Shown here piece after piece: positions 1 through 64,000 of a DNA stretch of 64,000 nt. The position numbers and the translations under genes are program-made. The notes beneath the pieces are model-generated. The model made no database searches. It saw only the letters and a list, made by a program, of their open reading frames with translations, and was not told the DNA's origin. Source of the stretch: Thermococcus sp. AM4 (GTDB lineage Archaea; Methanobacteriota_B; Thermococci; Thermococcales; Thermococcaceae); NCBI RefSeq assembly GCF_000151205.2, contig NC_016051.1, positions 682,001 through 746,000 of the forward strand, written 5' to 3'. How positions within the stretch are numbered: the stretch's first letter is position 1; each line of letters opens with the position of its first letter.

Positions 1-1993
1 ATTCACACCCGATGAGATACAGGCCATCAGGGACTGGTTCGCCCAGGGCGGCAAAGTCCTCTGGGTAGCAGCTGACAGCGACTACGGAAGCGGCGTCCAG
101 GCCCAGGACATAGCGGACAGCCTCCTCGAGCAGCTCGGATACGGAAACCTTAGAGTCGACCTCTGTTCAGTTGAAGACCCGAGCAGCAACGCCGGCGCAG
201 GATACCGTGTTGTTGGTCACGTTAACCCCGATCCTGACACACCCTTCAGGGGAATGCTCACCGAGGGCTTCCTCCACGGTGGAAAGGTCCTCTACCACGG
301 TCCTGGTGTTGTTGCCTGGGTTGACGAGAACGGAACCTGGCACCCGCTCAACGAGACCTCAAAGCCGCCACTCACCTACAGGATTGTGGTGACCAGCGAG
401 AACGGTACGATCGTCGAGAACAACGACCCAATGGCCAACGCTTACCTCGCCGGTGACACTGGAGTGTTTACCCTTCTCGCGGCCCAGATCGTCCCGCTCA
501 ACGGTACCCAGAGCCTGCTCATCGTCAGCGGCGAGAGCCCGTACGGTGATTATGAGCCAACCTGGAGCCCGCTTTACCACGGGGTCGCGCTTGACGGTCC
601 ACAGTTCGTCAGCAACATACTCCACTGGGCGGCGGTAGTCGCCAAGTACGGTGCGCCCGAGAAGGTGTTCTCGATCTCGGATCCCGTTGGTGACGACCAC
701 GGTCCGGGAACCTACACATATCCAACCGACCCCGTCTTCAACAAGACCGGACTCTTCGACCTTACCGGTGTGGACATCCTCAAGGCCGGTGACAAGTACA
801 TATTCAGCTTCCACTTCAAGAACCTCGGAGGCAACCCGTGGAACGGACCGAACGGCTTCAGCCTGCAGATAATCGAAGCCTACTTCGACTTCAAGGACGG
901 AGGCAACACCTCAGCAATAAAGATGGCCGACAATGGACCCGGAAGCAACGTTAACCTCGACCCGAACCACCCGTGGGACCTCGCCTTCAGGGTTTACGGA
1001 TGGGGCAAGGCCCTCGTTCTTCCGAACGGAACCGTTCTTGACGACATCGACGTGTTCGCCGACCAGGGCCAGAACACCATCAACGTTGTCGTTCCGGCCA
1101 AGTACTTCGGCGACGGCCTCAAGGTTGAGGGCATCAAGTTCCCGAGGCTTGCCGTTCTCGTTGGCAGCCAGGACGGTTACGGTGTTGACCAGTGGCGTGA
1201 TGTTCAGGTTAACGCTTCCCAGTGGAGGATTGGTGGTGGTGACGCTGACGCTATTATAGCTGGCGTTGCCCCGCGCGTCATGGACCTCCTCGTCCCAGAC
1301 TGGTTCTCCCCAAGCCAGGAGGAGCAGCTCAGCAGCTACAACGCCAGCGCAGGAAAGAGGGCCACCGTTGACATGATCCCGGTCGTTCCAACCGGCTACC
1401 TCACGATAACCAGCGATCCGGTTAACGCCACCGTTACCATCGACGGAACCGTCGTCGGAAAGACCCCCATAGAGAAGCTTGAACTCCCGGCCGGACTTCA
1501 CAACGTCGTCCTCAAGCTCGACGGCTACAAGGATGAGGAGTTCAGCGTCTCAATCCAGGCCGGAAAGACCCTCGAGGTTCCGGTGACCCTCTCAAAGCTC
1601 ACCGGAATGCTTACCATAATCACCGACCCGAGCGGCGCCGAGGTCTACATCGACGGCAAGAAGGTTGGAGAGACCCCGCTCGAGCAGTACGTCCTTCCGA
1701 TCGGAACCCACAAGGTCGTGATCAAGAAGGACGGCTACAAGGAGGAGAGCTTTGACGTCTCCATCCAGGCCAACAAGGAGCTGAAGTTCACCTACACCCT
1801 CAGCCCGATTCAGACAACTACTACCACGACCACTACCACGACCACCACAACAACTACAACTACCACCAGCACCACCGAGTCCACAACGACTACCACTACC
1901 ACGACCACTACCGGTGGTGGCAAGGGCTTCTGCGGTCCGGCCGCCATAGTCGGCCTCGCAATAATCCCGCTCCTCCTCAGGAGGAGGAAGTGA
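1..1993 (+). CDS. Large cell-surface protein with DOMON-like, two PEGA domains and CGP-CTERM anchor (5' partial)
   Basis: The reading frame is already open at base 2 and runs 663 codons to TGA, so the true start lies outside the window. The first ~110 codons look like a GATase/DUF4350-type fold. From about codon 225 to 450 there is a beta-rich region like the DOMON-type C-terminal domain of glucodextranase and amylopullulanase, with an acidic GDDHGPG motif. Two PEGA repeats follow (about 1390-1590 and 1600-1800), each with a YIDG or TIDG plus GxTP pattern. Then come a Thr-rich, likely glycosylated stalk (about 1814-1911) and a tail with FCGPAA, a hydrophobic helix and RRRK. That tail is the CGP-CTERM signal known in Thermococcales, so the protein should be anchored outside the cell. 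A role in polysaccharide binding or use is inferred from the DOMON-like part only. Confidence 0.85.
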   Translation, partial: FTPDEIQAIRDWFAQGGKVLWVAADSDYGSGVQAQDIADSLLEQLGYGNLRVDLCSVEDPSSNAGAGYRVVGHVNPDPDTPFRGMLTEGFLHGGKVLYHGPGVVAWVDENGTWHPLNETSKPPLTYRIVVTSENGTIVENNDPMANAYLAGDTGVFTLLAAQIVPLNGTQSLLIVSGESPYGDYEPTWSPLYHGVALDGPQFVSNILHWAAVVAKYGAPEKVFSISDPVGDDHGPGTYTYPTDPVFNKTGLFDLTGVDILKAGDKYIFSFHFKNLGGNPWNGPNGFSLQIIEAYFDFKDGGNTSAIKMADNGPGSNVNLDPNHPWDLAFRVYGWGKALVLPNGTVLDDIDVFADQGQNTINVVVPAKYFGDGLKVEGIKFPRLAVLVGSQDGYGVDQWRDVQVNASQWRIGGGDADAIIAGVAPRVMDLLVPDWFSPSQEEQLSSYNASAGKRATVDMIPVVPTGYLTITSDPVNATVTIDGTVVGKTPIEKLELPAGLHNVVLKLDGYKDEEFSVSIQAGKTLEVPVTLSKLTGMLTIITDPSGAEVYIDGKKVGETPLEQYVLPIGTHKVVIKKDGYKEESFDVSIQANKELKFTYTLSPIQTTTTTTTTTTTTTTTTTTSTTESTTTTTTTTTTGGGKGFCGPAAIVGLAIIPLLLRRRK

Positions 1994-1997
1994 ACCC

Positions 1998-2017
1998 TTT
2001 CCTTTTGTTTTATTTTC
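1998..2017 (+). terminator. Oligo-T terminator of the surface protein gene
   Basis: A T-rich run interrupted only by single G, A and C bases begins five bases after the TGA of the surface-protein gene. Transcription in Thermococcales ends at oligo-T stretches without needing a hairpin, and the next gene is convergent, so a terminator here fits. Confidence 0.5.
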
Positions 2018-2031
2018 CCGCGTTTCTGAGT

Positions 2032-2673
2032 TCAAAGGGCATTCAGAAGAGGGGCTATTTCTTTGTCGATTGGAACCGAATGCTCCCCGAGGAGACCAAC
2101 CAGCTCTCCAGGCGCCCGCAGAAGGGATATGCCCAGACGATAGTGTCCCCTGTAGGAAGTGACCCGAGCGACCATGAGGTATTCAAACAGCTCCGGGAAC
2201 TCAAAGTACCGCCTGAACTCGCCGAAGAGATCCAGTTCGTTGAGAACTAGAGGTGTATGAGTCAGAACCAGGGTTAAATCCCGCTCACTGGCTTTCTCAA
2301 GTACTTTTACAACAGCCGAGCCGTTTTTGCCGTCCAGCAGGGGAAACCCAGAGACCACCAGTGCCGAACCGGGCTCAACAAAATCCATGGCCCCGATTAC
2401 ATCCTGGAGGCGGTACGTTTTCCCAAAATGGAAGTTTCCTGTATCGCTCACGATCCTGCGGATCACCAGGGGAGAAAAACCACCGCCGACCTGAACGTGG
2501 TAAACCTTTCCCCCTTCAAGGAGGGCGGCCTCGAGGTAGGCGAGGAGAAAGACCTCCGAGAGTTCATCGGAGAATAGCATGGCAATGGAGCTACCCCTCT
2601 CTATCCCAAGGGGAAAACCCTCGAAGGGGATTATCTTCTCCCTTTCCTCCGGGACGGTGAAAATCAGCGCCAT
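2032..2673 (-). CDS. RecA/RadB-like protein lacking Walker A
   Basis: This is a 213-residue protein of unknown function. The ATG at 2673 is chosen; a GTG lies just before it, and a TATA element at 2694-2703 implies a leaderless transcript. The start has the layout of RadB/KaiC ATPases: GFPLGIERGSSIAMLF, then a helix, then GGKVYHVQVGG, as in the GGI-E-G, P-loop and second-strand order of that fold. However, the P-loop GxxGxGKT is replaced by LFSDELSE, so normal nucleotide binding is unlikely. A later SALVVSG strand resembles a Walker B strand. It may be a structural or regulatory paralogue of RadA/RadB-like proteins. The fold is my inference from pattern only. Confidence 0.7.
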   Translation of the reverse strand: MALIFTVPEEREKIIPFEGFPLGIERGSSIAMLFSDELSEVFLLAYLEAALLEGGKVYHVQVGGGFSPLVIRRIVSDTGNFHFGKTYRLQDVIGAMDFVEPGSALVVSGFPLLDGKNGSAVVKVLEKASERDLTLVLTHTPLVLNELDLFGEFRRYFEFPELFEYLMVARVTSYRGHYRLGISLLRAPGELVGLLGEHSVPIDKEIAPLLNAL

Positions 2674-2736
2674 CACCCAGTGAAGGGCGTGAACCTATTT
2701 ATACCTTGCGTTCCGTCCGGACAAAATAGAAGAGAG

Positions 2737-3117
2737 TCAAAGGACGGCCGAGATTGCGAACAGGATCACCGCGTTGATGACTATCGCAAGGATCACCGCG
2801 AGGAGCCACGCCACGAAGGCCCTGAGCCAGCCTGTGTTGAAGACGGTCTTAATGACCCAGAGGTACGCTATAAAGGCCAGGATGAAATTGATAACCGGCA
2901 GAAAAACGAATATTGCCCCGACTATCATCGCCAGGATTCCACCGCCGAGTATTGCGATCAGGCTTTTTCCGAGGGTAACGTTCTCTATTCCTGCGAGCTT
3001 TGCCCCCATCTCCATGAAGAACGCGGCGATGAGCAGGCTCAGCAGGGCGGAAACGAGTATTACGGTTATGCTGAAGCCGGCGAGGGTCAGTCCCTCCATA
3101 CCACCGTGCACGGGCAT
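2737..3117 (-). CDS. Small integral membrane protein, unknown
   Basis: A 126-residue protein with about four hydrophobic helices (roughly residues 10-35, 50-75, 75-95 and 100-125) and very few charges. I do not recognise the family. The ATG at 3117 is preferred over a GTG at 3126 because GGTGATCGCG stands directly before it as a ribosome site. A TATA element (CCTTATAAAG, plus strand 3140-3149) lies upstream. It is transcribed alone, leftward, between Trm1 and the RecA-like gene. Confidence 0.75.
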   Translation of the reverse strand: MPVHGGMEGLTLAGFSITVILVSALLSLLIAAFFMEMGAKLAGIENVTLGKSLIAILGGGILAMIVGAIFVFLPVINFILAFIAYLWVIKTVFNTGWLRAFVAWLLAVILAIVINAVILFAISAVL

Positions 3118-3166
3118 CGCGATCACCGGGGCATATTAAGCCTTATAAAGTAATAAGTCTTGTCCC

Positions 3167-4303
3167 TCACTTTGCCATGCTCCGGAGCACGACCTCGAAG
3201 GGCGCGTTCGTCTTTATGGCTGTCGGGGAAAAGTGCGTTCTCGTTGCCTCAAAACCAAGGGAGCGGAGCCTCTCGATAACACTCGTAACCTTCATAACCT
3301 CAAGGCCGTTTCTCCTCGCAAGCGCGTGGGTGTCGTAATGAAACGGCACGTCGAGCTCCTCAGCCAGAAGTGATAGGAATTGGAGGGTTTTTCTGTGGGA
3401 TATAGACTCCTCGGAGGTCTTGGCGAGTCTCAGGAGTTCCTCGATGAACGCCCCGTTCTTAAGCGATCCGAGCCACATCGGCCCGTACGCTCCCTCATTT
3501 CCGGGGAGGAATCCCCTCTCGTATCTGAACTCCCCCCGCTCATCCTGCCAGAGGTAGCCCAGTAGGTCAACGCTCTCATCGGCCTTTTTTGCCCCGCTCT
3601 TAAGCCGCAGAAATACCCGGAAGTAGTGGTCCCTGTAATAGGCAAGCAGAACCTCAACACCGAGATCGTATTTGGCCGCATACCTGACGATTGTGCCTAT
3701 CAGGATCCTGAGGCCCGCTTCGTGGCAGAGCTCGCCGCGAATTGGCTCGGCGAGGTATTTTCTCAGACATGCCCTCCGGTAGGCCCCGCAGAGAACCCCT
3801 GTATCGGTCGCCGTGACACCGAGAAAGCCCCTTCTCTTCACGGAGCGGAGGGCCGAATCAAGGAATTCCACGGGCGATCCGAACGGATCCAGGTCTATAA
3901 AGTCGAAGTACCTGAAGTTCTCGGACATGATCCTATTTGCATCGCCAAGGGTTACAAAGAGACGTTTTTCCGGCAGCTTGAGCTCTGCCATACCCTCCAT
4001 GACCTCGGGTGTCAATCCAAAGTTAAGTTCAAGGTTCTTGAGGATCAGGCGGAAGGCTTCTTCGTTAATATCGTTCATCCAGACTTCTCTCGCGGACGTT
4101 TCAAGGGAGTATCTGAGACCCCTGATTCCTGTTGCCGAGAGCGCATCGAGAACGCGCCCGGGAGAGAGAGCCTTCACGACCAGAACGCTGATGTCCCTGT
4201 TGAGCGCCATCACGGGATTGTAGAAAACCGGCGCGTCGTATATTCTCTCCGCCTTCGGAACCAGTACCCTCGCGAGTCCCTCTCTGATCTCCACAAGCTC
4301 CAT
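3167..4303 (-). CDS. trm1: tRNA (guanine(26)-N2)-dimethyltransferase Trm1
   Basis: A 378-residue class I SAM methyltransferase that makes N2,N2-dimethylguanosine at position 26 of tRNA. The sequence shows the Trm1 start ([12 protein letters not shown], then [14 protein letters not shown]), the SAM loop [14 protein letters not shown], the acidic DIN after beta-2, and the catalytic DLDPFGSP motif. The length fits archaeal Trm1, and a C-terminal alpha/beta domain is present. The ATG follows GGTGGGAGA. The m22G26 modification stabilises tRNA folding, which suits a hyperthermophile. It appears to be monocistronic. Confidence 0.95.
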
Positions 4304-4335
4304 TCTCCCACCGGAAAAAGAAATGATGGAGGGAT

Positions 4336-4602
4336 TTAAAGGATTTCGACGTAATCACCGAGGGCCTGGCCCGGGAGGCCGGGCTTGAAGTAGGCCTTGA
4401 CCTCCCCACGGTTGCCGTGGGCCCTGAGAATCTTTCCGAAAATTTTCCTGCCTGTTGGAGTTCTCCACACGACCTTCCTGCCGATGAGGGCGCTCGCCCC
4501 GGCCCTGTCTTCGACGCCGATCGGCTTGAGAATCATGTGGTGGTTGTGCCTGTGCTCGTGGGAACCGGCGTAGGCGAGGATCAGAGCCTTCCTCGTGCTC
4601 AT
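4336..4602 (-). CDS. rpl35ae: 50S ribosomal protein L35Ae
   Basis: An 88-residue large-subunit protein. The diagnostic pieces are [34 protein letters not shown] and the end motif [14 protein letters not shown], as in Pyrococcus L35Ae. The open frame extends 26 codons further up, but the ATG at 4602, preceded by GGGTGAGGGTC, matches the family length. On the minus strand an AATTTTAAAAATCC TATA element lies about 30 bases upstream and is close to the divergent promoter of the secreted-protein gene. Confidence 0.93.
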
Positions 4603-4661
4603 GACCCTCACCCGGAAAGAGGTATGAACGTGGATTTTTAAAATTTGCCGACCTTGAAAAA

Positions 4662-4671
4662 ACTTTTTAAA
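4662..4671 (+). promoter_or_regulatory. TATA box of the 4699 secreted-protein gene
   Basis: CTTTTTAAAG lies about 28 bases before the ATG at 4699, and no ribosome site is seen between them. This spacing fits a leaderless archaeal transcript. A second TATA element for divergent L35Ae (TTTTTAAAATTT, near 4635-4646) lies just to the left. Confidence 0.55.
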
Positions 4672-4698
4672 GAATACCAACTACTCACGGCGATTAAA

Positions 4699-5136
4699 AT
4701 GAAGGCCAGGGCTATCCTTGGGGTTGCTCTCGGGCTATGGTTGGTCTTCCTGTTTGTACTTCCCTCAAGCGCGGGTGAGGTATCATCAGTACCCAAGGTC
4801 AACGCAACCTTGAACTGCTCCCCGATAAAGGTTACTGCAGTTAACACAGGTGGGGGAATTCATTTTATAGCCAACGGAACCTGCGAGGGATACATAATCA
4901 ACCCCACCAAACTAAACCTGTCGCCGAGCCAGAGCGTTTACCACCTTGGCCACTGGAACGTTACAGGCCCGTTCCATCGCGATTACAGCATACTCCGCGT
5001 TCAGGAGAACGTTTACAGGCCGGGGGAGCTCATTCCGATCACGGTACATTTCAAGATGGGGTATAAGCCAAGAGACCTGCTCTGGTGGGCTTTAAGACAC
5101 GATTCCATAAACGTGAGCCTCTACCAGTTCATCTAG
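4699..5136 (+). CDS. Secreted protein, unknown; probably N-terminal part of a disrupted gene
   Basis: A 145-residue product that begins with a clear signal peptide (MKAR, a hydrophobic core, then PSSAGEV). The exported part is Asn/Thr-rich with several N-glycosylation sequons and two cysteines (NCS, GTC). No family is recognised. It ends at TAG 5134-5136. Just after it, another frame carries coding-like sequence that leads into the membrane protein at 5232 without a usable start codon. This suggests the two were once one gene: signal peptide, ectodomain, then membrane helices. Base composition is AT-richer than in the neighbours. Confidence 0.6.
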   Translation: MKARAILGVALGLWLVFLFVLPSSAGEVSSVPKVNATLNCSPIKVTAVNTGGGIHFIANGTCEGYIINPTKLNLSPSQSVYHLGHWNVTGPFHRDYSILRVQENVYRPGELIPITVHFKMGYKPRDLLWWALRHDSINVSLYQFI

Positions 5137-5231
5137 TTCCATCCCATTGGTGAAAAAATTCCGACTACATAATAACTATCGACACGTACTGGAGAGGGAC
5201 CCTCCCTGTCGAGATTGACTGGGCAAGTGTT

Positions 5232-5876
5232 TTGGGGGGATTACTTTTTAAAATCCCCATTCTCCTTGGGTTTGTAATCGCCCCCATAGTTGCGGTTACC
5301 GTTAAAGGAAAACGGCTTGGATACACCATCTGGAACGCGGGCTTTTTCTTCGGCTGGCTGGTCGCTCCTGCAATTGCCTCAACGAGTTTAAAAACACAGA
5401 TTGGAAGCTTTATAGTCGTTCAGCTCTTGTTTATGGCAGTTTGGTTTTCCTCAGTAAACTACGCTTCACATATAACATTATCCAAGCCAGCAAAAACCCC
5501 TGGAAACGTTGCAGTCGCCCTTTATTTTATAACAGCCGCGTTTTCCTTCGCCTGGGCAATAAAAACAGAGGACAGTCTCTCCGCCCTTGGTCTATTCCTC
5601 CTGATCTGGATTTTTGGCGTTTTGCTCACGATGGGAATCCATAAGGGCCTCGATGAGCTCAAGGCCAATAAGGAAGAGATGAATCCAAGCTCCCTGGGTG
5701 TACTGCTTTTCATGGCGTACGTTCCATTCCTCTTTCTCTGGGGCGGTGTTATGAAGTCAGACCAGCTCACGCTTTTTGCCACCGTATTTTTCGGAGTCGC
5801 CCTGCTCGCAGGTGTGTTGATAACAAAACACTGCTGGGAAAAGAATAATATACACGAACCGCCCAACCTCTACTAG
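5232..5876 (+). CDS. Membrane protein, unknown; probable C-terminal part of the same disrupted gene
   Basis: Up to 214 residues with about six hydrophobic helices and a short charged tail. The first start in this frame is TTG 5232, without a ribosome site. The frame stays open back to a TGA at 5151, and the upstream codons read DYIITIDTYWRGTLPVEIDW, a plausible extracellular strand pair that runs straight into the first helix. One added A in the A6 run at 5153-5158 would place this frame in phase with the secreted gene, leaving only the TAG at 5134 as a block. I read this as a pseudogene or a sequence error, not as an independent gene. Confidence 0.5.
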   Translation: MGGLLFKIPILLGFVIAPIVAVTVKGKRLGYTIWNAGFFFGWLVAPAIASTSLKTQIGSFIVVQLLFMAVWFSSVNYASHITLSKPAKTPGNVAVALYFITAAFSFAWAIKTEDSLSALGLFLLIWIFGVLLTMGIHKGLDELKANKEEMNPSSLGVLLFMAYVPFLFLWGGVMKSDQLTLFATVFFGVALLAGVLITKHCWEKNNIHEPPNLY

Positions 5877-5884
5877 TGCTCCCC

Positions 5885-6457
5885 ATGCTCGGCTTCCTGA
5901 GGAAGAGAAAGCTCAGAAAACTCAGGCAAAAGAGTAAAGAAACCCTCGTCATGCACATAGGGGACACGCCGGAGCGCGTTTACCCCTTTCTTGAAAGTCT
6001 CATCGAGGAGTTTCGGCCGGACGTTGTTATCCACACCGGGGACCTGGTCGACAACGTCAAGCTCGAACGGAGGCCCGACTTAAAACCGACCTATGAAGCC
6101 GGTCTGCGAAAGCTCGCGCGAATCCTCAAAGGTTCCGGCGCGAGGCTCTACATAGTTCCGGGCAACGAGGACGACCCGGAACTCTTACGGCGGTTCTTCG
6201 GGGAGAACTTGATTGAGCCGGGAAGCGTCGTCGAGATTGGCGGGAAGACCTTCGCCCTCGGCCACTGCTGGAGGGACGTTGCCGGTAAAGCTGCCGATTT
6301 CAAGCTCTACGGCCACAATTTCAAGGTCATTCCGAAGGGTTTGAACGCGATTCTCGGCGTCAACTTCATCTTCCTGCCGAGCGGGAGGGTCGTGAAGGTG
6401 GACTACCCCGTGGGAACCGACACCGCTCGCGGTTACAAGCTCAGGAGGGGATTGTGA
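5885..6457 (+). CDS. Calcineurin-like metallophosphoesterase with altered metal motifs
   Basis: A 190-residue protein with the order of motifs of the metallophosphoesterase superfamily: HIGDTPE, then VVIHTGDLVDN, then VPGNEDD, then LGHCW and LYGHNF. Compared with the usual DxH, GDxxD, GNHD, GH and GHTH set, the histidines of the first, third and last motifs are changed (DTP, GNED, GHNF). The metal site may therefore be weaker or different. GTG 5876 overlaps the previous stop; ATG 5885 is chosen, although no strong ribosome site is seen for either. The next gene starts on this gene's stop codon, so the two form an operon. Confidence 0.75.
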   Translation: MLGFLRKRKLRKLRQKSKETLVMHIGDTPERVYPFLESLIEEFRPDVVIHTGDLVDNVKLERRPDLKPTYEAGLRKLARILKGSGARLYIVPGNEDDPELLRRFFGENLIEPGSVVEIGGKTFALGHCWRDVAGKAADFKLYGHNFKVIPKGLNAILGVNFIFLPSGRVVKVDYPVGTDTARGYKLRRGL

Positions 6458-7449
6458 TGAGGTTGCTCCGCTTCGGTCCCTCCATCGTGTTCCTGAGGGG
6501 GGACGTTGAGAGACTGAAATCCGGAATCCGGGAGCTTTTTGGCGTTGAGGAGATTCCAACTGAGGAGGCAATAAGGGAGAGCAGCGAGTTCGAGACGATA
6601 CTGCTCGTTACACCGCCGAAAGAGACCCGGACGATACCGCCGGAGACGGGCTTTCTGATAAGGAGGGGAGCGAAGGTTGTTCTCGCAGAGGTAGCGAACA
6701 GCAAGCTACCCGTTGAGAGGATAGAGATTGAGAGCACGATAATCCTCCTTCGCGTCCCTGAGAAGGTCGACGAGGCCCTGAAGCTGCTCGCCGAGAAGTT
6801 CGAAGGCGAGGTAATGACCCAGCTCGACGCCCTGAACCTCGGCGAGGCCTGCGATACCGTGATTTCCGTTACGAGGAAGAAACTGAGCTCGCCAATAGGG
6901 CCGGAAGATGTGGAAGGGGCAGTTCTCGTGAGGAAGGACTTCCTGAGCGTTTACCGGGAACTGCTAATTGACACCCCTCTGCTGCTATTTAAACTCCTGC
7001 CAGAGTGGAACGAGCTGACGATAAAGCTCTACGACACCGAGAGACGCTACGAAGAGAACATCGAAAGGTTGATCCTCGTCATAGAGGATCTCGACCTCGG
7101 CTTCATCGTCGGCGAGGGCTGGGACTGGGACTACCCGAGGCCATTCATGCGCGTTCCCGTTTACAAGCTCAAGCTCCTGACGTGGGAAAAACCGGAGCGC
7201 GTGAAGTTCCTGCTGAAGGGGCTCGAATACAGGGGCTACAAGAGGCTCTGCGACATAGACGTCTTCGTGGAGGGCAAGAAGATAGCCTGGGTAAAGCTCG
7301 GGAAGTTCAAGTCGAAGTTCGAGCTGGCCGAGAAGGCCAGGGAGGAACTCGAAAAGCTTCTGAGTGAAGACGTTCGGAAAAAGCTCCACGAGATCGAGGA
7401 GAAGCTCTTGGAGAGCTCCGGCAAAAAAGCTGAGACTAAAGCTTCCTGA
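6457..7449 (+). CDS. Conserved hypothetical protein, Thermococcales type
   Basis: A 330-residue, mostly charged soluble protein. I recognise no domain. Visible features are an alpha/beta first half, a WDWDYPRP motif near residue 230, a basic segment around LKGLEYRGYKRL, and a Lys/Glu-rich helical tail that may form a coiled coil (about residues 285-330). It overlaps the phosphoesterase stop by one base, behind GGAGGGGATTGTG, so the two are co-translated. Its end overlaps the convergent RNA methyltransferase by 14 bases. Confidence 0.75.
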   Translation: MRLLRFGPSIVFLRGDVERLKSGIRELFGVEEIPTEEAIRESSEFETILLVTPPKETRTIPPETGFLIRRGAKVVLAEVANSKLPVERIEIESTIILLRVPEKVDEALKLLAEKFEGEVMTQLDALNLGEACDTVISVTRKKLSSPIGPEDVEGAVLVRKDFLSVYRELLIDTPLLLFKLLPEWNELTIKLYDTERRYEENIERLILVIEDLDLGFIVGEGWDWDYPRPFMRVPVYKLKLLTWEKPERVKFLLKGLEYRGYKRLCDIDVFVEGKKIAWVKLGKFKSKFELAEKAREELEKLLSEDVRKKLHEIEEKLLESSGKKAETKAS

Positions 7450-8365
7450 GCTTCGCAACGAAGAAGCCGCTCGTTCCGTGTTTGTCAGGATAGAAGCGCC
7501 TCGCCTTCTTTATTTCCTCGCTCAGCTCGATTCCGAAGGGTTTAGTCAAAGCGGGCTCACCGTAGCGGAGGGGCAGCAGTTCAACGTCGAAGTTATCAAG
7601 AACCCACTGGATTACGAACTCGTTCTCCTCGGGCTCGAGGGAGCAGGTGGAGTAGACAAGGATTCCGCCCTTCCTGAGGACGCTTAAGGCCTTCTCAAGC
7701 ATCTTCATCTGGAGGTTCTGGCAGAATTTGACGTCCTCCATAGTTCTGTTAGCTTTCCGCTCGGGGTTCTTGTGTATGGTTCCAGAGCCGGTGCAGGGGG
7801 CATCGAGGAGGATTTTATCGAACTCAACGCCGAGTTCATCTATGTAGAGCGAAGAGCGGTGGAAGAGGACGGTGTTCGTAACGCCAAGGCGCGAGAGGTT
7901 GAGCCGGGTCTCCTTTAATCTGTCCTCGCCGACGTCGAAGGCGTAGATAATGCCCTCGTTTTCCATTAGCTGGGCCAGATAGCTTGTCTTTCCGCCCGGG
8001 GCGGAAGCCATGTCCGCAACGGTTTCACCGGGCTTTGGTTCGAGGGCAACGGGCGGATACATCGAACTGGCCTCCTGAATGTAGAGGAGACCGCTCAGAT
8101 ACTCAGGCGTGGAGGTAATCGAGAACGGCTCGCGCGTGAGGCAGAAACCTTCCCTCGCCCAGGGGACGCGCCTGAACTGGAAGCCCTTCTTGTTGAGGAG
8201 CTTGGTGAGCTTTGGAACCTCTATCCTGAGCGTGTTTACGCGGAAGCACCTCGGCAGGGGCTTCTCCATCGCCTCGGCAATAGCTAAGGCCCTCTCGCCC
8301 CAGAGCTCGTAATAGCGCTCCGCGAATGTCTTAGAGTAGCCGAGGCTAAAGAGCTTTTCGAGCAT
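7436..8365 (-). CDS. RNA cytosine-C5 methyltransferase, NSUN/RsmB family
   Basis: A 309-residue SAM-dependent methyltransferase that forms m5C in RNA. It has the SAM loop MASAPGGKTSYLA, the first cysteine motif DAPCTGSGT and the catalytic YSTCSLEPEENE. The short N-terminal region (MLEKLFSLGYS, then RYYELWGE) matches Pyrococcus PAB1947-type enzymes, which methylate tRNA C48/49; that assignment is by resemblance only. The open frame extends 28 codons upstream, but a TATA element (GTTTAAAATCC, 8386-8396) lies in that extension, so ATG 8365 is chosen and the mRNA is probably leaderless. Confidence 0.88.
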   Translation of the reverse strand: MLEKLFSLGYSKTFAERYYELWGERALAIAEAMEKPLPRCFRVNTLRIEVPKLTKLLNKKGFQFRRVPWAREGFCLTREPFSITSTPEYLSGLLYIQEASSMYPPVALEPKPGETVADMASAPGGKTSYLAQLMENEGIIYAFDVGEDRLKETRLNLSRLGVTNTVLFHRSSLYIDELGVEFDKILLDAPCTGSGTIHKNPERKANRTMEDVKFCQNLQMKMLEKALSVLRKGGILVYSTCSLEPEENEFVIQWVLDNFDVELLPLRYGEPALTKPFGIELSEEIKKARRFYPDKHGTSGFFVAKLRKL

Positions 8366-8424
8366 GGTGAGGAATTGGGGAGGGGGTTTAAAATCCTTCG
8401 TTTGTGCATGGACCACTCCCACGA

Positions 8425-8457
8425 ACTGAGAAAGGGAGAAAAGGGACAAAGCGAAAG
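8425..8457 (-). terminator. T-rich terminator of EF-2
   Basis: Reading leftward from the EF-2 stop, the strand shows four T-runs separated by C and G (TTTCG, TTTG, TTTTCTC, TTTCTC). This is the usual look of an archaeal terminator after a highly expressed gene. Confidence 0.4.
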
Positions 8458-8459
8458 GC

Positions 8460-10658
8460 TCACTGCTGCGGGCAGACGTCCTTCTCGGTCGGCGGGTTCG
8501 GGTCGAGGCCCTTCCTCTGGCGTATCTGCCTGATTATCTGCTGGGCGAGCTCGTTCGGAACCCTCTTGAAGCCCGCGTGCTCGGTTGTCCAGAGGGCCTT
8601 TCCGCTGGTGGCTCCACGGATGGCTCCGGCGAACCCGAACATCTCGGCAACCGGGGCCTCGCCGATTATGATCATGACCTCGCCCTCCTGCCTCATGTCG
8701 ATGAGCTGACCGCGCCTCTGGTTGAGCTCCCTGCTGACGGCACCCATGTACTCGTAGGGTATGTTGATGATGACCTTCTGGTAGGGCTCGTAGAGGACCG
8801 GACCAGCCTTCATCATGGCGCAGTGGATGGCCGTCCTGATGGCCGGGTAGATCTGGGCCGGACCGCGGTGGACGTTGTCCTCATGGATCTTGGCGTCGTG
8901 GAGCCTGACGATGACCTTCATGACGGGCTCTTTAGCCAGTGGTCCCTCGTCCATCGCCATGTGGAAACCGTCAACCAGGAGGTCCATGACCTCGTTGAGG
9001 TACTGGATACCCTTGGTGTTGTCGAAGAACATGTTGCCGTTGTAGACGTCGACGATGCCCTTGGCAAGCTCGTAGTCCATGCCGAGCTCCGCCAACTTCT
9101 TGGCGACCTCCTTCGGGTTCTTGGGCCTGCCCTCGGGGATTATGCCCTCCCTTATTGCCTCGTAAATCTCGTCGGGCATCGGCTCGACGGTGATGTAGAA
9201 CCTGTTGTGCTTGTTCGGGGACTTTCCTTCGACGATCGGGCTCTTCTTGGTTACGCTCTCGCGGTAGACGACGATCGGCGGTGAAACGTCAACGTCGAGC
9301 TTCCACTCGGTCTTGAGCCTGTAGAGCTTTACCTCGAGGTGGAGCTCACCCATACCGCTGAGGAGGTGCTGGCCGGTCTCCTCGTCGATCTTGACGTGAA
9401 GGGTCGGGTCCTCCTTGGCGAGCTGTCTCAGAGCCTCGATGAGCTTGGGCAGGTCCTTAACGTTCTTGGCCTCTATGGCCACGGTAACGACGGGCTCGCT
9501 GGTGTAGTGGAGAGCCTCGAAGGGCTCGATCTTCTCAACTGAGACCGTCTCACCGGCCATCGCATCGCGCAGTCCTGTGACGGCGACGATGTTTCCAGCG
9601 GGAACTGCTTCCATGTTGATCCTCTCGGGACCCATGTAGATACCGACCTGCTGGATTCTGGCCTTCCTCTTGCTGTTGATGAGGTAGACCTCCTGACCGG
9701 TCTTGACGGTACCGCTCCAGACGCGGCCGGTAGCAACCTCACCGGCGTGCTTGTCGAGGATGATCTTGGTGACGACCATGACCATCTTACCCTTCGGGTC
9801 ACACTTGAGCATGGCCTGGCCGACGTCGCTGTTTATGTCTCCCCTCCAGAGGTGCGGGATCCTGTACTTCTGGGCCTCAAGCGGGTTCGGGAGGTGCCTG
9901 ACGACCATATCGAGGACGACGACGTGAAGCGGGGCCTTCTGGCGGAGCCCCTTGAGGTCGCCCTTGTTGGTGAGCTCGACGATGTCCTTGAAGGAAACGC
10001 CGGTCTTCTTCATGAACGGGACGCTGAGGGCCCAGTTGTAGTAGGCCGAACCGAAGGCGACGCTACCGTCTTCAACTTTGACCATCCACTGGCTCTTGAA
10101 CTCCTCGGGGGCGTAGCGCTTGATGAGCCTGTTGACGTCGGTGATTATCTTCGCGAACCTCTGGAGTATCTCGTTCGGGCCGAGCTTGAGCTCCTTGATG
10201 AGACGGTCAACCTTGTTGATGAAGAGAACCGGCTTGACGTACTCCCTGAGAGCCTGCCTGAGGACGGTCTCGGTCTGGGGCATAACTCCCTCAACGGCGT
10301 CCACAACTATAATCGCACCGTCGATGGCACGCATGGCCCTGGTAACGTCACCACCGAAGTCAACGTGACCCGGGGTGTCGATGAGGTTGATGAGGTAGTC
10401 CTGGCCCTCGTAGTTGTGGACCATCGAAACGTTGGCCGCGTTGATCGTAATACCCCTCGCCTGCTCCTGCTCGTCGAAGTCAAGGACGAGCTGCTTTCCG
10501 GCGAGCTCTTCGCTGATCATTCCTGCTCCGGCGAGCAGGTTATCGCTCAAAGTCGTCTTACCGTGGTCAATGTGAGCGGCGATACCCATGTTCCTGATTC
10601 TCTCAGGCTGGGTCATCAACTCCTTAATCTTCGCAATCATCTCTTCCCTTCTTCCCAT
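8460..10658 (-). CDS. fusA: Translation elongation factor 2 (aEF-2)
   Basis: A 732-residue GTPase that moves tRNA and mRNA through the ribosome. Motifs in order: G1 [10 protein letters not shown], switch I region [13 protein letters not shown]3 [11 protein letters not shown]4 NKVDRL, then the domain II-V layout. In domain IV, the loop [11 protein letters not shown] carries the histidine that becomes diphthamide in archaea. The length is normal. GGTGGTGCGTT precedes ATG 10658. It is transcribed alone from its own TATA box, and codon choice looks strongly biased, as expected for an abundant protein. Confidence 0.98.
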
Positions 10659-10705
10659 AACGCACCACCTTTGGATGAGCTTGTCGGCTTAACTTAAAAG
10701 GCTCA

Positions 10706-10715
10706 GTTATAAAGC
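10706..10715 (-). promoter_or_regulatory. TATA box of EF-2
   Basis: On the minus strand the sequence reads GCTTTATAAC, about 48 bases before the EF-2 ATG. This leaves a leader of roughly 20 bases that contains the GGTGGT ribosome site. Confidence 0.6.
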
Positions 10716-10751
10716 TTTTCCCCGAAAGCGGAAGGGTGTTTGGGAAGAGGA

Positions 10752-11831
10752 TCAGAGACCGAGGAGTCCCCGAACTAACTTTTGAACCCTCTCAACCTCC
10801 GAACTCCTGGCGTAAACCCCCCACCTCCAGTGGGTGTCCTTCAGATCGAAGAGCGAGCGGACCAATGGAGAAACGTCGCTCAGCCTCTTCAGCTCTCCGC
10901 CCGCTAAAACGAAGGCGTTCTTCTCTTCGAACTTCGGCTTCGGCGGGTAATCGAGCAGCGCGAGGTGCCCGAACTCGGCTTCGAGCTCTTTCCTCAGCTC
11001 TTCAACGAGGTCCTTTTCAAGGGGTTCGGAGCTCCAGACGACGCGCTTGTAGAGTCTCCGTGAGTCTATTGCACGAACGAGCTCCCTAACCTCGGCCCTC
11101 TCACTCCTCCTAAGCCTGGCCACGAGGTCGATCTCGTCCATGAGGCGTATCTCGTCGAGCGGAATTCCCTCCAGCTTAACTGCCTCAACGAGCATTGCCC
11201 CCGCTATTCTGGAAACGTGGTGGAGGTAAACGGTCGGGTACATCATGCTCCTCGCCAGGAGAAGGTTCTGGGCTGCCATGATGCCCTTCTCCAGAACCAC
11301 GAGCCTCTCCCCGTCCCAGCGGAGGTTCCTTATCAGTCTGTCAAGATCCACGAGGCCGTAGGCGACGCCGGTGTAATAAGCGTCCCTGACGAGGTAGTCC
11401 ATTCTATCGGCGTCGATGTCGCCGCTGACGACGGGATGCTTTAGGAGCCGGAGAAACTCCCCGATGGAGTAGGATTCCTCGATGATATCCCTGATCTTAC
11501 CGTTCTTGACGAACCACTCCGTGTTCCCCTCGTGCCTTGGATAGATGACCTCAAGGGTGTGGGAGAAGGGGTACTGGCCGAGATCGTGGAGCAGAGCGGC
11601 GTAGATAACCCCCTCATCAACATCGGGGTTGCGGTTCGCTATCTTCCCGGCGAGGTGAAACGTTCCGAGGGAGTGCTCGAAGCGGGTGTGCCTGGCGGTG
11701 GGATAGGCGAGAAACACGAAACCCAGCTGGGTTATCCTCCTGAGCCTCTGAAACTCCGGAGTATCGACGAGCTTAACCGCGAAATCGTCGAGCTCTATCG
11801 TCCCATGAACGGGGCCATGAACGAGCTTCAT
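10752..11831 (-). CDS. HD-domain phosphohydrolase (dGTPase/SAMHD1-like)
   Basis: A 359-residue protein of the COG1078 type. The metal motifs are present: RHTRFEHSLG supplies the first His, LLHDLGQYPFSH the HD pair, and DADRMDYLVRD the last Asp. Known relatives hydrolyse deoxynucleoside triphosphates; the substrate here is inferred. The C-terminal third is alpha-helical and charged. The start is ten bases downstream of the RelE stop, so it can be read from the same leftward message as UPF0179 and the toxin-antitoxin pair. Confidence 0.88.
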   Translation of the reverse strand: MKLVHGPVHGTIELDDFAVKLVDTPEFQRLRRITQLGFVFLAYPTARHTRFEHSLGTFHLAGKIANRNPDVDEGVIYAALLHDLGQYPFSHTLEVIYPRHEGNTEWFVKNGKIRDIIEESYSIGEFLRLLKHPVVSGDIDADRMDYLVRDAYYTGVAYGLVDLDRLIRNLRWDGERLVVLEKGIMAAQNLLLARSMMYPTVYLHHVSRIAGAMLVEAVKLEGIPLDEIRLMDEIDLVARLRRSERAEVRELVRAIDSRRLYKRVVWSSEPLEKDLVEELRKELEAEFGHLALLDYPPKPKFEEKNAFVLAGGELKRLSDVSPLVRSLFDLKDTHWRWGVYARSSEVERVQKLVRGLLGL

Positions 11832-11840
11832 AGGGATCCC

Positions 11841-12104
11841 TCAGTAAACGTTCTCGCGCTTTCCAATTTTCAGAACCTTTATCACTTTTTCACGTTTCTG
11901 ATACTCGAATATTATCCGGTATTCCCCCACCCTGAGACGGTATACGTTTTGGTATCCCCTAAGCTTTTGGACATCGAGCCTCGCAAGAGGAAAGAAAGCC
12001 AGTTTAGAAATGCGATCCTTAATTAACTCCCTTTCCTTTTCAGGAACATCTAAAAGCTCCTTAGCAGCCTTTCTGCTGATGAGGATCTTGTTCTCAAAGC
12101 TCAT
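11841..12104 (-). CDS. relE: RelE/ParE-type toxin
   Basis: An 87-residue basic protein. The hallmarks of archaeal RelE are all visible: KAAKELLDVP near the start, a central LRGYQNVYRLRVGEYRIIFEY block, and a KVLKIGKRENVY end. Family members cut mRNA on the ribosome. Its ATG lies inside the end of the antitoxin gene (11-base overlap), the usual arrangement that links their translation. It sits in the middle of an otherwise housekeeping leftward transcript. Confidence 0.9.
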   Translation of the reverse strand: MSFENKILISRKAAKELLDVPEKERELIKDRISKLAFFPLARLDVQKLRGYQNVYRLRVGEYRIIFEYQKREKVIKVLKIGKRENVY

Positions 12105-12276
12105 CCTTTACCACGTCCCAGCTAAGGAACTCGTCTTTCCTTCGTTCCTCAACGGCCTTCTTCTCCCATTCCTCCGGTTCAACTTCTTCTATAAGCTGGA
12201 GGTTGACCTCAATAAGCTCGCGGAGGAACCTCTCCAGCTCGTCAACCCTGTGGAGTATATCAGCAAGGGTGTTCAT
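12094..12276 (-). CDS. relB: RelB-type antitoxin
   Basis: A 60-residue acidic, helical protein beginning MNTLADILHRVDELERF, with a C-terminal tail EFLSWDVVKDEL that probably wraps the toxin. The identification rests on position, size and charge opposite to RelE; archaeal RelB sequences vary a lot. ATG 12276 is chosen over GTG 12279 because GGAGGTGGTGTG stands before it. It would bind the toxin and may repress its own operon. Confidence 0.8.
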   Translation of the reverse strand: MNTLADILHRVDELERFLRELIEVNLQLIEEVEPEEWEKKAVEERRKDEFLSWDVVKDEL

Positions 12277-12312
12277 CACACCACCTCCGGGAATGGAAAA
12301 AGAAAGAAAACC

Positions 12313-12741
12313 TCAATCCTTCTCCCTGACGACGCGGACGAGCTTGTACCTCTTACCACCGCACTCGACGTCGTCGAGGATCTCAAGGATCTTTACGGTA
12401 TCACCTTCAAAGAGTCCCTCCGGCTTTACGAGGTCTGCTTTCTCAGGATCCGGACAGTCCACGAACTTCAGCGTCACCTTTGAGCCCACTATGGCCGTCC
12501 TTGGATCAACGAGTAGCTCTATCGCCGGCTCGACGACCTCAACGACCCTGACCTTGCCCTCGTGCAACGGGCAGGAGTGCTCTATGTTCCTGACCTTGAC
12601 TATCTTGTAGCGCCTTCCGGGTTCGAGGTTTCCAACGCAGACCCTTGCCAGCCTGCAGCTCTTGCACGGTTCAGCGGGCCCGTAATAGATGAACTCAACC
12701 CCGGGCTTTGCAAGCTTTTCCCCAACCAGTGTGATGACCAC
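12313..12741 (-). CDS. UPF0179 family protein
   Basis: A 142-residue archaeal protein of unknown function. It carries paired cysteines ([10 protein letters not shown] near residue 25 and a later [11 protein letters not shown]) that could bind a metal, and a family-typical [11 protein letters not shown] segment. GTG 12741 is preferred to GTG 12750 because GGGAGG then sits eight bases before it, and the start then reads VVITLVGEK as in Pyrococcus. It is first in the leftward run with RelB, RelE and the HD protein. Confidence 0.85.
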
Positions 12742-12774
12742 CTTAAACACCTCCCAGCTCTGAAGACATGACCG

Positions 12775-13815
12775 TTAGATGACTCCCGTGATTTTAGCGG
12801 CCTTCTCCGCTGCCTCCCACGTGAGGCCCTCCTTCCCGAGGATGGTGTAGCGTTCGGGCCTTATGGTGTGGGCTATCGTGAGGGCCTTGATTATAATCTC
12901 GGGATCGATTCCAAGCTCGTATGCGTTGGTAGGTGCGCCCACCCTCTTTAAGGTTTCCCTAACGCGCTCCCATTTGAGACCGTGAAGGTAGGCCATTATT
13001 ATCGTCCCGACCCCGCACTGCTCCCCGTGGAGGGCCGGCTTTGGAGCGAGCATGTCGAGGGCGTGGCTGAAGAGGTGCTCCGCCCCGCTCGCCGGTCTTG
13101 AAGAACCCGCTATGCTCATCGCAACGCCGCTGCTTATGAGCCCCTTGATGACCTTCCTCACGCTCTCCTCGTTGCCGAGCCGGATTATATCGGCGTTCCT
13201 CATGACCATCTTGGCGCTCATGAGCGAGAGAGATGCCGCGTACTCGCTGTAGTACTCGCCGCGAATTCTATGGGCCAGCTGCCAGTCCTTGACTGCGGTT
13301 AAGTTGCTTATTATGTCCCCGACCCCGGCCGCGAGGTAGCGGTAGGGCGCGGTTTTTATGACCTTAACGTCCGCTATGACCGCTATCGGGGGCCTGGCCT
13401 TCACCGACGTTTTGGCCCCCAAGTCCCTTATTGAGGCGTTGGCGCTCGCTATTCCATCGTGCGAAGCGGTGGTTGGAAAGCTGACGAAAGGAATTCCCAG
13501 GCGGTAGGAGGAGAGCTTTGCGACGTCGATTATGCTGCCCCCTCCAACCGCGATCATCCAGTCGGCGGGGGTTTCCCGGGCTATTCTCATAATCCTTTCC
13601 ACTTCATCCATCGTGGCCCCCTTGACGACGACACCAGAAACTTCAAACTCCCTGGAAAGGTTCTCCTCAACCTCCTCTCCCGCTATCTTTTTCGTTCTGG
13701 GGCCGTAGAGAACGAGAGCCCTCTCACCGAGCTTAAGCCTCTTCGCAACGCTCACGGTTTCTCCAGCCAAACTCTCGCCCAAGAGCACTTCCCGCGGAAG
13801 CTCCATCAGGTGCAC
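12775..13815 (-). CDS. egsA: sn-Glycerol-1-phosphate dehydrogenase
   Basis: A 346-residue NAD(P)H-dependent enzyme that reduces dihydroxyacetone phosphate to sn-glycerol-1-phosphate, the backbone of archaeal ether lipids. Seen in the sequence are the nucleotide-binding AVGGGSIIDVAK, the FVSFPTTASHDGIAS block, and metal-site regions DIISN, AEHLFSHALD and LHGEQCGVG. GTG 13815 is chosen because GAGGTG lies six bases before it and the product then begins with HLMELPREV, as in Pyrococcus; GTG 13824 is the alternative. It has its own promoter (TTTTTAAGTCC). Confidence 0.95.
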   Translation of the reverse strand: MHLMELPREVLLGESLAGETVSVAKRLKLGERALVLYGPRTKKIAGEEVEENLSREFEVSGVVVKGATMDEVERIMRIARETPADWMIAVGGGSIIDVAKLSSYRLGIPFVSFPTTASHDGIASANASIRDLGAKTSVKARPPIAVIADVKVIKTAPYRYLAAGVGDIISNLTAVKDWQLAHRIRGEYYSEYAASLSLMSAKMVMRNADIIRLGNEESVRKVIKGLISSGVAMSIAGSSRPASGAEHLFSHALDMLAPKPALHGEQCGVGTIIMAYLHGLKWERVRETLKRVGAPTNAYELGIDPEIIIKALTIAHTIRPERYTILGKEGLTWEAAEKAAKITGVI

Positions 13816-13979
13816 TTTCTTCACCTCATTTAACTAAGGTACCTGGACTTAAAAATTGATTGGAGGTTAAAGTATCCCGTCCGGTGGGCACTTGAGGTGT
13901 TAGTGGCGCGAGGATATACGAAATCCATAAATATCATGACTTCCCACTTCTGATAGTTTTATACTCACAGGTGATGCTC

Positions 13980-16900
13980 ATGGCGTACTGGGCTAAAACT
14001 TACGGGCCAGGCGAAGCTAAGGCTGTGGCTGTTGATAGGGACGGGGATATTATTGTTGTTGGGGAAAGGGAAGGAGACGGCTTCGTGGCTCGGCTTGACC
14101 GGGATGGAAATGTGAAGTGGTTTAAGACGTATGGAGGGGACAAAGACGATGTATTCAATGATGTGAAGATTGCTCCCAACGGAGATATAATCGTGGCGGG
14201 ATACACTGAGAGTTTTGGAGTTGGGGGCAGGAGCGTTTGGGTTCTTAGACTTGATGAGGAGGGTAATGTGAAATGGCAGAAGACATATGGGGGGAAATAC
14301 AGTGATGGGGCTTCTTCAGTTGCCATATCATCAAATGGGGATATTATTGTCGCTGGTTATACTTGGAGCTTCGGCGCTGGTTGGAGTGATTTTTGGGTTC
14401 TCCGTTTGGATGAGAATGGGAATCTCAAATGGCAAAAAACATATGGTGGAGAGTGGGATGAGAGAGCTGAGACAGTTGCTATTGCCCCAAATGGTGACAT
14501 AATCGTAGCTGGTTATACTGAGAGTTTTGGGACTGAAGGTAGAAACGTTTGGGTTCTTCGTTTGGACGAGAATGGAAATGTCAAATGGCAAAGAATATAC
14601 AAAGGAAACTATTATAGTGAAGCTTTAATGGTTTCCATAGCTAAAAATAACGATACAACTGTTGCGGGTTATACAAAAGGCCTCAACACTAGCAGTCATG
14701 ACGTCTGGGTTCTCAAGCTTGATGAGAATGGAAATATCAAGTGGCAGAAAACATATAGCGGAAACAAGGATGATATAGCCAACGCAGTTACCATTGCAGA
14801 AAACGGTGACGTGATAGTGGCTGGAGGAACTAAAAGCTTTGGCATGGGCTCTTATGACGTTTGGGTTCTTCGTTTGGACGAGAATGGAAATGTCAAATGG
14901 CAAAAAACATATGGTGGAAGCAGTAGTGATCATGCTAACGCTGTTGCTATCGCTCCAAATGGGGACATTATTATCTCAGGTTGCACCAAAAGCTTTGGCA
15001 TGGGTTCTTATGAGGTTTGGGTTCTTAGACTTCCCTCAAACGGAGAATTGCCTAACTGTGACTTCTGCATGGACTCAAACGCCCAAATTATCGAAACTAA
15101 TGCTAAAGTTCTGGAAACTACATGCGAAGTTCTAAGTGGGGTTAAAAAGGGCCTTCTTGGTAAGCTTATTAAAAAAGAATTGGTAAGTAAATCATCAAGT
15201 GCGAGGATCAATGAAATCTCAGTAAAACCACAGATTCAGTATTATCTCGACCTAGAGCTCAAACATAGCCTTCAAGACTTTCTCACACTCTCAATCCCCC
15301 AGCTCATAGAAGGCACTGATTCAATCATTAAGTTCTCGGTCAAAAACGACTTTACGAACTCCCTCAAACTCACCCTCGACCTCTCGGAAAACGACTTCCT
15401 TGACTTTGAAACGACTTCTCTCGAATTTCCAGAGTTAAAGAAGGATCAAGAAGTTTCCAAGAGCCTTACCGTAACCCCCAAACATGCGGGAAACTTTGAC
15501 TTTAGAATCAAGGTTAGAGCAATAGTAGACGGCATCGAGCTTGAAACTGAAAAGGTAATTCCAATAAAAATCAAAGAGCACCCAGCCAAGAGAAGACTCA
15601 AAGAATGCGTTGAACTCTCAACCTCGGATCTAATAGAAGAGATCCCCTCCACCATAGAGGCACAGGTGGACAACACCGTTGCCGGCACCCTCAAACTCAT
15701 CCTTGACTTCTCCGATAATGACTTCTTCGATTTTGAAACCACCACCTTGGAGTTCCCAGAGCTGAAAAAGGGCCAAAAGATCTCGAAGAGCCTCGCGGTA
15801 ACGCCGAAATACGCTGGCAGTTTTGACTTCCGCGTCAAAATTAAAGCTATAGCAGATGGCATCGAGTTTGAGACTGAAAAGGTCATTCCGGTTGAAGTCG
15901 CCGAAAAGACGACAACACCAGCTCATCCCACGCCCCGGACTCCAGCAACACCAGTCACCCCAGTTACTCCAACGCTCCAGGCAGTAACTCCAACTCCAGC
16001 ACTCCAGCCGGCAACACCGATAACTCCCTCCCCCTCCTATCCGGTCCTCAGATCTTTCCCGGCCGAACTGTTGAGCATTTATGAGCCGTTGGAAGAGCTC
16101 GGCAGAGGAGGATTTGCCAGAGTCTTTAAGGCCAAACGCAAGAAGGACGGTGAGATCGTTGCCGTGAAAGTTCCCCTCAGCTTAGACCCGGTGACGGGCA
16201 AATCCTTCCTCCGCGAGATAGAGAACTGGGTTCACCTAAAACATCCAAATATTGTGAAAGTTTACGACTACAACATTCTGCCGGTTCCGTTCTTCGAGAT
16301 GGAGTACTGCGAGAGCTCGCTGGAAAGACTTCCAGTGCCGATAAACCCAAAAGAAGCCGCTTTGCTCGTCTTCAACATCGCCGAGGGCCTCAAGTATGCA
16401 CACTCAAAGGGCATCATCCACCGCGACCTAAAGCCGAGCAACATTCTCCTGAAGCAGGGAATACCCAAAATAAGCGACTGGGGGCTAAGCAAGGTTCTCG
16501 GTAAGAGCGGGACGACGACAACGAGCTTTACAGCCCTTTACGCGGCCCCTGAACAGTTCAGCAGGTCGAGGTTTGGGCCGACGGACGAGAGAACCGACAT
16601 CTGGCAGCTGGGAGTAATCTTCTACCAGCTCGTTACCGGAAAGTTGCCCTTTGACAGTGAGGATCCCTTCGAGCTTATGTTCCTGATAATGAACGAGGAA
16701 CCCCTCAAGCCGAGCGAACTGAACCCGGAAGCCAAGGAGGTCGAGCCGATAATCCTCAGGATGATAGCAAAGCGCAAGGAGGACAGGTACGAGAGCGCAG
16801 TAGAGCTCCAGAGTGACCTTGCCAGCTACCTCGGAATAGAGTTCAGGCGCGAGCTGAAAAGGAGCAGAACGATGGGGGATAAGCGTTTGGTGGTATACTA

Positions 16901-17123
16901 CCTCGGGAACCTCCTGATAATGAGCGTCAAGATGGGGAACCTGAGCGGTGCCTACAAGTACGCGAGCGATTTTGCGATGCTGACGAGTGGAGAGCTTAAG
17001 GAGGAGTTTGAATCTCTGGCGAGCCAGTTCAAGCTCCGCCTTGAGGAGGGACTTGAGATTCCGGTCGAGCTGATTGAGAAAACAGACGTGCTCGTGCACA
17101 GGGCGATGGTTCTGGCTCGCTGA
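13980..17123 (+). CDS. Seven-repeat beta-propeller / duplicated beta domain / Ser-Thr protein kinase fusion
   Basis: A 1047-residue protein. Residues 1 to about 350 hold seven ~52-residue repeats, each with a DxNGNVKWxKTYGG core, then AIAPNGDIIVAGYT, then VWVLRLD, as in a seven-bladed propeller. Two nearly identical ~100-residue beta domains follow (about 425-640, each with DFETT, LEFPELKK and AGxFDFR), then a Thr/Pro linker (about 643-690). A complete kinase domain comes last: GRGGFARV loop at 708, Lys730 in VAVKV, HRDLKPSN with Asp816, DWG at 833 and APEQ, plus a helical tail. No signal peptide or membrane helix is seen, so the sensor and kinase should both be in the cytoplasm. The propeller DNA is AT-richer than the kinase DNA. 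ATG 13980 follows GGTGATGCTC. Confidence 0.9.
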   Translation: MAYWAKTYGPGEAKAVAVDRDGDIIVVGEREGDGFVARLDRDGNVKWFKTYGGDKDDVFNDVKIAPNGDIIVAGYTESFGVGGRSVWVLRLDEEGNVKWQKTYGGKYSDGASSVAISSNGDIIVAGYTWSFGAGWSDFWVLRLDENGNLKWQKTYGGEWDERAETVAIAPNGDIIVAGYTESFGTEGRNVWVLRLDENGNVKWQRIYKGNYYSEALMVSIAKNNDTTVAGYTKGLNTSSHDVWVLKLDENGNIKWQKTYSGNKDDIANAVTIAENGDVIVAGGTKSFGMGSYDVWVLRLDENGNVKWQKTYGGSSSDHANAVAIAPNGDIIISGCTKSFGMGSYEVWVLRLPSNGELPNCDFCMDSNAQIIETNAKVLETTCEVLSGVKKGLLGKLIKKELVSKSSSARINEISVKPQIQYYLDLELKHSLQDFLTLSIPQLIEGTDSIIKFSVKNDFTNSLKLTLDLSENDFLDFETTSLEFPELKKDQEVSKSLTVTPKHAGNFDFRIKVRAIVDGIELETEKVIPIKIKEHPAKRRLKECVELSTSDLIEEIPSTIEAQVDNTVAGTLKLILDFSDNDFFDFETTTLEFPELKKGQKISKSLAVTPKYAGSFDFRVKIKAIADGIEFETEKVIPVEVAEKTTTPAHPTPRTPATPVTPVTPTLQAVTPTPALQPATPITPSPSYPVLRSFPAELLSIYEPLEELGRGGFARVFKAKRKKDGEIVAVKVPLSLDPVTGKSFLREIENWVHLKHPNIVKVYDYNILPVPFFEMEYCESSLERLPVPINPKEAALLVFNIAEGLKYAHSKGIIHRDLKPSNILLKQGIPKISDWGLSKVLGKSGTTTTSFTALYAAPEQFSRSRFGPTDERTDIWQLGVIFYQLVTGKLPFDSEDPFELMFLIMNEEPLKPSELNPEAKEVEPIILRMIAKRKEDRYESAVELQSDLASYLGIEFRRELKRSRTMGDKRLVVYYLGNLLIMSVKMGNLSGAYKYASDFAMLTSGELKEEFESLASQFKLRLEEGLEIPVELIEKTDVLVHRAMVLAR
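14545..14904 (+). repeat. Near-identical DNA repeats inside the propeller region
   Basis: The 48 bases at 14545-14592 recur without change at 14857-14904, an offset of 312 bases or exactly two 52-residue blades. Other blades share shorter runs of the same sequence. Such DNA-level identity points to recent duplication or gene conversion of blades. Confidence 0.8.
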
Positions 17124-17130
17124 CTTTCAT

Positions 17131-17203
17131 TGTTTCCTCTCATACAGGGAAATATTTAGGGAATGTTTCCCGACATAGAGGGAAATATTTAAATGATGTT
17201 TCC
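17131..17203 (+). promoter_or_regulatory. Tandem 33-bp repeats with internal inverted repeat, AAA ATPase promoter
   Basis: Two units of 33 bases (17131-17163, 17164-17196) share TGTTTCC, nine variable bases, and GGGAAATATTTA; a third TGTTTCC stands at 17197-17203. Within each unit TTTCC and GGAAA form an inverted repeat. The second AAATATTTAAAT (17183-17194) serves as the TATA box, about 25-30 bases before the ATG. The spacing of about three DNA turns suggests a regulator bound side by side on one DNA face, possibly the ATPase itself. Confidence 0.65.
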
Positions 17204-17217
17204 TCCTATGAGAGACC

Positions 17218-18474
17218 ATGCTTGAGAAAGACCTTGTCCTTCAGTATCTGGTGGATTTTCAGGAGAAGGAGCTCCCCGACTTCATCGAGAGGGAACTGAG
17301 GGTTCCCTTAAAAAAGGACTACGTGATAGCCGTAATCGGACCGAGGAGGAGCGGAAAAACCTTCTACTTCTATCAGCTGATGAGAGACCTCCCGAGGGAG
17401 GAGACCCTGTACCTCAACTTCGAGCATCCGATATTCGAGGGTTTTGAGACAAAGGACATCGTTGAAGTCCTAAAGCTCCACCGCGAGGCCTTTGGAGAGC
17501 CAAAATACGTTTTCCTTGACGAGGTTCAGAACGTTCATGGCTGGGAGAGAATGGCCCGCTACCTCAACGATGAGGGGTATCACACCTTTCTCACGGGTTC
17601 CTCCTCAAAGCTCCTCAGCGGGGAGATAGCCACATCTATGAGGGGAAGATCCCTGACGTATACCCTCCTCCCATTCAGCTTTCGGGAGTTCCTGAGGGCT
17701 AAAGGTGTCCATCCCAAGAAACCACTGAGCTCAAAGAAAGAGGCCATGGTTAAATCCATGCTCACGGAGTATCTGAACTGGGGGGGCTTTCCTCAGGTCG
17801 TGCTTGAGACAAACGAGACAGTACGGGAGAAGCTCCTCTCCGAGTACCTTGATATGGTGGTTTACAAGGACATAGTGGAGAGGTACGGTGTCAGAAACCT
17901 CCACGTCATGAAAATGCTCATCCGTTCCCTCATGCGCTCCTTTGCCAAAGAGTTCAGCGTCCATGCGTTCTACAACACTCTAAAGTCTCAGGGGATGAAG
18001 GTGGGCAAGGGGGTTTTGTACGAGTACCTCAGCTACGTGGAGGACTCGATGAGCGTTTTTCTCCTCAAGAAGTTCAGCTATTCACTGAAGGTCTCGGAAC
18101 TGTCAATCCCGAAGGTCTACCCAGTGGATGCAGGCTTCACGAGGATGTTCTCCTTCAGTCCCGACATCGGGAGGCTGATGGAACTGGCCGTGTTCCTCGA
18201 ACTCAAAAGGAAAGGACGGGAGGTTTACTATTACAAGAACCATCGGGAGGTGGATTTCGTCATCGTTGAGAGAGGCATGCCTATAGAGCTGATACAGGTA
18301 ACCTACGCGTTTGACCGGAGCGACATAAAGCCAAGGGAAGTGGAGGGTTTAAAGAAAGCCGGAGAGAAACTGAAAGTCGACAGAAAGCTCGTGATCACGT
18401 GGGACTACTCGGATGAGAAGGAGGGAGTAGAATTCGTCCCCCTGTGGAAGTGGCTCCTGAGAGGAAACCTTTAA
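17218..18474 (+). CDS. AAA-family ATPase with DUF4143 domain
   Basis: A 418-residue protein of a family common in archaea. The N-terminal AAA domain has Walker A GPRRSGKTF (about residue 41) and Walker B YVFLDEVQN (about residue 99), then the arginine-rich ATSMRGRSLTY. The C-terminal half has the DUF4143 pattern, ending in EVDFVIVE and ELIQVTYA, reminiscent of PD-(D/E)XK nucleases. The function of the family is unknown. The start has no ribosome site and sits about 25-30 bases after TATA, so the transcript is probably leaderless. The repeats upstream are specific to this gene in the window. Confidence 0.88.
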   Translation: MLEKDLVLQYLVDFQEKELPDFIERELRVPLKKDYVIAVIGPRRSGKTFYFYQLMRDLPREETLYLNFEHPIFEGFETKDIVEVLKLHREAFGEPKYVFLDEVQNVHGWERMARYLNDEGYHTFLTGSSSKLLSGEIATSMRGRSLTYTLLPFSFREFLRAKGVHPKKPLSSKKEAMVKSMLTEYLNWGGFPQVVLETNETVREKLLSEYLDMVVYKDIVERYGVRNLHVMKMLIRSLMRSFAKEFSVHAFYNTLKSQGMKVGKGVLYEYLSYVEDSMSVFLLKKFSYSLKVSELSIPKVYPVDAGFTRMFSFSPDIGRLMELAVFLELKRKGREVYYYKNHREVDFVIVERGMPIELIQVTYAFDRSDIKPREVEGLKKAGEKLKVDRKLVITWDYSDEKEGVEFVPLWKWLLRGNL

Positions 18475-18506
18475 GTGCCCCGCCCCGACTCTTACACGGT
18501 GGTCGG

Positions 18507-19325
18507 ATGGGCATTCAGGAGTTCTTCCAGCGGTACTTCGTGGATCCAATAAAGTACAACCAGGGCTACAACCCCGTGAACACGCTCGTGTACGCGATAA
18601 TTCTCGGAATCGCGGTTCTGCTGCTCTACCGGTTCCTAAAGCGTCTTGGAGTGAAGGTGGACGAGAGGTTCTTTGTGGCGCTGATGCCCTACATCTTCCT
18701 CGGTCCGCTGATGAGGGCCATGACCGACGTAGGAATGCTCCCGAGGACCTACCTCACCGTGAGCCCAGGCGGCTACTTCGTGATAGCTGCCTTCGCGATA
18801 GCTTCCCTTCTCATCGTGTGGAGGCACGTTGGTGCAGGGGAGAAGCTGTATCCCCTCTACCGCGACGTTGGTTTTCTCCTCCTCGCCGGTCTCGTCTTCA
18901 TCCTGATAATAAACCTCGACAAGGTGAACTTTCGGTGGGATTACTTCAAGTACTTCATCCCATCTCTCCTCGCGGCCGAGGCCTTCATATGGGCCCTCTC
19001 CCGGAAGTTCGAGCTCGTGAGGAACAACAGGCTGCTTTTCTACACCCACTTCTACGACGCGACGACGACCTTCGTGGGAATACAGTTCTTCGGCTACTGG
19101 GAGCAGCACGTCCTGGCGAGGACGCTGATAAACCTTACGGGAACTGCGGCGGTGATGTACCTCGAAAAACTGCTCATCCTCCTTCCAATAGTCTGGATCC
19201 TGGACGTCGAGATGAAGGACGAAGACCCGGATCTGATAAACTTCGTTAAGCTGGCCATGTTCATACTCGGCTTCGGGCCGGGGACGAGAAACCTGTTAAT
19301 AACGCTCATGGGGGTGGGAAGATGA
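18507..19325 (+). CDS. DUF63 family membrane protein
   Basis: A 272-residue protein with about eight hydrophobic helices. Motifs typical of archaeal DUF63 are visible, including FFQRYFVDPI at the start, GPLMRAMTDVG, and HFYDATTTFVGI. Its function is not known. ATG 18507 is chosen because GGTGGTCGG precedes it and a TATA-like CCTTTAAG lies in the end of the ATPase gene. Its stop overlaps the ATG of the phosphatase gene (ATGA), so the four genes to 21401 can be one operon. Confidence 0.85.
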   Translation: MGIQEFFQRYFVDPIKYNQGYNPVNTLVYAIILGIAVLLLYRFLKRLGVKVDERFFVALMPYIFLGPLMRAMTDVGMLPRTYLTVSPGGYFVIAAFAIASLLIVWRHVGAGEKLYPLYRDVGFLLLAGLVFILIINLDKVNFRWDYFKYFIPSLLAAEAFIWALSRKFELVRNNRLLFYTHFYDATTTFVGIQFFGYWEQHVLARTLINLTGTAAVMYLEKLLILLPIVWILDVEMKDEDPDLINFVKLAMFILGFGPGTRNLLITLMGVGR

Positions 19326-20107
19326 ACGATCCCTCCGCTGTTATGTGGAACGAGGTTGTCTTTTCCCTCGCGAAGGATGTTGAAAAGGCAGTTATGCCTA
19401 TATTCGGAAAACCCAAGGCGGGAAAGACCGTCGGAACGAACGTCAGCGGGGACGTAACAAAGTACGTGGACAAAGTCGCCGAGGAAATGGTTCTTGAGAG
19501 GCTGAAGGTTCTCGGGATAAACGTCGTTAGCGAGGAAGTTGGCTCCATTGACGTTGGAAGCGATTATACAGCAGTCGTCGATCCAATCGACGGATCCTAC
19601 AACTTCGCCGCTGGCATACCGATCTTCGCCTTCAGCTTCGCCCTGTTCCGGAAGGAAAAGCCCGTTTACGCAGCCCTCTACGAGTTCGCCACAGGAAACT
19701 ACTACGAGGCGATCCCCGGCAACGGGGCGTTTCTGAACGGGAGGCCGATCAAAGTCCAGCGGGTTCCGGCATCGAGGGCGGCGATAAGCTTCTACACCCG
19801 GGGGAGGGGAGTTGGGCTTATAGGCCGCGTTAAGAGGATTCGGGTTCTTGGGGCGATAGCCGTGGAACTTGCCTACCTCGCGAGGGGCACGCTCCAGGGC
19901 GTGGTGGACATAAGGAACTACGTGAGGCCGACGGACGTTGCTGCCGGGGTCGTGCTCGTGCGTGAGGCGGGCGGAGTTGTCGTCGACGACACGGGAAAGG
20001 AGGTAAGCGTGCACCTGAGCGCCGAAGAAAAGATGAACCTCATAGCGGCGAGCGACCGGGAACTGCTCGAAATAATCTTGGAAGAGGTGAACGATGGTGG
20101 GCGTTGA
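19322..20107 (+). CDS. Inositol-1-monophosphatase / fructose-1,6-bisphosphatase family enzyme
   Basis: A 261-residue Mg-dependent phosphatase of the archaeal dual IMPase/FBPase group. The metal-site motifs are VVSEEVGS (Glu pair), VVDPIDGSYNF and the late PTDVAAG, where most family members have WDxAAG. In archaea it can remove phosphate from inositol-1-phosphate, a precursor of the solute di-myo-inositol phosphate, and from fructose bisphosphate. Which is used here cannot be told from sequence. It overlaps DUF63 at the start and rhomboid at the end by 14 bases. Confidence 0.88.
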   Translation: MNDPSAVMWNEVVFSLAKDVEKAVMPIFGKPKAGKTVGTNVSGDVTKYVDKVAEEMVLERLKVLGINVVSEEVGSIDVGSDYTAVVDPIDGSYNFAAGIPIFAFSFALFRKEKPVYAALYEFATGNYYEAIPGNGAFLNGRPIKVQRVPASRAAISFYTRGRGVGLIGRVKRIRVLGAIAVELAYLARGTLQGVVDIRNYVRPTDVAAGVVLVREAGGVVVDDTGKEVSVHLSAEEKMNLIAASDRELLEIILEEVNDGGR

Positions 20108-20720
20108 GGACCTCGCAAGGGCCGTCAAACACGCGTGGCTCACCTACACGATAGCCTTCATCAACGTTGCGGTTTACCTCTACGAGCTCTACTTGAGCGG
20201 CTCAATAGCGGGGCCGTCCCTCTACGCCCTCCTGAAGCTCGCGCTCGTGAACGTCCTCGTAACCCAGTACCACGAGTGGTGGAGGCTCTTCACGGCGATG
20301 TTCGTCCACCTGAGCTGGATTCACTTAGCTATGAACACGTTCTTCCTGATCTACCTTGGAAGCCAGCTCGAGCTCTTCGTGGGCAGGTGGAGGTACCTCG
20401 TCCTCTACATAACGGCCGGCCTGTTCGGCAACGTCCTGAGCGTTGCCCTTATGGACCCGTACACGATAAGCGGGGGAGCGAGCGGGGCCCTCTTCGGCAT
20501 AGCGGGGGCCCTGATAATGATAGAGGGCATACTGAAGAAGAACATCCAGAGCGCACTCGCCAACGCCTTCTTCCTCTTTTTGATAAACAGCTGGATGCCC
20601 CACGTCAACGCTATAGCCCATCTGGGCGGGCTGATCGTTGGAATAGCCCTCGGCTATATCTATGGCAACTACGTCAAGGAGAGAATGGCCCGGATGCTCT
20701 ACTGGGAGGAATTCTACTGA
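20094..20720 (+). CDS. Rhomboid-family intramembrane serine protease
   Basis: A 208-residue membrane protein with six predicted helices. It carries the catalytic serine in ISGGASGALFG and the catalytic histidine in NAIAHLGGLIVG, with the conserved WWRLFTAMFVH and HLAMNTFFL loop and helix. Rhomboids cut substrates within the membrane. The start lies in the end of the phosphatase gene, so the two are translationally coupled. No extra domains are present. Confidence 0.92.
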   Translation: MVGVEDLARAVKHAWLTYTIAFINVAVYLYELYLSGSIAGPSLYALLKLALVNVLVTQYHEWWRLFTAMFVHLSWIHLAMNTFFLIYLGSQLELFVGRWRYLVLYITAGLFGNVLSVALMDPYTISGGASGALFGIAGALIMIEGILKKNIQSALANAFFLFLINSWMPHVNAIAHLGGLIVGIALGYIYGNYVKERMARMLYWEEFY

Positions 20721-20729
20721 GGTGGTGGT

Positions 20730-21401
20730 ATGAAACGGGACGAAAAGTGGGATGGGGTTTACTCCTTTGAGGACTCGCCCTTCATAATGGAGGTGCTGAC
20801 CGAGCTTAGGAACAAGAACACCGACAGCATAGCCTTCAGGAAGGGCCTCGTAAAGCTTGGAAGGTACATGGGGTACGAGCTGACGAAGACGATGGACGTT
20901 GAGGAGATCGAAGTCGAAACGCCCCTGGAAAAAACGACGGGAATCCTCGTAAAGGACAGGAGAAACGTCGTCATCATAACCGTCCTCAGGGCGGCGATAC
21001 CCCTGATGGAGGGCCTGATTAAGGTCTTCGAGCACGCGAGGGTCGGCATAGTCTCGGCCTCGCGCGGGAAAGCCCCGAAGTTCGAGATCGAGATGAACTA
21101 CATCAAGATACCGAACGTAAGGTCAGAGGACACAGTCATAGTGGCTGACCCCATGATAGCCACTGGCTCGACGCTGATCAGGGTTCTCGGGGAGGTGTCC
21201 AAGTACGGAAAGCCGAAGAGGCTCATAGTTCTCGGAGTGCTGGCGGCTCCGGAGGGGATAGACAGAATCAAGGAGGCCTTCCCGGAGGCGGAGATATTCG
21301 TCGCCAAGATAGACAGGGGGCTGAACGAGAAGGGCTACATCCTGCCGGGCCTTGGAGATGCCGGTGACAGGGCCTTTGGGGCGCCTCTGAAGAACCCCTG
21401 A
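20730..21401 (+). CDS. upp: Uracil phosphoribosyltransferase
   Basis: A 223-residue pyrimidine-salvage enzyme that makes UMP from uracil and PRPP. The PRPP loop is [14 protein letters not shown], and the uracil-binding GDAGDRAFG stands near the C-terminus; [12 protein letters not shown] is the other family mark. GGTGGT precedes ATG 20730, nine bases after the rhomboid stop, so it closes the operon. Confidence 0.95.
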
Positions 21402-21536
21402 CCGGTTCGTTCTTCTTATTCTTGGAATTTCGGGATGACGTTGGGGAGTACTTTAAGTCCAAGGGTGCGTTACGAAAACCTTATTAGCATCGGACTCAAA
21501 AATCAACTGTCTACAACCCAACCCGGAGGGGCTAAA
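21402..21536 (+). other. Intergenic leader of the Cas6-like gene
   Basis: This 135-base gap shows no gene. A weak TATA-like CCTTATTAGC (about 21479-21488) could drive the Cas6-like gene with a leader of roughly 30 bases ending in CGGAGGGG. No CRISPR repeat or spacer structure is present. Confidence 0.35.
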
Positions 21537-22277
21537 ATGAGAATCGAAATCAGGCTCAGGCCCGTTGGGGATGATCCAATCCTGCCCTTCAACTACAACT
21601 ACGAGGTGTACCGCCAGATCGTGGAGAAGATCTCGCTGATCTCACCGCCATTGGCCCAGGAAGTTGAGGTCAGCCACGTTGACCACTTCACCTTCTCCCG
21701 CATACTGGTGAGGAAGAGGGAGCTGATACCCGAGAGCGGCATAAGGATTCTCTCCGATACCGTCTCGCTGTACGTTTCGTCTCATTCTCCAGAGGTTATA
21801 GGGGCCATAGTCGAGGGATTCATGGCCAGCCCCTCCATAAGGATCGGCGAGACCGACTTCGTTGCTGAGGACGTTAAACCCCTCAAGGAGCCCAAGATAA
21901 AGGACGGAACCCTTTTCTCAACCCTGAGCCCGATAATAGTTCGCACCGTTAAGATCTCCAACAACAGGATGAAGATATGGGACCTCTATCCCAACGAGCC
22001 CACCTTCTTCGACAAGCTCCGAAAGGTCATGCTCCTCAGGTATTCGGAACTCTACGGGAGCACGCCGGAGGACTCAACCTTCAAGATCGAGGTCATCAAG
22101 TTCAAACCCGTGAGGATCCTCGTGGCTGACACCTACTACCGCGGGTCGCTCATGATCTTCCGCTACTGGGGTTCAAGGGAGATAGCACAGTTCGGCTACG
22201 ACCTGGGCTTCGGGGAGAAGACCAAGTACGGTTTCGGCATGGTCAAGGTCATCGACGAGAGCACCGAGGAAAGGTAG
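21537..22277 (+). CDS. cas6: Cas6-like RAMP protein, isolated and possibly non-catalytic
   Basis: A 246-residue protein of the Cas6 family, whose active members cut CRISPR precursor RNA. The two-RAMP layout is visible: PILPFNYNYEVY at the start, TLFSTLSPIIVRT in the middle, and the glycine-rich loop GFGEKTKYGFGMVKV near the end. Aligned by eye with Pyrococcus furiosus Cas6 (catalytic Tyr31, His46, Lys52), those places hold Val29, Val43 or Glu44, and Asp49; His47 and His50 lie nearby. No other cas gene or array is in the window. It may be a non-catalytic RNA-binding Cas6, as described in P. horikoshii, or act on arrays elsewhere. ATG 21537 follows CGGAGGGG. Confidence 0.85.
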   Translation: MRIEIRLRPVGDDPILPFNYNYEVYRQIVEKISLISPPLAQEVEVSHVDHFTFSRILVRKRELIPESGIRILSDTVSLYVSSHSPEVIGAIVEGFMASPSIRIGETDFVAEDVKPLKEPKIKDGTLFSTLSPIIVRTVKISNNRMKIWDLYPNEPTFFDKLRKVMLLRYSELYGSTPEDSTFKIEVIKFKPVRILVADTYYRGSLMIFRYWGSREIAQFGYDLGFGEKTKYGFGMVKVIDESTEER

Positions 22278-22349
22278 TCCCTTCTTCGAACTTTTTCCGA
22301 AAGGATAGAGTTAAAAAGGCAGTTCTCGGTAGTATAGTCGGGTGAGAGA

Positions 22350-23543
22350 ATGGGAAGTTTCGACGAGGTAAGCCGCGATACGGGTTACGATGATTACATC
22401 ACTTTCCTCAAGAGGAGGATAAGGCAGCTCGAACTCCAGGTCAGGACCCTGGAGGCGGACAAAGAGAGACTGGAGAGAGAGCTCTCAAGGCTTAGGACGG
22501 AGATGTCAAGGCTAAGGCAGCCGCCGGCCTTCGCGGGCAACGTCATAGAGGTTCTCGACGATGACAGGGCGATAGTCCAGAACTACAACGGACCGCGCTT
22601 CGTCGTCAGAATCGCCCCGTGGATAGAGAGGGACAAGCTGAAGCCGGGCTCAAGGGTAGCTTTAGACCAGAGGACGATGGCGATAGTCGAGCTCCTCCCA
22701 ACGGAGAAAGACCCCAGCGTCCTCGGTTTCGAGGTCATAGAGAAACCCAGGGTCACCTATCAGGACATAGGTGGTCTTGACAGACAGTTAGCTGAGCTCA
22801 GAGAGGCCGTGGAGCTTCCCCTCAAGCACCCGGAGCTCTTTGAAGAGGTTGGAATCGAGCCCCCGAAGGGTGTCCTCCTCTACGGGCCACCTGGCTGTGG
22901 AAAGACACTCATGGCCAAGGCCGTGGCGAACCACGTAAACGCCACCTTCATCCGCGTCGTTGGGAGCGAACTGGTTAGGAAGTTCATCGGCGAGGGGGCA
23001 AGGCTGGTTCACGAGCTCTTCGAGCTTGCGAAGGAGAAGGCTCCAACGATAATCTTCATCGACGAGATCGACGCAATAGGCGCGAAGAGGATGGACGAGA
23101 CGACCGGCGGCGAGAGGGAAGTCAACAGAACGCTCATGCAGCTCCTGGCCGAGATGGACGGCTTCGATCCAAGGGGAAACGTCAAGGTCATAGCGGCAAC
23201 CAACAGGCCCGACATACTCGACCCGGCCCTGCTTAGGCCAGGGCGCTTCGACAGGTTGATTGAAGTCCCGCTTCCGGACTTCCGCGGAAGGCTCGAGATA
23301 CTCAAGGTCCACACGAGGAGGATGAACCTCAGGAACGTCGATCTCAGCATCATAGCCGATATAACTGAAGGTGCCAGCGGTGCGGATCTGAAGGCGATAG
23401 CGACGGAAGCCGGAATGTTCGCGATAAGGGACAGGAGAACATACGTAACGCAGGAGGACTTCCTCAAGGCGGTTGATAAGGTCCTGGGAGCTGAGAAAAG
23501 GCTTGCCCAGGCAATAGCGATGCACGAGGTCATGTACGGCTGA
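22350..23543 (+). CDS. pan: Proteasome-activating nucleotidase PAN
   Basis: A 397-residue AAA ATPase that unfolds proteins and feeds them to the archaeal 20S proteasome. In order: an N-terminal coiled coil (about residues 15-55), an OB domain (about 60-125), and the AAA core with Walker [12 protein letters not shown], Walker [12 protein letters not shown], and arginine fingers in the [15 protein letters not shown] region. The C-terminal three residues MYG are an HbYX motif, which opens the proteasome gate. It has its own TATA-like GTTAAAAAGG upstream. Confidence 0.97.
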
Positions 23544-24636
23544 CCTTTTCTGTCCCCTTTATTACCCCCCACGCCAGGGCGTAGAGAACCGCTATGGCGA
23601 AGAATGCCTCTCTATAACCGAGCCTGTCTATAAGCCAGCCCGTGAAGTACGGCCCGACAGTTGCCCCGAAGAAACCCACCATGTTAACGAAGCCCATAAC
23701 CGGTCCGAGGTTGTCCTTTCTTGCAGTTTCGGCGGTGAAGGCTGTAACCATCGGACCGACCGAGTAGAAAGTCAGGCCGAGGGCGAGGGCGGAGATGAAG
23801 CCGGGTTTCAAGACGAGGAGAACGATTAGGAGCGCGTTTGAAAGGAAGGCGAGTTCAAGGGCCTTTCTTCCGAGCCGGTCGTAGAGAACTCCACCGGTGA
23901 GGGAACCCACTATGCCGACCAGCGAGAGGAGGGAGAAGAGGTAAGAAGCCGTTTCAACGCCCATTCCCGTCGAGGTCAGGAAGGCGACGAGGAATGTCAG
24001 AACGCCGAAGAAGGCCATCAGTGCGAGGAAGTTCGCAATCGCTAAGTTCACCGAGCCGACCTCGATTGAGAGCCTCGCCTTACCGCTTCTTTCCTCAAGA
24101 GTTCTGAGGGAGATTACGAGCAGAACTCCAACGACAGAGCTCATAACGGCCAGAATCGGGAAGGCGTAGCGCCAGCCGAGGTTCAAAGCCACAGGCACGA
24201 CAAGGAGAGGAACTATCCCGGAACCGACGGGCGGGCCGAGCATGAAGACGCCGAGGGCGGAGCCCTTCCTCGTTCCATAGGTTTCGGCTATCAGTGCCGT
24301 TGCGGGGGCGTAGTAAAGGCCGGAGAAGAAGCCGTAGAGCGCTCTGAAGGCCAGGACTTCCCAGTACTGGGAAGCGAAGAAGAGCATCGCGGAGGAAATT
24401 GAGTAGCCGAATATGCTCAGAGCGAGGAGCCTCTTCCTCCCGAAGCGGTCGCCGAGGTAACCTGCCGGAACCTGAATGAGCGCGTAGGGGAGGAGCAGGG
24501 CAGTCATGAGAAGTCCCGCCTGAGCGTTGCTCAGATGGAACTCTGCCTTTATCATCGGAAGGAGCGGGGAAACGGCCATCCTATGGGCGTAGTTGAATAT
24601 CCAGCCCAGGGTTATCAGGATAAGCGGAACGAGCAT
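23530..24636 (-). CDS. MFS transporter
   Basis: A 368-residue permease with twelve predicted helices. The MFS motif A appears after helix 2 ([13 protein letters not shown]) and again in the second half ([14 protein letters not shown]). The substrate is not evident. The frame extends to TTG 24678, but the minus strand has AACTTTTAAGCG there, which looks like the TATA box, so ATG 24636 is chosen with a near-leaderless mRNA. Its end overlaps PAN by 14 bases on the opposite strand. Confidence 0.85.
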
Positions 24637-24737
24637 GGTTTCGATGAGGAATTGAGCGCTTAAAAGTTTGTTGGACAAAGGTGGCCGACGAAAGTTTATA
24701 AGAATCCGGGCGGTAGTAACGGGGGAGGAGAGAGCGA

Positions 24738-25670
24738 ATGGTCAGCAAGCTGTTGGCGCTCGAGGCTTATCCGAGCCTCCGCGACCTGGACTTCAGAATC
24801 CTCAGGGGAGTAGAGCTCAACATGAGGCACCACAAGTGGGTGCCGTTAGAGGACATAGCGCGCTTCGCCAGGGTGGACGTTGAAACAGCCTCGTTCAGGC
24901 TCGGCAAGCTCGACGACATGTCCCTCGTCAGGAGGAGGAGCGACATAGGCTACATCGGATACCAGCTCACGATACACGGCTACGACGTTTTGGCCATAAG
25001 GGCCCTCGCGAGGAAGGGAGTCGTAGAGGCGATAAGCACGACGCAGATTGGCGTTGGGAAGGACGCGGACGTTTACGTCGGAATAACGCCAGCCGGCGAG
25101 AAAGTTGCCGTTAAGTTCAACAGGATAGGAGGCAGAACGGCTTCGCGGAGGGCTACCTACCACTCCCACGTCTTCGCCGATAAACACCACACGAGCTGGC
25201 TCTACGTTTCAAGGCTCATCGCGAAGAAGGAATACGACGCGCTGGTTCTGCTCAGCCCGATTGCGAGGGTTCCGAAGCCAATAGCCTGGAACAGGCACGT
25301 CCTCGTCATGGAGTTCGTTGAGGGAACCGAGCTGGCGGAGCTGAGGGACGACGAGCTGACGAGGGAGGAAGCCAGGGAAGTCCTCGACAGAATCCTCGAG
25401 GAGTACCTCAAGATAGTGCGCTTTGGTATAGTCCACTCGGATTTAAGCGAGTTCAACGTCGTTTTAACGGGCGACGACATCCTGATAATCGACTGGGCCC
25501 AGCACCTGACCACCGCCTATCCGGATAGCTACGAGCTGTTGAAGAGGGATTTAACGGTCATAATCAACGCCTTCAGGCGGAGGTGGCGGGTTGAGAGGAG
25601 CTTTGATGAAATCTGGCCGGCCTTCGAGAGGGCCTGGCACGAGAGCAGGGGTGAGAAGTATGGTGATTAA
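24738..25670 (+). CDS. rio2: Atypical protein kinase/ATPase Rio2
   Basis: A 310-residue RIO-type kinase used in late maturation of the small ribosomal subunit. It has the Rio2-specific N-terminal winged helix (about residues 1-90), an ATP loop IGVGKDADVYVG, the lysine in VAVKFNRIG, the hinge LVMEFVEGTEL, the catalytic HSDLSEFNVV and the metal-binding IIDWAQH. A GGGGGAGGAGAGAGCG ribosome site precedes ATG 24738, and a TATA element (AGTTTATAAG) lies at about 24692. Rio1 is also in this window at 37.7 kb. Confidence 0.95.
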   Translation: MVSKLLALEAYPSLRDLDFRILRGVELNMRHHKWVPLEDIARFARVDVETASFRLGKLDDMSLVRRRSDIGYIGYQLTIHGYDVLAIRALARKGVVEAISTTQIGVGKDADVYVGITPAGEKVAVKFNRIGGRTASRRATYHSHVFADKHHTSWLYVSRLIAKKEYDALVLLSPIARVPKPIAWNRHVLVMEFVEGTELAELRDDELTREEAREVLDRILEEYLKIVRFGIVHSDLSEFNVVLTGDDILIIDWAQHLTTAYPDSYELLKRDLTVIINAFRRRWRVERSFDEIWPAFERAWHESRGEKYGD

Positions 25671-26157
25671 GTACGAGCCCCTTAACAGGCGCGAGAGAAT
25701 CCTTAAGCTCTTCCGCGAGGCAATCGAGGCCGAGAACAGGAAGGACCTCGAAACCGCGAAGAAAAAGCTCGACGAGATACTTCACGAGAGCCTCGACGTT
25801 GAGCCGGAGTTCTACTTCGAGGCCTGCTTCCGCCTGGCGGAGATCTTCCTCCAGGAGGACAACTACCGGGGAGCGGTTAAGTGCGCGATACGTGGGACGG
25901 CGAGGGCTCCGAACGGGAACCTGTACCGGCTCGGTGTGAAGAGGCTCGGGGATATTCTGGCCGTCATAAAGGAAGCCGGGAAGCTGGATGATCTCCTGGA
26001 CGATCCCGAAAGCTTCATAAGACAGGCTGGGGAAGATGAGGAGCTCAGAACGTTTGTGAGGGCAGTCTTAAACGCGATCCAGGGGAAGAAAGTCGATGAG
26101 AAGTTTTCCCTGAAGGAGATGGAGGAGGTCATCTCCGCCCTTGAAAGCTCGAGATGA
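25660..26157 (+). CDS. Small helical TPR-like protein linked to rio2
   Basis: A 165-residue, strongly charged, mostly helical protein with at least one TPR-like helix pair (FYFEACFRLAEIFLQEDNY, then GAVKCAIRGTARAP). I do not recognise a named family. It overlaps the end of rio2 by 11 bases, with GGGGTGAGAAGT before its ATG, so it is made together with Rio2. That coupling hints at a role in ribosome assembly, but this is inference. The open frame extends further upstream within rio2. Confidence 0.75.
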   Translation: MVIKYEPLNRRERILKLFREAIEAENRKDLETAKKKLDEILHESLDVEPEFYFEACFRLAEIFLQEDNYRGAVKCAIRGTARAPNGNLYRLGVKRLGDILAVIKEAGKLDDLLDDPESFIRQAGEDEELRTFVRAVLNAIQGKKVDEKFSLKEMEEVISALESSR

Positions 26158-27061
26158 TCCTCCCCACGTACTCTTTTTCCGGCGGGAACGGGAAGTTGTA
26201 GGGCTCTTTCTTTGGCCTCTCGTTGTAGTAGGGTCTGTTGCAGGCGGGACAGCCGTGCGTTGCGAAAACCGCCGGCGGAACCTCGATGCCAGCTAAATCG
26301 AAGCCCTCTATGGAGTCCCCGTCGAAAATTATCCTGTCACCCAAGCCTTTTTCGACGAGCCACCTCGCCAGCTGGATTTTACGGTAGCGCTCGATGCTCG
26401 GCGGTTCAAGGTTCTCAAGCCCCGTTCCCCTCAGGGGGGTGAATGCGAAGAGTGAAACGTCAGCCCCAATCGCGTAGGCCCTCTCGAAGACCTCTACCAG
26501 CTCCCTGTCTGTTTCGCCGAGGCCGACTATGACGTGGATTAAAGCTTTCCCCGGGCCGAGGACGTCAACTATTCTCGCGGTGAAGTCCCACATCTCGTCC
26601 CACTCAAAGTCGGGTTTTATTTCGCCAAAGAGTCTCTCGCTCGCAACGTCAAGGCCAACCCCAACGTAGTCAACGCCGAGTTCCTTAAACTCCTCAAGCG
26701 TTTCCCTCGAAACGGGCGTTATCGAGACTGATACCGGCAAGCCGAGGGGCTTGAACGCCCCCAGAAGTGCCAGAACGTCGTCGAGCATTCCGGGATAGTC
26801 TATCGTCTGGAGGCATATCCTCCCGAAACGGCCGTTGGGGAGAGCTTGAACGACTTTTTCGAGCTCAAAGGCCGGCCAGGTGATGCGAGAGAGCCTGTCG
26901 AGGTTCGCCCTGCTGGAGCGGGCCTGGGCGCAGAAGGCGCAGTCGTTGGCGCACTTGCCGGGCCAGTAGGTCATCAGATACGCGGTCGTCGGCCTGGCCA
27001 GGAGCTTCGCCCTGATTAAGCCCATCGCTATCGCCGTTCCGTAGGAGACCCTAACGAGCAT
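26129..27061 (-). CDS. Radical SAM protein, biotin synthase-related (possible LipS2-type lipoyl synthase subunit)
   Basis: A 310-residue radical SAM enzyme. The cluster motif is CANDCAFCAQ (about residues 37-46), followed by a TIM-barrel pattern. The C-terminal HGCPACNRPYYNE gives a second cysteine pair that may hold another iron-sulfur cluster. It resembles the biotin synthase-related family (COG2516). Two such proteins in Thermococcus kodakarensis, LipS1 and LipS2, have been shown to act together as a lipoyl synthase. Whether this gene is one of them needs sequence comparison. Its ATG lies within the end of the MFS gene (11-base overlap). Confidence 0.82.
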   Translation of the reverse strand: MLVRVSYGTAIAMGLIRAKLLARPTTAYLMTYWPGKCANDCAFCAQARSSRANLDRLSRITWPAFELEKVVQALPNGRFGRICLQTIDYPGMLDDVLALLGAFKPLGLPVSVSITPVSRETLEEFKELGVDYVGVGLDVASERLFGEIKPDFEWDEMWDFTARIVDVLGPGKALIHVIVGLGETDRELVEVFERAYAIGADVSLFAFTPLRGTGLENLEPPSIERYRKIQLARWLVEKGLGDRIIFDGDSIEGFDLAGIEVPPAVFATHGCPACNRPYYNERPKKEPYNFPFPPEKEYVGRIISSFQGRR

Positions 27062-28220
27062 TGGCCTTCCCCCAGATGACGGGCGCGTAGAGGGTTATAA
27101 ACCCGACCCCCAGGATGAGCGGGAGGAGAGGAAAGACTCCAGCGTAACCCCTGAGCTGGGCGACGTAGCCGAGGCTGACCTGACCGGCGAGCGTTCCGAG
27201 GTCGAAGAACATCGTGTAGATTCCCGAACCCATCGTCCTGATTCTCCTCGGAAGGTTGCCGAGGGCCATCAGCTGCATAGCCGGAACCGCCAAGCCAAAG
27301 CCGGCCCCGATTAGGGCGGCGCTGACGTAGGAGCGGGGCGGGAGGGTGTAGAGGTTGAGCAGGACGTAGCCGAGGAGGAGCAGGGTGAGGCCGAGGGTTA
27401 TCACGGGAAGGGGCCCGCGTTTGTCGGCGCTCTTACCGCCAACAACGCGCGTCATGAATGAGAACAGCCCGATGACCATCATGTAGTAGCCGAAGAGACT
27501 CTGGGGAAGGGAGAGGGACTTGTAGAGGGCTGGGAGGTATGTGGTAACCCCCGCGTAGCTCATAGAGAAGAGGAAGAGCGTCAGCGATGCTGAGACGAAG
27601 GTTACCCTTAACAGCTCGCGGTAGCTGGCCCTCTCGTGCTCTCTCGGCTTGACGACTTCACCTGCCTCGCACCACGCGATGAGCGCGAAGAGTGCCCCAA
27701 CTCCGGAGAAGAGAGCGGTGAGGGCAAAAGCTCCGGCGAAGCCTATCACGTCGGAGGCGTAGCCACCTATGGCCGGCCCGATTATGTTGCCGAGGGAGAA
27801 CATCATGCCACGCCAGCCAAGGGTCTCGCCAACCCTTCCCTCTGGGGCCAAATCAACGGCCGTTGAGAGGCTTGAAGGGAAGAAGAGGCCCATCGAGAAG
27901 CCGTGAATGGCCCTTGCGAAGGCGAAGAGGTAAACGTTGGCGCTTATTGCTGAGACCACGTAGAGAATTCCGGCGAGGAGGCCGAGCAGGTTCCCGCCGA
28001 CGAGGGCGTGGAAGCGATAACCTCTGTCTCCAACTGCACCCCCTATCGGCTTGGAGACGAGGGCGAGAAATGAAGTAACACCCGCCACGAGGCCGACGAG
28101 AAAGGGCTCGGCGTGGAGGCTCACAAGGAACGGGGAAACGACCGGGGTAACGACGCTTATCCCGAGGAAGAAAAAGAAGGTCGAGATATTGAGAAGCCAG
28201 ACGTTCCTCATCGAGGCCAC
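27051..28220 (-). CDS. MFS transporter
   Basis: A 389-residue permease with twelve predicted helices. Motif A is partly kept after helix 2 (KPIGGAVGDRGYRFH). The substrate is unknown. GTG 28220 overlaps the stop of the asparaginase gene (TAGTG), with GGAGG ten bases before it; ATG 28211 is an alternative. It overlaps the radical SAM gene at its end, so the two are co-expressed, but this does not name a substrate. Confidence 0.85.
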   Translation of the reverse strand: MASMRNVWLLNISTFFFFLGISVVTPVVSPFLVSLHAEPFLVGLVAGVTSFLALVSKPIGGAVGDRGYRFHALVGGNLLGLLAGILYVVSAISANVYLFAFARAIHGFSMGLFFPSSLSTAVDLAPEGRVGETLGWRGMMFSLGNIIGPAIGGYASDVIGFAGAFALTALFSGVGALFALIAWCEAGEVVKPREHERASYRELLRVTFVSASLTLFLFSMSYAGVTTYLPALYKSLSLPQSLFGYYMMVIGLFSFMTRVVGGKSADKRGPLPVITLGLTLLLLGYVLLNLYTLPPRSYVSAALIGAGFGLAVPAMQLMALGNLPRRIRTMGSGIYTMFFDLGTLAGQVSLGYVAQLRGYAGVFPLLPLILGVGFITLYAPVIWGKANAR

Positions 28221-29140
28221 TAAACACCAGCCTCCGGTTCGTCCATGCCGTCCTTCATGAAGGCGTAGCTCATGTGCTTGGTGTTCTTGGCGAAGCCCAC
28301 GTTGCCCCTTGCATCAACCATGATGATGCCCATGGTGTCCCTGCCGAAGTACTTCGTGGCTAGGCTTATCGCGGCTTCGCTCGCGGCCTGGGCGTCGAGT
28401 CCGAGCCTGACGAGGTCGGTGGCACTCTTCGCCAGAGCGAGCTTTATCGCGACCTCTCCGAGACCGGTGCAGGAAGCTCCAGCCACTTCGTTGGCGTAGG
28501 TTCCGCCACCGATTATAGGCGTGTCGCCAACGCGACCGAACATCTTGAGGAAGACCCCGCCGGTTGAAGTCCCGGCAACGACTTCGTCGCCATCGAAGGC
28601 AACGGCTCCAACGGTGCTCCTTAAAACCTCGGGGTACTCCTTGATTAGCTCGTTGAGCTTCTTCCAGTGCCTCGTTTCGCCCTTCTCGATGAGCTTCTTC
28701 CTCAGCTCTTCCCACTGCTTGAGCCTCTCCTCCGTTACCGGGTCGTACTCCTCGAAGCCGAGAAGCCTTGCGAACTTCACGGCACCCTCGCCGATTAAAA
28801 GGACGTGGTCGGTCTTCTCCATGACCTTCCTCGCGACGCTTATCGGGTTCTTAACGCCCCAGATTCCAGCAACGGCTCCTGCCTCAAGGGTCTTCCCGCG
28901 CATTATGGCGGCATCCATCTCAACTTTTCCGTCGAGGGTTAGAACGCTCCCGGTTCCGGCGTTGAAAATCGGGTTGTCCTCAAGCGCCTTTACCGCTTCC
29001 TCGACAGCATCAAGAGCGGAACCCCTCTTCAGCTCGCGCCAGCCCGCTAAAACAGCTTCCCTAACACCCTCTATAACCTTTGGAATTCGCTCCTCCTTCC
29101 TTATTGTACCAGCGCCACCGTGAACTATTATCGCGGCCAT
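28220..29140 (-). CDS. Plant-type L-asparaginase / isoaspartyl peptidase (Ntn hydrolase)
   Basis: A 306-residue precursor of an N-terminal nucleophile hydrolase. It starts with AAIIVHGGAGTIRKEER, and autocleavage should occur before Thr in STVGAVAFDGDE (about residue 175), giving alpha and beta chains. GGGTYANE and the ASCTGLGE segment line the active site in the family. Such enzymes hydrolyse asparagine or isoaspartyl dipeptides, useful where heat damages Asn and Asp. ATG 29140 is chosen because the product then begins at the conserved first strand. A separate, unrelated asparaginase lies at 56.4 kb. Confidence 0.9.
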   Translation of the reverse strand: MAAIIVHGGAGTIRKEERIPKVIEGVREAVLAGWRELKRGSALDAVEEAVKALEDNPIFNAGTGSVLTLDGKVEMDAAIMRGKTLEAGAVAGIWGVKNPISVARKVMEKTDHVLLIGEGAVKFARLLGFEEYDPVTEERLKQWEELRKKLIEKGETRHWKKLNELIKEYPEVLRSTVGAVAFDGDEVVAGTSTGGVFLKMFGRVGDTPIIGGGTYANEVAGASCTGLGEVAIKLALAKSATDLVRLGLDAQAASEAAISLATKYFGRDTMGIIMVDARGNVGFAKNTKHMSYAFMKDGMDEPEAGV

Positions 29141-29193
29141 GAGAACCACCGGGAAAAGTTCCTTCGAAAGGTTAAAAGGATTGTGGAAACGGG

Positions 29194-30063
29194 TCAACCG
29201 GCGGATATAAGGAGTATCCCCGCTATCGCCAGGGCCAGACCCTCCCAGATCCTCGCGTTCGGCCTCTCTCCGAGCACGAGAACGGCCAGCAGGGAGGTTA
29301 TCAGAGGGTTTATAGCCGAGACCGGGGCCGAGATCTGGGATCCAACAATCTGAGTGGCATATACAAAGAGCAGCTGCCCGAGAAAGAGTCCGCTGAGAGC
29401 TGCCAGGGCCAGAACTTTGAGCTCCCTCAGGTTTACCTCCCGAACCTCGGGCCAGTACCTCGGGAGGAAGAGCGAAACACCGATGGCGGCGGAGAACATC
29501 CTCAGGGCGGCGAGGGGAAGCGGATCAAAGTACTTAGTCAGCCAGTCCATCAGGGTTATCGCCAGGCTCCACGAAACAGGGGCGAGGAGGGCGAAGACGA
29601 AGCCGAGGGGATCGGACCCTTCCCTTTCCTCGGCCCTCTTGACTATTGTGATGGCAAGGACTATCAGGAAAGCGCCCGCGTAGACCCTGATCGGAACCTT
29701 TCTGCCAAGGAAGAGGGCGGCCCATACAACGGCCCAGAGGGGGTAGGTGGAGGTAACCGGTACAGTTCTCGAAACGCCGAGGCGGTGGAGGGCGTTGAAG
29801 TAGAAGTAGTCCCCTATCACGAAGCCAAACTGGGCCGAGACGAAGGCCATGACGAGATACCTCGGCTCGGCCCGGAGGATCTCGTCGAACTTGCCAGTCA
29901 GGAGAAGGGTGAGTGCGTAGAAGACGGAAACCAGGTAAAGGCGGATGATGTTGACCGATACTGGGCTCTTTGAGCGCATGCCTATCTTTATCAGGATAGT
30001 GGAGGCCGCCCAGCCGAAGGCAGAGCCTATGGCAGCGAGAACGCCGAGGATGAGCTGGTTCAT
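29194..30063 (-). CDS. EamA/DMT-family transporter
   Basis: A 289-residue protein with ten predicted helices arranged as two repeated EamA halves (about residues 5-140 and 150-289). The conserved end of the second half (PLITSLLAVLVLGERP) is clear. Relatives export amino acids or other metabolites. The start ATG has no strong ribosome site; GTTTTTAAGTTT upstream looks like a TATA box, so the mRNA is probably almost leaderless. It may be the first gene of the leftward group ending with the radical SAM enzyme. Confidence 0.87.
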   Translation of the reverse strand: MNQLILGVLAAIGSAFGWAASTILIKIGMRSKSPVSVNIIRLYLVSVFYALTLLLTGKFDEILRAEPRYLVMAFVSAQFGFVIGDYFYFNALHRLGVSRTVPVTSTYPLWAVVWAALFLGRKVPIRVYAGAFLIVLAITIVKRAEEREGSDPLGFVFALLAPVSWSLAITLMDWLTKYFDPLPLAALRMFSAAIGVSLFLPRYWPEVREVNLRELKVLALAALSGLFLGQLLFVYATQIVGSQISAPVSAINPLITSLLAVLVLGERPNARIWEGLALAIAGILLISAG

Positions 30064-30123
30064 GATCGAAGGGATAACCCCTAAACTTAAAAACTTAACG
30101 TTTCGACGGTTTTCAAAAAGAGA

Positions 30124-30132
30124 CCTATAAAT
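30124..30132 (+). promoter_or_regulatory. TATA box of C/D sRNA 1
   Basis: CCTATAAAT is centred about 25 bases before the predicted 5' end of the C/D sRNA that starts near 30150, the usual archaeal distance from TATA to start. No protein gene lies downstream on this strand. Confidence 0.6.
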
Positions 30133-30149
30133 CCCCGGAACGAGTTAAC

Positions 30150-30208
30150 GGTGTGATGACCTCGGCAGTTGCTGACGCAAGGATGATGAGGATCTTGAGT
30201 GCTGATAG
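30150..30208 (+). ncRNA. C/D box guide sRNA 1
   Basis: All four boxes are present in order: C GTGATGA (30153-30159), a 12-base guide CCTCGGCAGTTG, D' CTGA (30172-30175), a 7-base spacer, C' ATGATGA (30183-30189), a 12-base guide GGATCTTGAGTG and D CTGA (30202-30205). The two equal 12-base guides are typical of archaeal double-guide C/D RNAs that direct 2'-O-methylation. By the fifth-base rule the predicted targets are CAAC-Um-GCCGAGG and CACU-Cm-AAGAUCC. Their place in rRNA or tRNA was not checked. Ends are approximate. Confidence 0.85.
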
Positions 30209-30223
30209 AGGTAAAGAGGTATC

Positions 30224-31342
30224 TCAGCCGTGGAACACGGTATGGGGCGGATATACGAACACCGATAGCTTTATGTCCTTCGGGGAGGTCTCTAAATAAG
30301 GCGGCATGCTAATTGGGATTATGATCGCTGGTGTCAGAGAATAAAACTCAGCACTTGCATCGTATTTGAAGATACCGAAGTGGCAGGCGTTGCCGGGTGA
30401 CCTGACCTTTATCGTTACGGCACTCTCGAAAAAGAAGGACTTGCCGAACGCCGGCGGATCCGGCAGCAGGGGGACGTTCTTTTTAAAATCATACGCGTGA
30501 AACTCCACGTAATCGTTTGGGTTAAGCGTATGCGTGTCCATTCTAAAGTAATAGCCATCGTTGGTGTTCAAAGAGTAACCGGCGCTTGCGCTGATCTTGG
30601 CTGTGCTATCTGGACTCAACTCCACAGTCACTGCCTCCGAGTAGCCGGTTGTCGGGCCTATATGCCCATCGGGAAGGAAGTCGTCGATGGCTTCATATGC
30701 CCCCTCTTTGCTCACGCGTAAACGGAGATCCTTGAGAGCCATGTCCGAAGATGACACGTCCCCACGGATCTTTGTTTTCGCGTAGTACTCAATTGTGTTG
30801 GTATCTATGGGGTAGTAATAGTAGAAGCCCTTAAGCTCAAGGACGCCCTTACCGCTGAAGAAAGACCCGGTCGTTGAAGTTATCCAGTCTATTGAGCCTG
30901 CGTAGTTCCAGTTAACGTTGGGTTCGATTGTGGAGCTAACTTTAACGCCGGAAACTTTGGTGCTGAAATGAACCCTGGCGAATTCTTCGAATTCCCTTTT
31001 TAGCGCTCGATATTGCGCGGGTGTAGCCCCTTCCACTATAAGGTAAGCGGGCACGTAGGTGTTTTCGCCCACCGGTCTGAGAGCCACCCCCACAAAGGTC
31101 ACGTTCTTTTCAGAGCCAAGTCCAATTCTCAAAGTTAGACGCTTTCCGGCGAGGAATTTTGAGACCTGTTTTACGGCATCTTTTCCGGTGAAAACTTTTG
31201 AAAAGCCCTTAAAATGCTCAAAAGGGGGCAGTGCCGGGGTTTTCAGGGGAGAAACGCCAGCGGTTACACCGTAGCTTGAGATCCCCACGAAGGCTATGAA
31301 CACCACCCCCAGAAGCACTATACCCAAAGGTTTCACGAACAT
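30224..31342 (-). CDS. Secreted protein, unknown
   Basis: A 372-residue protein with an N-terminal hydrophobic signal or anchor (about residues 5-28), then a beta-rich, aromatic exported part. No family is recognised. Visible features include a Tyr-rich stretch (GFYYYYPIDTNT near residue 173) and a single exported cysteine. A TATA element (CCCATAAAAATACC) and GAGGGGGATTC before the ATG support the start. It is convergent with the C/D sRNA gene. Codon use is more AT-rich than in neighbours, which may mean recent gain. Confidence 0.75.
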   Translation of the reverse strand: MFVKPLGIVLLGVVFIAFVGISSYGVTAGVSPLKTPALPPFEHFKGFSKVFTGKDAVKQVSKFLAGKRLTLRIGLGSEKNVTFVGVALRPVGENTYVPAYLIVEGATPAQYRALKREFEEFARVHFSTKVSGVKVSSTIEPNVNWNYAGSIDWITSTTGSFFSGKGVLELKGFYYYYPIDTNTIEYYAKTKIRGDVSSSDMALKDLRLRVSKEGAYEAIDDFLPDGHIGPTTGYSEAVTVELSPDSTAKISASAGYSLNTNDGYYFRMDTHTLNPNDYVEFHAYDFKKNVPLLPDPPAFGKSFFFESAVTIKVRSPGNACHFGIFKYDASAEFYSLTPAIIIPISMPPYLETSPKDIKLSVFVYPPHTVFHG

Positions 31343-31504
31343 GAATCCCCCTCGGTATTTTTATGGGCCCTTCGAAATACCTACCATGGCTTAGTTGTAT
31401 ACCAGGCCTTTATGAATTTTTCGATTTGATAGTAATTGACATCCACAAAAAAGTAAAGAGCAAGTTCAATGTTTGGTTAAACCCAGAAAGACCACCTCCA
31501 AAGA
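31343..31504. other. Intergenic spacer between two unknown genes
   Basis: The 162 bases hold the promoter and ribosome site of the 31342 gene at the left end (TATA about 31355-31366). The rest is AT-rich with no open frame or RNA motif that I can support. Confidence 0.5.
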
Positions 31505-31804
31505 TCACTTAAAACCCAAAAAGAACAAAACGATGATTAGGTAGAGGATAAAACTCGCCAAAAACAGCGTGAAAACGGCTTTTCTTATGTCTCTCCTCTT
31601 TGTGAACATCAGAGGCATCGACGAAAGAGCCGTATATAGGACAGATGAAACGAATGCCACGACGATTGGAGTTAGTGAAAAAGGCAAGTGCTTATCAATC
31701 CCAAGGTAATCAACGATGGCCGAGCCCGCGAGGATGAAATACGGAATGGAAAGAAAGAGGATAATCCCGTAACCCATCGCGATAACGACGTTTGTGGTCT
31801 TCAT
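31505..31804 (-). CDS. Small membrane protein, unknown
   Basis: A 99-residue protein with three predicted helices (about residues 7-30, 42-62 and 75-97) and a short positive loop MFTKRRDIRK between helices 2 and 3. I do not recognise it. AGGGGGCAACC precedes the ATG, which makes a real gene likely. It is AT-rich like the secreted gene next to it, and the two may be co-transcribed leftward. Confidence 0.65.
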   Translation of the reverse strand: MKTTNVVIAMGYGIILFLSIPYFILAGSAIVDYLGIDKHLPFSLTPIVVAFVSSVLYTALSSMPLMFTKRRDIRKAVFTLFLASFILYLIIVLFFLGFK

Positions 31805-31870
31805 GGTTGCCCCCTAATTCATGCTGTTACGTAAGTTGCAGCTATGGGGAGGAGCAAATAAAACAGAAGA

Positions 31871-32596
31871 TCACCCCTTCAAAAACGCCTCAACCAAATT
31901 CCTCGTCTCGTTTAAGGCCTCCAGTGGAATGCCCTTGGGCAGACCGCCGATTTCTCCCTTGACATCTTTGAGAACGCCCTCTCCAGCGCCAAGGAACATA
32001 CCCTCGCTGACTATTCCCCTGAAGTTGGCCGGCGGGAGCAACGCGACCGCCACACGGTTTCCTTCCTTCACGGTCAGGTCGTTGGTGACGACGGTAATGG
32101 CTCTGTCGCCGATGTTCACGTTGGTGACGAGAAGCCTGTCGGCGTTGGGGTGCTTGGCGACGCTCATAACCTCGCCGACCTTGATGTCGACCGCTATAAC
32201 GGGGTCGTTTATCTTGCCGAGGGCGAGGCGCCTGTCGAGACCTAGTATCGTGTTCAGGAAGAAGCGGATTTTGGCCACCTGCTCCTCAACCTTCTCGCGC
32301 TCGTCCTTTGAGGCGTTGCTTATGAACTTGTGGTGCCAGTCCTCTCCGCCAAGGGCCTCGATTATGGCTAAGGCTTTCTCCTTCAGGGCCTTCATCTGGG
32401 GGGTCTCAATGAGCTCCTTAGGCTCTATGTAGCTGTATCTCATCGCCTGTATCTCGGGGAGCATTTCCTTTCCGAGCTTTACCGCCCTCTTCTTGTCCCA
32501 GTGCCCCTTGAATTTCGCGCCCTCTATCGTCTTGAGGAACAGCTCTATCGCCTTCTCAGCCACGAGTAAGCGGTAATCCTTGCTCGTATCCCACAT
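31871..32596 (-). CDS. Protein with C-terminal tRNA-binding (EMAP/MetRS-beta type) domain
   Basis: A 241-residue protein. The C-terminal half (about 130-230) has the tRNA-binding OB fold seen in the MetRS C-terminus, EMAP II and Csa[29 protein letters not shown], then [15 protein letters not shown] (quoted in part). The N-terminal half is helical and charged. It is not a full synthetase, so it may act as a tRNA chaperone or synthetase cofactor. ATG 32596 is chosen (GGTGG five bases before); it lies 41 bases inside the TPR-like gene, so the two are coupled. Confidence 0.85.
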
Positions 32597-33656
32597 TGCC
32601 GCCACCGCCAATCTGCTGGAGCACCTTGCTCTTAATGGTTTCGTTCGGTATGCTGAAGGCTATTGTCCTCGCCATGAGCTCGTCGCCCTCGTGGAGGTAC
32701 TCAACCGCAACCCTCGCGAGGACCCTTGACGACAGCTCGTCGTTCCTTATCAGTCTGACGAGACGCATTGCTAGATCCGGATAGCCGAGCTTTACGAAGT
32801 CCATCGCTATGCCCGAGAGATAACGGTCCGAGATCCCGAACCGGGAGAGGAGATCAAAGGCATCGTTGAAAACCTGCTCGCCGAGGTCTTTCCTGCCGTT
32901 GGCGAGCAACCAGAAGGATATCTCCAGAAACGCACCCCCCTTCACATCCGGGGGCATGTAGCGGGCCATCAGAACGGCTCCGTCGAGCCAGTCCTCGGCG
33001 AGGATCCTCCTGAGGAACTGAATGTCACCGGCAACTGCCCTCTCTATCAGGGCGGCCTTGGCCCTTGCAGTTTTTGCCGGAATCCCCAGTCCGGCGTGCT
33101 CGTAGACCTGAGAGGCCTCTCTGAGGAACTCAACCGCCCATTCTCCCGAGTCAATCCACTCGACGGAGAAGACCATTGAATCGCCGAGCTTCCGGAACAG
33201 ACGGAGGGCCTTCTCAGGTTCCTTACCCTCAACGGCCTTAACGGCCCTGAACGCCTCGTTGAAGAGGTACAGTGCGTCATCGTAAAAGCCCGCCCTGACG
33301 AGGTTGAGGGCAACGCCGATTAGGGCCTCCGCACGCCATGCCTCGATGCCTATCCCCCTCGCTACGGACATGGCCTCCCTGAGGAACTTGATCCCCTCCT
33401 TCTCGTCCCCAGCTGAGAGGAGGGCCTCCCCTATAACGGACAGTATAAGCGCCTTGGTCTTTCTATCTGGAGCCTCGTACCTGCACCGCAGGAGTTCCCT
33501 CTTAACGTAGCGGTAGTCGTCAAGCCGGGTAACCCTCTTGAGGAGCTCCGCCAGGAGTTCGGCCTTGACTACACCATCTCCCTCGCTCAGAATAAGCCTG
33601 ACCGCCTCATCAACTCGGTCTCTCCTCACGTACTCCTCTATCCTCTCCATCCACAT
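32556..33656 (-). CDS. TPR-like repeat protein, second of a tandem pair
   Basis: A 366-residue, all-helical protein made of degenerate 30-40-residue helix pairs (for example [25 protein letters not shown], shown here in part as [11 protein letters not shown]). No other domain is seen. The second half is clearly related to that of the next gene upstream: [24 protein letters not shown] and KVLQQI match RFLPPA, LNVTYWLF, AVFNDATEML and KVLRAI. It overlaps its neighbours on both sides. The tight link to a tRNA-binding protein suggests a scaffold in translation, but no function is known to me. Confidence 0.8.
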
Positions 33657-34782
33657 CCACTAGGCCTCCCCCACCCCGTTCATTATTGGGACGCTCTGAT
33701 TCGATCATCGCATCGAGGTGCGACAGTGTGCTTTCAACACCCTTTATGGCCCTTAGTACCTTATCCCTAATAAGTATATCGCCAATCCTAGCGGCCAGTT
33801 CGCGGGCGTGGTCGACCTCACCCCTCCTCGCGTAGGCGATCGCTATCTCCCCCACAAGCTCGGAGAACCTCCGCTCGTCCTTCAAGAGACCGGCGAGAAC
33901 CAGGGCCTCCTTGAGCTTCCCTATGCGCAGGAGCTTGTAGGCGACGACCTCAATTTCGCTCTCCCTCACGTCGAACTTCCCCACGAGGAGCATCTCGGTT
34001 GCGTCGTTGAAAACGGCCCTCGCCAAATCGGGATAATCATGGATGAACAGCCAGTACGTGACGTTGAGCATCGCAACCGCACGCTCGGCTGGCGGCAGGA
34101 AGCGGGCCATCTGGAGCGCCCTATCGACGTCTCCCCTTTCGAGGAGCTCCGTAACGGCCGAGGAGCCCCTTTTGAACACCTCCCTTGCGATCTTTATTTT
34201 GGATTCTATCTCCCTCGCCTGCAGTTTGAAGCCTATGCTCTCGTAGATCTCCCCGGCCAGGCGGTAGAAATCGAGGGCGGTCTCGTTTGGGATCTCCTCC
34301 GCGCTCTTCTCAACCCTTCTGGAGAGGTTCACGAGGTTTGAGACGACCTCGGAGTACATGGCCCTGGCCGACTGGATCAGCTCAAAGGCCCGTCTGAAGG
34401 CGGCAAGTCCATCGCTGTACCTTCCAGACAGGACGAGGTTCTTGCCGATTATTCCGAGGACCTCCGCCCTGGCAACGGGGGAGCTTATCTTCTCCACGAG
34501 CTCGAGGGCACGCTGAAAGTGCATCTCCCCGTCCCGCTCCATCTCCAGGGCATAAAAAGCCCTGCCAACGTAGGACTCAGCCACCGCCCTGTCGATCGGC
34601 GATTTTATCTCGTTGAGCGCGTCGAGCAGCTGGGGGACGAACTCCTCCCTGTAAGATCTCGTCACGATCTCAGCTATCATTACAGTTCTCTTGAGGGGAT
34701 CCCTAACGCGGAGTGCCTCGGCAAAGGCCCCCCGATAGTTCCCAAGGCGAAGATGCTCCCTGAAGCGCTCCACCCTTTCCAC
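33610..34782 (-). CDS. TPR-like repeat protein, first of a tandem pair
   Basis: A 390-residue helical repeat protein, paralogous to the downstream gene. It has repeated helix pairs (AESYVGRAFYALEMERDGEMHF and similar) through most of its length, and a polar, likely disordered C-terminal tail after about residue 355 (ESERPNNERGGGG). The tail covers the region that overlaps the start of the next gene. GTG 34782 is the likely start, with a TATA-like CCTTTTAGG upstream; GTG 34773 is possible. Confidence 0.78.
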   Translation of the reverse strand: MERVERFREHLRLGNYRGAFAEALRVRDPLKRTVMIAEIVTRSYREEFVPQLLDALNEIKSPIDRAVAESYVGRAFYALEMERDGEMHFQRALELVEKISSPVARAEVLGIIGKNLVLSGRYSDGLAAFRRAFELIQSARAMYSEVVSNLVNLSRRVEKSAEEIPNETALDFYRLAGEIYESIGFKLQAREIESKIKIAREVFKRGSSAVTELLERGDVDRALQMARFLPPAERAVAMLNVTYWLFIHDYPDLARAVFNDATEMLLVGKFDVRESEIEVVAYKLLRIGKLKEALVLAGLLKDERRFSELVGEIAIAYARRGEVDHARELAARIGDILIRDKVLRAIKGVESTLSHLDAMIESERPNNERGGGGLVDVDGEDRGVREERPS

Positions 34783-34831
34783 CCTTCGCAGTTTGGGTTT
34801 GAAAACCTAAAAGGGTTTCGAAGTGGGGAGT

Positions 34832-36545
<1,714 letters not shown>

Positions 36546-36546
36546 T

Positions 36547-37212
36547 TCAATCTCCCTCCTCAACGAACTCGGAGAGCCTTTCATCTATATCGAGGATCTC
36601 CCTGAGGCTCTTTATCTTGAGGAAGTTCTCCCTCTCAAAGAGAAGCGCGACGTCGTGCTTGTAGGGGGACGCCTTCTGGACGAGGAGCGTGTTCTCGTCC
36701 GTTATGTACGTGAACCTTCCAGGGCTGTCATCGACCCACACTATCGGTTCCTCAGGATAGAGCTCCCTGATCGCCTGGAATTTCTGAAGCATGTCCCTCG
36801 TGCTCTTGAAGGTTATAACCGAGTCGAACTCATCGTACCAGTTCGTCTTTTTGAGGAAGATCACCTTTCCACCGGGATAGGTGTGCTCACCGGAGAAGCT
36901 TATAACAGTCCTTCCGGCCTTTCGAAGGGTTCTTACAACCCGTCTCGCGTGGGGCAGATCCTGGATGAAGCGCGGCATCAGGCGGTAGTACTCGTGTATC
37001 GTGCCCTGCGCAACCAGTTCGTGAATGACGCCGAGGTGGCGGTAGGTGAGCTTCCCCTTGATGAAGAGGAAGAGCGCGGTGTAGTACTCGTCGTAGAGAT
37101 CGCTCTCGATAACCGCGGGCATCGTCCTCTCTATCGCAAGTCTCAGGGCCTTTTCAACGGCCTGATGACTGTCCACGAGCGTCCCATCGAAGTCAAACAG
37201 GTACACCACCAT
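36547..37212 (-). CDS. HAD-superfamily hydrolase
   Basis: A 221-residue phosphatase-like protein. Motif I is FDFDGTLVDS near the start, motif II is in VISFSGEHT, and motif IV is WVDDSPG, with a helical cap between. The substrate is unknown. Although the frame is open for 50 more codons, ATG 37212 starts right at motif I. A divergent promoter region with a 12-base inverted repeat separates it from aIF1A. Confidence 0.87.
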   Translation of the reverse strand: MVVYLFDFDGTLVDSHQAVEKALRLAIERTMPAVIESDLYDEYYTALFLFIKGKLTYRHLGVIHELVAQGTIHEYYRLMPRFIQDLPHARRVVRTLRKAGRTVISFSGEHTYPGGKVIFLKKTNWYDEFDSVITFKSTRDMLQKFQAIRELYPEEPIVWVDDSPGRFTYITDENTLLVQKASPYKHDVALLFERENFLKIKSLREILDIDERLSEFVEEGD

Positions 37213-37261
37213 GGCCAACACTGTAAATATCTTCCGGGCAGGGAATATAACGGTTTGCCCG

Positions 37262-37312
37262 TGCAAAAATTTTAAAAGTCCAGGGTTGTACACGGAATGG
37301 AAAATTTTTGCA
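37262..37312. promoter_or_regulatory. 12-base perfect inverted repeat between divergent promoters
   Basis: TGCAAAAATTTT (37262-37273) and AAAATTTTTGCA (37301-37312) are exact reverse complements separated by 27 bases, and a TGTACA palindrome lies in between. The element sits between the HAD promoter (TATA-like GTTATATTCC, minus strand, about 37244-37253) and the aIF1A TATA box. It is a candidate operator or shared core promoter element. Confidence 0.6.
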
Positions 37313-37320
37313 AGGCGCAG

Positions 37321-37330
37321 GTTTATAAGG
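37321..37330 (+). promoter_or_regulatory. TATA box of aIF1A
   Basis: GTTTATAAGG lies 31-40 bases before the ATG at 37361, leaving a short leader that holds GGGGGTGATGCTC as the ribosome site. The following genes to 42 kb are close or overlapping, so this may be the main promoter of the run. Confidence 0.65.
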
Positions 37331-37360
37331 GCTCTAACCGAGTGAGTGGGGGTGATGCTC

Positions 37361-37729
37361 ATGGCTTACCACAGGGGAAACAGAGGTAAGGGTAAGAGGA
37401 ACAATCAGGAAGGGGAGGAGATAATTCGCGTTCCCCTCCCGGACAGGAGCAAGGGACAGCTCTTCGGGGTTATAGAGCAGGCCCTCGGAGCGGGCTGGAT
37501 GGACGTCCGCTGCGAGGACGGAAAGGTCAGGAGATGCAGGATTCCGGGCAAGCTCAAGAGGAGGATGTGGATGCGCGTTGGCGACGTGGTCATCGTTCAG
37601 CCCTGGCCGGTCCAGACCGACAAGAGGGGCAACATAGTCTACCGCTACACCAGAACCCAGGTTGACTGGCTCCTCAGGAAGGGCAAGATAAGCCAGGACT
37701 TCCTCACGGGCGGCGAAGTGCTGTTCTGA
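37361..37729 (+). CDS. Translation initiation factor 1A (aIF1A)
   Basis: A 122-residue OB-fold factor that helps place the initiator tRNA and mRNA on the small subunit. It has the basic N-terminal tail ([10 protein letters not shown]), the OB core [34 protein letters not shown], and the [14 protein letters not shown] strand, then a C-terminal helix. GGTGATGCTC before the third methionine of the frame sets the start. It is the first gene of the ribosome-maturation run with rio1 and the KH protein. Confidence 0.95.
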
Positions 37730-37749
37730 AAGCTCCTTCAGTGGTGGCG

Positions 37750-38526
37750 ATGCGCGAAGAAGCCCTGGAACGAGAGATCGAGGAGATACTGGGTCTCCGG
37801 GAGAGAAGGGAGAAGGACAGCGAGCTCTACAAGATAGCCAACGAGGTCTTCGACAGGACGACCAAGGAGACTTTAGCTTACCTCCACCGTCGCGGTAAAA
37901 TCGAGGAGCTCTACGGGGTAATAAGCACCGGCAAAGAGGCCAACGTCTTCGCGGGAGTTGACGCAGAGGGCAACAGGGTAGCGGTGAAGGTTTACAGAAC
38001 TTACACCACCGAGTTCCGGAGGATATGGGAGTACCTCGCGGCGGACCCGCGCATCGGCTACCTGCCGAAGGACATGAGGAAGCTCGTCTTCGTCTGGACA
38101 CGGAGGGAGTTCAAGAACCTCCAGAGGGCGATAAAGTACGCCGTTAGAGTTCCTGAGCCGATAATCTTCCGCAACAACGTCCTGGTAATGGAGTTCATTG
38201 GCGATGAGATGCCCGCTCCAAGGCTGAAGGACGTTGAGAGGGAACTTGAGAAGAAGGACTTCGAGGAACTCTACGATTACCTCATCGGCGTCATCGAGAG
38301 GCTCTGGAAGCGCGGTGACATGGTTCACGGCGATTTGAGCGAGTACAACGTCCTGCTCTGGGACGGGCCCGTTGTAATAGACTGGTCGCAGGCCACCGTT
38401 AGGAGAAACCGCATGAGCGTTGAACTGTTAAAGCGCGACCTGAGGAACGTTACCAACTACTTCGCGAGGAAGGGGGTTGAGGTTGAGGATTACGAGGTTA
38501 AGCTCCGCGAGCTGATTGAGAGGTGA
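37750..38526 (+). CDS. rio1: Atypical protein kinase/ATPase Rio1
   Basis: A 258-residue RIO1 kinase that acts late in small-subunit assembly. It shows the ATP loop ISTGKEANVF, the lysine in VAVKVYRT, the RIO1-type linker FVWTRREFKNL, the hinge LVMEFIG, the catalytic HGDLSEYNVLL and the metal motif VIDWSQAT. GTG 37741 and ATG 37750 are both possible; GGTGGC lies just before the ATG. The next gene begins four bases after its stop. Confidence 0.95.
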   Translation: MREEALEREIEEILGLRERREKDSELYKIANEVFDRTTKETLAYLHRRGKIEELYGVISTGKEANVFAGVDAEGNRVAVKVYRTYTTEFRRIWEYLAADPRIGYLPKDMRKLVFVWTRREFKNLQRAIKYAVRVPEPIIFRNNVLVMEFIGDEMPAPRLKDVERELEKKDFEELYDYLIGVIERLWKRGDMVHGDLSEYNVLLWDGPVVIDWSQATVRRNRMSVELLKRDLRNVTNYFARKGVEVEDYEVKLRELIER

Positions 38527-38530
38527 GAGC

Positions 38531-39229
38531 ATGGACGAATTTGAGAGACTCCTGAAGAAGTACGAGCGCGTTGATAAGGACGGAAAACCGATTGAAGAGC
38601 CCGAAGAGGTTGAAATCGATTACCTCGCCGAGGGTGAGCAGGAGGAGTTCGTCAGGATCCCCAAGGAGAGGATAGCCGTCCTCATAGGCAGGAAGGGCAA
38701 GACCAAGAGGGAAATCGAGGAGCGCACCGGGACCAAGATAGAGGTCGACAGCGAGACCGGAGAGGTCTTTATAACATCCACGAAGGAAACCAAGGACCCG
38801 CTCGCGGTCTGGAAGGCGAGGGACGTCGTGTTAGCCATTGGAAGGGGTTTCTCGCCGGAGAGGGCCTTCCGCCTGTTTAACGAGGGTGAGACGCTCGAAA
38901 TCGTGAACCTTACGGATATCGTCGTCGGGAACGAGAAGAACGCCCTGCCAAGGGTGAGGGGTAGAATCATCGGAAGGAGAGGTAGGACGAGGGAGATCAT
39001 CGAGGAGATGAGCGGTGCCGACGTTAGCGTTTACGGGAAGACCGTCGCGATCATCGGCAACCCGATTCAGGTCGAGGTTGCCAGAACGGCTATAGAGAAG
39101 CTCGCCAAGGGCTCGCCCCACGGAGTCGTTTACCGCTACCTCGAGAGGAGAAAGAAGGATCTGGAGCTCGAAAGCTCCGCCTACTATGAGGCCCTTGAGG
39201 GCGAGCCCGAAAGTCTGGAGGAGGAATGA
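38531..39229 (+). CDS. KH-domain RNA-binding protein, Dim2/Pno1-like
   Basis: A 232-residue protein with two KH domains. The first has IAVLIGRKGKTKREIEE (about residue 55) and the second RGRIIGRRGRTREIIEE (about residue 150), each with the GxxG loop. This is the archaeal counterpart of Pno1/Dim2, which binds near the 3' end of small-subunit rRNA. Its place right after Rio1 supports that role. The acidic first 45 residues and C-terminal tail are probably flexible. Its stop overlaps a possible ATG of top6B. Confidence 0.92.
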   Translation: MDEFERLLKKYERVDKDGKPIEEPEEVEIDYLAEGEQEEFVRIPKERIAVLIGRKGKTKREIEERTGTKIEVDSETGEVFITSTKETKDPLAVWKARDVVLAIGRGFSPERAFRLFNEGETLEIVNLTDIVVGNEKNALPRVRGRIIGRRGRTREIIEEMSGADVSVYGKTVAIIGNPIQVEVARTAIEKLAKGSPHGVVYRYLERRKKDLELESSAYYEALEGEPESLEEE

Positions 39230-39231
39230 GC

Positions 39232-40914
39232 ATGGCCGAGGCAAGTCAGCTCTTTAAGGAGTTCAAAATCCAGAGCGTCAGCGAGTTCTTCAGGCGAAAC
39301 GCGGCAATGCTCGGCTACACTGGCAAGGTCCGCTCGCTTACGACGCTCGTCCACGAGGCCGTTACGAACTCGCTGGATGCCTGCGAAGAGGCCGGAATTC
39401 CACCCTACATAAGGGTCGAGATTGAGGAACTCGGAAGGGAGCATTACAAGGTTGTTGTTGAGGACAACGGCCCGGGAATCCCGGAGAAGTACATAACCCA
39501 CGTCTTCGGAAAGATGTTAGCTGGAACGAAGGCCCACAGGAACATACAGAGCAGGGGCCAGCAGGGTATCGGTATAAGCGGTGCGGTGATGTTCGCCCAG
39601 ATAACGAGCGGAAAGGCAACGCGCGTGATCACTTCAACGGGCGACGATATAATCGAGGCCTGGGTAAAGATCGACGTCGATAAGAACGAGGGTAAAATCG
39701 TCAGGAAGGAGAAACACCCCAACCCGGACGGCTGGCACGGGACGAGGATAGAGCTCGAGGTCAAGAACGTCAAGTACATGCGCTCGAAGCAGGGTGTCTA
39801 CTGGTACCTCAAGCTCACCGCGATAGCGAATCCACACGCACACATTGAGCTCATCGAACCGGATGGAAAGCTCATAGTCTTTCCTCGTTCGAGCGACGAG
39901 ATTCCTGAACCGCCTGTTGAGATGAAGCCCCACCCGAAGGGTGTCCTGACGGACGACGTCTACAGGATGGCCAAGAAGACGAAGAGGCAGAGCGTAAGAC
40001 GCTTCCTGATCGGCGAGTTCTCGAGGATAAGCGACAAGAAGGTTGACGAGCTCGTCGAGTACATAGCGGCATTAAGGCTCATCAAGAAGGTCGAGGACAA
40101 GAAAATCCAGGAGCAGCTCTACGAGAGGCTCATGAAGGGAGAGGTCAAAGCCGTTCTCCGCTCCTTCAGGGGCTACACCAAGGTCGTCAAGCAGGTCGCT
40201 AAGATGATGGAGAAGCCGCCCGAAAAGTTAACGTGGCACGAGGCCGAGGAAATAGTCGAGGCCTTCAAGTACATGAAGTTCCTCGCCCCGCCGACGCACG
40301 GCCTCAGGCCCATAGGCGAGGAGAACATTGAGAAAGGTTTGAAGGGAATCCTCAAGCCGGAGTTCGTGACAGCCGTAACGAGACCGCCGAAGGTTTACTC
40401 CGGTGGAATCCCCTTCCAGGTCGAGGTCGGTCTCGCCTACGGCGGTGAGATACCGAGCGGTTTCGAGCTCCTCCGCTACGCGAACCGCGTTCCGCTCCTC
40501 TTCGATGCAGGCTCGTGTGTGACCACCCAGGCGGCCCGTTCGATAGACTGGAAGCGCTACCGCGTTGACGACCTCGACAGAACCCCGCTCGTGCTCATGA
40601 TTAACGTCGTTTCAGTCCACGTCCCCTACACCGGAACCGGAAAGCAGAGCATAGCGAGCGTCGATGAGATTTACAACGAGATTCGTCTGGCCATAATGGA
40701 CGCGGCGAGAAGGCTGCAGACTTACCTCAGCGGAAAGCACAGGCGCCTTTACCAGGTCAAGCGGAAGAAGACCTTCGAAAAGTACGTGCCCGAGATAGCG
40801 AGGGCTCTGAGCGTTCTCACGGGTGAGCCGGAGGAGAAGATTAGGGAGTACTTCATCAGGTTTATAGAGAGTCACTTTGCCTCCAAGGGGCAGGAGGTGA
40901 GCGAGAATGCCTAA
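39232..40914 (+). CDS. top6B: DNA topoisomerase VI subunit B
   Basis: A 560-residue ATPase subunit of the type IIB topoisomerase. The GHKL fold is clear: [11 protein letters not shown] (metal/ATP Asn), EDNGPGIP, and [14 protein letters not shown] transducer domain with the lysine in GTGKQSIAS follows. It binds ATP and closes around the second DNA duplex. ATG 39232 follows GGAGGA at seven bases; ATG 39226 is the alternative. The frame overlaps top6A by eight bases. Confidence 0.97.
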
Positions 40915-42067
40915 ATCCAAGGCAATAAAGCGAGAGAGGCCCAAGGAGAAGTTCTCCTACGACCCGAGAAAGGTGCTCAGCAAGCTTGAGGAGTACGGAA
41001 GGAGCGTCCTTGAGGCTATCAAGGCCGGTAAGAACCCCTACTTCGACATACCGACGCGCGGACTCAACAACGTATACTTCGACGAGAAGAGCAGGCTAAT
41101 CAGGATGGGCGACAAGCTTTCGAGGCGCTACTTCCTCAACGTGGCTCACGCAAGAAAGTTCATGCAAACCTTGCTCATAATGGCCTACGTGAAGAGGCTC
41201 GTCGCCGAGGGCAAGCACGCGAGCCTTCGTGAAGCCTACTACGCCAACAAGCATACCATCCCGGGAACGAAGGAGAACACCTTCGAGGACCAGCGCGAGA
41301 GCGACCCGATTATCGAGGATTTGGAGAGAATGCTCGGTGTCCTGCGTGAGGAGATGCACATAACTGCCGACAGGCGCGGTTACATCTACGGCGACATAGT
41401 CATTCGCGACGGAGAGGACGAGTTTAACGCTTCAAAGCTCGGAAGCGGTGGCTGGGCGGTTCCCGGAACGGTGGAGCACATTCAGTTCCCTGAGATAAAC
41501 GTTGATTACGCCCTCGTTGTCGAGACCGCCGCTATGGCCGACCGTCTCATCGAGGAAAAGTTCCCGAAGAAGGAGAAGGCTCTAATCATAGCGACCCAGG
41601 GACAGGCCTCGCGTGGCGTTAGAAGGCTTATCCACAGGCTCCACTACGAGGAAGGCCTGCCAATCATCGTCTTCACAGATGGCGACCCCTACGGTTGGTA
41701 CATCTACTCCACCATAAAGCAGGGCTCGATTAACCTCGCCTACCTCAGCGACAAGCTGGCAACCCCGGAAGCGAAGTTTGTGGGAATGACGATGGACGAC
41801 ATAAAGCGCTACGGCCTTGAGAACGTCACCGAGAAGCTCAAGGGGATTCCTCCCAACAAGAAAGGCGGCCCGACGGGAGACTACAAGCGCATTTTGGAGG
41901 AGATGGAGTACCCCTGGTTCCAGAACAGGGAGTGGCAGAGACAGCTCAAGATGGCCCTCAAGTGGGGTGTCAGGATTGAACAGCAGGCTCTAGCTAATAA
42001 ATCCCTCGAGTTCGTCGCCAAGGAGTATTTACCTGAAAAGATAAACAGCGGTGATCTGCTGCCATGA
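40907..42067 (+). CDS. top6A: DNA topoisomerase VI subunit A
   Basis: A 386-residue Spo11-related subunit that cuts DNA. The catalytic tyrosine is in [10 protein letters not shown] (about residue 107), and the Toprim acid residues are in [10 protein letters not shown] and [11 protein letters not shown]. It pairs with Top6B to relax and decatenate DNA. It overlaps both neighbours, which secures equal expression with Top6B, and its TGA overlaps the ATG of the DUF530 gene. Confidence 0.97.
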
Positions 42068-43314
42068 CGACCACCGAGGAGCTCGTCGCCCAGGTCAACA
42101 AGATACTCGACGACATCGGGATAGACATGGCCGGGTTATTTGAGAATCTCAACGTTCCAGAGCTGGTCTACCGCCTCAACAGAAACCTCGCGATACTCGG
42201 CGAGCTCCAGGAGGAACTCGAAAGGCGCGTCGGAGAGGTTCCGTCCGCCCCGGCCTCCTATGACAAGAAAAACCGCGATCCCCACCTCCAGTGGGTTTAC
42301 AGGAAGAAAAGAAACCGTCTCCTCGCCCTTGAGAGGTTAAAGTCGGCGATAACCGCCCACAAGATGGCCCTCGCCCTGATTTCGGCCAACTACACCTTCA
42401 AACTGGGAAAAAGGGAGCTGAAGGCCGAGGAGCTGAAACCCGAGCACCTGCCGAAGGTCAGGGCCGTGGCAAAACCCGTTCAGCTCGGCAGGCTTGAGGT
42501 CCTTCCGCACCTCGCCTACTCGGGGGACGTGCTCAGGCTCTTGGCCAGGGAGAGCATAGACGTCAGGGAGCAGTTCAAGCTCATAAAGGGCAAGCTCAGG
42601 GAGAAGGGGACCGTCCAGACCAAGAGCCTCAGGATAGAGGTCGAGTACTTCGAGGAAAACAGGCTGAAGAAGACCCGTCTGGACCTCCCGGCGGACGCTG
42701 ACATAGAGGCCGAGCTGAGAAAACGCTTCGGCAGAAGGTTCCGCTGGAGGATCCTCAGCTTCGTCAAGACGAAGGGCGTGCTCATAAACAACCACTACAC
42801 CGTTGACAACCTCGCCTTAGCCTACGCCTCCCTCGATCCGGAGAGGGGAGCCGAAAAGCTCGGCCTCGACCTCTTCCGCTACTACTTCCTGACATCCGAG
42901 ACGGAGAGGCAGAGCCTCGGCCTCTATCCCGACATAAGGCTCTGCATCGACTGCCACTACTCCATCTTCGACCTCCCGTTCAGGGGCGAGGGAGATTTCA
43001 AAACCGGCTACGGGAGCATGCTGATAATCCGGAAGTGTGAGATGGAGGGCCAGCTCTCGGGGAAGAGGGCCGACATAAGCACAATTCCCAACTACGTCCT
43101 CGGGGGCGTTCTCCTCTATGGAATGAGCGGCTGGGACGAGAAGAAGGTCGCCGAAGTCCTCGCGATCCCCCTTGAAGAGCTGGAGGAGGGACTGAAGAAG
43201 TTCGTTATTTCCGGCCTCCACAGGGTCATCTTTACGAGAACGAGATCAAAAGATTTGAGAAGTTCATGCCCAAGAGCGACCGGGCAAGGAGTTCCTGGCG
43301 CTCCTGCAGGGTGA
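42064..43314 (+). CDS. DUF530 family protein, C-terminus frame-disrupted
   Basis: A 416-codon frame. Residues 1 to about 389 are well behaved and match the archaeal DUF530 pattern (unknown function; [46 protein letters not shown]). After HRVIF (about 43233) the frame turns into low-quality Arg/Pro/Ala sequence. Another frame continues sensibly as [17 protein letters not shown], as if one T had been lost from a T-run, and a further shift near 43286 gives [12 protein letters not shown] therefore take the last ~25 residues as artefact and the gene as frameshifted or misread. It starts on the stop of top6A. Confidence 0.7.
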
Positions 43315-43519
43315 GGGAATGAGGGTGAGGTCAAGGCCCGGAACACGCCGAGCTCATACGAGCTCGGAGAAGCTCGGGCTGAGTGACGAGTCTACATAAC
43401 TCGCCCACGAAGAGATAGTGTGAGATCCTCGAAACGCCCCACGTGCGCAGATAAGCTGTCCGCCGAGCCTTTACCCAAAGGTCTCGAAGAAGATAATCCA
43501 CGCCCTGTCTCAGATAGGC
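43315..43519 (+). pseudogene. Frame-broken coding remnant between DUF530 and the HTH gene
   Basis: No frame is open across this stretch, yet short coding-like pieces appear in different frames (VKARNTPSSYELGEAR at about 43330, LAHEEI at about 43403, LYPKVSKKIIHALSQIG from about 43469 into the next gene). This pattern fits several indels in one longer DUF530-HTH gene, or an assembly of poor quality here. No RNA motif was found. Confidence 0.45.
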
Positions 43520-43723
43520 GTGCAGCTGGTTCCCGAGGGCTACCCGAGGGGGAGACCGAGGAAATACGACGAAAAAACTGTTCGGGAGATACTCAGGATG
43601 CTCTCCTCCGGAAAGGGGCCGAGGGAGATAAGCTCCTCGCTCGGAATCCCACTCAGGACGGTTTACTACCTGATTGAAAGGGCCAGAGAGGTGGAGGAAT
43701 GGCCCTCAGAGTTAAGGCGGTGA
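43520..43723 (+). CDS. Helix-turn-helix DNA-binding protein (Hin/resolvase-like HTH), possibly a C-terminal fragment
   Basis: A 67-codon frame from GTG, though its reading frame is open back to 43424. It reads YPRGRPRKYDEKTVREIL, then a clear helix-turn-helix (GPREISSSLGIPLRTVYYLIERA). The basic GRPRKY arm before the HTH is like that of Hin-type recombinases and some regulators. It may be a small regulator of its own or the end of the broken DUF530 gene. It overlaps the DUF4129 gene by 25 bases. Confidence 0.6.
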   Translation: MQLVPEGYPRGRPRKYDEKTVREILRMLSSGKGPREISSSLGIPLRTVYYLIERAREVEEWPSELRR

Positions 43724-44469
43724 CCCTCTTCTCATTCCTCCTTCTGGCGATGGCGCTCCTGCTCGGTCCCTCAGTTAGGAGTGGTGTAACCGCAGTAAAC
43801 CTCGACATCCTGTACCTCCTCTGGGCGATAGTCTCGTTCTCGCTCCTGGGCTACGCCCTCTCCTCAATCCGGGTTAAGGTCATCAGGCGGAGGAGAAAGA
43901 GGAGCCGGTACGCCATAATCTCGGGTCTGCTCTGGCTACTTGCCATCGGCGTCGCGATCTACTCCTTCCTTCACCCGGCTGAGCCCGAGTGGACTCCCGG
44001 CAACGAAACTGGGATCCCGGAGAGCGGGCCCTTCGAAACGATGCGCGGGGGCCTCAGCGTTTTCTACAAAACCGTCTCCCCGTATCTGTACGTGATCCCC
44101 TACGTTCTCCTCATCGCGATCCCGATTATCGTGTACCTCAGGCGGAGAAGATCAAGGGCCGTTCTATTCTCGAAGGCGCGGTTCGATCCCGAACTCAGGT
44201 ATCAGGATATAACCGGATCTCCCAGGGAGAAGATCATTCGGATGTACCGGAACGTCGTCGCGGGCCTAGTCATCAAGGGCTACCCATACAGGAAGAGCTG
44301 GACCCACCGGGAACACGAGGAGAAGCTCCGGGAGATATTCCCCGATCTGGACGATCTGGACACACTGACAAGGCTCTTCGAGAAGGCCAAGTACGCCGGG
44401 AGGGTAGAGCTTGAAGACCTTGAACGGGCCGCCGAGAGTTACGAAAGACTGATGGGGTTCCTCAAGTAG
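43699..44469 (+). CDS. Membrane protein with C-terminal DUF4129
   Basis: A 256-residue protein with three to four membrane helices (about residues 8-24, 36-56, 72-90, 130-150) and a soluble C-terminal domain with the DUF4129 pattern (SPREKIIRMYRNVV, then HREHEEKLR). DUF4129 proteins often accompany transglutaminase and MoxR/DUF58 genes, none of which is here. GTGGAGGA precedes the ATG inside the end of the HTH frame. Confidence 0.78.
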   Translation: MALRVKAVTLFSFLLLAMALLLGPSVRSGVTAVNLDILYLLWAIVSFSLLGYALSSIRVKVIRRRRKRSRYAIISGLLWLLAIGVAIYSFLHPAEPEWTPGNETGIPESGPFETMRGGLSVFYKTVSPYLYVIPYVLLIAIPIIVYLRRRRSRAVLFSKARFDPELRYQDITGSPREKIIRMYRNVVAGLVIKGYPYRKSWTHREHEEKLREIFPDLDDLDTLTRLFEKAKYAGRVELEDLERAAESYERLMGFLK

Positions 44470-44514
44470 GGTTTAAAAGGCCACGCCGGAGATAAGCTCA
44501 AGGAGGGATTGAGG

Positions 44515-45318
44515 ATGACGATAGAAACCCAGGAGGAAACCCCGAGGATTAAAGAGCCCCTGCGGCGCGTTGGAATAACGAACCTCAGGAGCGTAGCGAA
44601 GATAAACTGGAAGGGAAAGGTCTACACCTTCCTCCCGCTCTTCGAGATAACGATAGACCTCCCCGCGGAGAAGAAGGGCATACACATGAGCAGGCTCGTG
44701 GAGAGCGTGACCGAGGCCATGAGCGAGGCCGTTGAGGAAGAGGTCAGGGAAGCCCACACGTCCCTGGAAGACCTCGGAAGGGCGATAATAGGCCGCCTTG
44801 AGGGGAAGCACCCCCATAGGAGGGCCGAGGTGTGGATCAGAACCCATCTCATCATACCCCGCGAGACCCCCGCGAGCGGAAAGGTCAGCTACGAGCCGTA
44901 CGATGTGGAGGTCGGGGTGATAAAAAACGAGGACGGAACGTTTGAGAAGGTCCTGAGGGTGAAGGTTATCGGGAACACGGTCTGCCCCCACGCGATGGCG
45001 AACAACGAAGGGAAGACCCACATTCAGCGGGCCGTTGCTGAGCTCGAGGTCAGAACGGCGTTTGAGGAGAACGTTGCCCTTGAGGACATGATAGAGGTCG
45101 TCGAGAGCTCCTTCAGTTCACCGACGTACACCCTCCTGAAGACCGTTGACGAGAACGCGGTGGTCAGGAGGATGTTCGAGAATCCGAAGTTCGTCGAGGA
45201 CGTTGCGAGGGAGATATTCTCAAAGGCGAGGGAGCGGTTCAAGGGAAAAATACACGTGAGGGTCATAAGCAACGAGAGCATTCACAAGCATGATGTAATA
45301 GCCGAAACGTGGAGCTAA
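44515..45318 (+). CDS. mptA: Archaeal GTP cyclohydrolase MptA
   Basis: A 267-residue FolE2-type enzyme that turns GTP into a cyclic dihydroneopterin phosphate, first step to modified folates such as methanopterin-type cofactors. The metal-site cysteine is in [13 protein letters not shown], with HMSRLVE and EVWIRTHLI as family marks. GGAGG eight bases before ATG 44515 sets the start; TTG 44509 is less likely. A TATA-like GTTTAAAAGG (44471-44480) suggests its own promoter. It meets the convergent GTPase with a four-base overlap. Confidence 0.92.
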
Positions 45319-45881
45319 CGTCCCCCCGCGTACATGGCCATGTGGGCTATCCGCTCCAGGAGCTCGTTGAAGCCCTCGTAGGTAACGAGCGAAAGAGCAA
45401 GTGGCTCCTGCTCCAGCCTCTTCTTTATGATTTCCCTGAGCTCTTCCACGCGCTCCCTCGGAACGAGGTCGATCTTGTTGATAACCACGATTATCGGCTT
45501 GTCGTAGCGCATCTTCAGCATGTGGTGGAGCTTCTCCATCCCCCTGTGGAGGCCCACCGTCGCGTCAACCATGTGGATTATTATGTCCGCCGAGACTATC
45601 TCGTCTATGAGCTCTTTGAACTTCTCCTCGCTCAAAACCTTCCCGCGAAGCTCAAGCCTCGGGTCGAAGAGACCTGCAGTGTCGATGAGCACGAACTCGT
45701 CCGCCCCTCCAAGGGGGTTCTTCATTCCCTTGGGTATCTTCAGCTTTCCAAAGCGTCTCCGGATTATCCCCTTCGTCGTTCCGGGCAGGTTTTCTACCTC
45801 GCTTACCCTACCCCCGAGGAGGGCGTTCATGAGGGTCGATTTTCCAACGTTTTCGGCACCGATGATCGCAACCTTTATCAA
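45315..45881 (-). CDS. Small Era/Der-like GTPase
   Basis: A 188-residue TRAFAC GTPase. G1 is [13 protein letters not shown]2 lies in LPGTTKGI, G3 is [10 protein letters not shown], and G4 is VINKIDLVP. There is no extra domain, so it is shorter than Era or Der. The start is unusual: TTG 45881, with GGAGG seven bases before it, and the product then begins IKVAIIG. The open frame runs far upstream, but that part crosses the divergent gene. The role is unknown; relatives act in ribosome assembly. Confidence 0.87.
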
Positions 45882-45956
45882 CTTCCCACCTCCGCAAGGT
45901 TTATCGCACCTATCGAAAATTATCCTAACGGTTATATAACTGCCGGAGGGGTGGGG

Positions 45957-46271
45957 ATGGCCAAGAGGGTTAAGATGGGGCATCACTATTACTACATCGT
46001 CACTCCCGAGGACCTGAAATCCGGGGCGTTCAAGGGCAAGAACGTTGTCGTTGAGGGAGTTATAGCCGACAAACCCTGCGTTGAGTTTCTCCCGATGGAG
46101 CTTCCAAGTTACAGGACGACGTTCCTGCTCGAAGGGATCAAGGTCGAGTTCTCGGGGAGCCCCTGCATCGGGATCGGCGAGAGGGTTAAGGTCTACGGCA
46201 GGTTCCTCGGGGACGGGATAATGGCTACCGCTGTGGAAACGGAGCGGGCGATCTTCACAACGGAGGAGTGA
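45957..46271 (+). CDS. Small OB-like protein, unknown
   Basis: A 104-residue protein with a predicted five-stranded barrel: NVVVEGVIADKPC, YRTTFLLEG, IKVEFSG, ERVKVYGRFLGD and IMATAVETERA. This resembles nucleic-acid-binding OB folds, but I cannot name a family. Two cysteines (KPCVEF, SPCIGIG) may pair or bind metal. A TATA box (GGTTATATAAC) and GGAGGGGTGGGG before ATG 45957 mark the start. The HD nucleotidase follows by three bases. Confidence 0.8.
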   Translation: MAKRVKMGHHYYYIVTPEDLKSGAFKGKNVVVEGVIADKPCVEFLPMELPSYRTTFLLEGIKVEFSGSPCIGIGERVKVYGRFLGDGIMATAVETERAIFTTEE

Positions 46272-46273
46272 CC

Positions 46274-46828
46274 ATGCTGGAGCTGTTCTTGGAGCTCGGA
46301 AACCTGAAGAGGCTCCCGAGAACGGGGTGGCTCCTGAGGGGGATCCCAAATCCAGAGCCCATAGCGGCCCACTCCTACAGGGTCGCCATGATAACCCTCT
46401 TTCTGGCCGATGAGCTCAAATCGAGGGGCGTTGAAATCGACGTCGAAAAAGCCCTCAAGATAGCCCTTCTCCATGACGTCGGCGAGGCAAGGATAACGGA
46501 CGTTCCCCTGCCGGCGCAGAGGTACTTCGACAAAGTAAAGGGGGAGGTTATAGCGCTGGAGGAGATGCTGAGCGTTACAGGCAGGGGGGATGAATACCTC
46601 GGCCTGTTCCGCGAGTACGAAGAGGAGCTAAGCCTCGAAGGAAGGCTTGTGAAGTTCGCCGACAGGCTGGAGATGCTGATCCAGGCGTTCGAGTACGAGA
46701 AGGCCGGCTTCAGGAACCTCGACGAGTTCTGGGGCGTCGTTGAAAAGCTCAGGGAGAGCGAGTTCTACGACCCCTTCAGGGAGCTGGTTGAGGGGCTCGT
46801 GGAGCAGAGAACAACCTTTAAAAAGTAA
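46274..46828 (+). CDS. HD-domain 5'-nucleotidase (YfbR-like)
   Basis: A 184-residue COG1896-type phosphohydrolase. The metal residues are visible: AAHSYRVAM (first His), LLHDVGEARITD (HD pair with Glu and Asp) and KFADRLEML (last Asp). Relatives remove phosphate from deoxynucleoside monophosphates. GGAGG seven bases before ATG 46274 favours it over GTG 46268, which overlaps the stop of the OB-like gene. The two are clearly co-transcribed. Confidence 0.88.
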   Translation: MLELFLELGNLKRLPRTGWLLRGIPNPEPIAAHSYRVAMITLFLADELKSRGVEIDVEKALKIALLHDVGEARITDVPLPAQRYFDKVKGEVIALEEMLSVTGRGDEYLGLFREYEEELSLEGRLVKFADRLEMLIQAFEYEKAGFRNLDEFWGVVEKLRESEFYDPFRELVEGLVEQRTTFKK

Positions 46829-46869
46829 TTTCTCAATAATTGATCTGAGCAACATATTGGGGTGGTACG

Positions 46870-49800
46870 ATGAGGTATCGAGTTTTAACAGTGTTCATTA
46901 TTTTGCTAACTATTCTATCTAGTGTACCGTACACGGCTGCGGAGGAGCGCTCCAGCGACACTTTGAGAATAATGAGCATAGACACCGGCTATTTCCCCAC
47001 CGTCAGAATGTTCTTCAGATACACAGGGACAGAGGAGATCTCAGGATTTGAGGTTTTTGAAAACGGTACAAAGATGAACGCCACGATTATTCAGAAATCG
47101 GGGTCAATATCTCCCGCCGACATAGTTTTTGTTTTCGATGACACCGGAAGCATGGACGACGAAATAGGAACGATGAAACGAAACGTTAACGAACTCGTGG
47201 AATCCCTCGAAGGGTACGGGATAAGGGCCCGCTACGCTCTCGTCACGTTCAAAGACAGCCCAAGTTTAAGGCTGCCGTTCACCACGAACGTATCGCTGTT
47301 CACCCAAACGGTGTCCAAGCTATACGCCAGCGGGGGTGGAGATACCCCGGAGGACGATCTGGACGCAATAGCTATGGCACTCAGGCTCAACTACAGCCGT
47401 CTAAGCCAGAAGATCCTGATTCTCATAACCGATGCCCCCACACACTACGCGGGAGACGGAAGCGGGTACTCTGACTACACCATACCCGAGATCGCCGAAA
47501 TGCTGAGGGAGCAGGGCGTTCTCCTGATAGTCGTTTCCCCCAACTTCGGAAGCATAAATCCCAAAAATGACGTCAGGGAACTCGCAGTTCTCACGGGAGG
47601 GCTCTGGATAGACATACATTCCGCTGACTTTGGAAGAATCCTCCAGAAGGTTATAGACTCCATCGGGGAGTCCTATGAGATCCAGTACAAAACCAGCCTT
47701 AAGCCCTCCGGACTCAGAAAGGTTCTGCTCAAGGTCTACCTCAAAAACGGCACCGTGCTAACAGCTGAATCGGAGTATATGGCGCCGTCCTTTAACGTTA
47801 CCCCGTACGTGCCCCCGAAGCCCAGAGAAGAGCCCGCCGAGGCAATACTAAGAAAACTGGCCGAGTGGTTCAACGAGAGCAAGACGGTTATAAACCAGAC
47901 TGAGCCCAAAGGGGTCTGGGACTACTTCATCGAGAAACCGTACATACCCAAACTTCCCGAGTTCAGCTCTTCAGAGAGCAAGGAAGTCATGAAGGGAATC
48001 TTCGATTACATGCTTGAGGTGAACCGGCTTAACAAGCCCGCCCTGAGCGATGGGGACATGAGGTACCTCATGGACTACCTCTCAAACGTCACTTCCATCG
48101 TTACAATGCCCAACGGAACCGTCGTTCGTCAGACTGGCTTTGGCATTTACAGAGTTGAGGTTCCTGGATTCGATCCCTTCTACGTGAGCCTGTCCTCAAA
48201 ATCCAAGACAACCGTTAAACACGTAACGTTTTTCAAGAAAAACTTGAACGTTAAGGTCACCGCTCACGGAGATATGCTAACCGCGTACATGCCTGTGAAC
48301 GTGAGAAGGTTCACTCTTACAGTAACCCTGAACTACGTTAGGGTCTCGGGCTTCGTCAACGATTACCCCGTCTTCGACCGCCAGTTCATCTTCCCCCTCA
48401 CGGACGTTTCGGATATGGTACTCTACGACCTTGGAAAGGCACTGAGGATCAAGTTTGATAAACCGATTCTCGATGGCAATCTCTACGGCACGCTTGAGCT
48501 CGAAGGAGGACTTTACTCACCCATTGGTGAAGTTTACGTAACCGGCGACCTCATCAGTATCGATGCCCCCCTCACGGATCTCCTCAACGGACTCCTGGGA
48601 TCCATTGAAATCGCACCATCGATTGGATACACAATCGAAAAACCAAATGGAGACGAGTTCTCAGCCGATATAGCGATGAGCGTTCCAATTTCAGACTTTC
48701 GACTTGGAACCCACACCAAGATATTCCTCTACTACACAGCCTACAAGGTTTTTGACTCGGACTTCTTAAGAAAGCACTACCTCTATCCCAAGCTCGTGGA
48801 CAACATTGAGAAACTGAGCTGGGAAGCGAGGTACAACACGTATCTTAGCTACGGAGAAAGCAACTCATTCCTTCCCTCCGACAACGAACTCCTCCAAATG
48901 CTCAAGAACATCGAGGGGCCGGGATGGATCAGCCATACCAGCGGATCGTTCATTTCCTTCGACTGGGATGTATCCTACGGACAGTCTGTCAGCACTAACC
49001 TGCTCCCCCTCACTTCGAGGGACTCAAGAATACTGTATCATGCGGGCATAGATGGGGACGTCAGCTTAAACTTAGGGGGAAACGCCTACCTAGGATACGG
49101 AGTCTTCATTGGACCCGTGAAGCTCGGAATAGGCGGCACGATCCGGGCGAAGGTTGGATTCTCCGCACCGCTCCTCGGCCTGACGGTTATCGATCCTCCA
49201 ACCAACTCATCAACCCTTAACAACATCACCGTCAAGCTTGTCAACTTCACGGCGGAGGACGTTAACGGTAACGGTTACTTCGACGGCATTCTCCTCAAAT
49301 TTAGTGTTTCAGGGCTTCCCGAAGGCAACTATACGGTGTACTCGCCGCTGTACTCGTCGAACGGAACCTTCCTCATCTCCGGGGTGAACGAGAGCGTCCA
49401 CGGGAACACGTCCTCAATATCGGTGTGGATACCGGGGCAGTACGTTTACCAGACCCATTACAGCGGAAACGTCAGTGTCAGGATAATAGTGCAGAACAGC
49501 GGAGGGGCCCTTCTTTACAGCGGGACAGCCTCCAACAGGACCTTCAAACTCGACTACCGGCTGTTTGATCACGTCTCTCTGAACGCGACGATCAACACCT
49601 CAAAAACCAAAAACGGCCTGGTGGTCACAGTTAGGAACATCCCGCCGGGGGTTACAGTAAAACCATATCTGACGAAGCCGGGATGGTTCATAGAACTCAA
49701 CTCCACAAACGGATCTTTCTTCATAGACGGCATGCACATCAAGAAGCTCGGCGGTAGGTTCTCGATCGTGATCGAGCTCATAAACAGGAGTACTGGAGTG

Positions 49801-51126
49801 TTCCTCGGTTCCATAGCCAAAAACGTAAGCCTAGACCCCACCGAATTTTCATCCGAGTATCCTTGGATACTAAACGTTAGACCCGCCACCGTGGATTACT
49901 CCCCGGCAGTGCTGGTTGAGGTGAACGTAACCCGCGCCTCAAACCTCAGCCTGAGGGTTACCTACGGAGTAGGAAACTACACCAAGAGTACAACCGCCGT
50001 CTTCTACAACGTCCCGATAGGGATAAAGAACCTGACGGTACCCCTCGATCCGGGCGTCTTCGTAATGACCGGCTCAAGAATGGCCCGTATTGACGAGGTC
50101 GTCCTGCGGACAAACGGACTGACCACTGATTCTAGGGTTGTAAACTCCACCTTCACCTACGACCTACTCCAGAGGGCTTACATCTTCAATGCAACAGCTT
50201 TGCCGTATCCCACGGGGAAGGGAGTAAACGTTTCATTCCTCGTTCTCAGCCATGCGGGAATAAACTCAACCGTCAGGATAGTCCTACTCTCGGGTAACTA
50301 CACCGCTGTGAAGTATCTAACCCTGCCCAAAGAAGACGTCCTCTACAACGTCTCTCTCTTAATTCCGCTGAACTTCTCAGCAATTTCGCCGAAAAGTGTT
50401 GTGGAGATCACAGTCTACGATCCGTCCGATGTTATCGTTGCAAACGAACGCCTCAGAGTTAACCTTTCGATATTCTTCCCAAAGGTGAACTTCCACTGTC
50501 CGGCCACAGCAAACACGAGCTCTCCAGTGAAGTTTGAAGATGCCTCCATCGTATCCAATGGAAGGATCGTTAAGTGGATTTGGAATTTTGGAGATGAGGC
50601 GAGTGGGGAAGGAAACGTCACATCTCACTGGTACACGGTACCAGGAAACTACACCGTAACTCTGACCGTCTGGACAAACTGGGGAACAAAGGACAGTGCC
50701 TCAAAGGTGATAAGGGTAATCGACACAACCCCCCCAAACCTGACGGTACTCAAACCAGTGAACGGCGAGACCGGTAAGTCTTTCATCGTCAGGGCAAGGG
50801 CCACTGACAACTGGGGGATACGGCTCATCAGTATCTTCGTTGATGGGAGGAGCATAAAAGAGTGCACCTCTGCTTCGTGCAACGCTACGATCGTCAACCT
50901 CAGTCCCGGGAACCACACCCTAACAATCACCGCAATGGATCTCGCAGGAAACTCCGTAGCTAAAAACATCAGTGTGAGCGTACCCCAGCCAAAGACCTCG
51001 ACTCCAAGTGAAACGCCATCGGGCCAGACAGATTCCGGACATGGGATACATCTTCCATACGCCTACGCAGTAATCGCCATTATCGCCATCGTCTTGGGAT
51101 ACGTTCTTTTGAGACGCCGGGGCTGA
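46870..51126 (+). CDS. Giant secreted VWA/PKD surface protein with C-terminal membrane anchor
   Basis: A 1418-residue exported protein. It has a signal peptide (residues 1 to about 24), a VWA domain (about 85-270) with a MIDAS-like FDDTGSMDD and an ITDAPTHY strand, a long beta-rich middle with dozens of N-glycosylation sequons, a PKD domain (WIWNFGDE near 1240), an Ig-like domain with AMDLAGNS, a Ser/Thr/Pro stalk, and a final helix with RRRG. The MIDAS has DDTGS instead of DxSxS, a common variant. It would bind metal and ligands outside the cell. GGGGTGGTACG precedes the ATG. The ends are more AT-rich than the rest. Confidence 0.88.
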   Translation: MRYRVLTVFIILLTILSSVPYTAAEERSSDTLRIMSIDTGYFPTVRMFFRYTGTEEISGFEVFENGTKMNATIIQKSGSISPADIVFVFDDTGSMDDEIGTMKRNVNELVESLEGYGIRARYALVTFKDSPSLRLPFTTNVSLFTQTVSKLYASGGGDTPEDDLDAIAMALRLNYSRLSQKILILITDAPTHYAGDGSGYSDYTIPEIAEMLREQGVLLIVVSPNFGSINPKNDVRELAVLTGGLWIDIHSADFGRILQKVIDSIGESYEIQYKTSLKPSGLRKVLLKVYLKNGTVLTAESEYMAPSFNVTPYVPPKPREEPAEAILRKLAEWFNESKTVINQTEPKGVWDYFIEKPYIPKLPEFSSSESKEVMKGIFDYMLEVNRLNKPALSDGDMRYLMDYLSNVTSIVTMPNGTVVRQTGFGIYRVEVPGFDPFYVSLSSKSKTTVKHVTFFKKNLNVKVTAHGDMLTAYMPVNVRRFTLTVTLNYVRVSGFVNDYPVFDRQFIFPLTDVSDMVLYDLGKALRIKFDKPILDGNLYGTLELEGGLYSPIGEVYVTGDLISIDAPLTDLLNGLLGSIEIAPSIGYTIEKPNGDEFSADIAMSVPISDFRLGTHTKIFLYYTAYKVFDSDFLRKHYLYPKLVDNIEKLSWEARYNTYLSYGESNSFLPSDNELLQMLKNIEGPGWISHTSGSFISFDWDVSYGQSVSTNLLPLTSRDSRILYHAGIDGDVSLNLGGNAYLGYGVFIGPVKLGIGGTIRAKVGFSAPLLGLTVIDPPTNSSTLNNITVKLVNFTAEDVNGNGYFDGILLKFSVSGLPEGNYTVYSPLYSSNGTFLISGVNESVHGNTSSISVWIPGQYVYQTHYSGNVSVRIIVQNSGGALLYSGTASNRTFKLDYRLFDHVSLNATINTSKTKNGLVVTVRNIPPGVTVKPYLTKPGWFIELNSTNGSFFIDGMHIKKLGGRFSIVIELINRSTGVFLGSIAKNVSLDPTEFSSEYPWILNVRPATVDYSPAVLVEVNVTRASNLSLRVTYGVGNYTKSTTAVFYNVPIGIKNLTVPLDPGVFVMTGSRMARIDEVVLRTNGLTTDSRVVNSTFTYDLLQRAYIFNATALPYPTGKGVNVSFLVLSHAGINSTVRIVLLSGNYTAVKYLTLPKEDVLYNVSLLIPLNFSAISPKSVVEITVYDPSDVIVANERLRVNLSIFFPKVNFHCPATANTSSPVKFEDASIVSNGRIVKWIWNFGDEASGEGNVTSHWYTVPGNYTVTLTVWTNWGTKDSASKVIRVIDTTPPNLTVLKPVNGETGKSFIVRARATDNWGIRLISIFVDGRSIKECTSASCNATIVNLSPGNHTLTITAMDLAGNSVAKNISVSVPQPKTSTPSETPSGQTDSGHGIHLPYAYAVIAIIAIVLGYVLLRRRG

Positions 51127-51133
51127 TGCCCCG
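51118..51133 (+). terminator. Hairpin at the end of the VWA gene
   Basis: CGGGGC, a TGAT loop, and GCCCCG form a six-base stem that spans the stop codon. No T-run follows at once, so its effect on transcription is uncertain. Confidence 0.3.
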
Positions 51134-51134
51134 C

Positions 51135-52239
<1,105 letters not shown>

Positions 52240-52252
52240 GCTTTTTATTCCC

Positions 52253-52274
52253 CTCTCCCAACTCAGGGGGAGAG
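52253..52274 (+). promoter_or_regulatory. Hairpin over the wtpB ribosome site
   Basis: CTCTCCC (52253-52259) and GGGAGAG (52268-52274) form a perfect seven-base stem. The right arm is the ribosome site of wtpB, whose ATG is three bases away. When folded it would hide the site. A T-rich stretch (CTTTTTATT, 52241-52249) lies just before it. Confidence 0.45.
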
Positions 52275-52276
52275 CG

Positions 52277-53029
52277 ATGAGGCGCGACTACACCCTCTAC
52301 TTTTTCGCGTCGCTGGGAAGCTTTCTCATCGTCTACATAGCCCTTCCGTTAGTGGTTATCTTCGCCAAGCAGCTCTCGGACTTGGGGATGCTTGTCAAGA
52401 CGCTCCACGACCCCTACGTAACCGAGGCCCTCAGAAATTCCCTCCTGACGGCGACCGCGACGGCATTAATCGCTCTCCTCTTCGGCGTCCCCCTCGGCTA
52501 CGTTCTGGCCAGAAGGGATTTCCCGGGAAAGAGCCTCGTTCAGGCCCTCGTTGACGTCCCAATCGTAATCCCCCACTCCGTCGTCGGTATAATGCTCCTC
52601 GTCACCTTTTCGAACGCCATACTCGACAGCTACACTGGCATAATCGCGGCGATGCTCTTCGTTTCTGCGCCATTCACGATAAACGCCGCGCGCGACGGCT
52701 TTTTGGCGGTTGATGAGAAGGTCGAGGCCGTCGCGAGAACCCTCGGCGCTTCCCGCTTAAGGGTCTTCTTCTCGGTCTCTCTGCCGATAGCCTTTCCCAG
52801 CGTGGCGAGCGGGGCGATAATGACGTGGGCCCGGGCCATAAGCGAGGTTGGAGCCATACTCATCGTCGCCTACTATCCGAAGACCGCCCAGGTTCTCGTC
52901 ATGGAATACTTCAACAACTACGGTTTGAGGGCTTCGAGGCCGATTTCGGTGATACTCATCGCGATAAGCCTCACGATATTCGTCCTGCTCCGCTGGATCG
53001 TCGGGAGGAGTGCCAATGCTTCGCGCTGA
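52277..53029 (+). CDS. wtpB: Tungstate/molybdate ABC transporter permease WtpB
   Basis: A 250-residue permease with six predicted helices. The cytoplasmic EAA loop that meets the ATPase is visible ([22 protein letters not shown], quoted in part as [16 protein letters not shown]). It forms the channel of the Wtp importer. GGGGGAGAGCG precedes ATG 52277, and its end overlaps wtpC by 14 bases. Confidence 0.95.
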
Positions 53030-54050
53030 AGGAATCTCCAAGGACTGGAAGGAGTTCCACCTCAGGGATATAACCCTTGAGGTTAAAGAGGGCGAGCACT
53101 TCATAATACTCGGCCCGAGCGGTGCGGGAAAGACGGTTCTCCTCGAGATAATCGCGGGGATAATAGAGCCCGATTCCGGGAGGATTTACCTCAAAGGCAG
53201 AGACGTTACGGACCTTCCGCCCGAGAAACGCGGTTTGGCCTACGTCCCCCAGAACTACGCCCTCTTCCCGAACATGGATGTCTTCGATAACATAGCCTTC
53301 GGTCTAAGGGTCAGGAAGGTGCCAAAGCCCGAAATAGAGCGCAAAGTGCGGGAAATTTCCAAGGTTCTGGGCATAGAACACCTCCTCCACCGGAAGCCGA
53401 GGACGCTGAGCGGTGGGGAGCAGCAGAGGGTAGCTTTGGCGAGGGCGCTCGTCGTCGAGCCACCTTTAATCCTCCTCGACGAGCCCTTCGCGAACCTCGA
53501 CGTTCAGACGAGGGCAAAGCTTTTGGGTGAGATGAAGCGCTGGAAGCGAGAGCTGGGCTTTACAGCCCTGCACGTAACGCATTCCTTTGAAGAAGCGATA
53601 AGCCTCGGCGACCGGGTTGGGGTGATGCTCGATGGAAAGCTCGTCCAGGTTGGCGAGGTGAGGGATGTCTTCTCAAGGCCGGCGAGTGAAGAGGTTGCTC
53701 GCTTCCTCGGCTTCGAGAACATAATTGAGGGAATCGCCGAAGGAAGAAAGCTCAGGGTCAACGGTGTTGAGATTGAGCTTCCGGTCGAGGCCGAAGGGAA
53801 GGTCAGGGTCGGCTTAAGACCGGAGGACATCATAATCTCAACCGAACCGATAAGGAGCTCCGCGAGGAACGAGTTCAAAGCAACCGTTGAGTCAATCGAA
53901 GAACTCGGTCCGCTCGTGAGGGTCCACCTTTCCCTCGGCGAGATACCCCTTACGGCATTCATAACCCGCTCATCGATGCTCGAACTTGAGATAGAGAAGG
54001 GGAAAGAAGTCTACGTCAGTTTCAAGGCGAGCGCGCTTCACGTTTTTTAA
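53016..54050 (+). CDS. wtpC: Tungstate/molybdate ABC transporter ATPase WtpC
   Basis: A 344-residue ATPase. Walker A is [11 protein letters not shown], the signature [15 protein letters not shown], and Walker [13 protein letters not shown]. The C-terminal third (after about residue 230) is a TOBE/MOP-type domain that can bind oxyanion and regulate transport. ATG 53016 follows GGAGG at seven bases; GTG 53010 is the alternative. It completes the wtp operon. Confidence 0.95.
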
Positions 54051-54059
54051 CGAATTTAC

Positions 54060-54117
54060 AACTTCCGGTAGTTTTCCAGATTTTGCTTTCTCCCTCCGGA
54101 AGTTTGCGAAATCTGGA
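54060..54117 (+). other. Two interleaved inverted repeats (pseudoknot-like order) after wtpC
   Basis: AACTTCCGG (54060-54068) pairs with CCGGAAGTT (54096-54104), and TCCAGATTTTGC (54075-54086) pairs with GCGAAATCTGGA (54106-54117), the latter with one G-T wobble. The order is A, B, A', B', which as RNA would give an H-type pseudoknot and as DNA two crossing palindromes. It lies ten bases after wtpC and just upstream of the promoter of the small gene at 54158. Confidence 0.6.
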
Positions 54118-54126
54118 TAGAAAACG

Positions 54127-54136
54127 CTTATATATT
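54127..54136 (+). promoter_or_regulatory. TATA box of the small gene at 54158
   Basis: CTTATATATT lies 22-31 bases before the ATG, so the transcript should have almost no leader. Confidence 0.55.
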
Positions 54137-54157
54137 CTGTGTGCACATAACATAACG

Positions 54158-54376
54158 ATGAAGATGAGGGCCATAGTTGAGCGGGATGTTAATAGAACTG
54201 TGAGGGAAATCCTGCCGTGGGCCACATCGAACTACCTCGAAAGGGCCATGGAGGAAAGGAAGAGGGAAATGACAGAAGTTCTGGAGGTCCTCGATTCTCT
54301 AAGCCTCTCAGAGATCCCGGAGGAGATCAGGGACATCGTGAAGAGGCCCCGGTGGGAGACCCTGCTCGCGGACTGA
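54158..54376 (+). CDS. Small charged helical protein, antitoxin-like, unknown
   Basis: A 72-residue protein, mostly helical and rich in Glu, Arg and Lys (AMEERKREMTEVLEVLDSL). It ends with KRPRWETLLAD. Size and charge resemble archaeal antitoxins, but no toxin gene stands next to it, so this is only a suggestion. A TATA box stands close upstream, and the frame before ATG 54158 would cross it. It is convergent with moeA, with one base between the stops. Confidence 0.6.
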   Translation: MKMRAIVERDVNRTVREILPWATSNYLERAMEERKREMTEVLEVLDSLSLSEIPEEIRDIVKRPRWETLLAD

Positions 54377-54377
54377 A

Positions 54378-55568
54378 TCAGTACAGGGTGACCTCTACTT
54401 CCTCCCCCTCCAGGTATCCCTCGCTGTTCTCGGGAATCACCAAGTACCCGTTGCTCTCTACGAGCGAGCTTATTATTCCGCTACCCCGCTTTTTAATGGG
54501 CTTCGCTTTTCCATTCTCATACCCCACCTTCACGAACTCGTACCTTCCGAGCTGGCTCGAAACCCTGTTGGTAAGGATCGCCTTGACGCGAACCTCGTAG
54601 TTTCTGGCCCCAACGAGTTTCGCCAGGGCGTGCTTGACGTACAGGTGGAACTGCGCGAAAACAGCCACTGGATACCCGCTCATTATGAAGACCCTCTCCC
54701 CGTAGCCTATCGGCCGGCCAGGCTTTATCGTCGTCCCGTGGAAGAGCAGCCTAACGAACCTGTGGGCAAAGTCCCTGTCCCCAAAGGCCGAACCACCGGT
54801 GACGAGCACGAGGTCGTTCTCGGCCTTCGCCCTCTCGATTGCATCTCTTATCGCGTCTTCATCGTCGGGAACAACGCCGTAGAAGACTGGCTCGCCGAAA
54901 TATTGCCTCACGAGGCCCTCTAGCATAACGGAATTGCTCTCAAGGATTTTGCCGGCGTTTAAGGCGTTCTCATCAAACTCCTCAATCAGCTCGTCGCCGG
55001 TTACGATTATCCCAACCCGAGGCCTTCTTTTGACCCTAACCGTCTTGAAGCCCACGCTCTTGAGAATCGCGAGATCCTGAGGCCTGAGCACCTGCCCCTT
55101 CTTCAGGATTACTTCTCCCCTCTTCACGTCCTCACCCTTGAAAGCAACGTTCTGTCCTGGAGCAACGGGACGGAGAACCCTTATCACGTCCCCCTCCCGC
55201 TCCGCCATTTCCTGCATCAGAACCGCGTTCGCCCCCGCGGGGAGCTTCGCCCCCGTCATGAGCTTTACCGCAGTTCCGGGCTCTACCTTCGCTCTGCTCT
55301 CCTCTCCAGCGACAATCTCATCAACGATCTTCAGCTCCACAGGATTATATTCCCTCGCCGGAAACGTGTCTTCAGCTCTCAAAGCGTAGCCGTCAACCGC
55401 CGAACGGTCAAAGGGAGGGCTGTCTATCGGTGAAACGACGTCCCCCACTAAGACCCTGCCGAGGGCATCGTCGAGCGGAACTTCCTCGGTTTCATCAATC
55501 TCGCTCAGGTCGTCAAGGAGGAGCTTTAATGCCTCCCTATAGGGGGTGAGGCGCTTGAACTCCCTCAT
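54378..55568 (-). CDS. moeA: Molybdopterin molybdenumtransferase MoeA
   Basis: A 396-residue enzyme that inserts molybdate or tungstate into adenylated pyranopterin. Family motifs are SPIDSPPFDRSAVDGYALR near the start, the GAKLPAGANAV block, VGIIVTGDEL, VTGGSAFGDRD, and FIMSGYPVA. The C-terminal beta domain is present. Next to the tungstate importer, it most likely handles tungsten. It is co-transcribed with moaB, whose stop is one base from its start codon. Confidence 0.95.
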   Translation of the reverse strand: MREFKRLTPYREALKLLLDDLSEIDETEEVPLDDALGRVLVGDVVSPIDSPPFDRSAVDGYALRAEDTFPAREYNPVELKIVDEIVAGEESRAKVEPGTAVKLMTGAKLPAGANAVLMQEMAEREGDVIRVLRPVAPGQNVAFKGEDVKRGEVILKKGQVLRPQDLAILKSVGFKTVRVKRRPRVGIIVTGDELIEEFDENALNAGKILESNSVMLEGLVRQYFGEPVFYGVVPDDEDAIRDAIERAKAENDLVLVTGGSAFGDRDFAHRFVRLLFHGTTIKPGRPIGYGERVFIMSGYPVAVFAQFHLYVKHALAKLVGARNYEVRVKAILTNRVSSQLGRYEFVKVGYENGKAKPIKKRGSGIISSLVESNGYLVIPENSEGYLEGEEVEVTLY

Positions 55569-55569
55569 G

Positions 55570-56085
55570 TCACTCCCTCCCGTGCTTGAGGACGTGGCCG
55601 GCCTCGCGGAGGATGATCTTTATTCCCGTCTTCGCTGCCCCGAGGCTTCCGGGGAGGCAGAAGATAGCCATCGCCCGTCCGGAACTCCGGATTATTCCGG
55701 CGGTCGCCCTGGTCATCACGGCCGCCGTACCTATCTCCTCGTAGCTTATCAGCCGGAAGATCTCGCCGAAGCCGGTGAGCTCCTTGTCGAAAAGCGGTCT
55801 GAGGCTTTCTATCGTGACGTCCCTGCTCGCTATTCCAGTCCCTCCCGAGGTGACGACAACGTCCGCCCCCGCCTCAAAGGCCTCGACGACGGCACCAATG
55901 ATGGAAATCTTCTCATCGGGCACGACCTTGTAAAGAACGCACTCGTGTCCGTTTCTCTGAAGTTCATCGACGAGGAACTTTCCGCTCGCGTCTTCTTTCT
56001 CCCCCCTGCTCGCGGTGTCGCTGACCGTTATGACAGCAAAGCGGAACTTCCTGGGTGCCTTCCTCTTGTGCTCCTCAACGCCCAT
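55570..56085 (-). CDS. moaB: MoaB/MogA-type molybdopterin adenylyltransferase
   Basis: A 171-residue protein that adenylates pyranopterin before metal insertion. Seen are AVITVSDTASRG, the ADVVVTSGGTGIASRDVTIE active-site block, and AIFCLPGS. The frame is open for 46 codons upstream, but ATG 56085 follows GGTGGTACC and fits the family length. A TATA-like GTTATTAAC lies about 27-37 bases upstream. With MoeA it forms the last steps of tungsten or molybdenum cofactor synthesis. Confidence 0.93.
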   Translation of the reverse strand: MGVEEHKRKAPRKFRFAVITVSDTASRGEKEDASGKFLVDELQRNGHECVLYKVVPDEKISIIGAVVEAFEAGADVVVTSGGTGIASRDVTIESLRPLFDKELTGFGEIFRLISYEEIGTAAVMTRATAGIIRSSGRAMAIFCLPGSLGAAKTGIKIILREAGHVLKHGRE

Positions 56086-56203
56086 GGTACCACCGCATGA
56101 AGTTGATCCCGTGGTTAATAACGTTTGCCTTGTTAAAGGACACCGTTTAACCGGCGATGCGAGATTTTTTAACCCTTCAAACGAAGATCGAACGGTGATG
56201 CCC

Positions 56204-56416
56204 ATGTTCATGGCCGAGTTCAAGCTCAGGTTTGGGAACAGAAAGTGGTACGTCAGGAGAATCGTCGAGGCTTCCTCGCTTGAGGAGGCTGAGGAAAAGG
56301 CAAAGCGCTACGCAGAGCTCATGAACAGGGGAGAAGTGGAGTGGAAGCTGAGCTACGTCATAGAGGCGAAGAGGCCGCTCATAATAGGCGACGAAGAGCT
56401 CAAAAAGCTGAGCTGA
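56204..56416 (+). CDS. Small conserved hypothetical protein
   Basis: A 70-residue basic protein with two beta strands (MAEFKLRFGNRKWYVRRIVEA, quoted in part), a helix with EEAEEKAKRYAELM, and a strand pair LSYVIEAKRPLIIG. It has the look of a small alpha/beta RNA- or protein-binding fold, but I do not recognise it. ATG 56204 is placed after GGTGATGCCC; ATG 56198 and 56210 are possible. A TATA-like ATTTTTTAACC is upstream. It overlaps the convergent asparaginase by 17 bases. Confidence 0.7.
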   Translation: MFMAEFKLRFGNRKWYVRRIVEASSLEEAEEKAKRYAELMNRGEVEWKLSYVIEAKRPLIIGDEELKKLS

Positions 56417-57386
56417 GCTCCCCGGCGAGGTTTTTCTCCATTATCCTCCTCACTTCTTCAATTTCCCTCGTCCTTCCAAGTGCGTACATGAGCTTGACGA
56501 GCGTCGCCTCCTTCGTCATGTCTCCAGCCGGAATAACGCCGGCCTCGAGGGCCCTCCGTCCCACTTCATAGCGCGTCAGATCAACGCCGCCGTAGAGGGC
56601 CTGCGTCGTCATGACCACGGGTTTTTCGCGGGCGACCTTTGAGACGGCCTCGAGGAGGTTCCGTCCGCGGTAGGGAATCCCCCCGGCGCCGTAGCCTTCG
56701 AGAACTATGCCGTGAACCCTCTCCGCAACCGCGAGAAAGACCTCTGGAGAGAGGCCCGGCGTTAGGCGAATGTGAACGACGTTCGGATCTATCCTCGGGT
56801 CGAAGGACGGTTCCCCGACCGGGAGCTCGGGTTTGTGCCTCACGATTATTTCATCGCCCTTGATGTAGGCGATGTCGGGGTAGTTTATGCTCTGGAAGGC
56901 GTTGAGGCCGAGGGAGTGCACCTTTGAAACCCTCGTTCCGAGCATTATCTTGTCCATGAACGCCACATAAATCCCCGGAAAGCCCTTCATCGCGAAGGTT
57001 AGGGCAGTTTTCAGGTTCCTCGGCGCGTCGCTGTTGGGTTCCGTTATGGGGAGCATCGAGCCCGTTAAAACGACAGGAATCGGGACGTTCCTCAGCATGA
57101 AGCTCAAAGCCGAGGAGGTGTAGGCGAGGGTATCGGTTCCGTGGGTTATGACGATTCCATCGTAGTCGTTCAGGCTCTCAAAAACCGCCTCTCCAATCGT
57201 TATCCAGTCCTCCGGCTGCATGAGCGTGCTGTCCACGTTCAGAACGTCCCGCGTCTCTATTTTAACGCCGTCCCCCCTTATTCCAGCGATCGCAAGGATC
57301 TCATCAACGCTTAGCTTCGCCTTGTAGCCCCTCTCGGTCTTCGCACTCGCTATCGTCCCGCCTGTGCCCATTATTAGAATCCTCAC
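56400..57386 (-). CDS. ansA: L-asparaginase (type I)
   Basis: A 328-residue enzyme that hydrolyses asparagine to aspartate and ammonia. The first catalytic Thr is in MGTGGTIASAKTERGY, the second in ITHGTDTLAYTS, with TGSMLP following. The length matches well-studied thermophilic asparaginases of Pyrococcus and Thermococcus. GTG 57386 is chosen because GGTGG lies five bases before it and the product starts RILIMGTGG. It is distinct from the Ntn-type enzyme at 28.2 kb. Confidence 0.95.
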   Translation of the reverse strand: MRILIMGTGGTIASAKTERGYKAKLSVDEILAIAGIRGDGVKIETRDVLNVDSTLMQPEDWITIGEAVFESLNDYDGIVITHGTDTLAYTSSALSFMLRNVPIPVVLTGSMLPITEPNSDAPRNLKTALTFAMKGFPGIYVAFMDKIMLGTRVSKVHSLGLNAFQSINYPDIAYIKGDEIIVRHKPELPVGEPSFDPRIDPNVVHIRLTPGLSPEVFLAVAERVHGIVLEGYGAGGIPYRGRNLLEAVSKVAREKPVVMTTQALYGGVDLTRYEVGRRALEAGVIPAGDMTKEATLVKLMYALGRTREIEEVRRIMEKNLAGELSSAF

Positions 57387-57472
57387 TCCCACCACCGGGT
57401 TCAGTACGCTCGACGCTTTTTAGTCTTTTTGACAAATTTTACCTGAATAAAGGCCAAAAAATTGTAGAAACG

Positions 57473-58654
57473 TCAGGAGCGGTCCCGTATCAGGATCATC
57501 AAGACAAGGGCGAGAAGGTTCATGAAAGCGGCGAAGAGAAAGCTATACTCCAGCGAATAGGCGCTCCAGAGGTAGCCGGCCATAACCGAGGCGGGAAAAA
57601 CGAAGATCCCGAAAACGGTGTGATATGCACCGATTATTGTTCCCTTCTCGTGCTCCTTTGCGAGATCAGCCATGTACGCCCTCGGAACCGTGTCCTCAAT
57701 GGCTATGTAGAGGCCGTAGAGCACGAACGCGATGATGAGGGTGTAAACGTTCCTCGCGTAGGCGAATGTTAAAGCCGCCAGAGTCGCGATTCCAAAGCCG
57801 AGGGTTATCATCCTCTTCTTGCCAAAGGTGTCGGAATAGAGACCTATCGGATAGGCGGCGAGGGCGTATACGAGGTTGAAGAGGGCGTAGAAGGCTATGT
57901 CCTGCTCTAGGGAATAGCCCAGCTCGCGGGCCTTCCACAGGGTGAACGCGTAACTGTACCTCCCGAGGGCGCCGATGGCTATAACGGCCAGGAACAGCTG
58001 AAGGCTCCTATCCCGAAGGGTCGAGATGCCCTTTACCTTCTTCCTAACCTCCCCGCCCCTATCCTTCACGAAGAGGAGTATGACGAGAAGAGACACCGCT
58101 CCCGGAACTGCGGAGATCAGAAAGACGTGCCTGTAGGCGCTTTCCTTAGGAAGGTTTTTCAAAAGCCCCAAGAGCGCTATCGCAACGATTGGCCCCGCAA
58201 CGGCGCCGAGGGTGTCCATCATTCTGTGAAAGCCGAAGGACTTCCCAGTTTTTCCCTTTTCGCTCGACTCGGCTATGAGGGCATCGCGGGGAGCTGTTCT
58301 AATGCCCTTCCCCACCCGATCAACCGCGCGGAGCAGCAGGAAGTCCCACCAGTGGCGCGTAAAAGCGAGGGCTCCCTTCGCGGCGGTGGAGAGAGCGTAG
58401 CCCGTGAAAACGAAGGCCTTACGCTTTCTAAAGATGTCGCTGAAGTAACCGAAGAGCACCTTAAAGAGCGAGCTCATGCTCTCTATTGCGCCCATGACCG
58501 AGCCGCTCGCGAGTTTTCCAGTCCCGAGGACGTCCGTTAGGTAGCTGGGAACTATCGGCGCTATCATCTCACTGCTCATGTCGTTGAGGAAGCTGACGAT
58601 GCCGAGGAGAAAGACGTTCCAGCTGATCCCGAAGACCTTCCGCTCCTTCTCCAT
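57473..58654 (-). CDS. MFS transporter controlled by a PadR neighbour
   Basis: A 393-residue permease with twelve predicted helices. Motif A is FGYFSDIFRKRKAFV, and an RVGKGIRTAPRDALIAE segment marks a group of MFS drug or sugar exporters. The substrate is unknown. ATG 58654 follows GGGGGAGTGAAT, two bases after the PadR stop codon begins, so the two form an operon. A PadR-regulated MFS often acts as a drug efflux pump; this is inference. Confidence 0.88.
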   Translation of the reverse strand: MEKERKVFGISWNVFLLGIVSFLNDMSSEMIAPIVPSYLTDVLGTGKLASGSVMGAIESMSSLFKVLFGYFSDIFRKRKAFVFTGYALSTAAKGALAFTRHWWDFLLLRAVDRVGKGIRTAPRDALIAESSEKGKTGKSFGFHRMMDTLGAVAGPIVAIALLGLLKNLPKESAYRHVFLISAVPGAVSLLVILLFVKDRGGEVRKKVKGISTLRDRSLQLFLAVIAIGALGRYSYAFTLWKARELGYSLEQDIAFYALFNLVYALAAYPIGLYSDTFGKKRMITLGFGIATLAALTFAYARNVYTLIIAFVLYGLYIAIEDTVPRAYMADLAKEHEKGTIIGAYHTVFGIFVFPASVMAGYLWSAYSLEYSFLFAAFMNLLALVLMILIRDRS

Positions 58655-58656
58655 AT

Positions 58657-58944
58657 TCACTCCCCCAGGAGTTCCTCGCAGAGCTCCCTCAGCTTTTCTT
58701 TCCCCTCTACAAGGGCTCTAAGGCCATTCTCCGTTATCGTGTAGACCCTAACCCGCCGTCCGTTTCTGATTTCTTCCCTGCTCGTGAGAAGGCCCTTTCG
58801 CTCGAGCTCGTGGAGGAGGGGATAAATCGTACCGGGACTGAGTTTGTAACCGTGCCTCCTAAGTTCTTCCATCATGAAACTGCCGGTGACCCCTTCCCTC
58901 GCGTGGTGGAGGACGTGTAAACTCAGGAAGTCGCGGTACTTCAT
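58657..58944 (-). CDS. PadR-family transcriptional regulator
   Basis: A 95-residue winged-helix protein. The N-terminal part MKYRDFLSLHVLHHAREGVTGSF, the SPGTIYPLLHELERKGLL recognition region and the RVYTITENGLRAL wing are typical of PadR (motifs given in part). The C-terminal helix would dimerise. ATG 58944 follows GGTG at six bases; GTG 58953 is the alternative. An inverted repeat between its TATA box and start suggests that it represses itself and the MFS gene. Confidence 0.9.
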   Translation of the reverse strand: MKYRDFLSLHVLHHAREGVTGSFMMEELRRHGYKLSPGTIYPLLHELERKGLLTSREEIRNGRRVRVYTITENGLRALVEGKEKLRELCEELLGE

Positions 58945-58953
58945 ATTGAACAC

Positions 58954-58985
58954 CGATATCGAGATGCGATATCTCGGTTAAAAAC
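58954..58985 (-). promoter_or_regulatory. PadR promoter with putative operator
   Basis: CGAGAT (58960-58965) and ATCTCG (58971-58976) form an inverted repeat, and GATATC occurs twice, 14 bases apart. The TATA element (GTTTTTAACC on the minus strand, about 58976-58985) touches the right arm. A PadR dimer bound here would block transcription start. Confidence 0.5.
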
Positions 58986-59011
58986 CTACCCCAAACCACT
59001 GGCACAGAAGG

Positions 59012-59068
59012 GGCTCGGAGGGTGTTCACTTCATCATGAGTCTCAGAATGCTTGCTATTCGTCATCGC
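59012..59068 (-). ncRNA. C/D box guide sRNA 2
   Basis: On the minus strand the boxes read C ATGACGA (59065-59059), a 12-base guide ATAGCAAGCATT, D' CTGA (59046-59043), a 5-base spacer, C' ATGATGA (59037-59031), a 12-base guide AGTGAACACCCT and D CCGA (59018-59015). Both guides are exactly 12 bases. The C and D boxes each differ by one base from consensus, so confidence is lower than for the first. A TATA element (GGTTTTTAAAGG) stands about 25 bases upstream. Predicted targets are AAUG-Cm-UUGCUAU and AGGG-Um-GUUCACU. Confidence 0.7.
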
Positions 59069-59089
59069 CCCATGTCACTACCCCCCAGC

Positions 59090-59100
59090 CTTTAAAAACC
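59090..59100. promoter_or_regulatory. Shared TATA element for the P1 peptidase and C/D sRNA 2
   Basis: CTTTAAAAACC on the plus strand lies about 29 bases before the peptidase ATG. Its reverse (GGTTTTTAAAG) is at the right distance for the sRNA on the other strand. One near-symmetric AT core may thus serve both directions. Confidence 0.5.
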
Positions 59101-59128
59101 ATCCCTCCCAATGTTAATGGGGATCGAA

Positions 59129-60172
59129 ATGAAGGCCCCCGAGCTGGGAATCAAAATCGGCGTTTACGAACGCGGAGAGAGGAACTCTATAGCGGATTTG
59201 GGGGTTAAAGTCGGCCACGCGACGCTCATCGAGGGAGAAGACGTGAGAACTGGCGTGACGGTTCTCCTACCGCCGGTCAAGAACCCCTACAAAGAGAGGC
59301 TCTTCGCATCAACCTTCGTCATGAACGGCTTCTCCAAGCCGATAGGCTTCGTTCAGGTTGATGAACTCGGCTACATCGAGACGCCAATTGCTTTAACCAA
59401 CACGCTGAGCGTCTACACGGTCGCGAGCGCGGTTGTGAGGCACATGATTGAGCTGAACACCGATTTAAAGAGCGTCTCCCCGGTCGTCATGGAGTGCAAC
59501 GACGCTTACCTCAACAACGTCAGGAAGATGGCCGTTAGGGAGGAGCACTACTTCGAGGCCGTCAAAAAAGCATCGCTGGACTTCGAGGAAGGTGCCGTTG
59601 GAGCGGGAACCGGAATGAGCGCCTTCGAGTTCAAGGGAGGAATAGGCTCGTCTTCACGGGTCGTTGAGATAGGTGGCGAAGAGTACACCGTTGCCTCGCT
59701 CGTCCTTGCGAACTTCGGAAAACGGGAGGACTTAACCGTAGCGGGCGTTCCCGTTGGCCTCGAGCTGAAGGACTATCCGGGAAGGGGAACCTCTGGTAAG
59801 GGCAGCATCTCGATGGTCGTTGCAACGGACGCTCCGCTAACGGCGAGGCAGCTGAGAAGGCTCGCGAAGAGGGCAGTTGTTGGCCTCGCGAGAACCGGTG
59901 GCTACGCCTATCACGGCAGCGGCGACGTCGTTCTGGCTTTCTCGACCGCTCAGACCGTTCCCTTCGACAAAGAACCACACCCGATAAGCTTCCTGCCCGA
60001 CAACGCCCTCAGCAGGCTCTTCAAGGCAACGGCGGAGGCAACGGAAGAGGGGATAATCAACGCCCTCCTGGGGGCGAAAACCGTCGAGGGCAACGGCCAC
60101 GTTAGGTACGCCCTGCCGGTCGAGAAACTGCTCGAGATAATGGAAAGGTACGGGAGGCTCGAGAGGGCCTAA
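59129..60172 (+). CDS. P1-family (DmpA/BapA-type) aminopeptidase
   Basis: A 347-residue Ntn-type peptidase of the S58 group. It has NSIADLGVKVGHATL at the start and a region GAVGAGTGMSAFEFKGGIGSSSR with the Gly-rich loop before the Ser used for self-cleavage (given in part). Relatives remove D- or beta-amino acids or N-terminal residues. ATG 59129 is preferred (GGGGATCGAA before it); ATG 59117 is possible. Its end meets the endonuclease IV-like gene by a four-base convergent overlap. Confidence 0.87.
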   Translation: MKAPELGIKIGVYERGERNSIADLGVKVGHATLIEGEDVRTGVTVLLPPVKNPYKERLFASTFVMNGFSKPIGFVQVDELGYIETPIALTNTLSVYTVASAVVRHMIELNTDLKSVSPVVMECNDAYLNNVRKMAVREEHYFEAVKKASLDFEEGAVGAGTGMSAFEFKGGIGSSSRVVEIGGEEYTVASLVLANFGKREDLTVAGVPVGLELKDYPGRGTSGKGSISMVVATDAPLTARQLRRLAKRAVVGLARTGGYAYHGSGDVVLAFSTAQTVPFDKEPHPISFLPDNALSRLFKATAEATEEGIINALLGAKTVEGNGHVRYALPVEKLLEIMERYGRLERA

Positions 60173-61014
60173 ACCTTTATCTCCTCGTACTTCTTCTTCA
60201 TCAGGAGCGCGTCCTCCTCGATGTTGGGGCTCTCGCTTATGACGACGCCCTTGACGCGGAACTCCTTTAGAACCCTGAGCAGGTCCTCCCACTTCATGTC
60301 GCTCTCCTGGAGCGGGAGATGCCTCTTCTCTCCCTTCTCCGTGTACTCGATGCCGCTCATGTGAATGTGCATGTTGTCCAGAGCCTCCCTGCCAAGCCTG
60401 TCCTCGATAAAGGCCAGCATCTCGCGCCACTCCTCAACGGAGTTGCACCTGCCTTTGTTCCTCGCGTGGGCGTGCGCGAAGTCTATCGTCGGAAGAACAG
60501 TCTCGAGCTCCTCGCTGAGCTTCACTATCTCCTTCAGGTCTCCGAACTGGGTCGGCTTTCCCGTCAGCTCGGGCCTGAGCCAGACCTTGACGCCCCTGTC
60601 CAGGAGTTCCCTCTCAATCTCCTTCAGCGCGTCCCTGATTCTGTTGTAGACCTTCGCAGGGTCCTGCTTGAGGTAGTAACCGGCGTGAAAGACGACGCTC
60701 CAGCCACCGGCGTCGTAAAGCCTCTCGGCACTCTGGATTATCCTCCTCTTGCTGGCCTCGACTTTTGCCTTCTCGTTCGCGTTGAGGTTGATGTAGTAAG
60801 GGGCGTGCGCCGTGAGCAGGACGTCGTGCTTTTTGGCGACGTACTTGATTTTCTTCGCGAGTTCCGGCTTGAGGTTGACCCCTCTGACGAACTCAAGCTC
60901 CATCGCATCCAACCCGAGGTTCCTCACGTGGATTATGCCGTCTATCGTTGAGCGCTTCGGCGTTGAGAGCGGTATTCCAGCGGTTCCGAAGCGCAACCTG
61001 TCCACTTTGAACAT
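60169..61014 (-). CDS. Endonuclease IV-like (AP endonuclease 2 family) TIM-barrel protein
   Basis: A 281-residue protein with the xylose isomerase-like TIM barrel of endonuclease IV. Metal residues are in LTAHAPYYINL, VVFHAGYY, LRPELTGKP, TIDFAHAHA and MHIHMSGIEY, and ISESPNIEEDAL closes the barrel. Endonuclease IV cuts DNA at abasic sites, which form fast at high temperature. ATG 61014 follows GGTGGGAGAG; a GTG at 61023 is possible. A TATA-like GTTTTTAAG lies upstream. Confidence 0.88.
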   Translation of the reverse strand: MFKVDRLRFGTAGIPLSTPKRSTIDGIIHVRNLGLDAMELEFVRGVNLKPELAKKIKYVAKKHDVLLTAHAPYYINLNANEKAKVEASKRRIIQSAERLYDAGGWSVVFHAGYYLKQDPAKVYNRIRDALKEIERELLDRGVKVWLRPELTGKPTQFGDLKEIVKLSEELETVLPTIDFAHAHARNKGRCNSVEEWREMLAFIEDRLGREALDNMHIHMSGIEYTEKGEKRHLPLQESDMKWEDLLRVLKEFRVKGVVISESPNIEEDALLMKKKYEEIKV

Positions 61015-61087
61015 CTCTCCCACCGGTTTGATTAGGGTTGCCTAACTTAAAAACTTAGCCCAAACACAAAAGATGAGATGAAAAACC

Positions 61088-61753
61088 CTATCCGGCCACG
61101 AGACGGCCATAGCGGATCTTGTAGTGAACGTCCCCTATCTCGATGAGCTCAGAATCATGTGTTGAAACTACCACAGTTTTTCCGTCGTCCCTTAACGCCT
61201 CTAGGAGTCCAATGACTCTCCTGACTGATTCCAAATCGAGGTATGCAGTGGGTTCATCGAGGACTATGACCTCTGGATCGTGGGCAAGTGCCCTAACTAT
61301 GGAAACCCTCCTGAGCTCACCGCCACTCACTTCTCCGGGCCTCTTGGAGAGGAGATCCTTAACCCCCAGCATTTCGGCTAGCTCTAAGGCTCTCTCCTTA
61401 CTTTTCCTGTTTAGTTTTCCTACCGCACTAAGCGTGAGCTCTACGTTCTCCCAAAGCGTTAATGAATCGACAAAAATCGGCTCCTGAAAAGAGATTCCAA
61501 TTCCTTTCCTCAAATCTCTGATCCCTGGTCCAATAGAGTAAACGTCGATTCCATCGTATTCAACTGTTCCCTCGGTGGGAGAGAGGAGTGTAGAGAGGGT
61601 CTTTAGGAGAGTGGTCTTTCCCGCACCGCTCGGACCGAAAACAACCGTTATCTTACCCTCCTCAAACTCACCGGAGAAGTCTTTGAGAGCCTCATACCTT
61701 CGGTTTCCCATGGAATACACGACCGTAACGTTTCTGAGAACCACACGAACCAC
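61088..61753 (-). CDS. ABC transporter ATP-binding protein
   Basis: A 221-residue ATPase of the LolD/MacB-like size. Walker A is [12 protein letters not shown], the signature VSGGELRRVSIVRAL, Walker B VIVLDEPTAYLD and the switch His STHDSE. The first residues are RVVLRNVTVVYSMG. GTG 61753 follows GGAGG at eight bases and lies directly after the permease stop, so the two make one exporter. The signature has Glu-Leu in place of the usual Gln-Gln. Confidence 0.92.
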   Translation of the reverse strand: MVRVVLRNVTVVYSMGNRRYEALKDFSGEFEEGKITVVFGPSGAGKTTLLKTLSTLLSPTEGTVEYDGIDVYSIGPGIRDLRKGIGISFQEPIFVDSLTLWENVELTLSAVGKLNRKSKERALELAEMLGVKDLLSKRPGEVSGGELRRVSIVRALAHDPEVIVLDEPTAYLDLESVRRVIGLLEALRDDGKTVVVSTHDSELIEIGDVHYKIRYGRLVAG

Positions 61754-64000
61754 TCAGATCACCTCCTTTTCACTATTCACTATCGTGACCGCATAAAGAA
61801 CCGGCGCAAGCCCCATTCCGAGGGCCGGAACGAGGAGCAGGAAAAACCTCGACGTTACGAAGCCGAGGGAGTAGAAGCTCAGGCCATCCTTTAAGATAAG
61901 GAACGATAGGAATAGCGCGGGCAAAAGGGCCAGCAGGGGGAGGTTGCTCTTCCCACAGCTTCCGCCCAGGGATCCAAGAAGGAACTTCAGCTTCTCCAAC
62001 CTTTCGCGGTCCCTGAGGCCGAGGATTATGGCCGTCAGCGGCATCAGAAGTCCGGACAGCGCAAAGGGTAAGGTCCCCTTGAGGGTACCCAGGCCGTCCA
62101 TGAAGTAGCCGGCGGGTTCCTCCATCGACCATACCTCGACGTCCTCACCGTACTTTGAGAGCTTTGCCCTCAGCTCATCGAGGATTCTTCTGTTTCCCTT
62201 AATGTACACCGTTTCCGGAATGGGCGTGAAGTTCTGAACTTGGTTCCGTATCAGGTCACAGCTTGCCATCGCCAGCCTGCCCATTCCACGCTGCGGGCTT
62301 ACAAAACCCCTGATCCTGTACGTTTTGTCCCCCAGGTAGAGGTCGATCTCTGCATTCCCACCTTTTGGAACGCCAAGATCCTGGGCGATAGCATAACCTG
62401 CCATTATCCTGTCCCTGTTCTCGGTGAGAAGCCTGTAGAACCTCGACGCCGAGGAGCTGGCTGTGGAAGCTTCCCTGACGAATTGAACCATGTCGTCATC
62501 GTAGCATTCCATGTCCCCGAAAACGTTCCAGCTCAGCCCATTCGCCCGGTAGACCTTGCCTGCACTCCAGACCGTTGCGAACTCAACTCCTTCCGACCTC
62601 AGGAGCGAAACGGTTGTGTTGTAGGCTTCCAAAGTCTGCACGCGATCCTCGATGGAATTCGGGAACGAGACCGTTATGGTGGCCCCGTAGCTCCCGTCCG
62701 TTGCGGCGGAGTACAGCGAACCGGCTGGCAGGGAAAGCACAAAGCCCGTGTACGTGAGGAGAACCAGCAGGGAGAGAAGACTCGGAATGAGTATCCGGGC
62801 GGAAGCCCTTACTTCAATCCCTCCCCTGAGATCGAGGAGCAGGAGGATGAAGGCCCCGGCGGCTATCGAAAGGAGGAGGTGAGGCAGGTAGTGAAACGCG
62901 AAGATGAGGGCTCCCCAGTAGAGGTTCACATCGCCGGAGAGCATGAATGGGGAGGCAAAAGCCATGGCGGCGTAACGCCTAAACTCCGGCTCTAGTAGGG
63001 TCAAGGCAGAGGGAACGGCAGTCGCAAAGAAGAGAGCGACCAGGAGCAGTCTTCCAACCTCTCTCCTCGAGCCGGCTATGAAGTTTTTGAGGAAGAGGAA
63101 CAGGACCAGGAGCAGGGTTATTATGAACCCGTATTTTGCTCCGAAGTAGAGAGACGCCACCGCAGAGCCGCCGAGGACGACACCTGCCGTGATCAGCTCC
63201 AGGAAGAGAGCGTCCCCGCCGTGAACGAGGATCAGCTCCTTCATTTTCCTCTCATCGCTCTTTTCGCGCCCCAGGATCACGAGCATCGCGGGAATGAGGG
63301 GCAGGAGAAGCACCAAGTACTGCCAGAGGTACCTCCACAAAGGTTTTCCTTTCTCCTCGTGCGCAATGACCCATTGGGATGTTATTACCCCCACCTCAGG
63401 GTACCAGCCCCTCGGGGCGAATTTCTCGTACAGGATCCGGTAGATGGCGCTCGCGTTGAATTTCCTTCCAGGAATTACCAGGAGAAACTCCTTCATCGAT
63501 AGATTTTCAACGCCTCCTACTGAATTTACGGCGTCGATGAAGTTCCTGTAGAAATTGCCTCCAATTAGGCAATAGCCTTCGTACTCACTGAGGACTGCCA
63601 GCAGAACCCTGTCTTCCTCGGATCGAGGGTGAAGCCGTTTGACGGATCGTATCGTGGCGTTGTGATAGATTGCACCAACCCCCACGGGTGTCATGAGCCT
63701 GATCATATAGTTTGTACCGCCTTCAAAATCCGTGGATGAGCCACGGGCCACGAGGCAGTCCGCGTCACGCGGTTCGCCGCGAAGGGGCACAATGATCCCA
63801 TATCCGTTTTCAAGGGCATACATGCCATAAACGTGAAAATCCCCGGCTCCGGCCTGCTCCAAAAGATGGACCACTTCCCCTAGGAGGGGCGGATGACCCG
63901 AGTCTGTAAAATTCCTGTATGTAATCAATGGAGCGTCGATTGTGAGCCCTCCAGGTTTAAGGTTGAAGACGGTCCGGGAGGGCGGAGTATTGTACTGGAA
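61754..64000 (-). CDS. FtsX/MacB-like ABC permease with large outer domain (5' partial)
   Basis: The frame runs from the right edge without a start, giving 748 residues. A first outer domain (to about residue 230) is followed by five or six helices (about 230-430), then a second outer domain (about 440-670), and a final set of helices ending SEKEVI. This doubled MacB/FtsX-like layout fits substrate or lipoprotein export. The nearest TTG at 63928 has no ribosome site, and the codons before it continue coding-like (TVFNLKPGGLTIDAP), so the true start is outside. It is coupled to the ATPase gene. Confidence 0.8.
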   Translation of the reverse strand, partial: FQYNTPPSRTVFNLKPGGLTIDAPLITYRNFTDSGHPPLLGEVVHLLEQAGAGDFHVYGMYALENGYGIIVPLRGEPRDADCLVARGSSTDFEGGTNYMIRLMTPVGVGAIYHNATIRSVKRLHPRSEEDRVLLAVLSEYEGYCLIGGNFYRNFIDAVNSVGGVENLSMKEFLLVIPGRKFNASAIYRILYEKFAPRGWYPEVGVITSQWVIAHEEKGKPLWRYLWQYLVLLLPLIPAMLVILGREKSDERKMKELILVHGGDALFLELITAGVVLGGSAVASLYFGAKYGFIITLLLVLFLFLKNFIAGSRREVGRLLLVALFFATAVPSALTLLEPEFRRYAAMAFASPFMLSGDVNLYWGALIFAFHYLPHLLLSIAAGAFILLLLDLRGGIEVRASARILIPSLLSLLVLLTYTGFVLSLPAGSLYSAATDGSYGATITVSFPNSIEDRVQTLEAYNTTVSLLRSEGVEFATVWSAGKVYRANGLSWNVFGDMECYDDDMVQFVREASTASSSASRFYRLLTENRDRIMAGYAIAQDLGVPKGGNAEIDLYLGDKTYRIRGFVSPQRGMGRLAMASCDLIRNQVQNFTPIPETVYIKGNRRILDELRAKLSKYGEDVEVWSMEEPAGYFMDGLGTLKGTLPFALSGLLMPLTAIILGLRDRERLEKLKFLLGSLGGSCGKSNLPLLALLPALFLSFLILKDGLSFYSLGFVTSRFFLLLVPALGMGLAPVLYAVTIVNSEKEVI

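Follow-up and report, generated by a model that had tools for sequence, protein, structure and literature searches.

A stretch of 64,000 nucleotides of the Thermococcus sp. AM4 chromosome (NC_016051.1, positions 682,001 to 746,000; hereafter the window) encodes a Ser/Thr kinase that is preceded by a repeat propeller, which raises the question of what this protein derives from and which cellular system it could serve. A preliminary description, made from the letters alone, had read it as a cytoplasmic propeller fused to a complete kinase. We compared the gene with its relatives in other genomes and identified two parts absent from that description, a C-terminal helical domain (residues 941-1047) and a CxxC-containing segment behind the propeller.

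Architecture of the window protein

The features of the locus are as follows (window coordinates):

12775-13824: dehydrogenase-like gene, neighbour of the kinase on the other side from the ATPase
13968..13979, + strand: Shine-Dalgarno-like AGGTGATG directly 5' of ATG 13980 (from sequence; putative functional role)
13980..17123, + strand: whole gene, propeller-Ig-Ig-linker-kinase-CTD, 1047 aa, ATG start 13980
13989..14117, + strand: blade 1, residues 4-46, short, 43 aa (blades 1 to 7 from repeat HMM and AlphaFold2 strands)
14118..14273, + strand: blade 2, residues 47-98
14274..14429, + strand: blade 3, residues 99-150
14430..14585, + strand: blade 4, residues 151-202
14586..14741, + strand: blade 5, residues 203-254, most diverged of the full-length repeats
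14742..14897, + strand: blade 6, residues 255-306
14898..15050, + strand: blade 7, residues 307-357
15057..15140, + strand: post-propeller CDFC...SNAQI..TNAKV..T.C (CxxC) segment, residues 360-387, kept in most soluble relatives; low model confidence
15261..15572, + strand: Ig-like domain 1, residues 428-531 (sequence comparison)
15573..15905, + strand: Ig-like domain 2, residues 532-642, 60% identical to domain 1
15906..16055, + strand: Thr/Pro-rich linker (sequence)
16080..16793, + strand: Hanks-type protein kinase domain, residues 701-938 (PF00069, E = 6.3e-46; invariant motifs)
16167, 16425 and 16476, + strand: catalytic codons for K730, D816 and D833
16800..17120, + strand: C-terminal five-helix domain (CTD), residues 941-1047, common to ESCRT-locus kinases
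17218..18474, + strand: AAA_14/DUF4143 ATPase, adjacent to the kinase; pair also present at this site in two other genomes

From its sequence and predicted structure, we describe the window protein as a soluble kinase in which a seven-bladed propeller stands where a membrane anchor would be. The start codon listed for it, GTG 13971, falls within the Shine-Dalgarno-like element, which directly abuts ATG 13980, and the choice of this ATG in the preliminary description was upheld. Several propeller kinases of the same genomes carry signal peptides and transmembrane (TM) helices, and the window protein could likewise be a receptor kinase, exported or in the membrane, with a signal peptide that escaped notice because the start was misassigned. 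We regard this as highly improbable and rejected it on hydropathy, start-site sequence, and the N-terminus shared by the relatives. A hydropathy scan of the window protein found neither a signal peptide nor a TM segment, including the part ahead of the kinase; GTG 13971 is the only in-frame start 5' of the ATG up to the upstream stop; and most relatives lacking a signal peptide share M-[SAP]-YWAKTYG as their exact N-terminus. The cytoplasmic location without a membrane helix, as proposed previously, is thereby supported.

The count of seven repeats stood as described, while the proposed length of about 52 residues applied to six of them (51-52 aa, residues 47-357), with blade 1 having only 43. 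When the same repeat HMM was applied to 17 relatives, with split matches read as one, seven repeats were found in 15 and six in two (L015 and L049). The seven-repeat pattern is far beyond chance, since it recurs in 15 of the 17. The propeller matched DUF5122 (E = 8.7e-12; PF17164, 45.5 bits against a cut-off of 27) and the delta-60 repeat TIGR02608 in NCBIfam (93.8 bits against 76.5); within the phylum, matches at E = 1e-40 were confined to Thermococcaceae. AlphaFold2 modeling of residues 1-397, built from 15 sequences, gave a pTM of 0.87 and 28 strands (7 x 4), with pLDDT above 90 for most propeller residues and low confidence past about residue 363. The best solved matches in Foldseek were CylK structures (TMq 0.83, rmsd 2.3-2.9 A, E = 1e-21 to 1e-23). 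Structure prediction, the check suggested earlier, thus returned the closed seven-bladed propeller of the preliminary description and not another fold.

The C-terminal propeller of CylK (PDB 7ron, 7fh6-7fh8) is the closest relative of solved structure in both fold and sequence (sequence E = 4e-24). It has seven blades with Ca2+ sites between them (PMC8916777), and the inter-blade loops of the window propeller carry a similar D-x-N-G-N pattern. Because of this resemblance, Ca2+ binding by the window propeller is possible. CylK itself has no kinase; it is an alkylating enzyme from cyanobacteria that contains a Ca2+ beta-roll domain.

The two duplicated beta domains noted before are Ig-like repeats, and the Thr/Pro linker ahead of the kinase was evident in the sequence. 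Comparison of the Ig domain with the PDB gave weak matches only (alpha-2-macroglobulin, 0.014; TRAP-beta, 0.5), none of them to an adaptin appendage, and homology to the latter was not recovered. The kinase was described as complete, with every catalytic motif present, and we can confirm this: across ten aligned soluble members of the family, K730, E746, D816, and D833-W834-G835 do not vary. On these motifs, the window protein is a putative active kinase. The NCBIfam model for PknB/Stk1 PASTA kinases reached 193 bits against a cut-off of 450, with the match confined to the kinase domain. Membership in anti-phage systems (Stk2, PglW, MADS6, PD-T4-6) was rejected, as the matches span the kinase region only; the MADS6 and PglW equivalog models scored far under the NCBIfam cut-offs.

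The CTD is common to 32 aligned sequences, including the window protein and ESCRT-locus kinases. In Makarova et al. 2024 (PMC10936438), the CTD of ESCRT-associated Ser/Thr kinases (STKs) is assigned as a PCI/winged-helix variant. Our AlphaFold2 model is a five-helix bundle (pLDDT 95) with zero strands, which had no significant match in the PDB (an eIF3 PCI-MPN chain reached TMq 0.59 but E = 1.7), and PCI homology was not recovered. Docking of the CTD to a winged-helix partner would follow from the published HHpred claim, which is its sole source.

The preliminary description considered the order of N-terminal propeller and C-terminal kinase to be reversed and unusual. This view did not hold, as it is the standard order in the genome and the family, secreted receptor-like forms included. 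Bacterial propeller kinases of the AfsK or PknD type have the kinase first, often with a TM helix. They are alike in joining a kinase to a propeller for sensing or protein interaction, but their propellers (PQQ, WD, or NHL) belong to other families, and they are without such Ig repeats or CTD. In the same genome, proteins with a signal peptide, propeller, PEGA domains, TM helix, and kinase (for example L009:6343-10401 and L011:1469-6055) share the propeller repeat, the number of seven, and the domain order with the window protein. Their propeller is extracellular, however, and their kinases fall into other clades of the kinase tree. The distinctive subset consists of the propeller kinases without signal peptide or TM segment. 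In the loci examined, kinase-less propeller proteins start with apparent signal peptides, except for a channel fusion discussed below. A TM call in L013 (residues 244-262) was disregarded due to its position inside the propeller. Proteins detected in the T. gammatolerans proteome include several that are predicted to be Ser/Thr kinases (PMC2718504). A kinase-motif scan of genome contigs mostly matched bacterial kinases and was of little use for taxonomic range.

Relationship to kinases of the ESCRT locus

A region at about 245-286 kb of the genome contains two Vps4-like ATPases (Vps4_C), a membrane PP2C phosphatase, and most of the other kinases. It also encodes a Snf7-like protein (E = 0.004, under the cut-off) and a homologous coiled-coil pair, p234/p202 (Snf7 E = 0.006 to 0.06, likewise under the cut-off), a pair that we consider weak candidates for ESCRT-III by sequence. 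A 2021 review lists the Thermococcales as being without ESCRT-III. In eleven other genomes (L030-L040), a TM-Ig-kinase-CTD kinase adjoins Vps4, mostly with a 4-nt overlap, and ESCRT-III-like gene(s) are located to one side and PP2C to the other. Apparently the same ESCRT-type operon is present on a plasmid of Thermococcus peptonophilus (NZ_CP014751). The Vps4-adjacent slot of the window genome is occupied by L053:2339-5209, a propeller-Ig-linker-kinase-CTD gene overlapping the Vps4 gene by 14 nt, the product of which is 64% identical to the window protein. In another genome (G114, L149), a soluble propeller kinase begins 77 nt past an ESCRT-III-like pair.

The Ig domain is homologous between the window protein and the TM-class ESCRT-locus kinases. 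Comparison of the TM-Ig-kinase-CTD and propeller-Ig-kinase-CTD forms points to a replacement of the membrane anchor by the propeller, and we infer the direction of this change.

Ser/Thr kinases and phosphatases at ESCRT loci of the euryarchaeal "Main" Vps4 clade are covered in the available part of Makarova et al. 2024 (PMC10936438). As far as that account extends, the window protein resembles the ESCRT-associated STKs in its Ig-like repeats before a Hanks-type kinase and its small C-terminal helical domain, and its paralogues adjoin Vps4 and ESCRT-III-like genes. Typical members in the same account are membrane-associated with an N-terminal TM segment, whereas the window protein has a cytoplasmic propeller and its gene is located outside the ESCRT locus, at a distance of about 410 kb and with no ESCRT genes adjacent. 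Since it has neither the membrane segment nor the location, we assign it as a relative, and not a strict member, of the ESCRT-associated STKs. The kinase class has been partly described; its typical members are TM-anchored, and the propeller form differs. We conclude that the window protein is a membrane-free, presumably propeller-targeted offshoot of this archaeal kinase family.

A natural domain swap was found in G022. A gene located between a separate kinase gene and Vps4 encodes the propeller, Ig, and Thr/Pro linker parts and the first kinase residues, as far as the glycine loop, followed by pentapeptide repeats (Pfam E = 2e-39) and an Ion_trans_2 pore (1e-9). The exchange of the kinase for a channel indicates that the propeller-Ig part is, judged by sequence, a portable module. 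The N-terminus is normally cytoplasmic in channels of the Ion_trans_2 type, which supports a cytoplasmic propeller. The earlier reading as a soluble sensor or scaffold kinase is plausible and is strengthened by this swap.

Chromosomal site and neighbours of the window copy

When 66 kinase domains were placed in a tree, that of the window protein grouped with dispersed soluble kinases in a clade with support of 98/91; the soluble kinases of the ESCRT locus form a separate clade (100/100). The kinase and the AAA_14 gene occur as a pair in G000, G106, and G075, each time at the same position in the chromosome. G106 has the order kinase-AAA_14-DUF63, as in the window, and in G075, at the end of a contig, the C-terminus of the kinase is found beside AAA_14. 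G075 has another kinase copy as well, not identical to the first, on a different contig and beside an ATPase_2 gene. The site carries AAA_14 without the kinase in four genomes and neither gene in five of the close relatives examined, including G049, in which the DUF63 neighbour is 96% identical. A "Vps4" match near the G106 orthologue was rejected as ESCRT evidence, as the sequence is a proteasome-activating-nucleotidase-like ATPase.

These observations bear on two other explanations. The kinase may have left the ESCRT locus and now form an independent signaling unit with the AAA_14/DUF4143 ATPase, perhaps a defence-like or mobile module without any ESCRT role, a reading that we hold possible but doubtful. 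It would fit the pair shared by three genomes as well as the sites with AAA_14 only or with neither gene. An AAA_14 or ATPase_2 gene was located within 105 nt at four of the five assessable dispersed-clade loci in our first sample, whereas the chance for a random gene is about 4% (probability of four in five, about 1e-5); this pairing, noticed post hoc and involving ATPases of different families, is no more than suggestive. The AAA_14 neighbour also matches the PADLOC family PDC-S01 (7e-106). However, PDC-S01 is a predicted candidate only, and ATPases of this kind abound, at about 40 or more in each genome. The partners differ as well (AAA_14/DUF4143 or ATPase_2/DUF234) and are placed upstream, downstream, or divergently, so that there is no fixed kinase-ATPase operon. 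Moreover, the kinase retains the CTD typical of ESCRT-locus kinases.

Alternatively, the gene could have arisen by duplication of a kinase within the lineage and lack a function of its own, being retained for dosage or redundancy. Nine strong kinase-domain matches occur in the genome, the presence of the gene at the window site is patchy, and the repeat units of the window propeller are 40-75% identical to one another, suggesting ongoing repeat turnover. Yet we find this explanation unlikely: the catalytic motifs are all intact, and the syntenic pair has been retained in three species. In addition, kinase and CTD are 89% identical across species (to L147 and L015) while the propellers vary more, which suggests purifying selection.

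Proposed mechanism and significance

We propose, with about even confidence, that the window gene encodes a soluble, dispersed paralogue of the ESCRT-locus Ser/Thr kinases of Thermococcaceae that is targeted by its propeller, acts on ESCRT-linked substrates, and is reversed by PP2C. In the common form, a membrane helix would place the Ig-like domain, kinase, and CTD at the membrane beside ESCRT-III and Vps4. In the variant, the cytoplasmic seven-bladed propeller would substitute for the helix and recruit the kinase to its partner, be it a protein or something else, with the Ig repeats and the Thr/Pro linker serving as a spacer. Once the propeller is engaged, the kinase would phosphorylate itself and substrates close by, the likeliest being ESCRT-associated proteins or those docked via the CTD, and PP2C, the phosphatase encoded at the ESCRT locus, would undo the phosphorylation. 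For the window copy, with its distant location, ESCRT-linked targeting is our best inference. According to a review citing unpublished work, disruption of Vps4 homologues in T. kodakarensis left vesicle production unchanged (PMC10117752).

The combination of propeller, appendage-like Ig repeats, and helical CTD would also allow a broader reading, in which these proteins are coat-like cytoplasmic adaptors of the Thermococcaceae, equipped with a kinase or, in a single instance, an ion channel, that label cargo or parts of the ESCRT machinery by phosphorylating them. In displacing the anchor, the propeller would then have made recruitment of the kinase cargo-dependent, and the copy in the window would have been freed to serve another site in the cell. 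We consider this quite unlikely.

The ESCRT systems of euryarchaea have been little characterised, and a concrete handle on them is provided by a soluble kinase that has domains and descent in common with the kinase adjoining Vps4. The propeller-Ig part, self-contained as the kinase-to-channel swap in G022 indicates, should be expressible and usable as bait. As the family has matched membrane-anchored and presumably propeller-targeted forms, exchange of the anchors could reveal the recruiting factor of the kinase and whether membrane remodeling is under the control of phosphorylation.

Neighbour of the window kinase

The AAA_14/DUF4143 ATPase (17218-18474) encoded beside the window kinase matched the candidate defence family PDC-S01 in PADLOC (7e-106). 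Among relatives, this site was found to be empty, to carry the AAA_14 gene alone or to carry both kinase and AAA_14 genes.

Propellers in other protein architectures

Propellers were also observed in the following proteins:

L045:6088-8925, minus strand, genome G022: propeller-Ig-linker fused to pentapeptide repeats plus an ion channel with two helices
L063:4780-8601, Thermococci MAG QMUE01000020: signal peptide-propeller-PEGA-TM-Macro domain-kinase
L010:4054-8166, minus strand, ESCRT locus of the window's genome (G000): 1370 aa, no signal peptide, two kinase domains after the propeller

In the channel fusion, which is flanked by a kinase gene and Vps4, kinase homology stops at the glycine loop. 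The kinase with the fused macro domain has a Vps4-like gene nearby, and the two kinase domains of the 1370-aa protein come from different kinase clades. Two further soluble propeller kinases (L055:7157-9625 and L021:1498-3978), whose catalytic loop reads HLD rather than HRD, belong to a different kinase clade and possess the same N-terminal propeller.

A viral member of this propeller family (56% identical) was found on IMG/VR contigs L143 (3896-5257) and L144, directly 3' of tape-measure (PhageMin_Tail) and YQBQ-like tail genes. It has a TNCTVTD heptad tail resembling the post-propeller segment of the window kinase, and is likely a tail-tip protein.

ESCRT-type loci of Thermococcaceae

Two further loci were recorded:

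L050:7540-16653, minus strand, ESCRT locus of genome G049: 3037 aa, matches to PQQ-type and DUF5122 propellers
L145 3648-11551, 49-kb Thermococcus peptonophilus plasmid NZ_CP014751: two proteins sized like arCOG08177/09748, a pair of ~200-aa proteins, Ser/Thr kinase, Vps4-like ATPase and PP2C

The gene for the 3037-aa protein lies between two Vps4-like genes, and the plasmid genes look like a complete ESCRT-type operon.

Across Thermococcaceae, the order ESCRT-III-like/kinase/Vps4/PP2C is well conserved (L030-L040, loci of eleven genomes). Sequence lends weak support to the ESCRT-III identity of the ESCRT-III-like genes. The conserved order is in tension with a 2021 review, which described ESCRT-III as absent from Thermococcales.

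What the first reader, a model, noticed from the sequence alone, without database searches (positions are those of the whole stretch)
21537..22277. Stand-alone Cas6-like protein with altered catalytic positions
The RAMP layout and glycine-rich loop are clear, but the places of Tyr31, His46 and Lys52 in P. furiosus Cas6 appear as Val29, Val43/Glu44 and Asp49. No cas operon or array is near; neighbours are upp and the proteasome ATPase. Non-catalytic Cas6 proteins are known in Pyrococcus, but their job is not settled. It could bind CRISPR RNA from distant arrays or have been moved to another RNA task.
Basis: partly seen in the sequence, partly recalled or inferred. Interest (0 to 1): 0.6.

Follow-up and report, generated by a model that had tools for sequence, protein, structure and literature searches.

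The report
Core-genome Cas6 that lost its scissors
This heat-loving archaeon carries a relative of a CRISPR RNA-cutting protein that has lost its cutting residues, and relatives that have lost their recognisable CRISPR machinery still keep it intact, so it probably does another RNA job in the cell.

Summary
The ORF at 21537-22277 (+) is a full-length Cas6-family protein in a Thermococcus-like genome. It is the ortholog of the solved non-catalytic P. furiosus and P. horikoshii proteins PfuCas6nc (3UFC) and PhCas6nc (PH0350), at 57-59% identity. The Tyr/His/Lys triad is present in 30 of 30 sampled catalytic thermococcal Cas6 and in 0 of 66 orthologs of this protein. The genome has a second Cas6 with the triad, in a cas operon near arrays.
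The new part is distribution. The gene is full-length in 89 of 94 Thermococcaceae, and in 72 of the 74 best assemblies. Five of those 74 have no detectable Cas1, Cas3, Cas10 or other Cas6, yet keep it intact. Ortholog pairs show dN/dS of 0-0.08, and branches in four cas-less genomes are no longer than their sisters'.
Best reading: a former Cas6 nuclease, now a dedicated single-stranded-RNA-binding protein whose main job does not need CRISPR interference. The RNA partner is unknown. Residual repeats persist in four of the five cas-less genomes, so repeat binding is not excluded.

The parts
21537..22277 (+). CDS of the non-catalytic Cas6 paralog (Cas6nc type), 246 aa
21473..21488 (+). BRE/TATA-like promoter element (cgaaaaccttattagc); its core, cgaaa followed by ttatta, recurs upstream of most orthologs printed
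   Evidence: 31 upstream regions printed and read by eye; clear in most non-Pyrococcus ones, weaker in Pyrococcus-type ones; position read. Naming it BRE/TATA is from general knowledge
21525..21531 (+). Shine-Dalgarno-like GGAGGGG
21621..21623 (+). Val29, position of catalytic Tyr31 of P. furiosus Cas6
   Evidence: Tyr in 30/30 catalytic sequences, 0/66 orthologs
21666..21668 (+). Glu44, position of catalytic His46
   Evidence: His in 30/30 catalytic sequences, 0/66 orthologs
21681..21683 (+). Asp49, position of catalytic Lys52
   Evidence: Lys in 30/30 catalytic sequences, 0/66 orthologs (Asp 57, Gly 9)
22206..22238 (+). Glycine-rich RAMP loop GFGEKTKYGFG (residues 224-234)

Best explanation
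The gene encodes the Thermococcaceae-wide non-catalytic Cas6 (Cas6nc), a two-RAMP-domain protein descended from a catalytic Cas6. Shown: it keeps the fold and the glycine-rich loop, has lost the Tyr/His/Lys triad in every sampled ortholog, and is inherited as a core gene unlinked to cas loci. Shown: it stays intact in genomes without detectable Cas1, Cas3, Cas10 or another Cas6. Inferred from the PhCas6nc literature: it grips the 5' part of a single-stranded RNA in the cleft between its two domains and does not cut it. Inferred: its main duty is binding a cellular RNA (as stabiliser, carrier or regulator), with CRISPR repeats at most a secondary ligand.
For: Orthology and fold: 3UFC Z 35.7, rmsd 1.5 over 241 residues; 3QJJ Z 35.5, rmsd 1.4 over 239; phmmer 318 and 299 bits against 111-138 for catalytic Cas6. 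Triad 0 of 66 against 30 of 30. Core gene: full-length in 89 of 94 genomes, 72 of 74 best assemblies. Five genomes without Cas1, other Cas6, Cas3 over cut-off or Cas10 palm keep an intact copy; for one of them, G020, 15 Cas probes against the whole chromosome hit only this gene. Constraint: dN/dS 0-0.077 in 14 pairs; branches in four cas-less genomes not longer than their sisters'. Vertical inheritance: distances track the PAN gene, r=0.83 over 19 genomes; in a 7-genome subset r=0.64 (10 of 1000 permutations reach it) against 0.29 (113 of 1000) for catalytic Cas6. Ortholog-specific invariant residues: R55, R59, W148, Y210, T229 in 66 of 66 and K188 in 65 of 66; absent from the 30 catalytic sequences except K188 in one, and from the triad-bearing relative G114. 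RNA binding of PhCas6nc: PMC3727216, passages read.
Against: Residual repeats remain in four of the five cas-less genomes, so an array-related role is not ruled out. Four of those five are draft assemblies, and Cas5, Cas7 and Cas8 were not searched in them. The only ligand of the family that I met in the papers read is CRISPR repeat RNA. Mean net charge is +0.8 against +12.7 in catalytic Cas6, which may mean weaker general RNA binding. The gene is split by a rearrangement in G026 and not found in G058, so it may be dispensable. In the 7-genome subset its protein distances exceed those of catalytic Cas6 (0.307 against 0.235), so it is not simply 'more conserved'. No RNA partner was found.
Confidence: 0.63

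Rival explanations
1. CRISPR-linked binder: it captures the repeat 5' end of pre-crRNA or crRNA from distant arrays without cutting it, and so stores, protects or competes for crRNA alongside the catalytic Cas6.
For: PhCas6nc binds repeat RNA in the same way as catalytic PfuCas6 (PMC3727216 passages). The window's genome has three arrays with the same repeat class and a catalytic-type Cas6. Four of five cas-less genomes still hold one or more repeats of that class.
Against: Kept without relaxed constraint where no Cas1, Cas3, Cas10 or other Cas6 is detected. Not linked to arrays: 1 of 32 stretches scanned (31 around orthologs or their pieces, plus the window) has one, in G034, about 7 kb away.
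Confidence: 0.22
2. Hidden nuclease: it cuts RNA with a relocated active site, as crenarchaeal Cas6 does without the classic histidine.
For: Cas6 active sites vary between subfamilies and a histidine is not obligatory (PMC3652601 and PMC3727216 passages). New invariant basic residues R55 and R59 follow the loop that bore the triad His and Lys.
Against: The papers read call the two Pyrococcus orthologs non-catalytic or inactive. The candidate histidines 47 and 50 are not conserved.
Confidence: 0.1
3. A decaying leftover of a lost CRISPR locus with no function.
For: Loss of the triad; a split copy in G026.
Against: Full-length in 89 of 94 genomes, dN/dS 0-0.077, 64 distinct sequences sharing many invariant residues, recurrent promoter-like element and ribosome-binding site.
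Confidence: 0.02

Closest known systems
PfuCas6nc (PDB 3UFC) and PhCas6nc (PH0350; PDB 3QJJ, 3QJL, 3QJP), non-catalytic Cas6 of Pyrococcus
   Same: Orthologous, 57-59% identity, same fold at 1.4-1.5 A, same missing triad; G006 of the set carries PH0350 itself, identical to the printed chain as compared by eye.
   Different: The loop that held the catalytic His and Lys differs in length by one residue and in sequence (SHVDHF here, SPHGFW there).
Catalytic PfuCas6 (3I4H, 3PKM; TIGR01877)
   Same: Two RAMP domains, glycine-rich loop; Z 29.9, rmsd 1.6 over 224 residues to 3I4H.
   Different: No Tyr/His/Lys triad, much lower positive charge than the thermococcal catalytic Cas6 sampled (+0.8 against +12.7 on average), not in a cas operon.
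Triad-bearing Cas6 of G114, another family of the same class
   Same: Closest triad-bearing relative found outside the family, 39% identity; shares PFNYN, R136, Y151, K163, R202 and S204-M206.
   Different: Triad intact; lies near two CRISPR arrays.

Membership tests
Cas6 family (TIGR01877 / PF01881 / PF21350) | Profile match above the curated cut-off | tested here: met
   155.8 bits over 58.65; 103.1 over 23; 61.9 over 27
[quoted passage not shown]
   AlphaFold model pLDDT 93.9, Z 29.6-35.7 to archaeal Cas6 structures, loop GFGEKTKYGFG
Catalytic Cas6 endoribonuclease, PfuCas6 type | Tyr/His/Lys catalytic triad | tested here: not met
   Val29, Glu44, Asp49; 0 of 66 orthologs have Tyr, His or Lys at the matching position of the triad, apart from Lys at the His position in 3
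Catalytic Cas6 endoribonuclease, PfuCas6 type | Cleaves CRISPR repeat RNA | not testable with these tools
   needs a cleavage assay
Catalytic Cas6 endoribonuclease, PfuCas6 type | Encoded with cas genes or arrays | tested here: not met
   no array in the 64 kb window; neighbours are non-cas genes
Non-catalytic Cas6 (PfuCas6nc / PhCas6nc) | Ortholog of 3UFC and PH0350, closer than to catalytic Cas6 | tested here: met
   318 and 299 bits against at most 138; the 66 orthologs form one group in the tree, support 0.69
Non-catalytic Cas6 (PfuCas6nc / PhCas6nc) | Triad missing | tested here: met
Non-catalytic Cas6 (PfuCas6nc / PhCas6nc) | Binds single-stranded repeat RNA | not testable with these tools
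   known for PhCas6nc (PMC3727216); not shown for this protein

The most novel reading that the evidence does not exclude
A Cas protein permanently recruited out of CRISPR immunity in the ancestor of the Thermococcaceae: a Cas6 lost its catalytic triad, gained its own invariant basic and aromatic residues, and became a core RNA-binding protein of the family that outlives the loss of CRISPR interference genes.
Probability: 0.58. Interest if true: 0.62.

Novelty: new member of a known kind. Interest (0 to 1): 0.45.

Why it matters
Structures of non-catalytic Cas6 proteins were released in 2012, and I met no assigned job for them in the papers read. The distribution found here separates the gene from CRISPR interference. 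It also names the natural experiment, cas-less genomes that keep the gene, in which its RNA partner could be sought with little crRNA background. If true, it is a case of a CRISPR protein domesticated for other RNA biology.

Tried and rejected
Alternative catalytic histidines (His47, His50): rejected as not conserved. Absence of a second Cas6 as the reason for odd residues: rejected, a triad-bearing Cas6 is present. A functional link to upp: rejected, upp is nearby in only 7 of 31 genomes, the window's close relatives. A link to the proteasome ATPase gene: within about 10 kb in 22 of 31 genomes in two different arrangements; noted but not used for function, because an MraY-like glycosyltransferase gene (named by its sequence) is linked as often, 24 of 31. 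Mobile-element origin: no match in 72,556 plasmid or 50,697 phage records. A known RNA family near the gene: none at gathering threshold in window 18000-26000. An array near orthologs: only G034, about 7 kb away. A fully CRISPR-free genome as the cleanest test: not reached, G020 keeps a 6-repeat array and a 2-repeat remnant. PADLOC profiles do not tell this protein from catalytic Cas6: both match Cas6 models strongly. Papers: the paper search (10 of 10). The name Cas6nc occurs in 2 held papers. No held paper on its job or on its retention without cas genes turned up in these searches; most subscription papers are not held. Passages were read in PMC3727216, PMC3652601, PMC3432209, PMC5823998, PMC4945791, PMC3124441 and PMC12934983; none was read whole. 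I recall, but could not read, the original PhCas6nc and PfuCas6nc structure papers (not held; the DOI was from memory and differs from the one cited in PMC3727216, which I did not look up).

Full report
What is there. The ORF at 21537-22277 (+) encodes 246 residues, has a Shine-Dalgarno-like GGAGGGG at 21525-21531 and a promoter-like element at 21473-21488 whose core recurs upstream of most orthologs printed. It matches TIGR01877, PF01881 and PF21350 well over their cut-offs. Best PDB sequences are 3UFC and PH0350 (3QJJ, 3QJL, 3QJP) at 299-318 bits; other archaeal Cas6 entries follow at 111-138 bits. PMC3652601 names 3UFC the non-catalytic P. furiosus Cas6, PfuCas6nc (passages read). PMC3727216 calls the P. 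horikoshii protein the inactive homologue PhCas6nc and says that it binds the repeat 5' end in the cleft between its domains, like PfuCas6 (passages read). An AlphaFold model, made from the window protein with 28 locus proteins (24 orthologs, 4 catalytic-type), has mean pLDDT 93.9 and aligns to 3UFC at Z 35.7 and to catalytic PfuCas6 3I4H at Z 29.9.

The active site. In an alignment of 66 orthologs (64 distinct) and 30 catalytic-type thermococcal Cas6, the Tyr/His/Lys positions are Y, H and K in 30 of 30 catalytic-type sequences. In the orthologs they are L/V/I/M, E/Q/S/K/D and D/G, so none of the 66 has the matching residue at any of the three positions. The 66 are 60 loci plus six (L099-L103, L105). 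The 30 catalytic-type loci are those returned, its best matches, so they are biased to the window's genus. Position 47 is His in 48 of 66 and position 50 in 10 of 66.

The second Cas6. The same genome has a triad-bearing Cas6 at C1:475552-476286, with cas1 at 467385-468206 and ORFs that I read as other cas genes between them (names by position and recall, not by profile). A 19-repeat array lies at 464546-465784, and two more arrays with the same repeat class lie elsewhere.

Distribution. With the window protein as query, a full-length ortholog is present in 89 of 94 Thermococcaceae genomes. G026 has it in two pieces about 23 kb apart, and G053, G058, G088 and G091 have none. Of the 74 family genomes that the tool counts as at least 90% complete and at most 5% contaminated, 72 have it whole. 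This is worked out as follows: tallies 74 of 84 such genomes in the phylum with a match at 1e-40; one of the 74 is G114, outside the family, and one is the split G026. The one match outside the family at that limit, G114 (39%), has the triad and lies near arrays. So the triad was probably lost after the Thermococcaceae line split off (inference).

Retention without CRISPR machinery. Nine of the 74 lack a full-length catalytic Cas6 of the usual type: G015, G020, G031, G038, G049, G056, G057, G079, G090 (read from the table; the truncated hit in G028 was not counted as a lack). TIGR01877 finds another Cas6 in G031 and G049, leaving seven. Of these, G015 and G056 have Cas1 and Cas3. Five (G020, G038, G057, G079, G090) have no Cas1, no other Cas6, no Cas3 over cut-off and no Cas10 palm domain. 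Searches were run on 18 chosen genomes; the window's genome is a positive control for Cas3, and G026, G031, G049 and G058 for Cas10. For G020, a single-contig genome, I read the whole chromosome: 15 Cas probes hit only the ortholog at 1e-3, and one 6-repeat array plus one 2-repeat remnant remain. The repeat pattern of the window's genome is found 6 times in G020, once in G038, 11 times in G057, 4 times in G090 and not in G079. So the interference genes are gone as far as tested, but traces of arrays are not, which limits the claim.

Constraint. Fourteen ortholog pairs give dN/dS of 0 to 0.077 (several with saturated dS), five catalytic Cas6 pairs 0.089 to 0.211 (pairs chosen by me). Four of the five cas-less genomes (G020, G090, G079, G057; not G038) were compared with a sister; their branches are 0.040, 0.000, 0.000 and 0.034 against 0.058, 0.020, 0.004 and 0.042, so there is no sign of relaxed constraint. 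The G020-G072 pair has the highest dN/dS of the fourteen, 0.077, but the longer branch is that of G072, which still has cas1 and a catalytic-type Cas6. Against a simple 'more conserved' claim: in seven genomes the ortholog's mean protein distance is larger than that of catalytic Cas6 (0.307 against 0.235). What differs is that it tracks the PAN distances (r=0.64 there, r=0.83 in 19 genomes) while catalytic Cas6 does so less (r=0.29), as expected if catalytic Cas6 moves between species (the last clause is inference).

Own character. R55, R59, W148, Y210 and T229 are invariant in 66 of 66 orthologs and K188 is present in 65 of 66. All six are absent from the 30 catalytic-type sequences, apart from K188 in one, and from G114. 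Other ortholog-typical residues (Y20, N21, R136, Y151, K163, R202, S204-M206) are shared with G114 and so are probably inherited from the catalytic ancestor. Mean net charge is +0.8 (range -5 to +7) against +12.7 (8 to 18). The protein is therefore not a generic basic RNA binder; a focused binding site is the likelier picture (inference).

Neighbourhood. In 31 genomes examined (30 chosen by me plus the window), the recurrent neighbours are non-cas. The proteasome-activating ATPase gene lies within about 10 kb in 22, in two arrangements; a convergent MraY-like gene whose end reaches the gene's 3' end is there in 24; upp is there in 7. Of 32 stretches scanned, the window included, one (G034) has an array, about 7 kb from the ortholog.

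Conclusion. What it is: the Thermococcus member of the known Cas6nc group, certain for practical purposes. How it works: RNA binding without cutting, inferred from PhCas6nc. What for: most likely a cellular RNA task independent of CRISPR interference, with probability about 0.6; the RNA is not identified.

Noticed in passing
L120 (G015:C1:521001-541000), 8498-13549: A CRISPR array beside cas1-, cas4- and cas3-like ORFs; no cas6, cas5, cas7 or cas8 was noticed next to it, and the genome's only Cas6-family protein by TIGR01877 is the non-catalytic one. Possibly a natural case of arrays without a recognisable maturation nuclease.
   Followed up: partly
G020:C1:157198-157558, L135: Orphan 6-repeat array in a chromosome where 15 Cas probes find nothing but the non-catalytic Cas6.
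   Followed up: partly
G026:C1:1235386-1235676 (+) and 1258622-1259065 (-): The gene is split into two otherwise intact halves about 23 kb apart on opposite strands, as by an inversion with a breakpoint inside it, or by mis-assembly.
   Followed up: partly
window 1808-1923: Tandem ACN-rich repeats in units of 9-12 bases, which might encode a Thr-rich linker (reading frame not checked).
   Followed up: no
window 17131-17196: Two 33-nt tandem copies (76% identical) shortly before the ATPase-like ORF at 17218.
   Followed up: no
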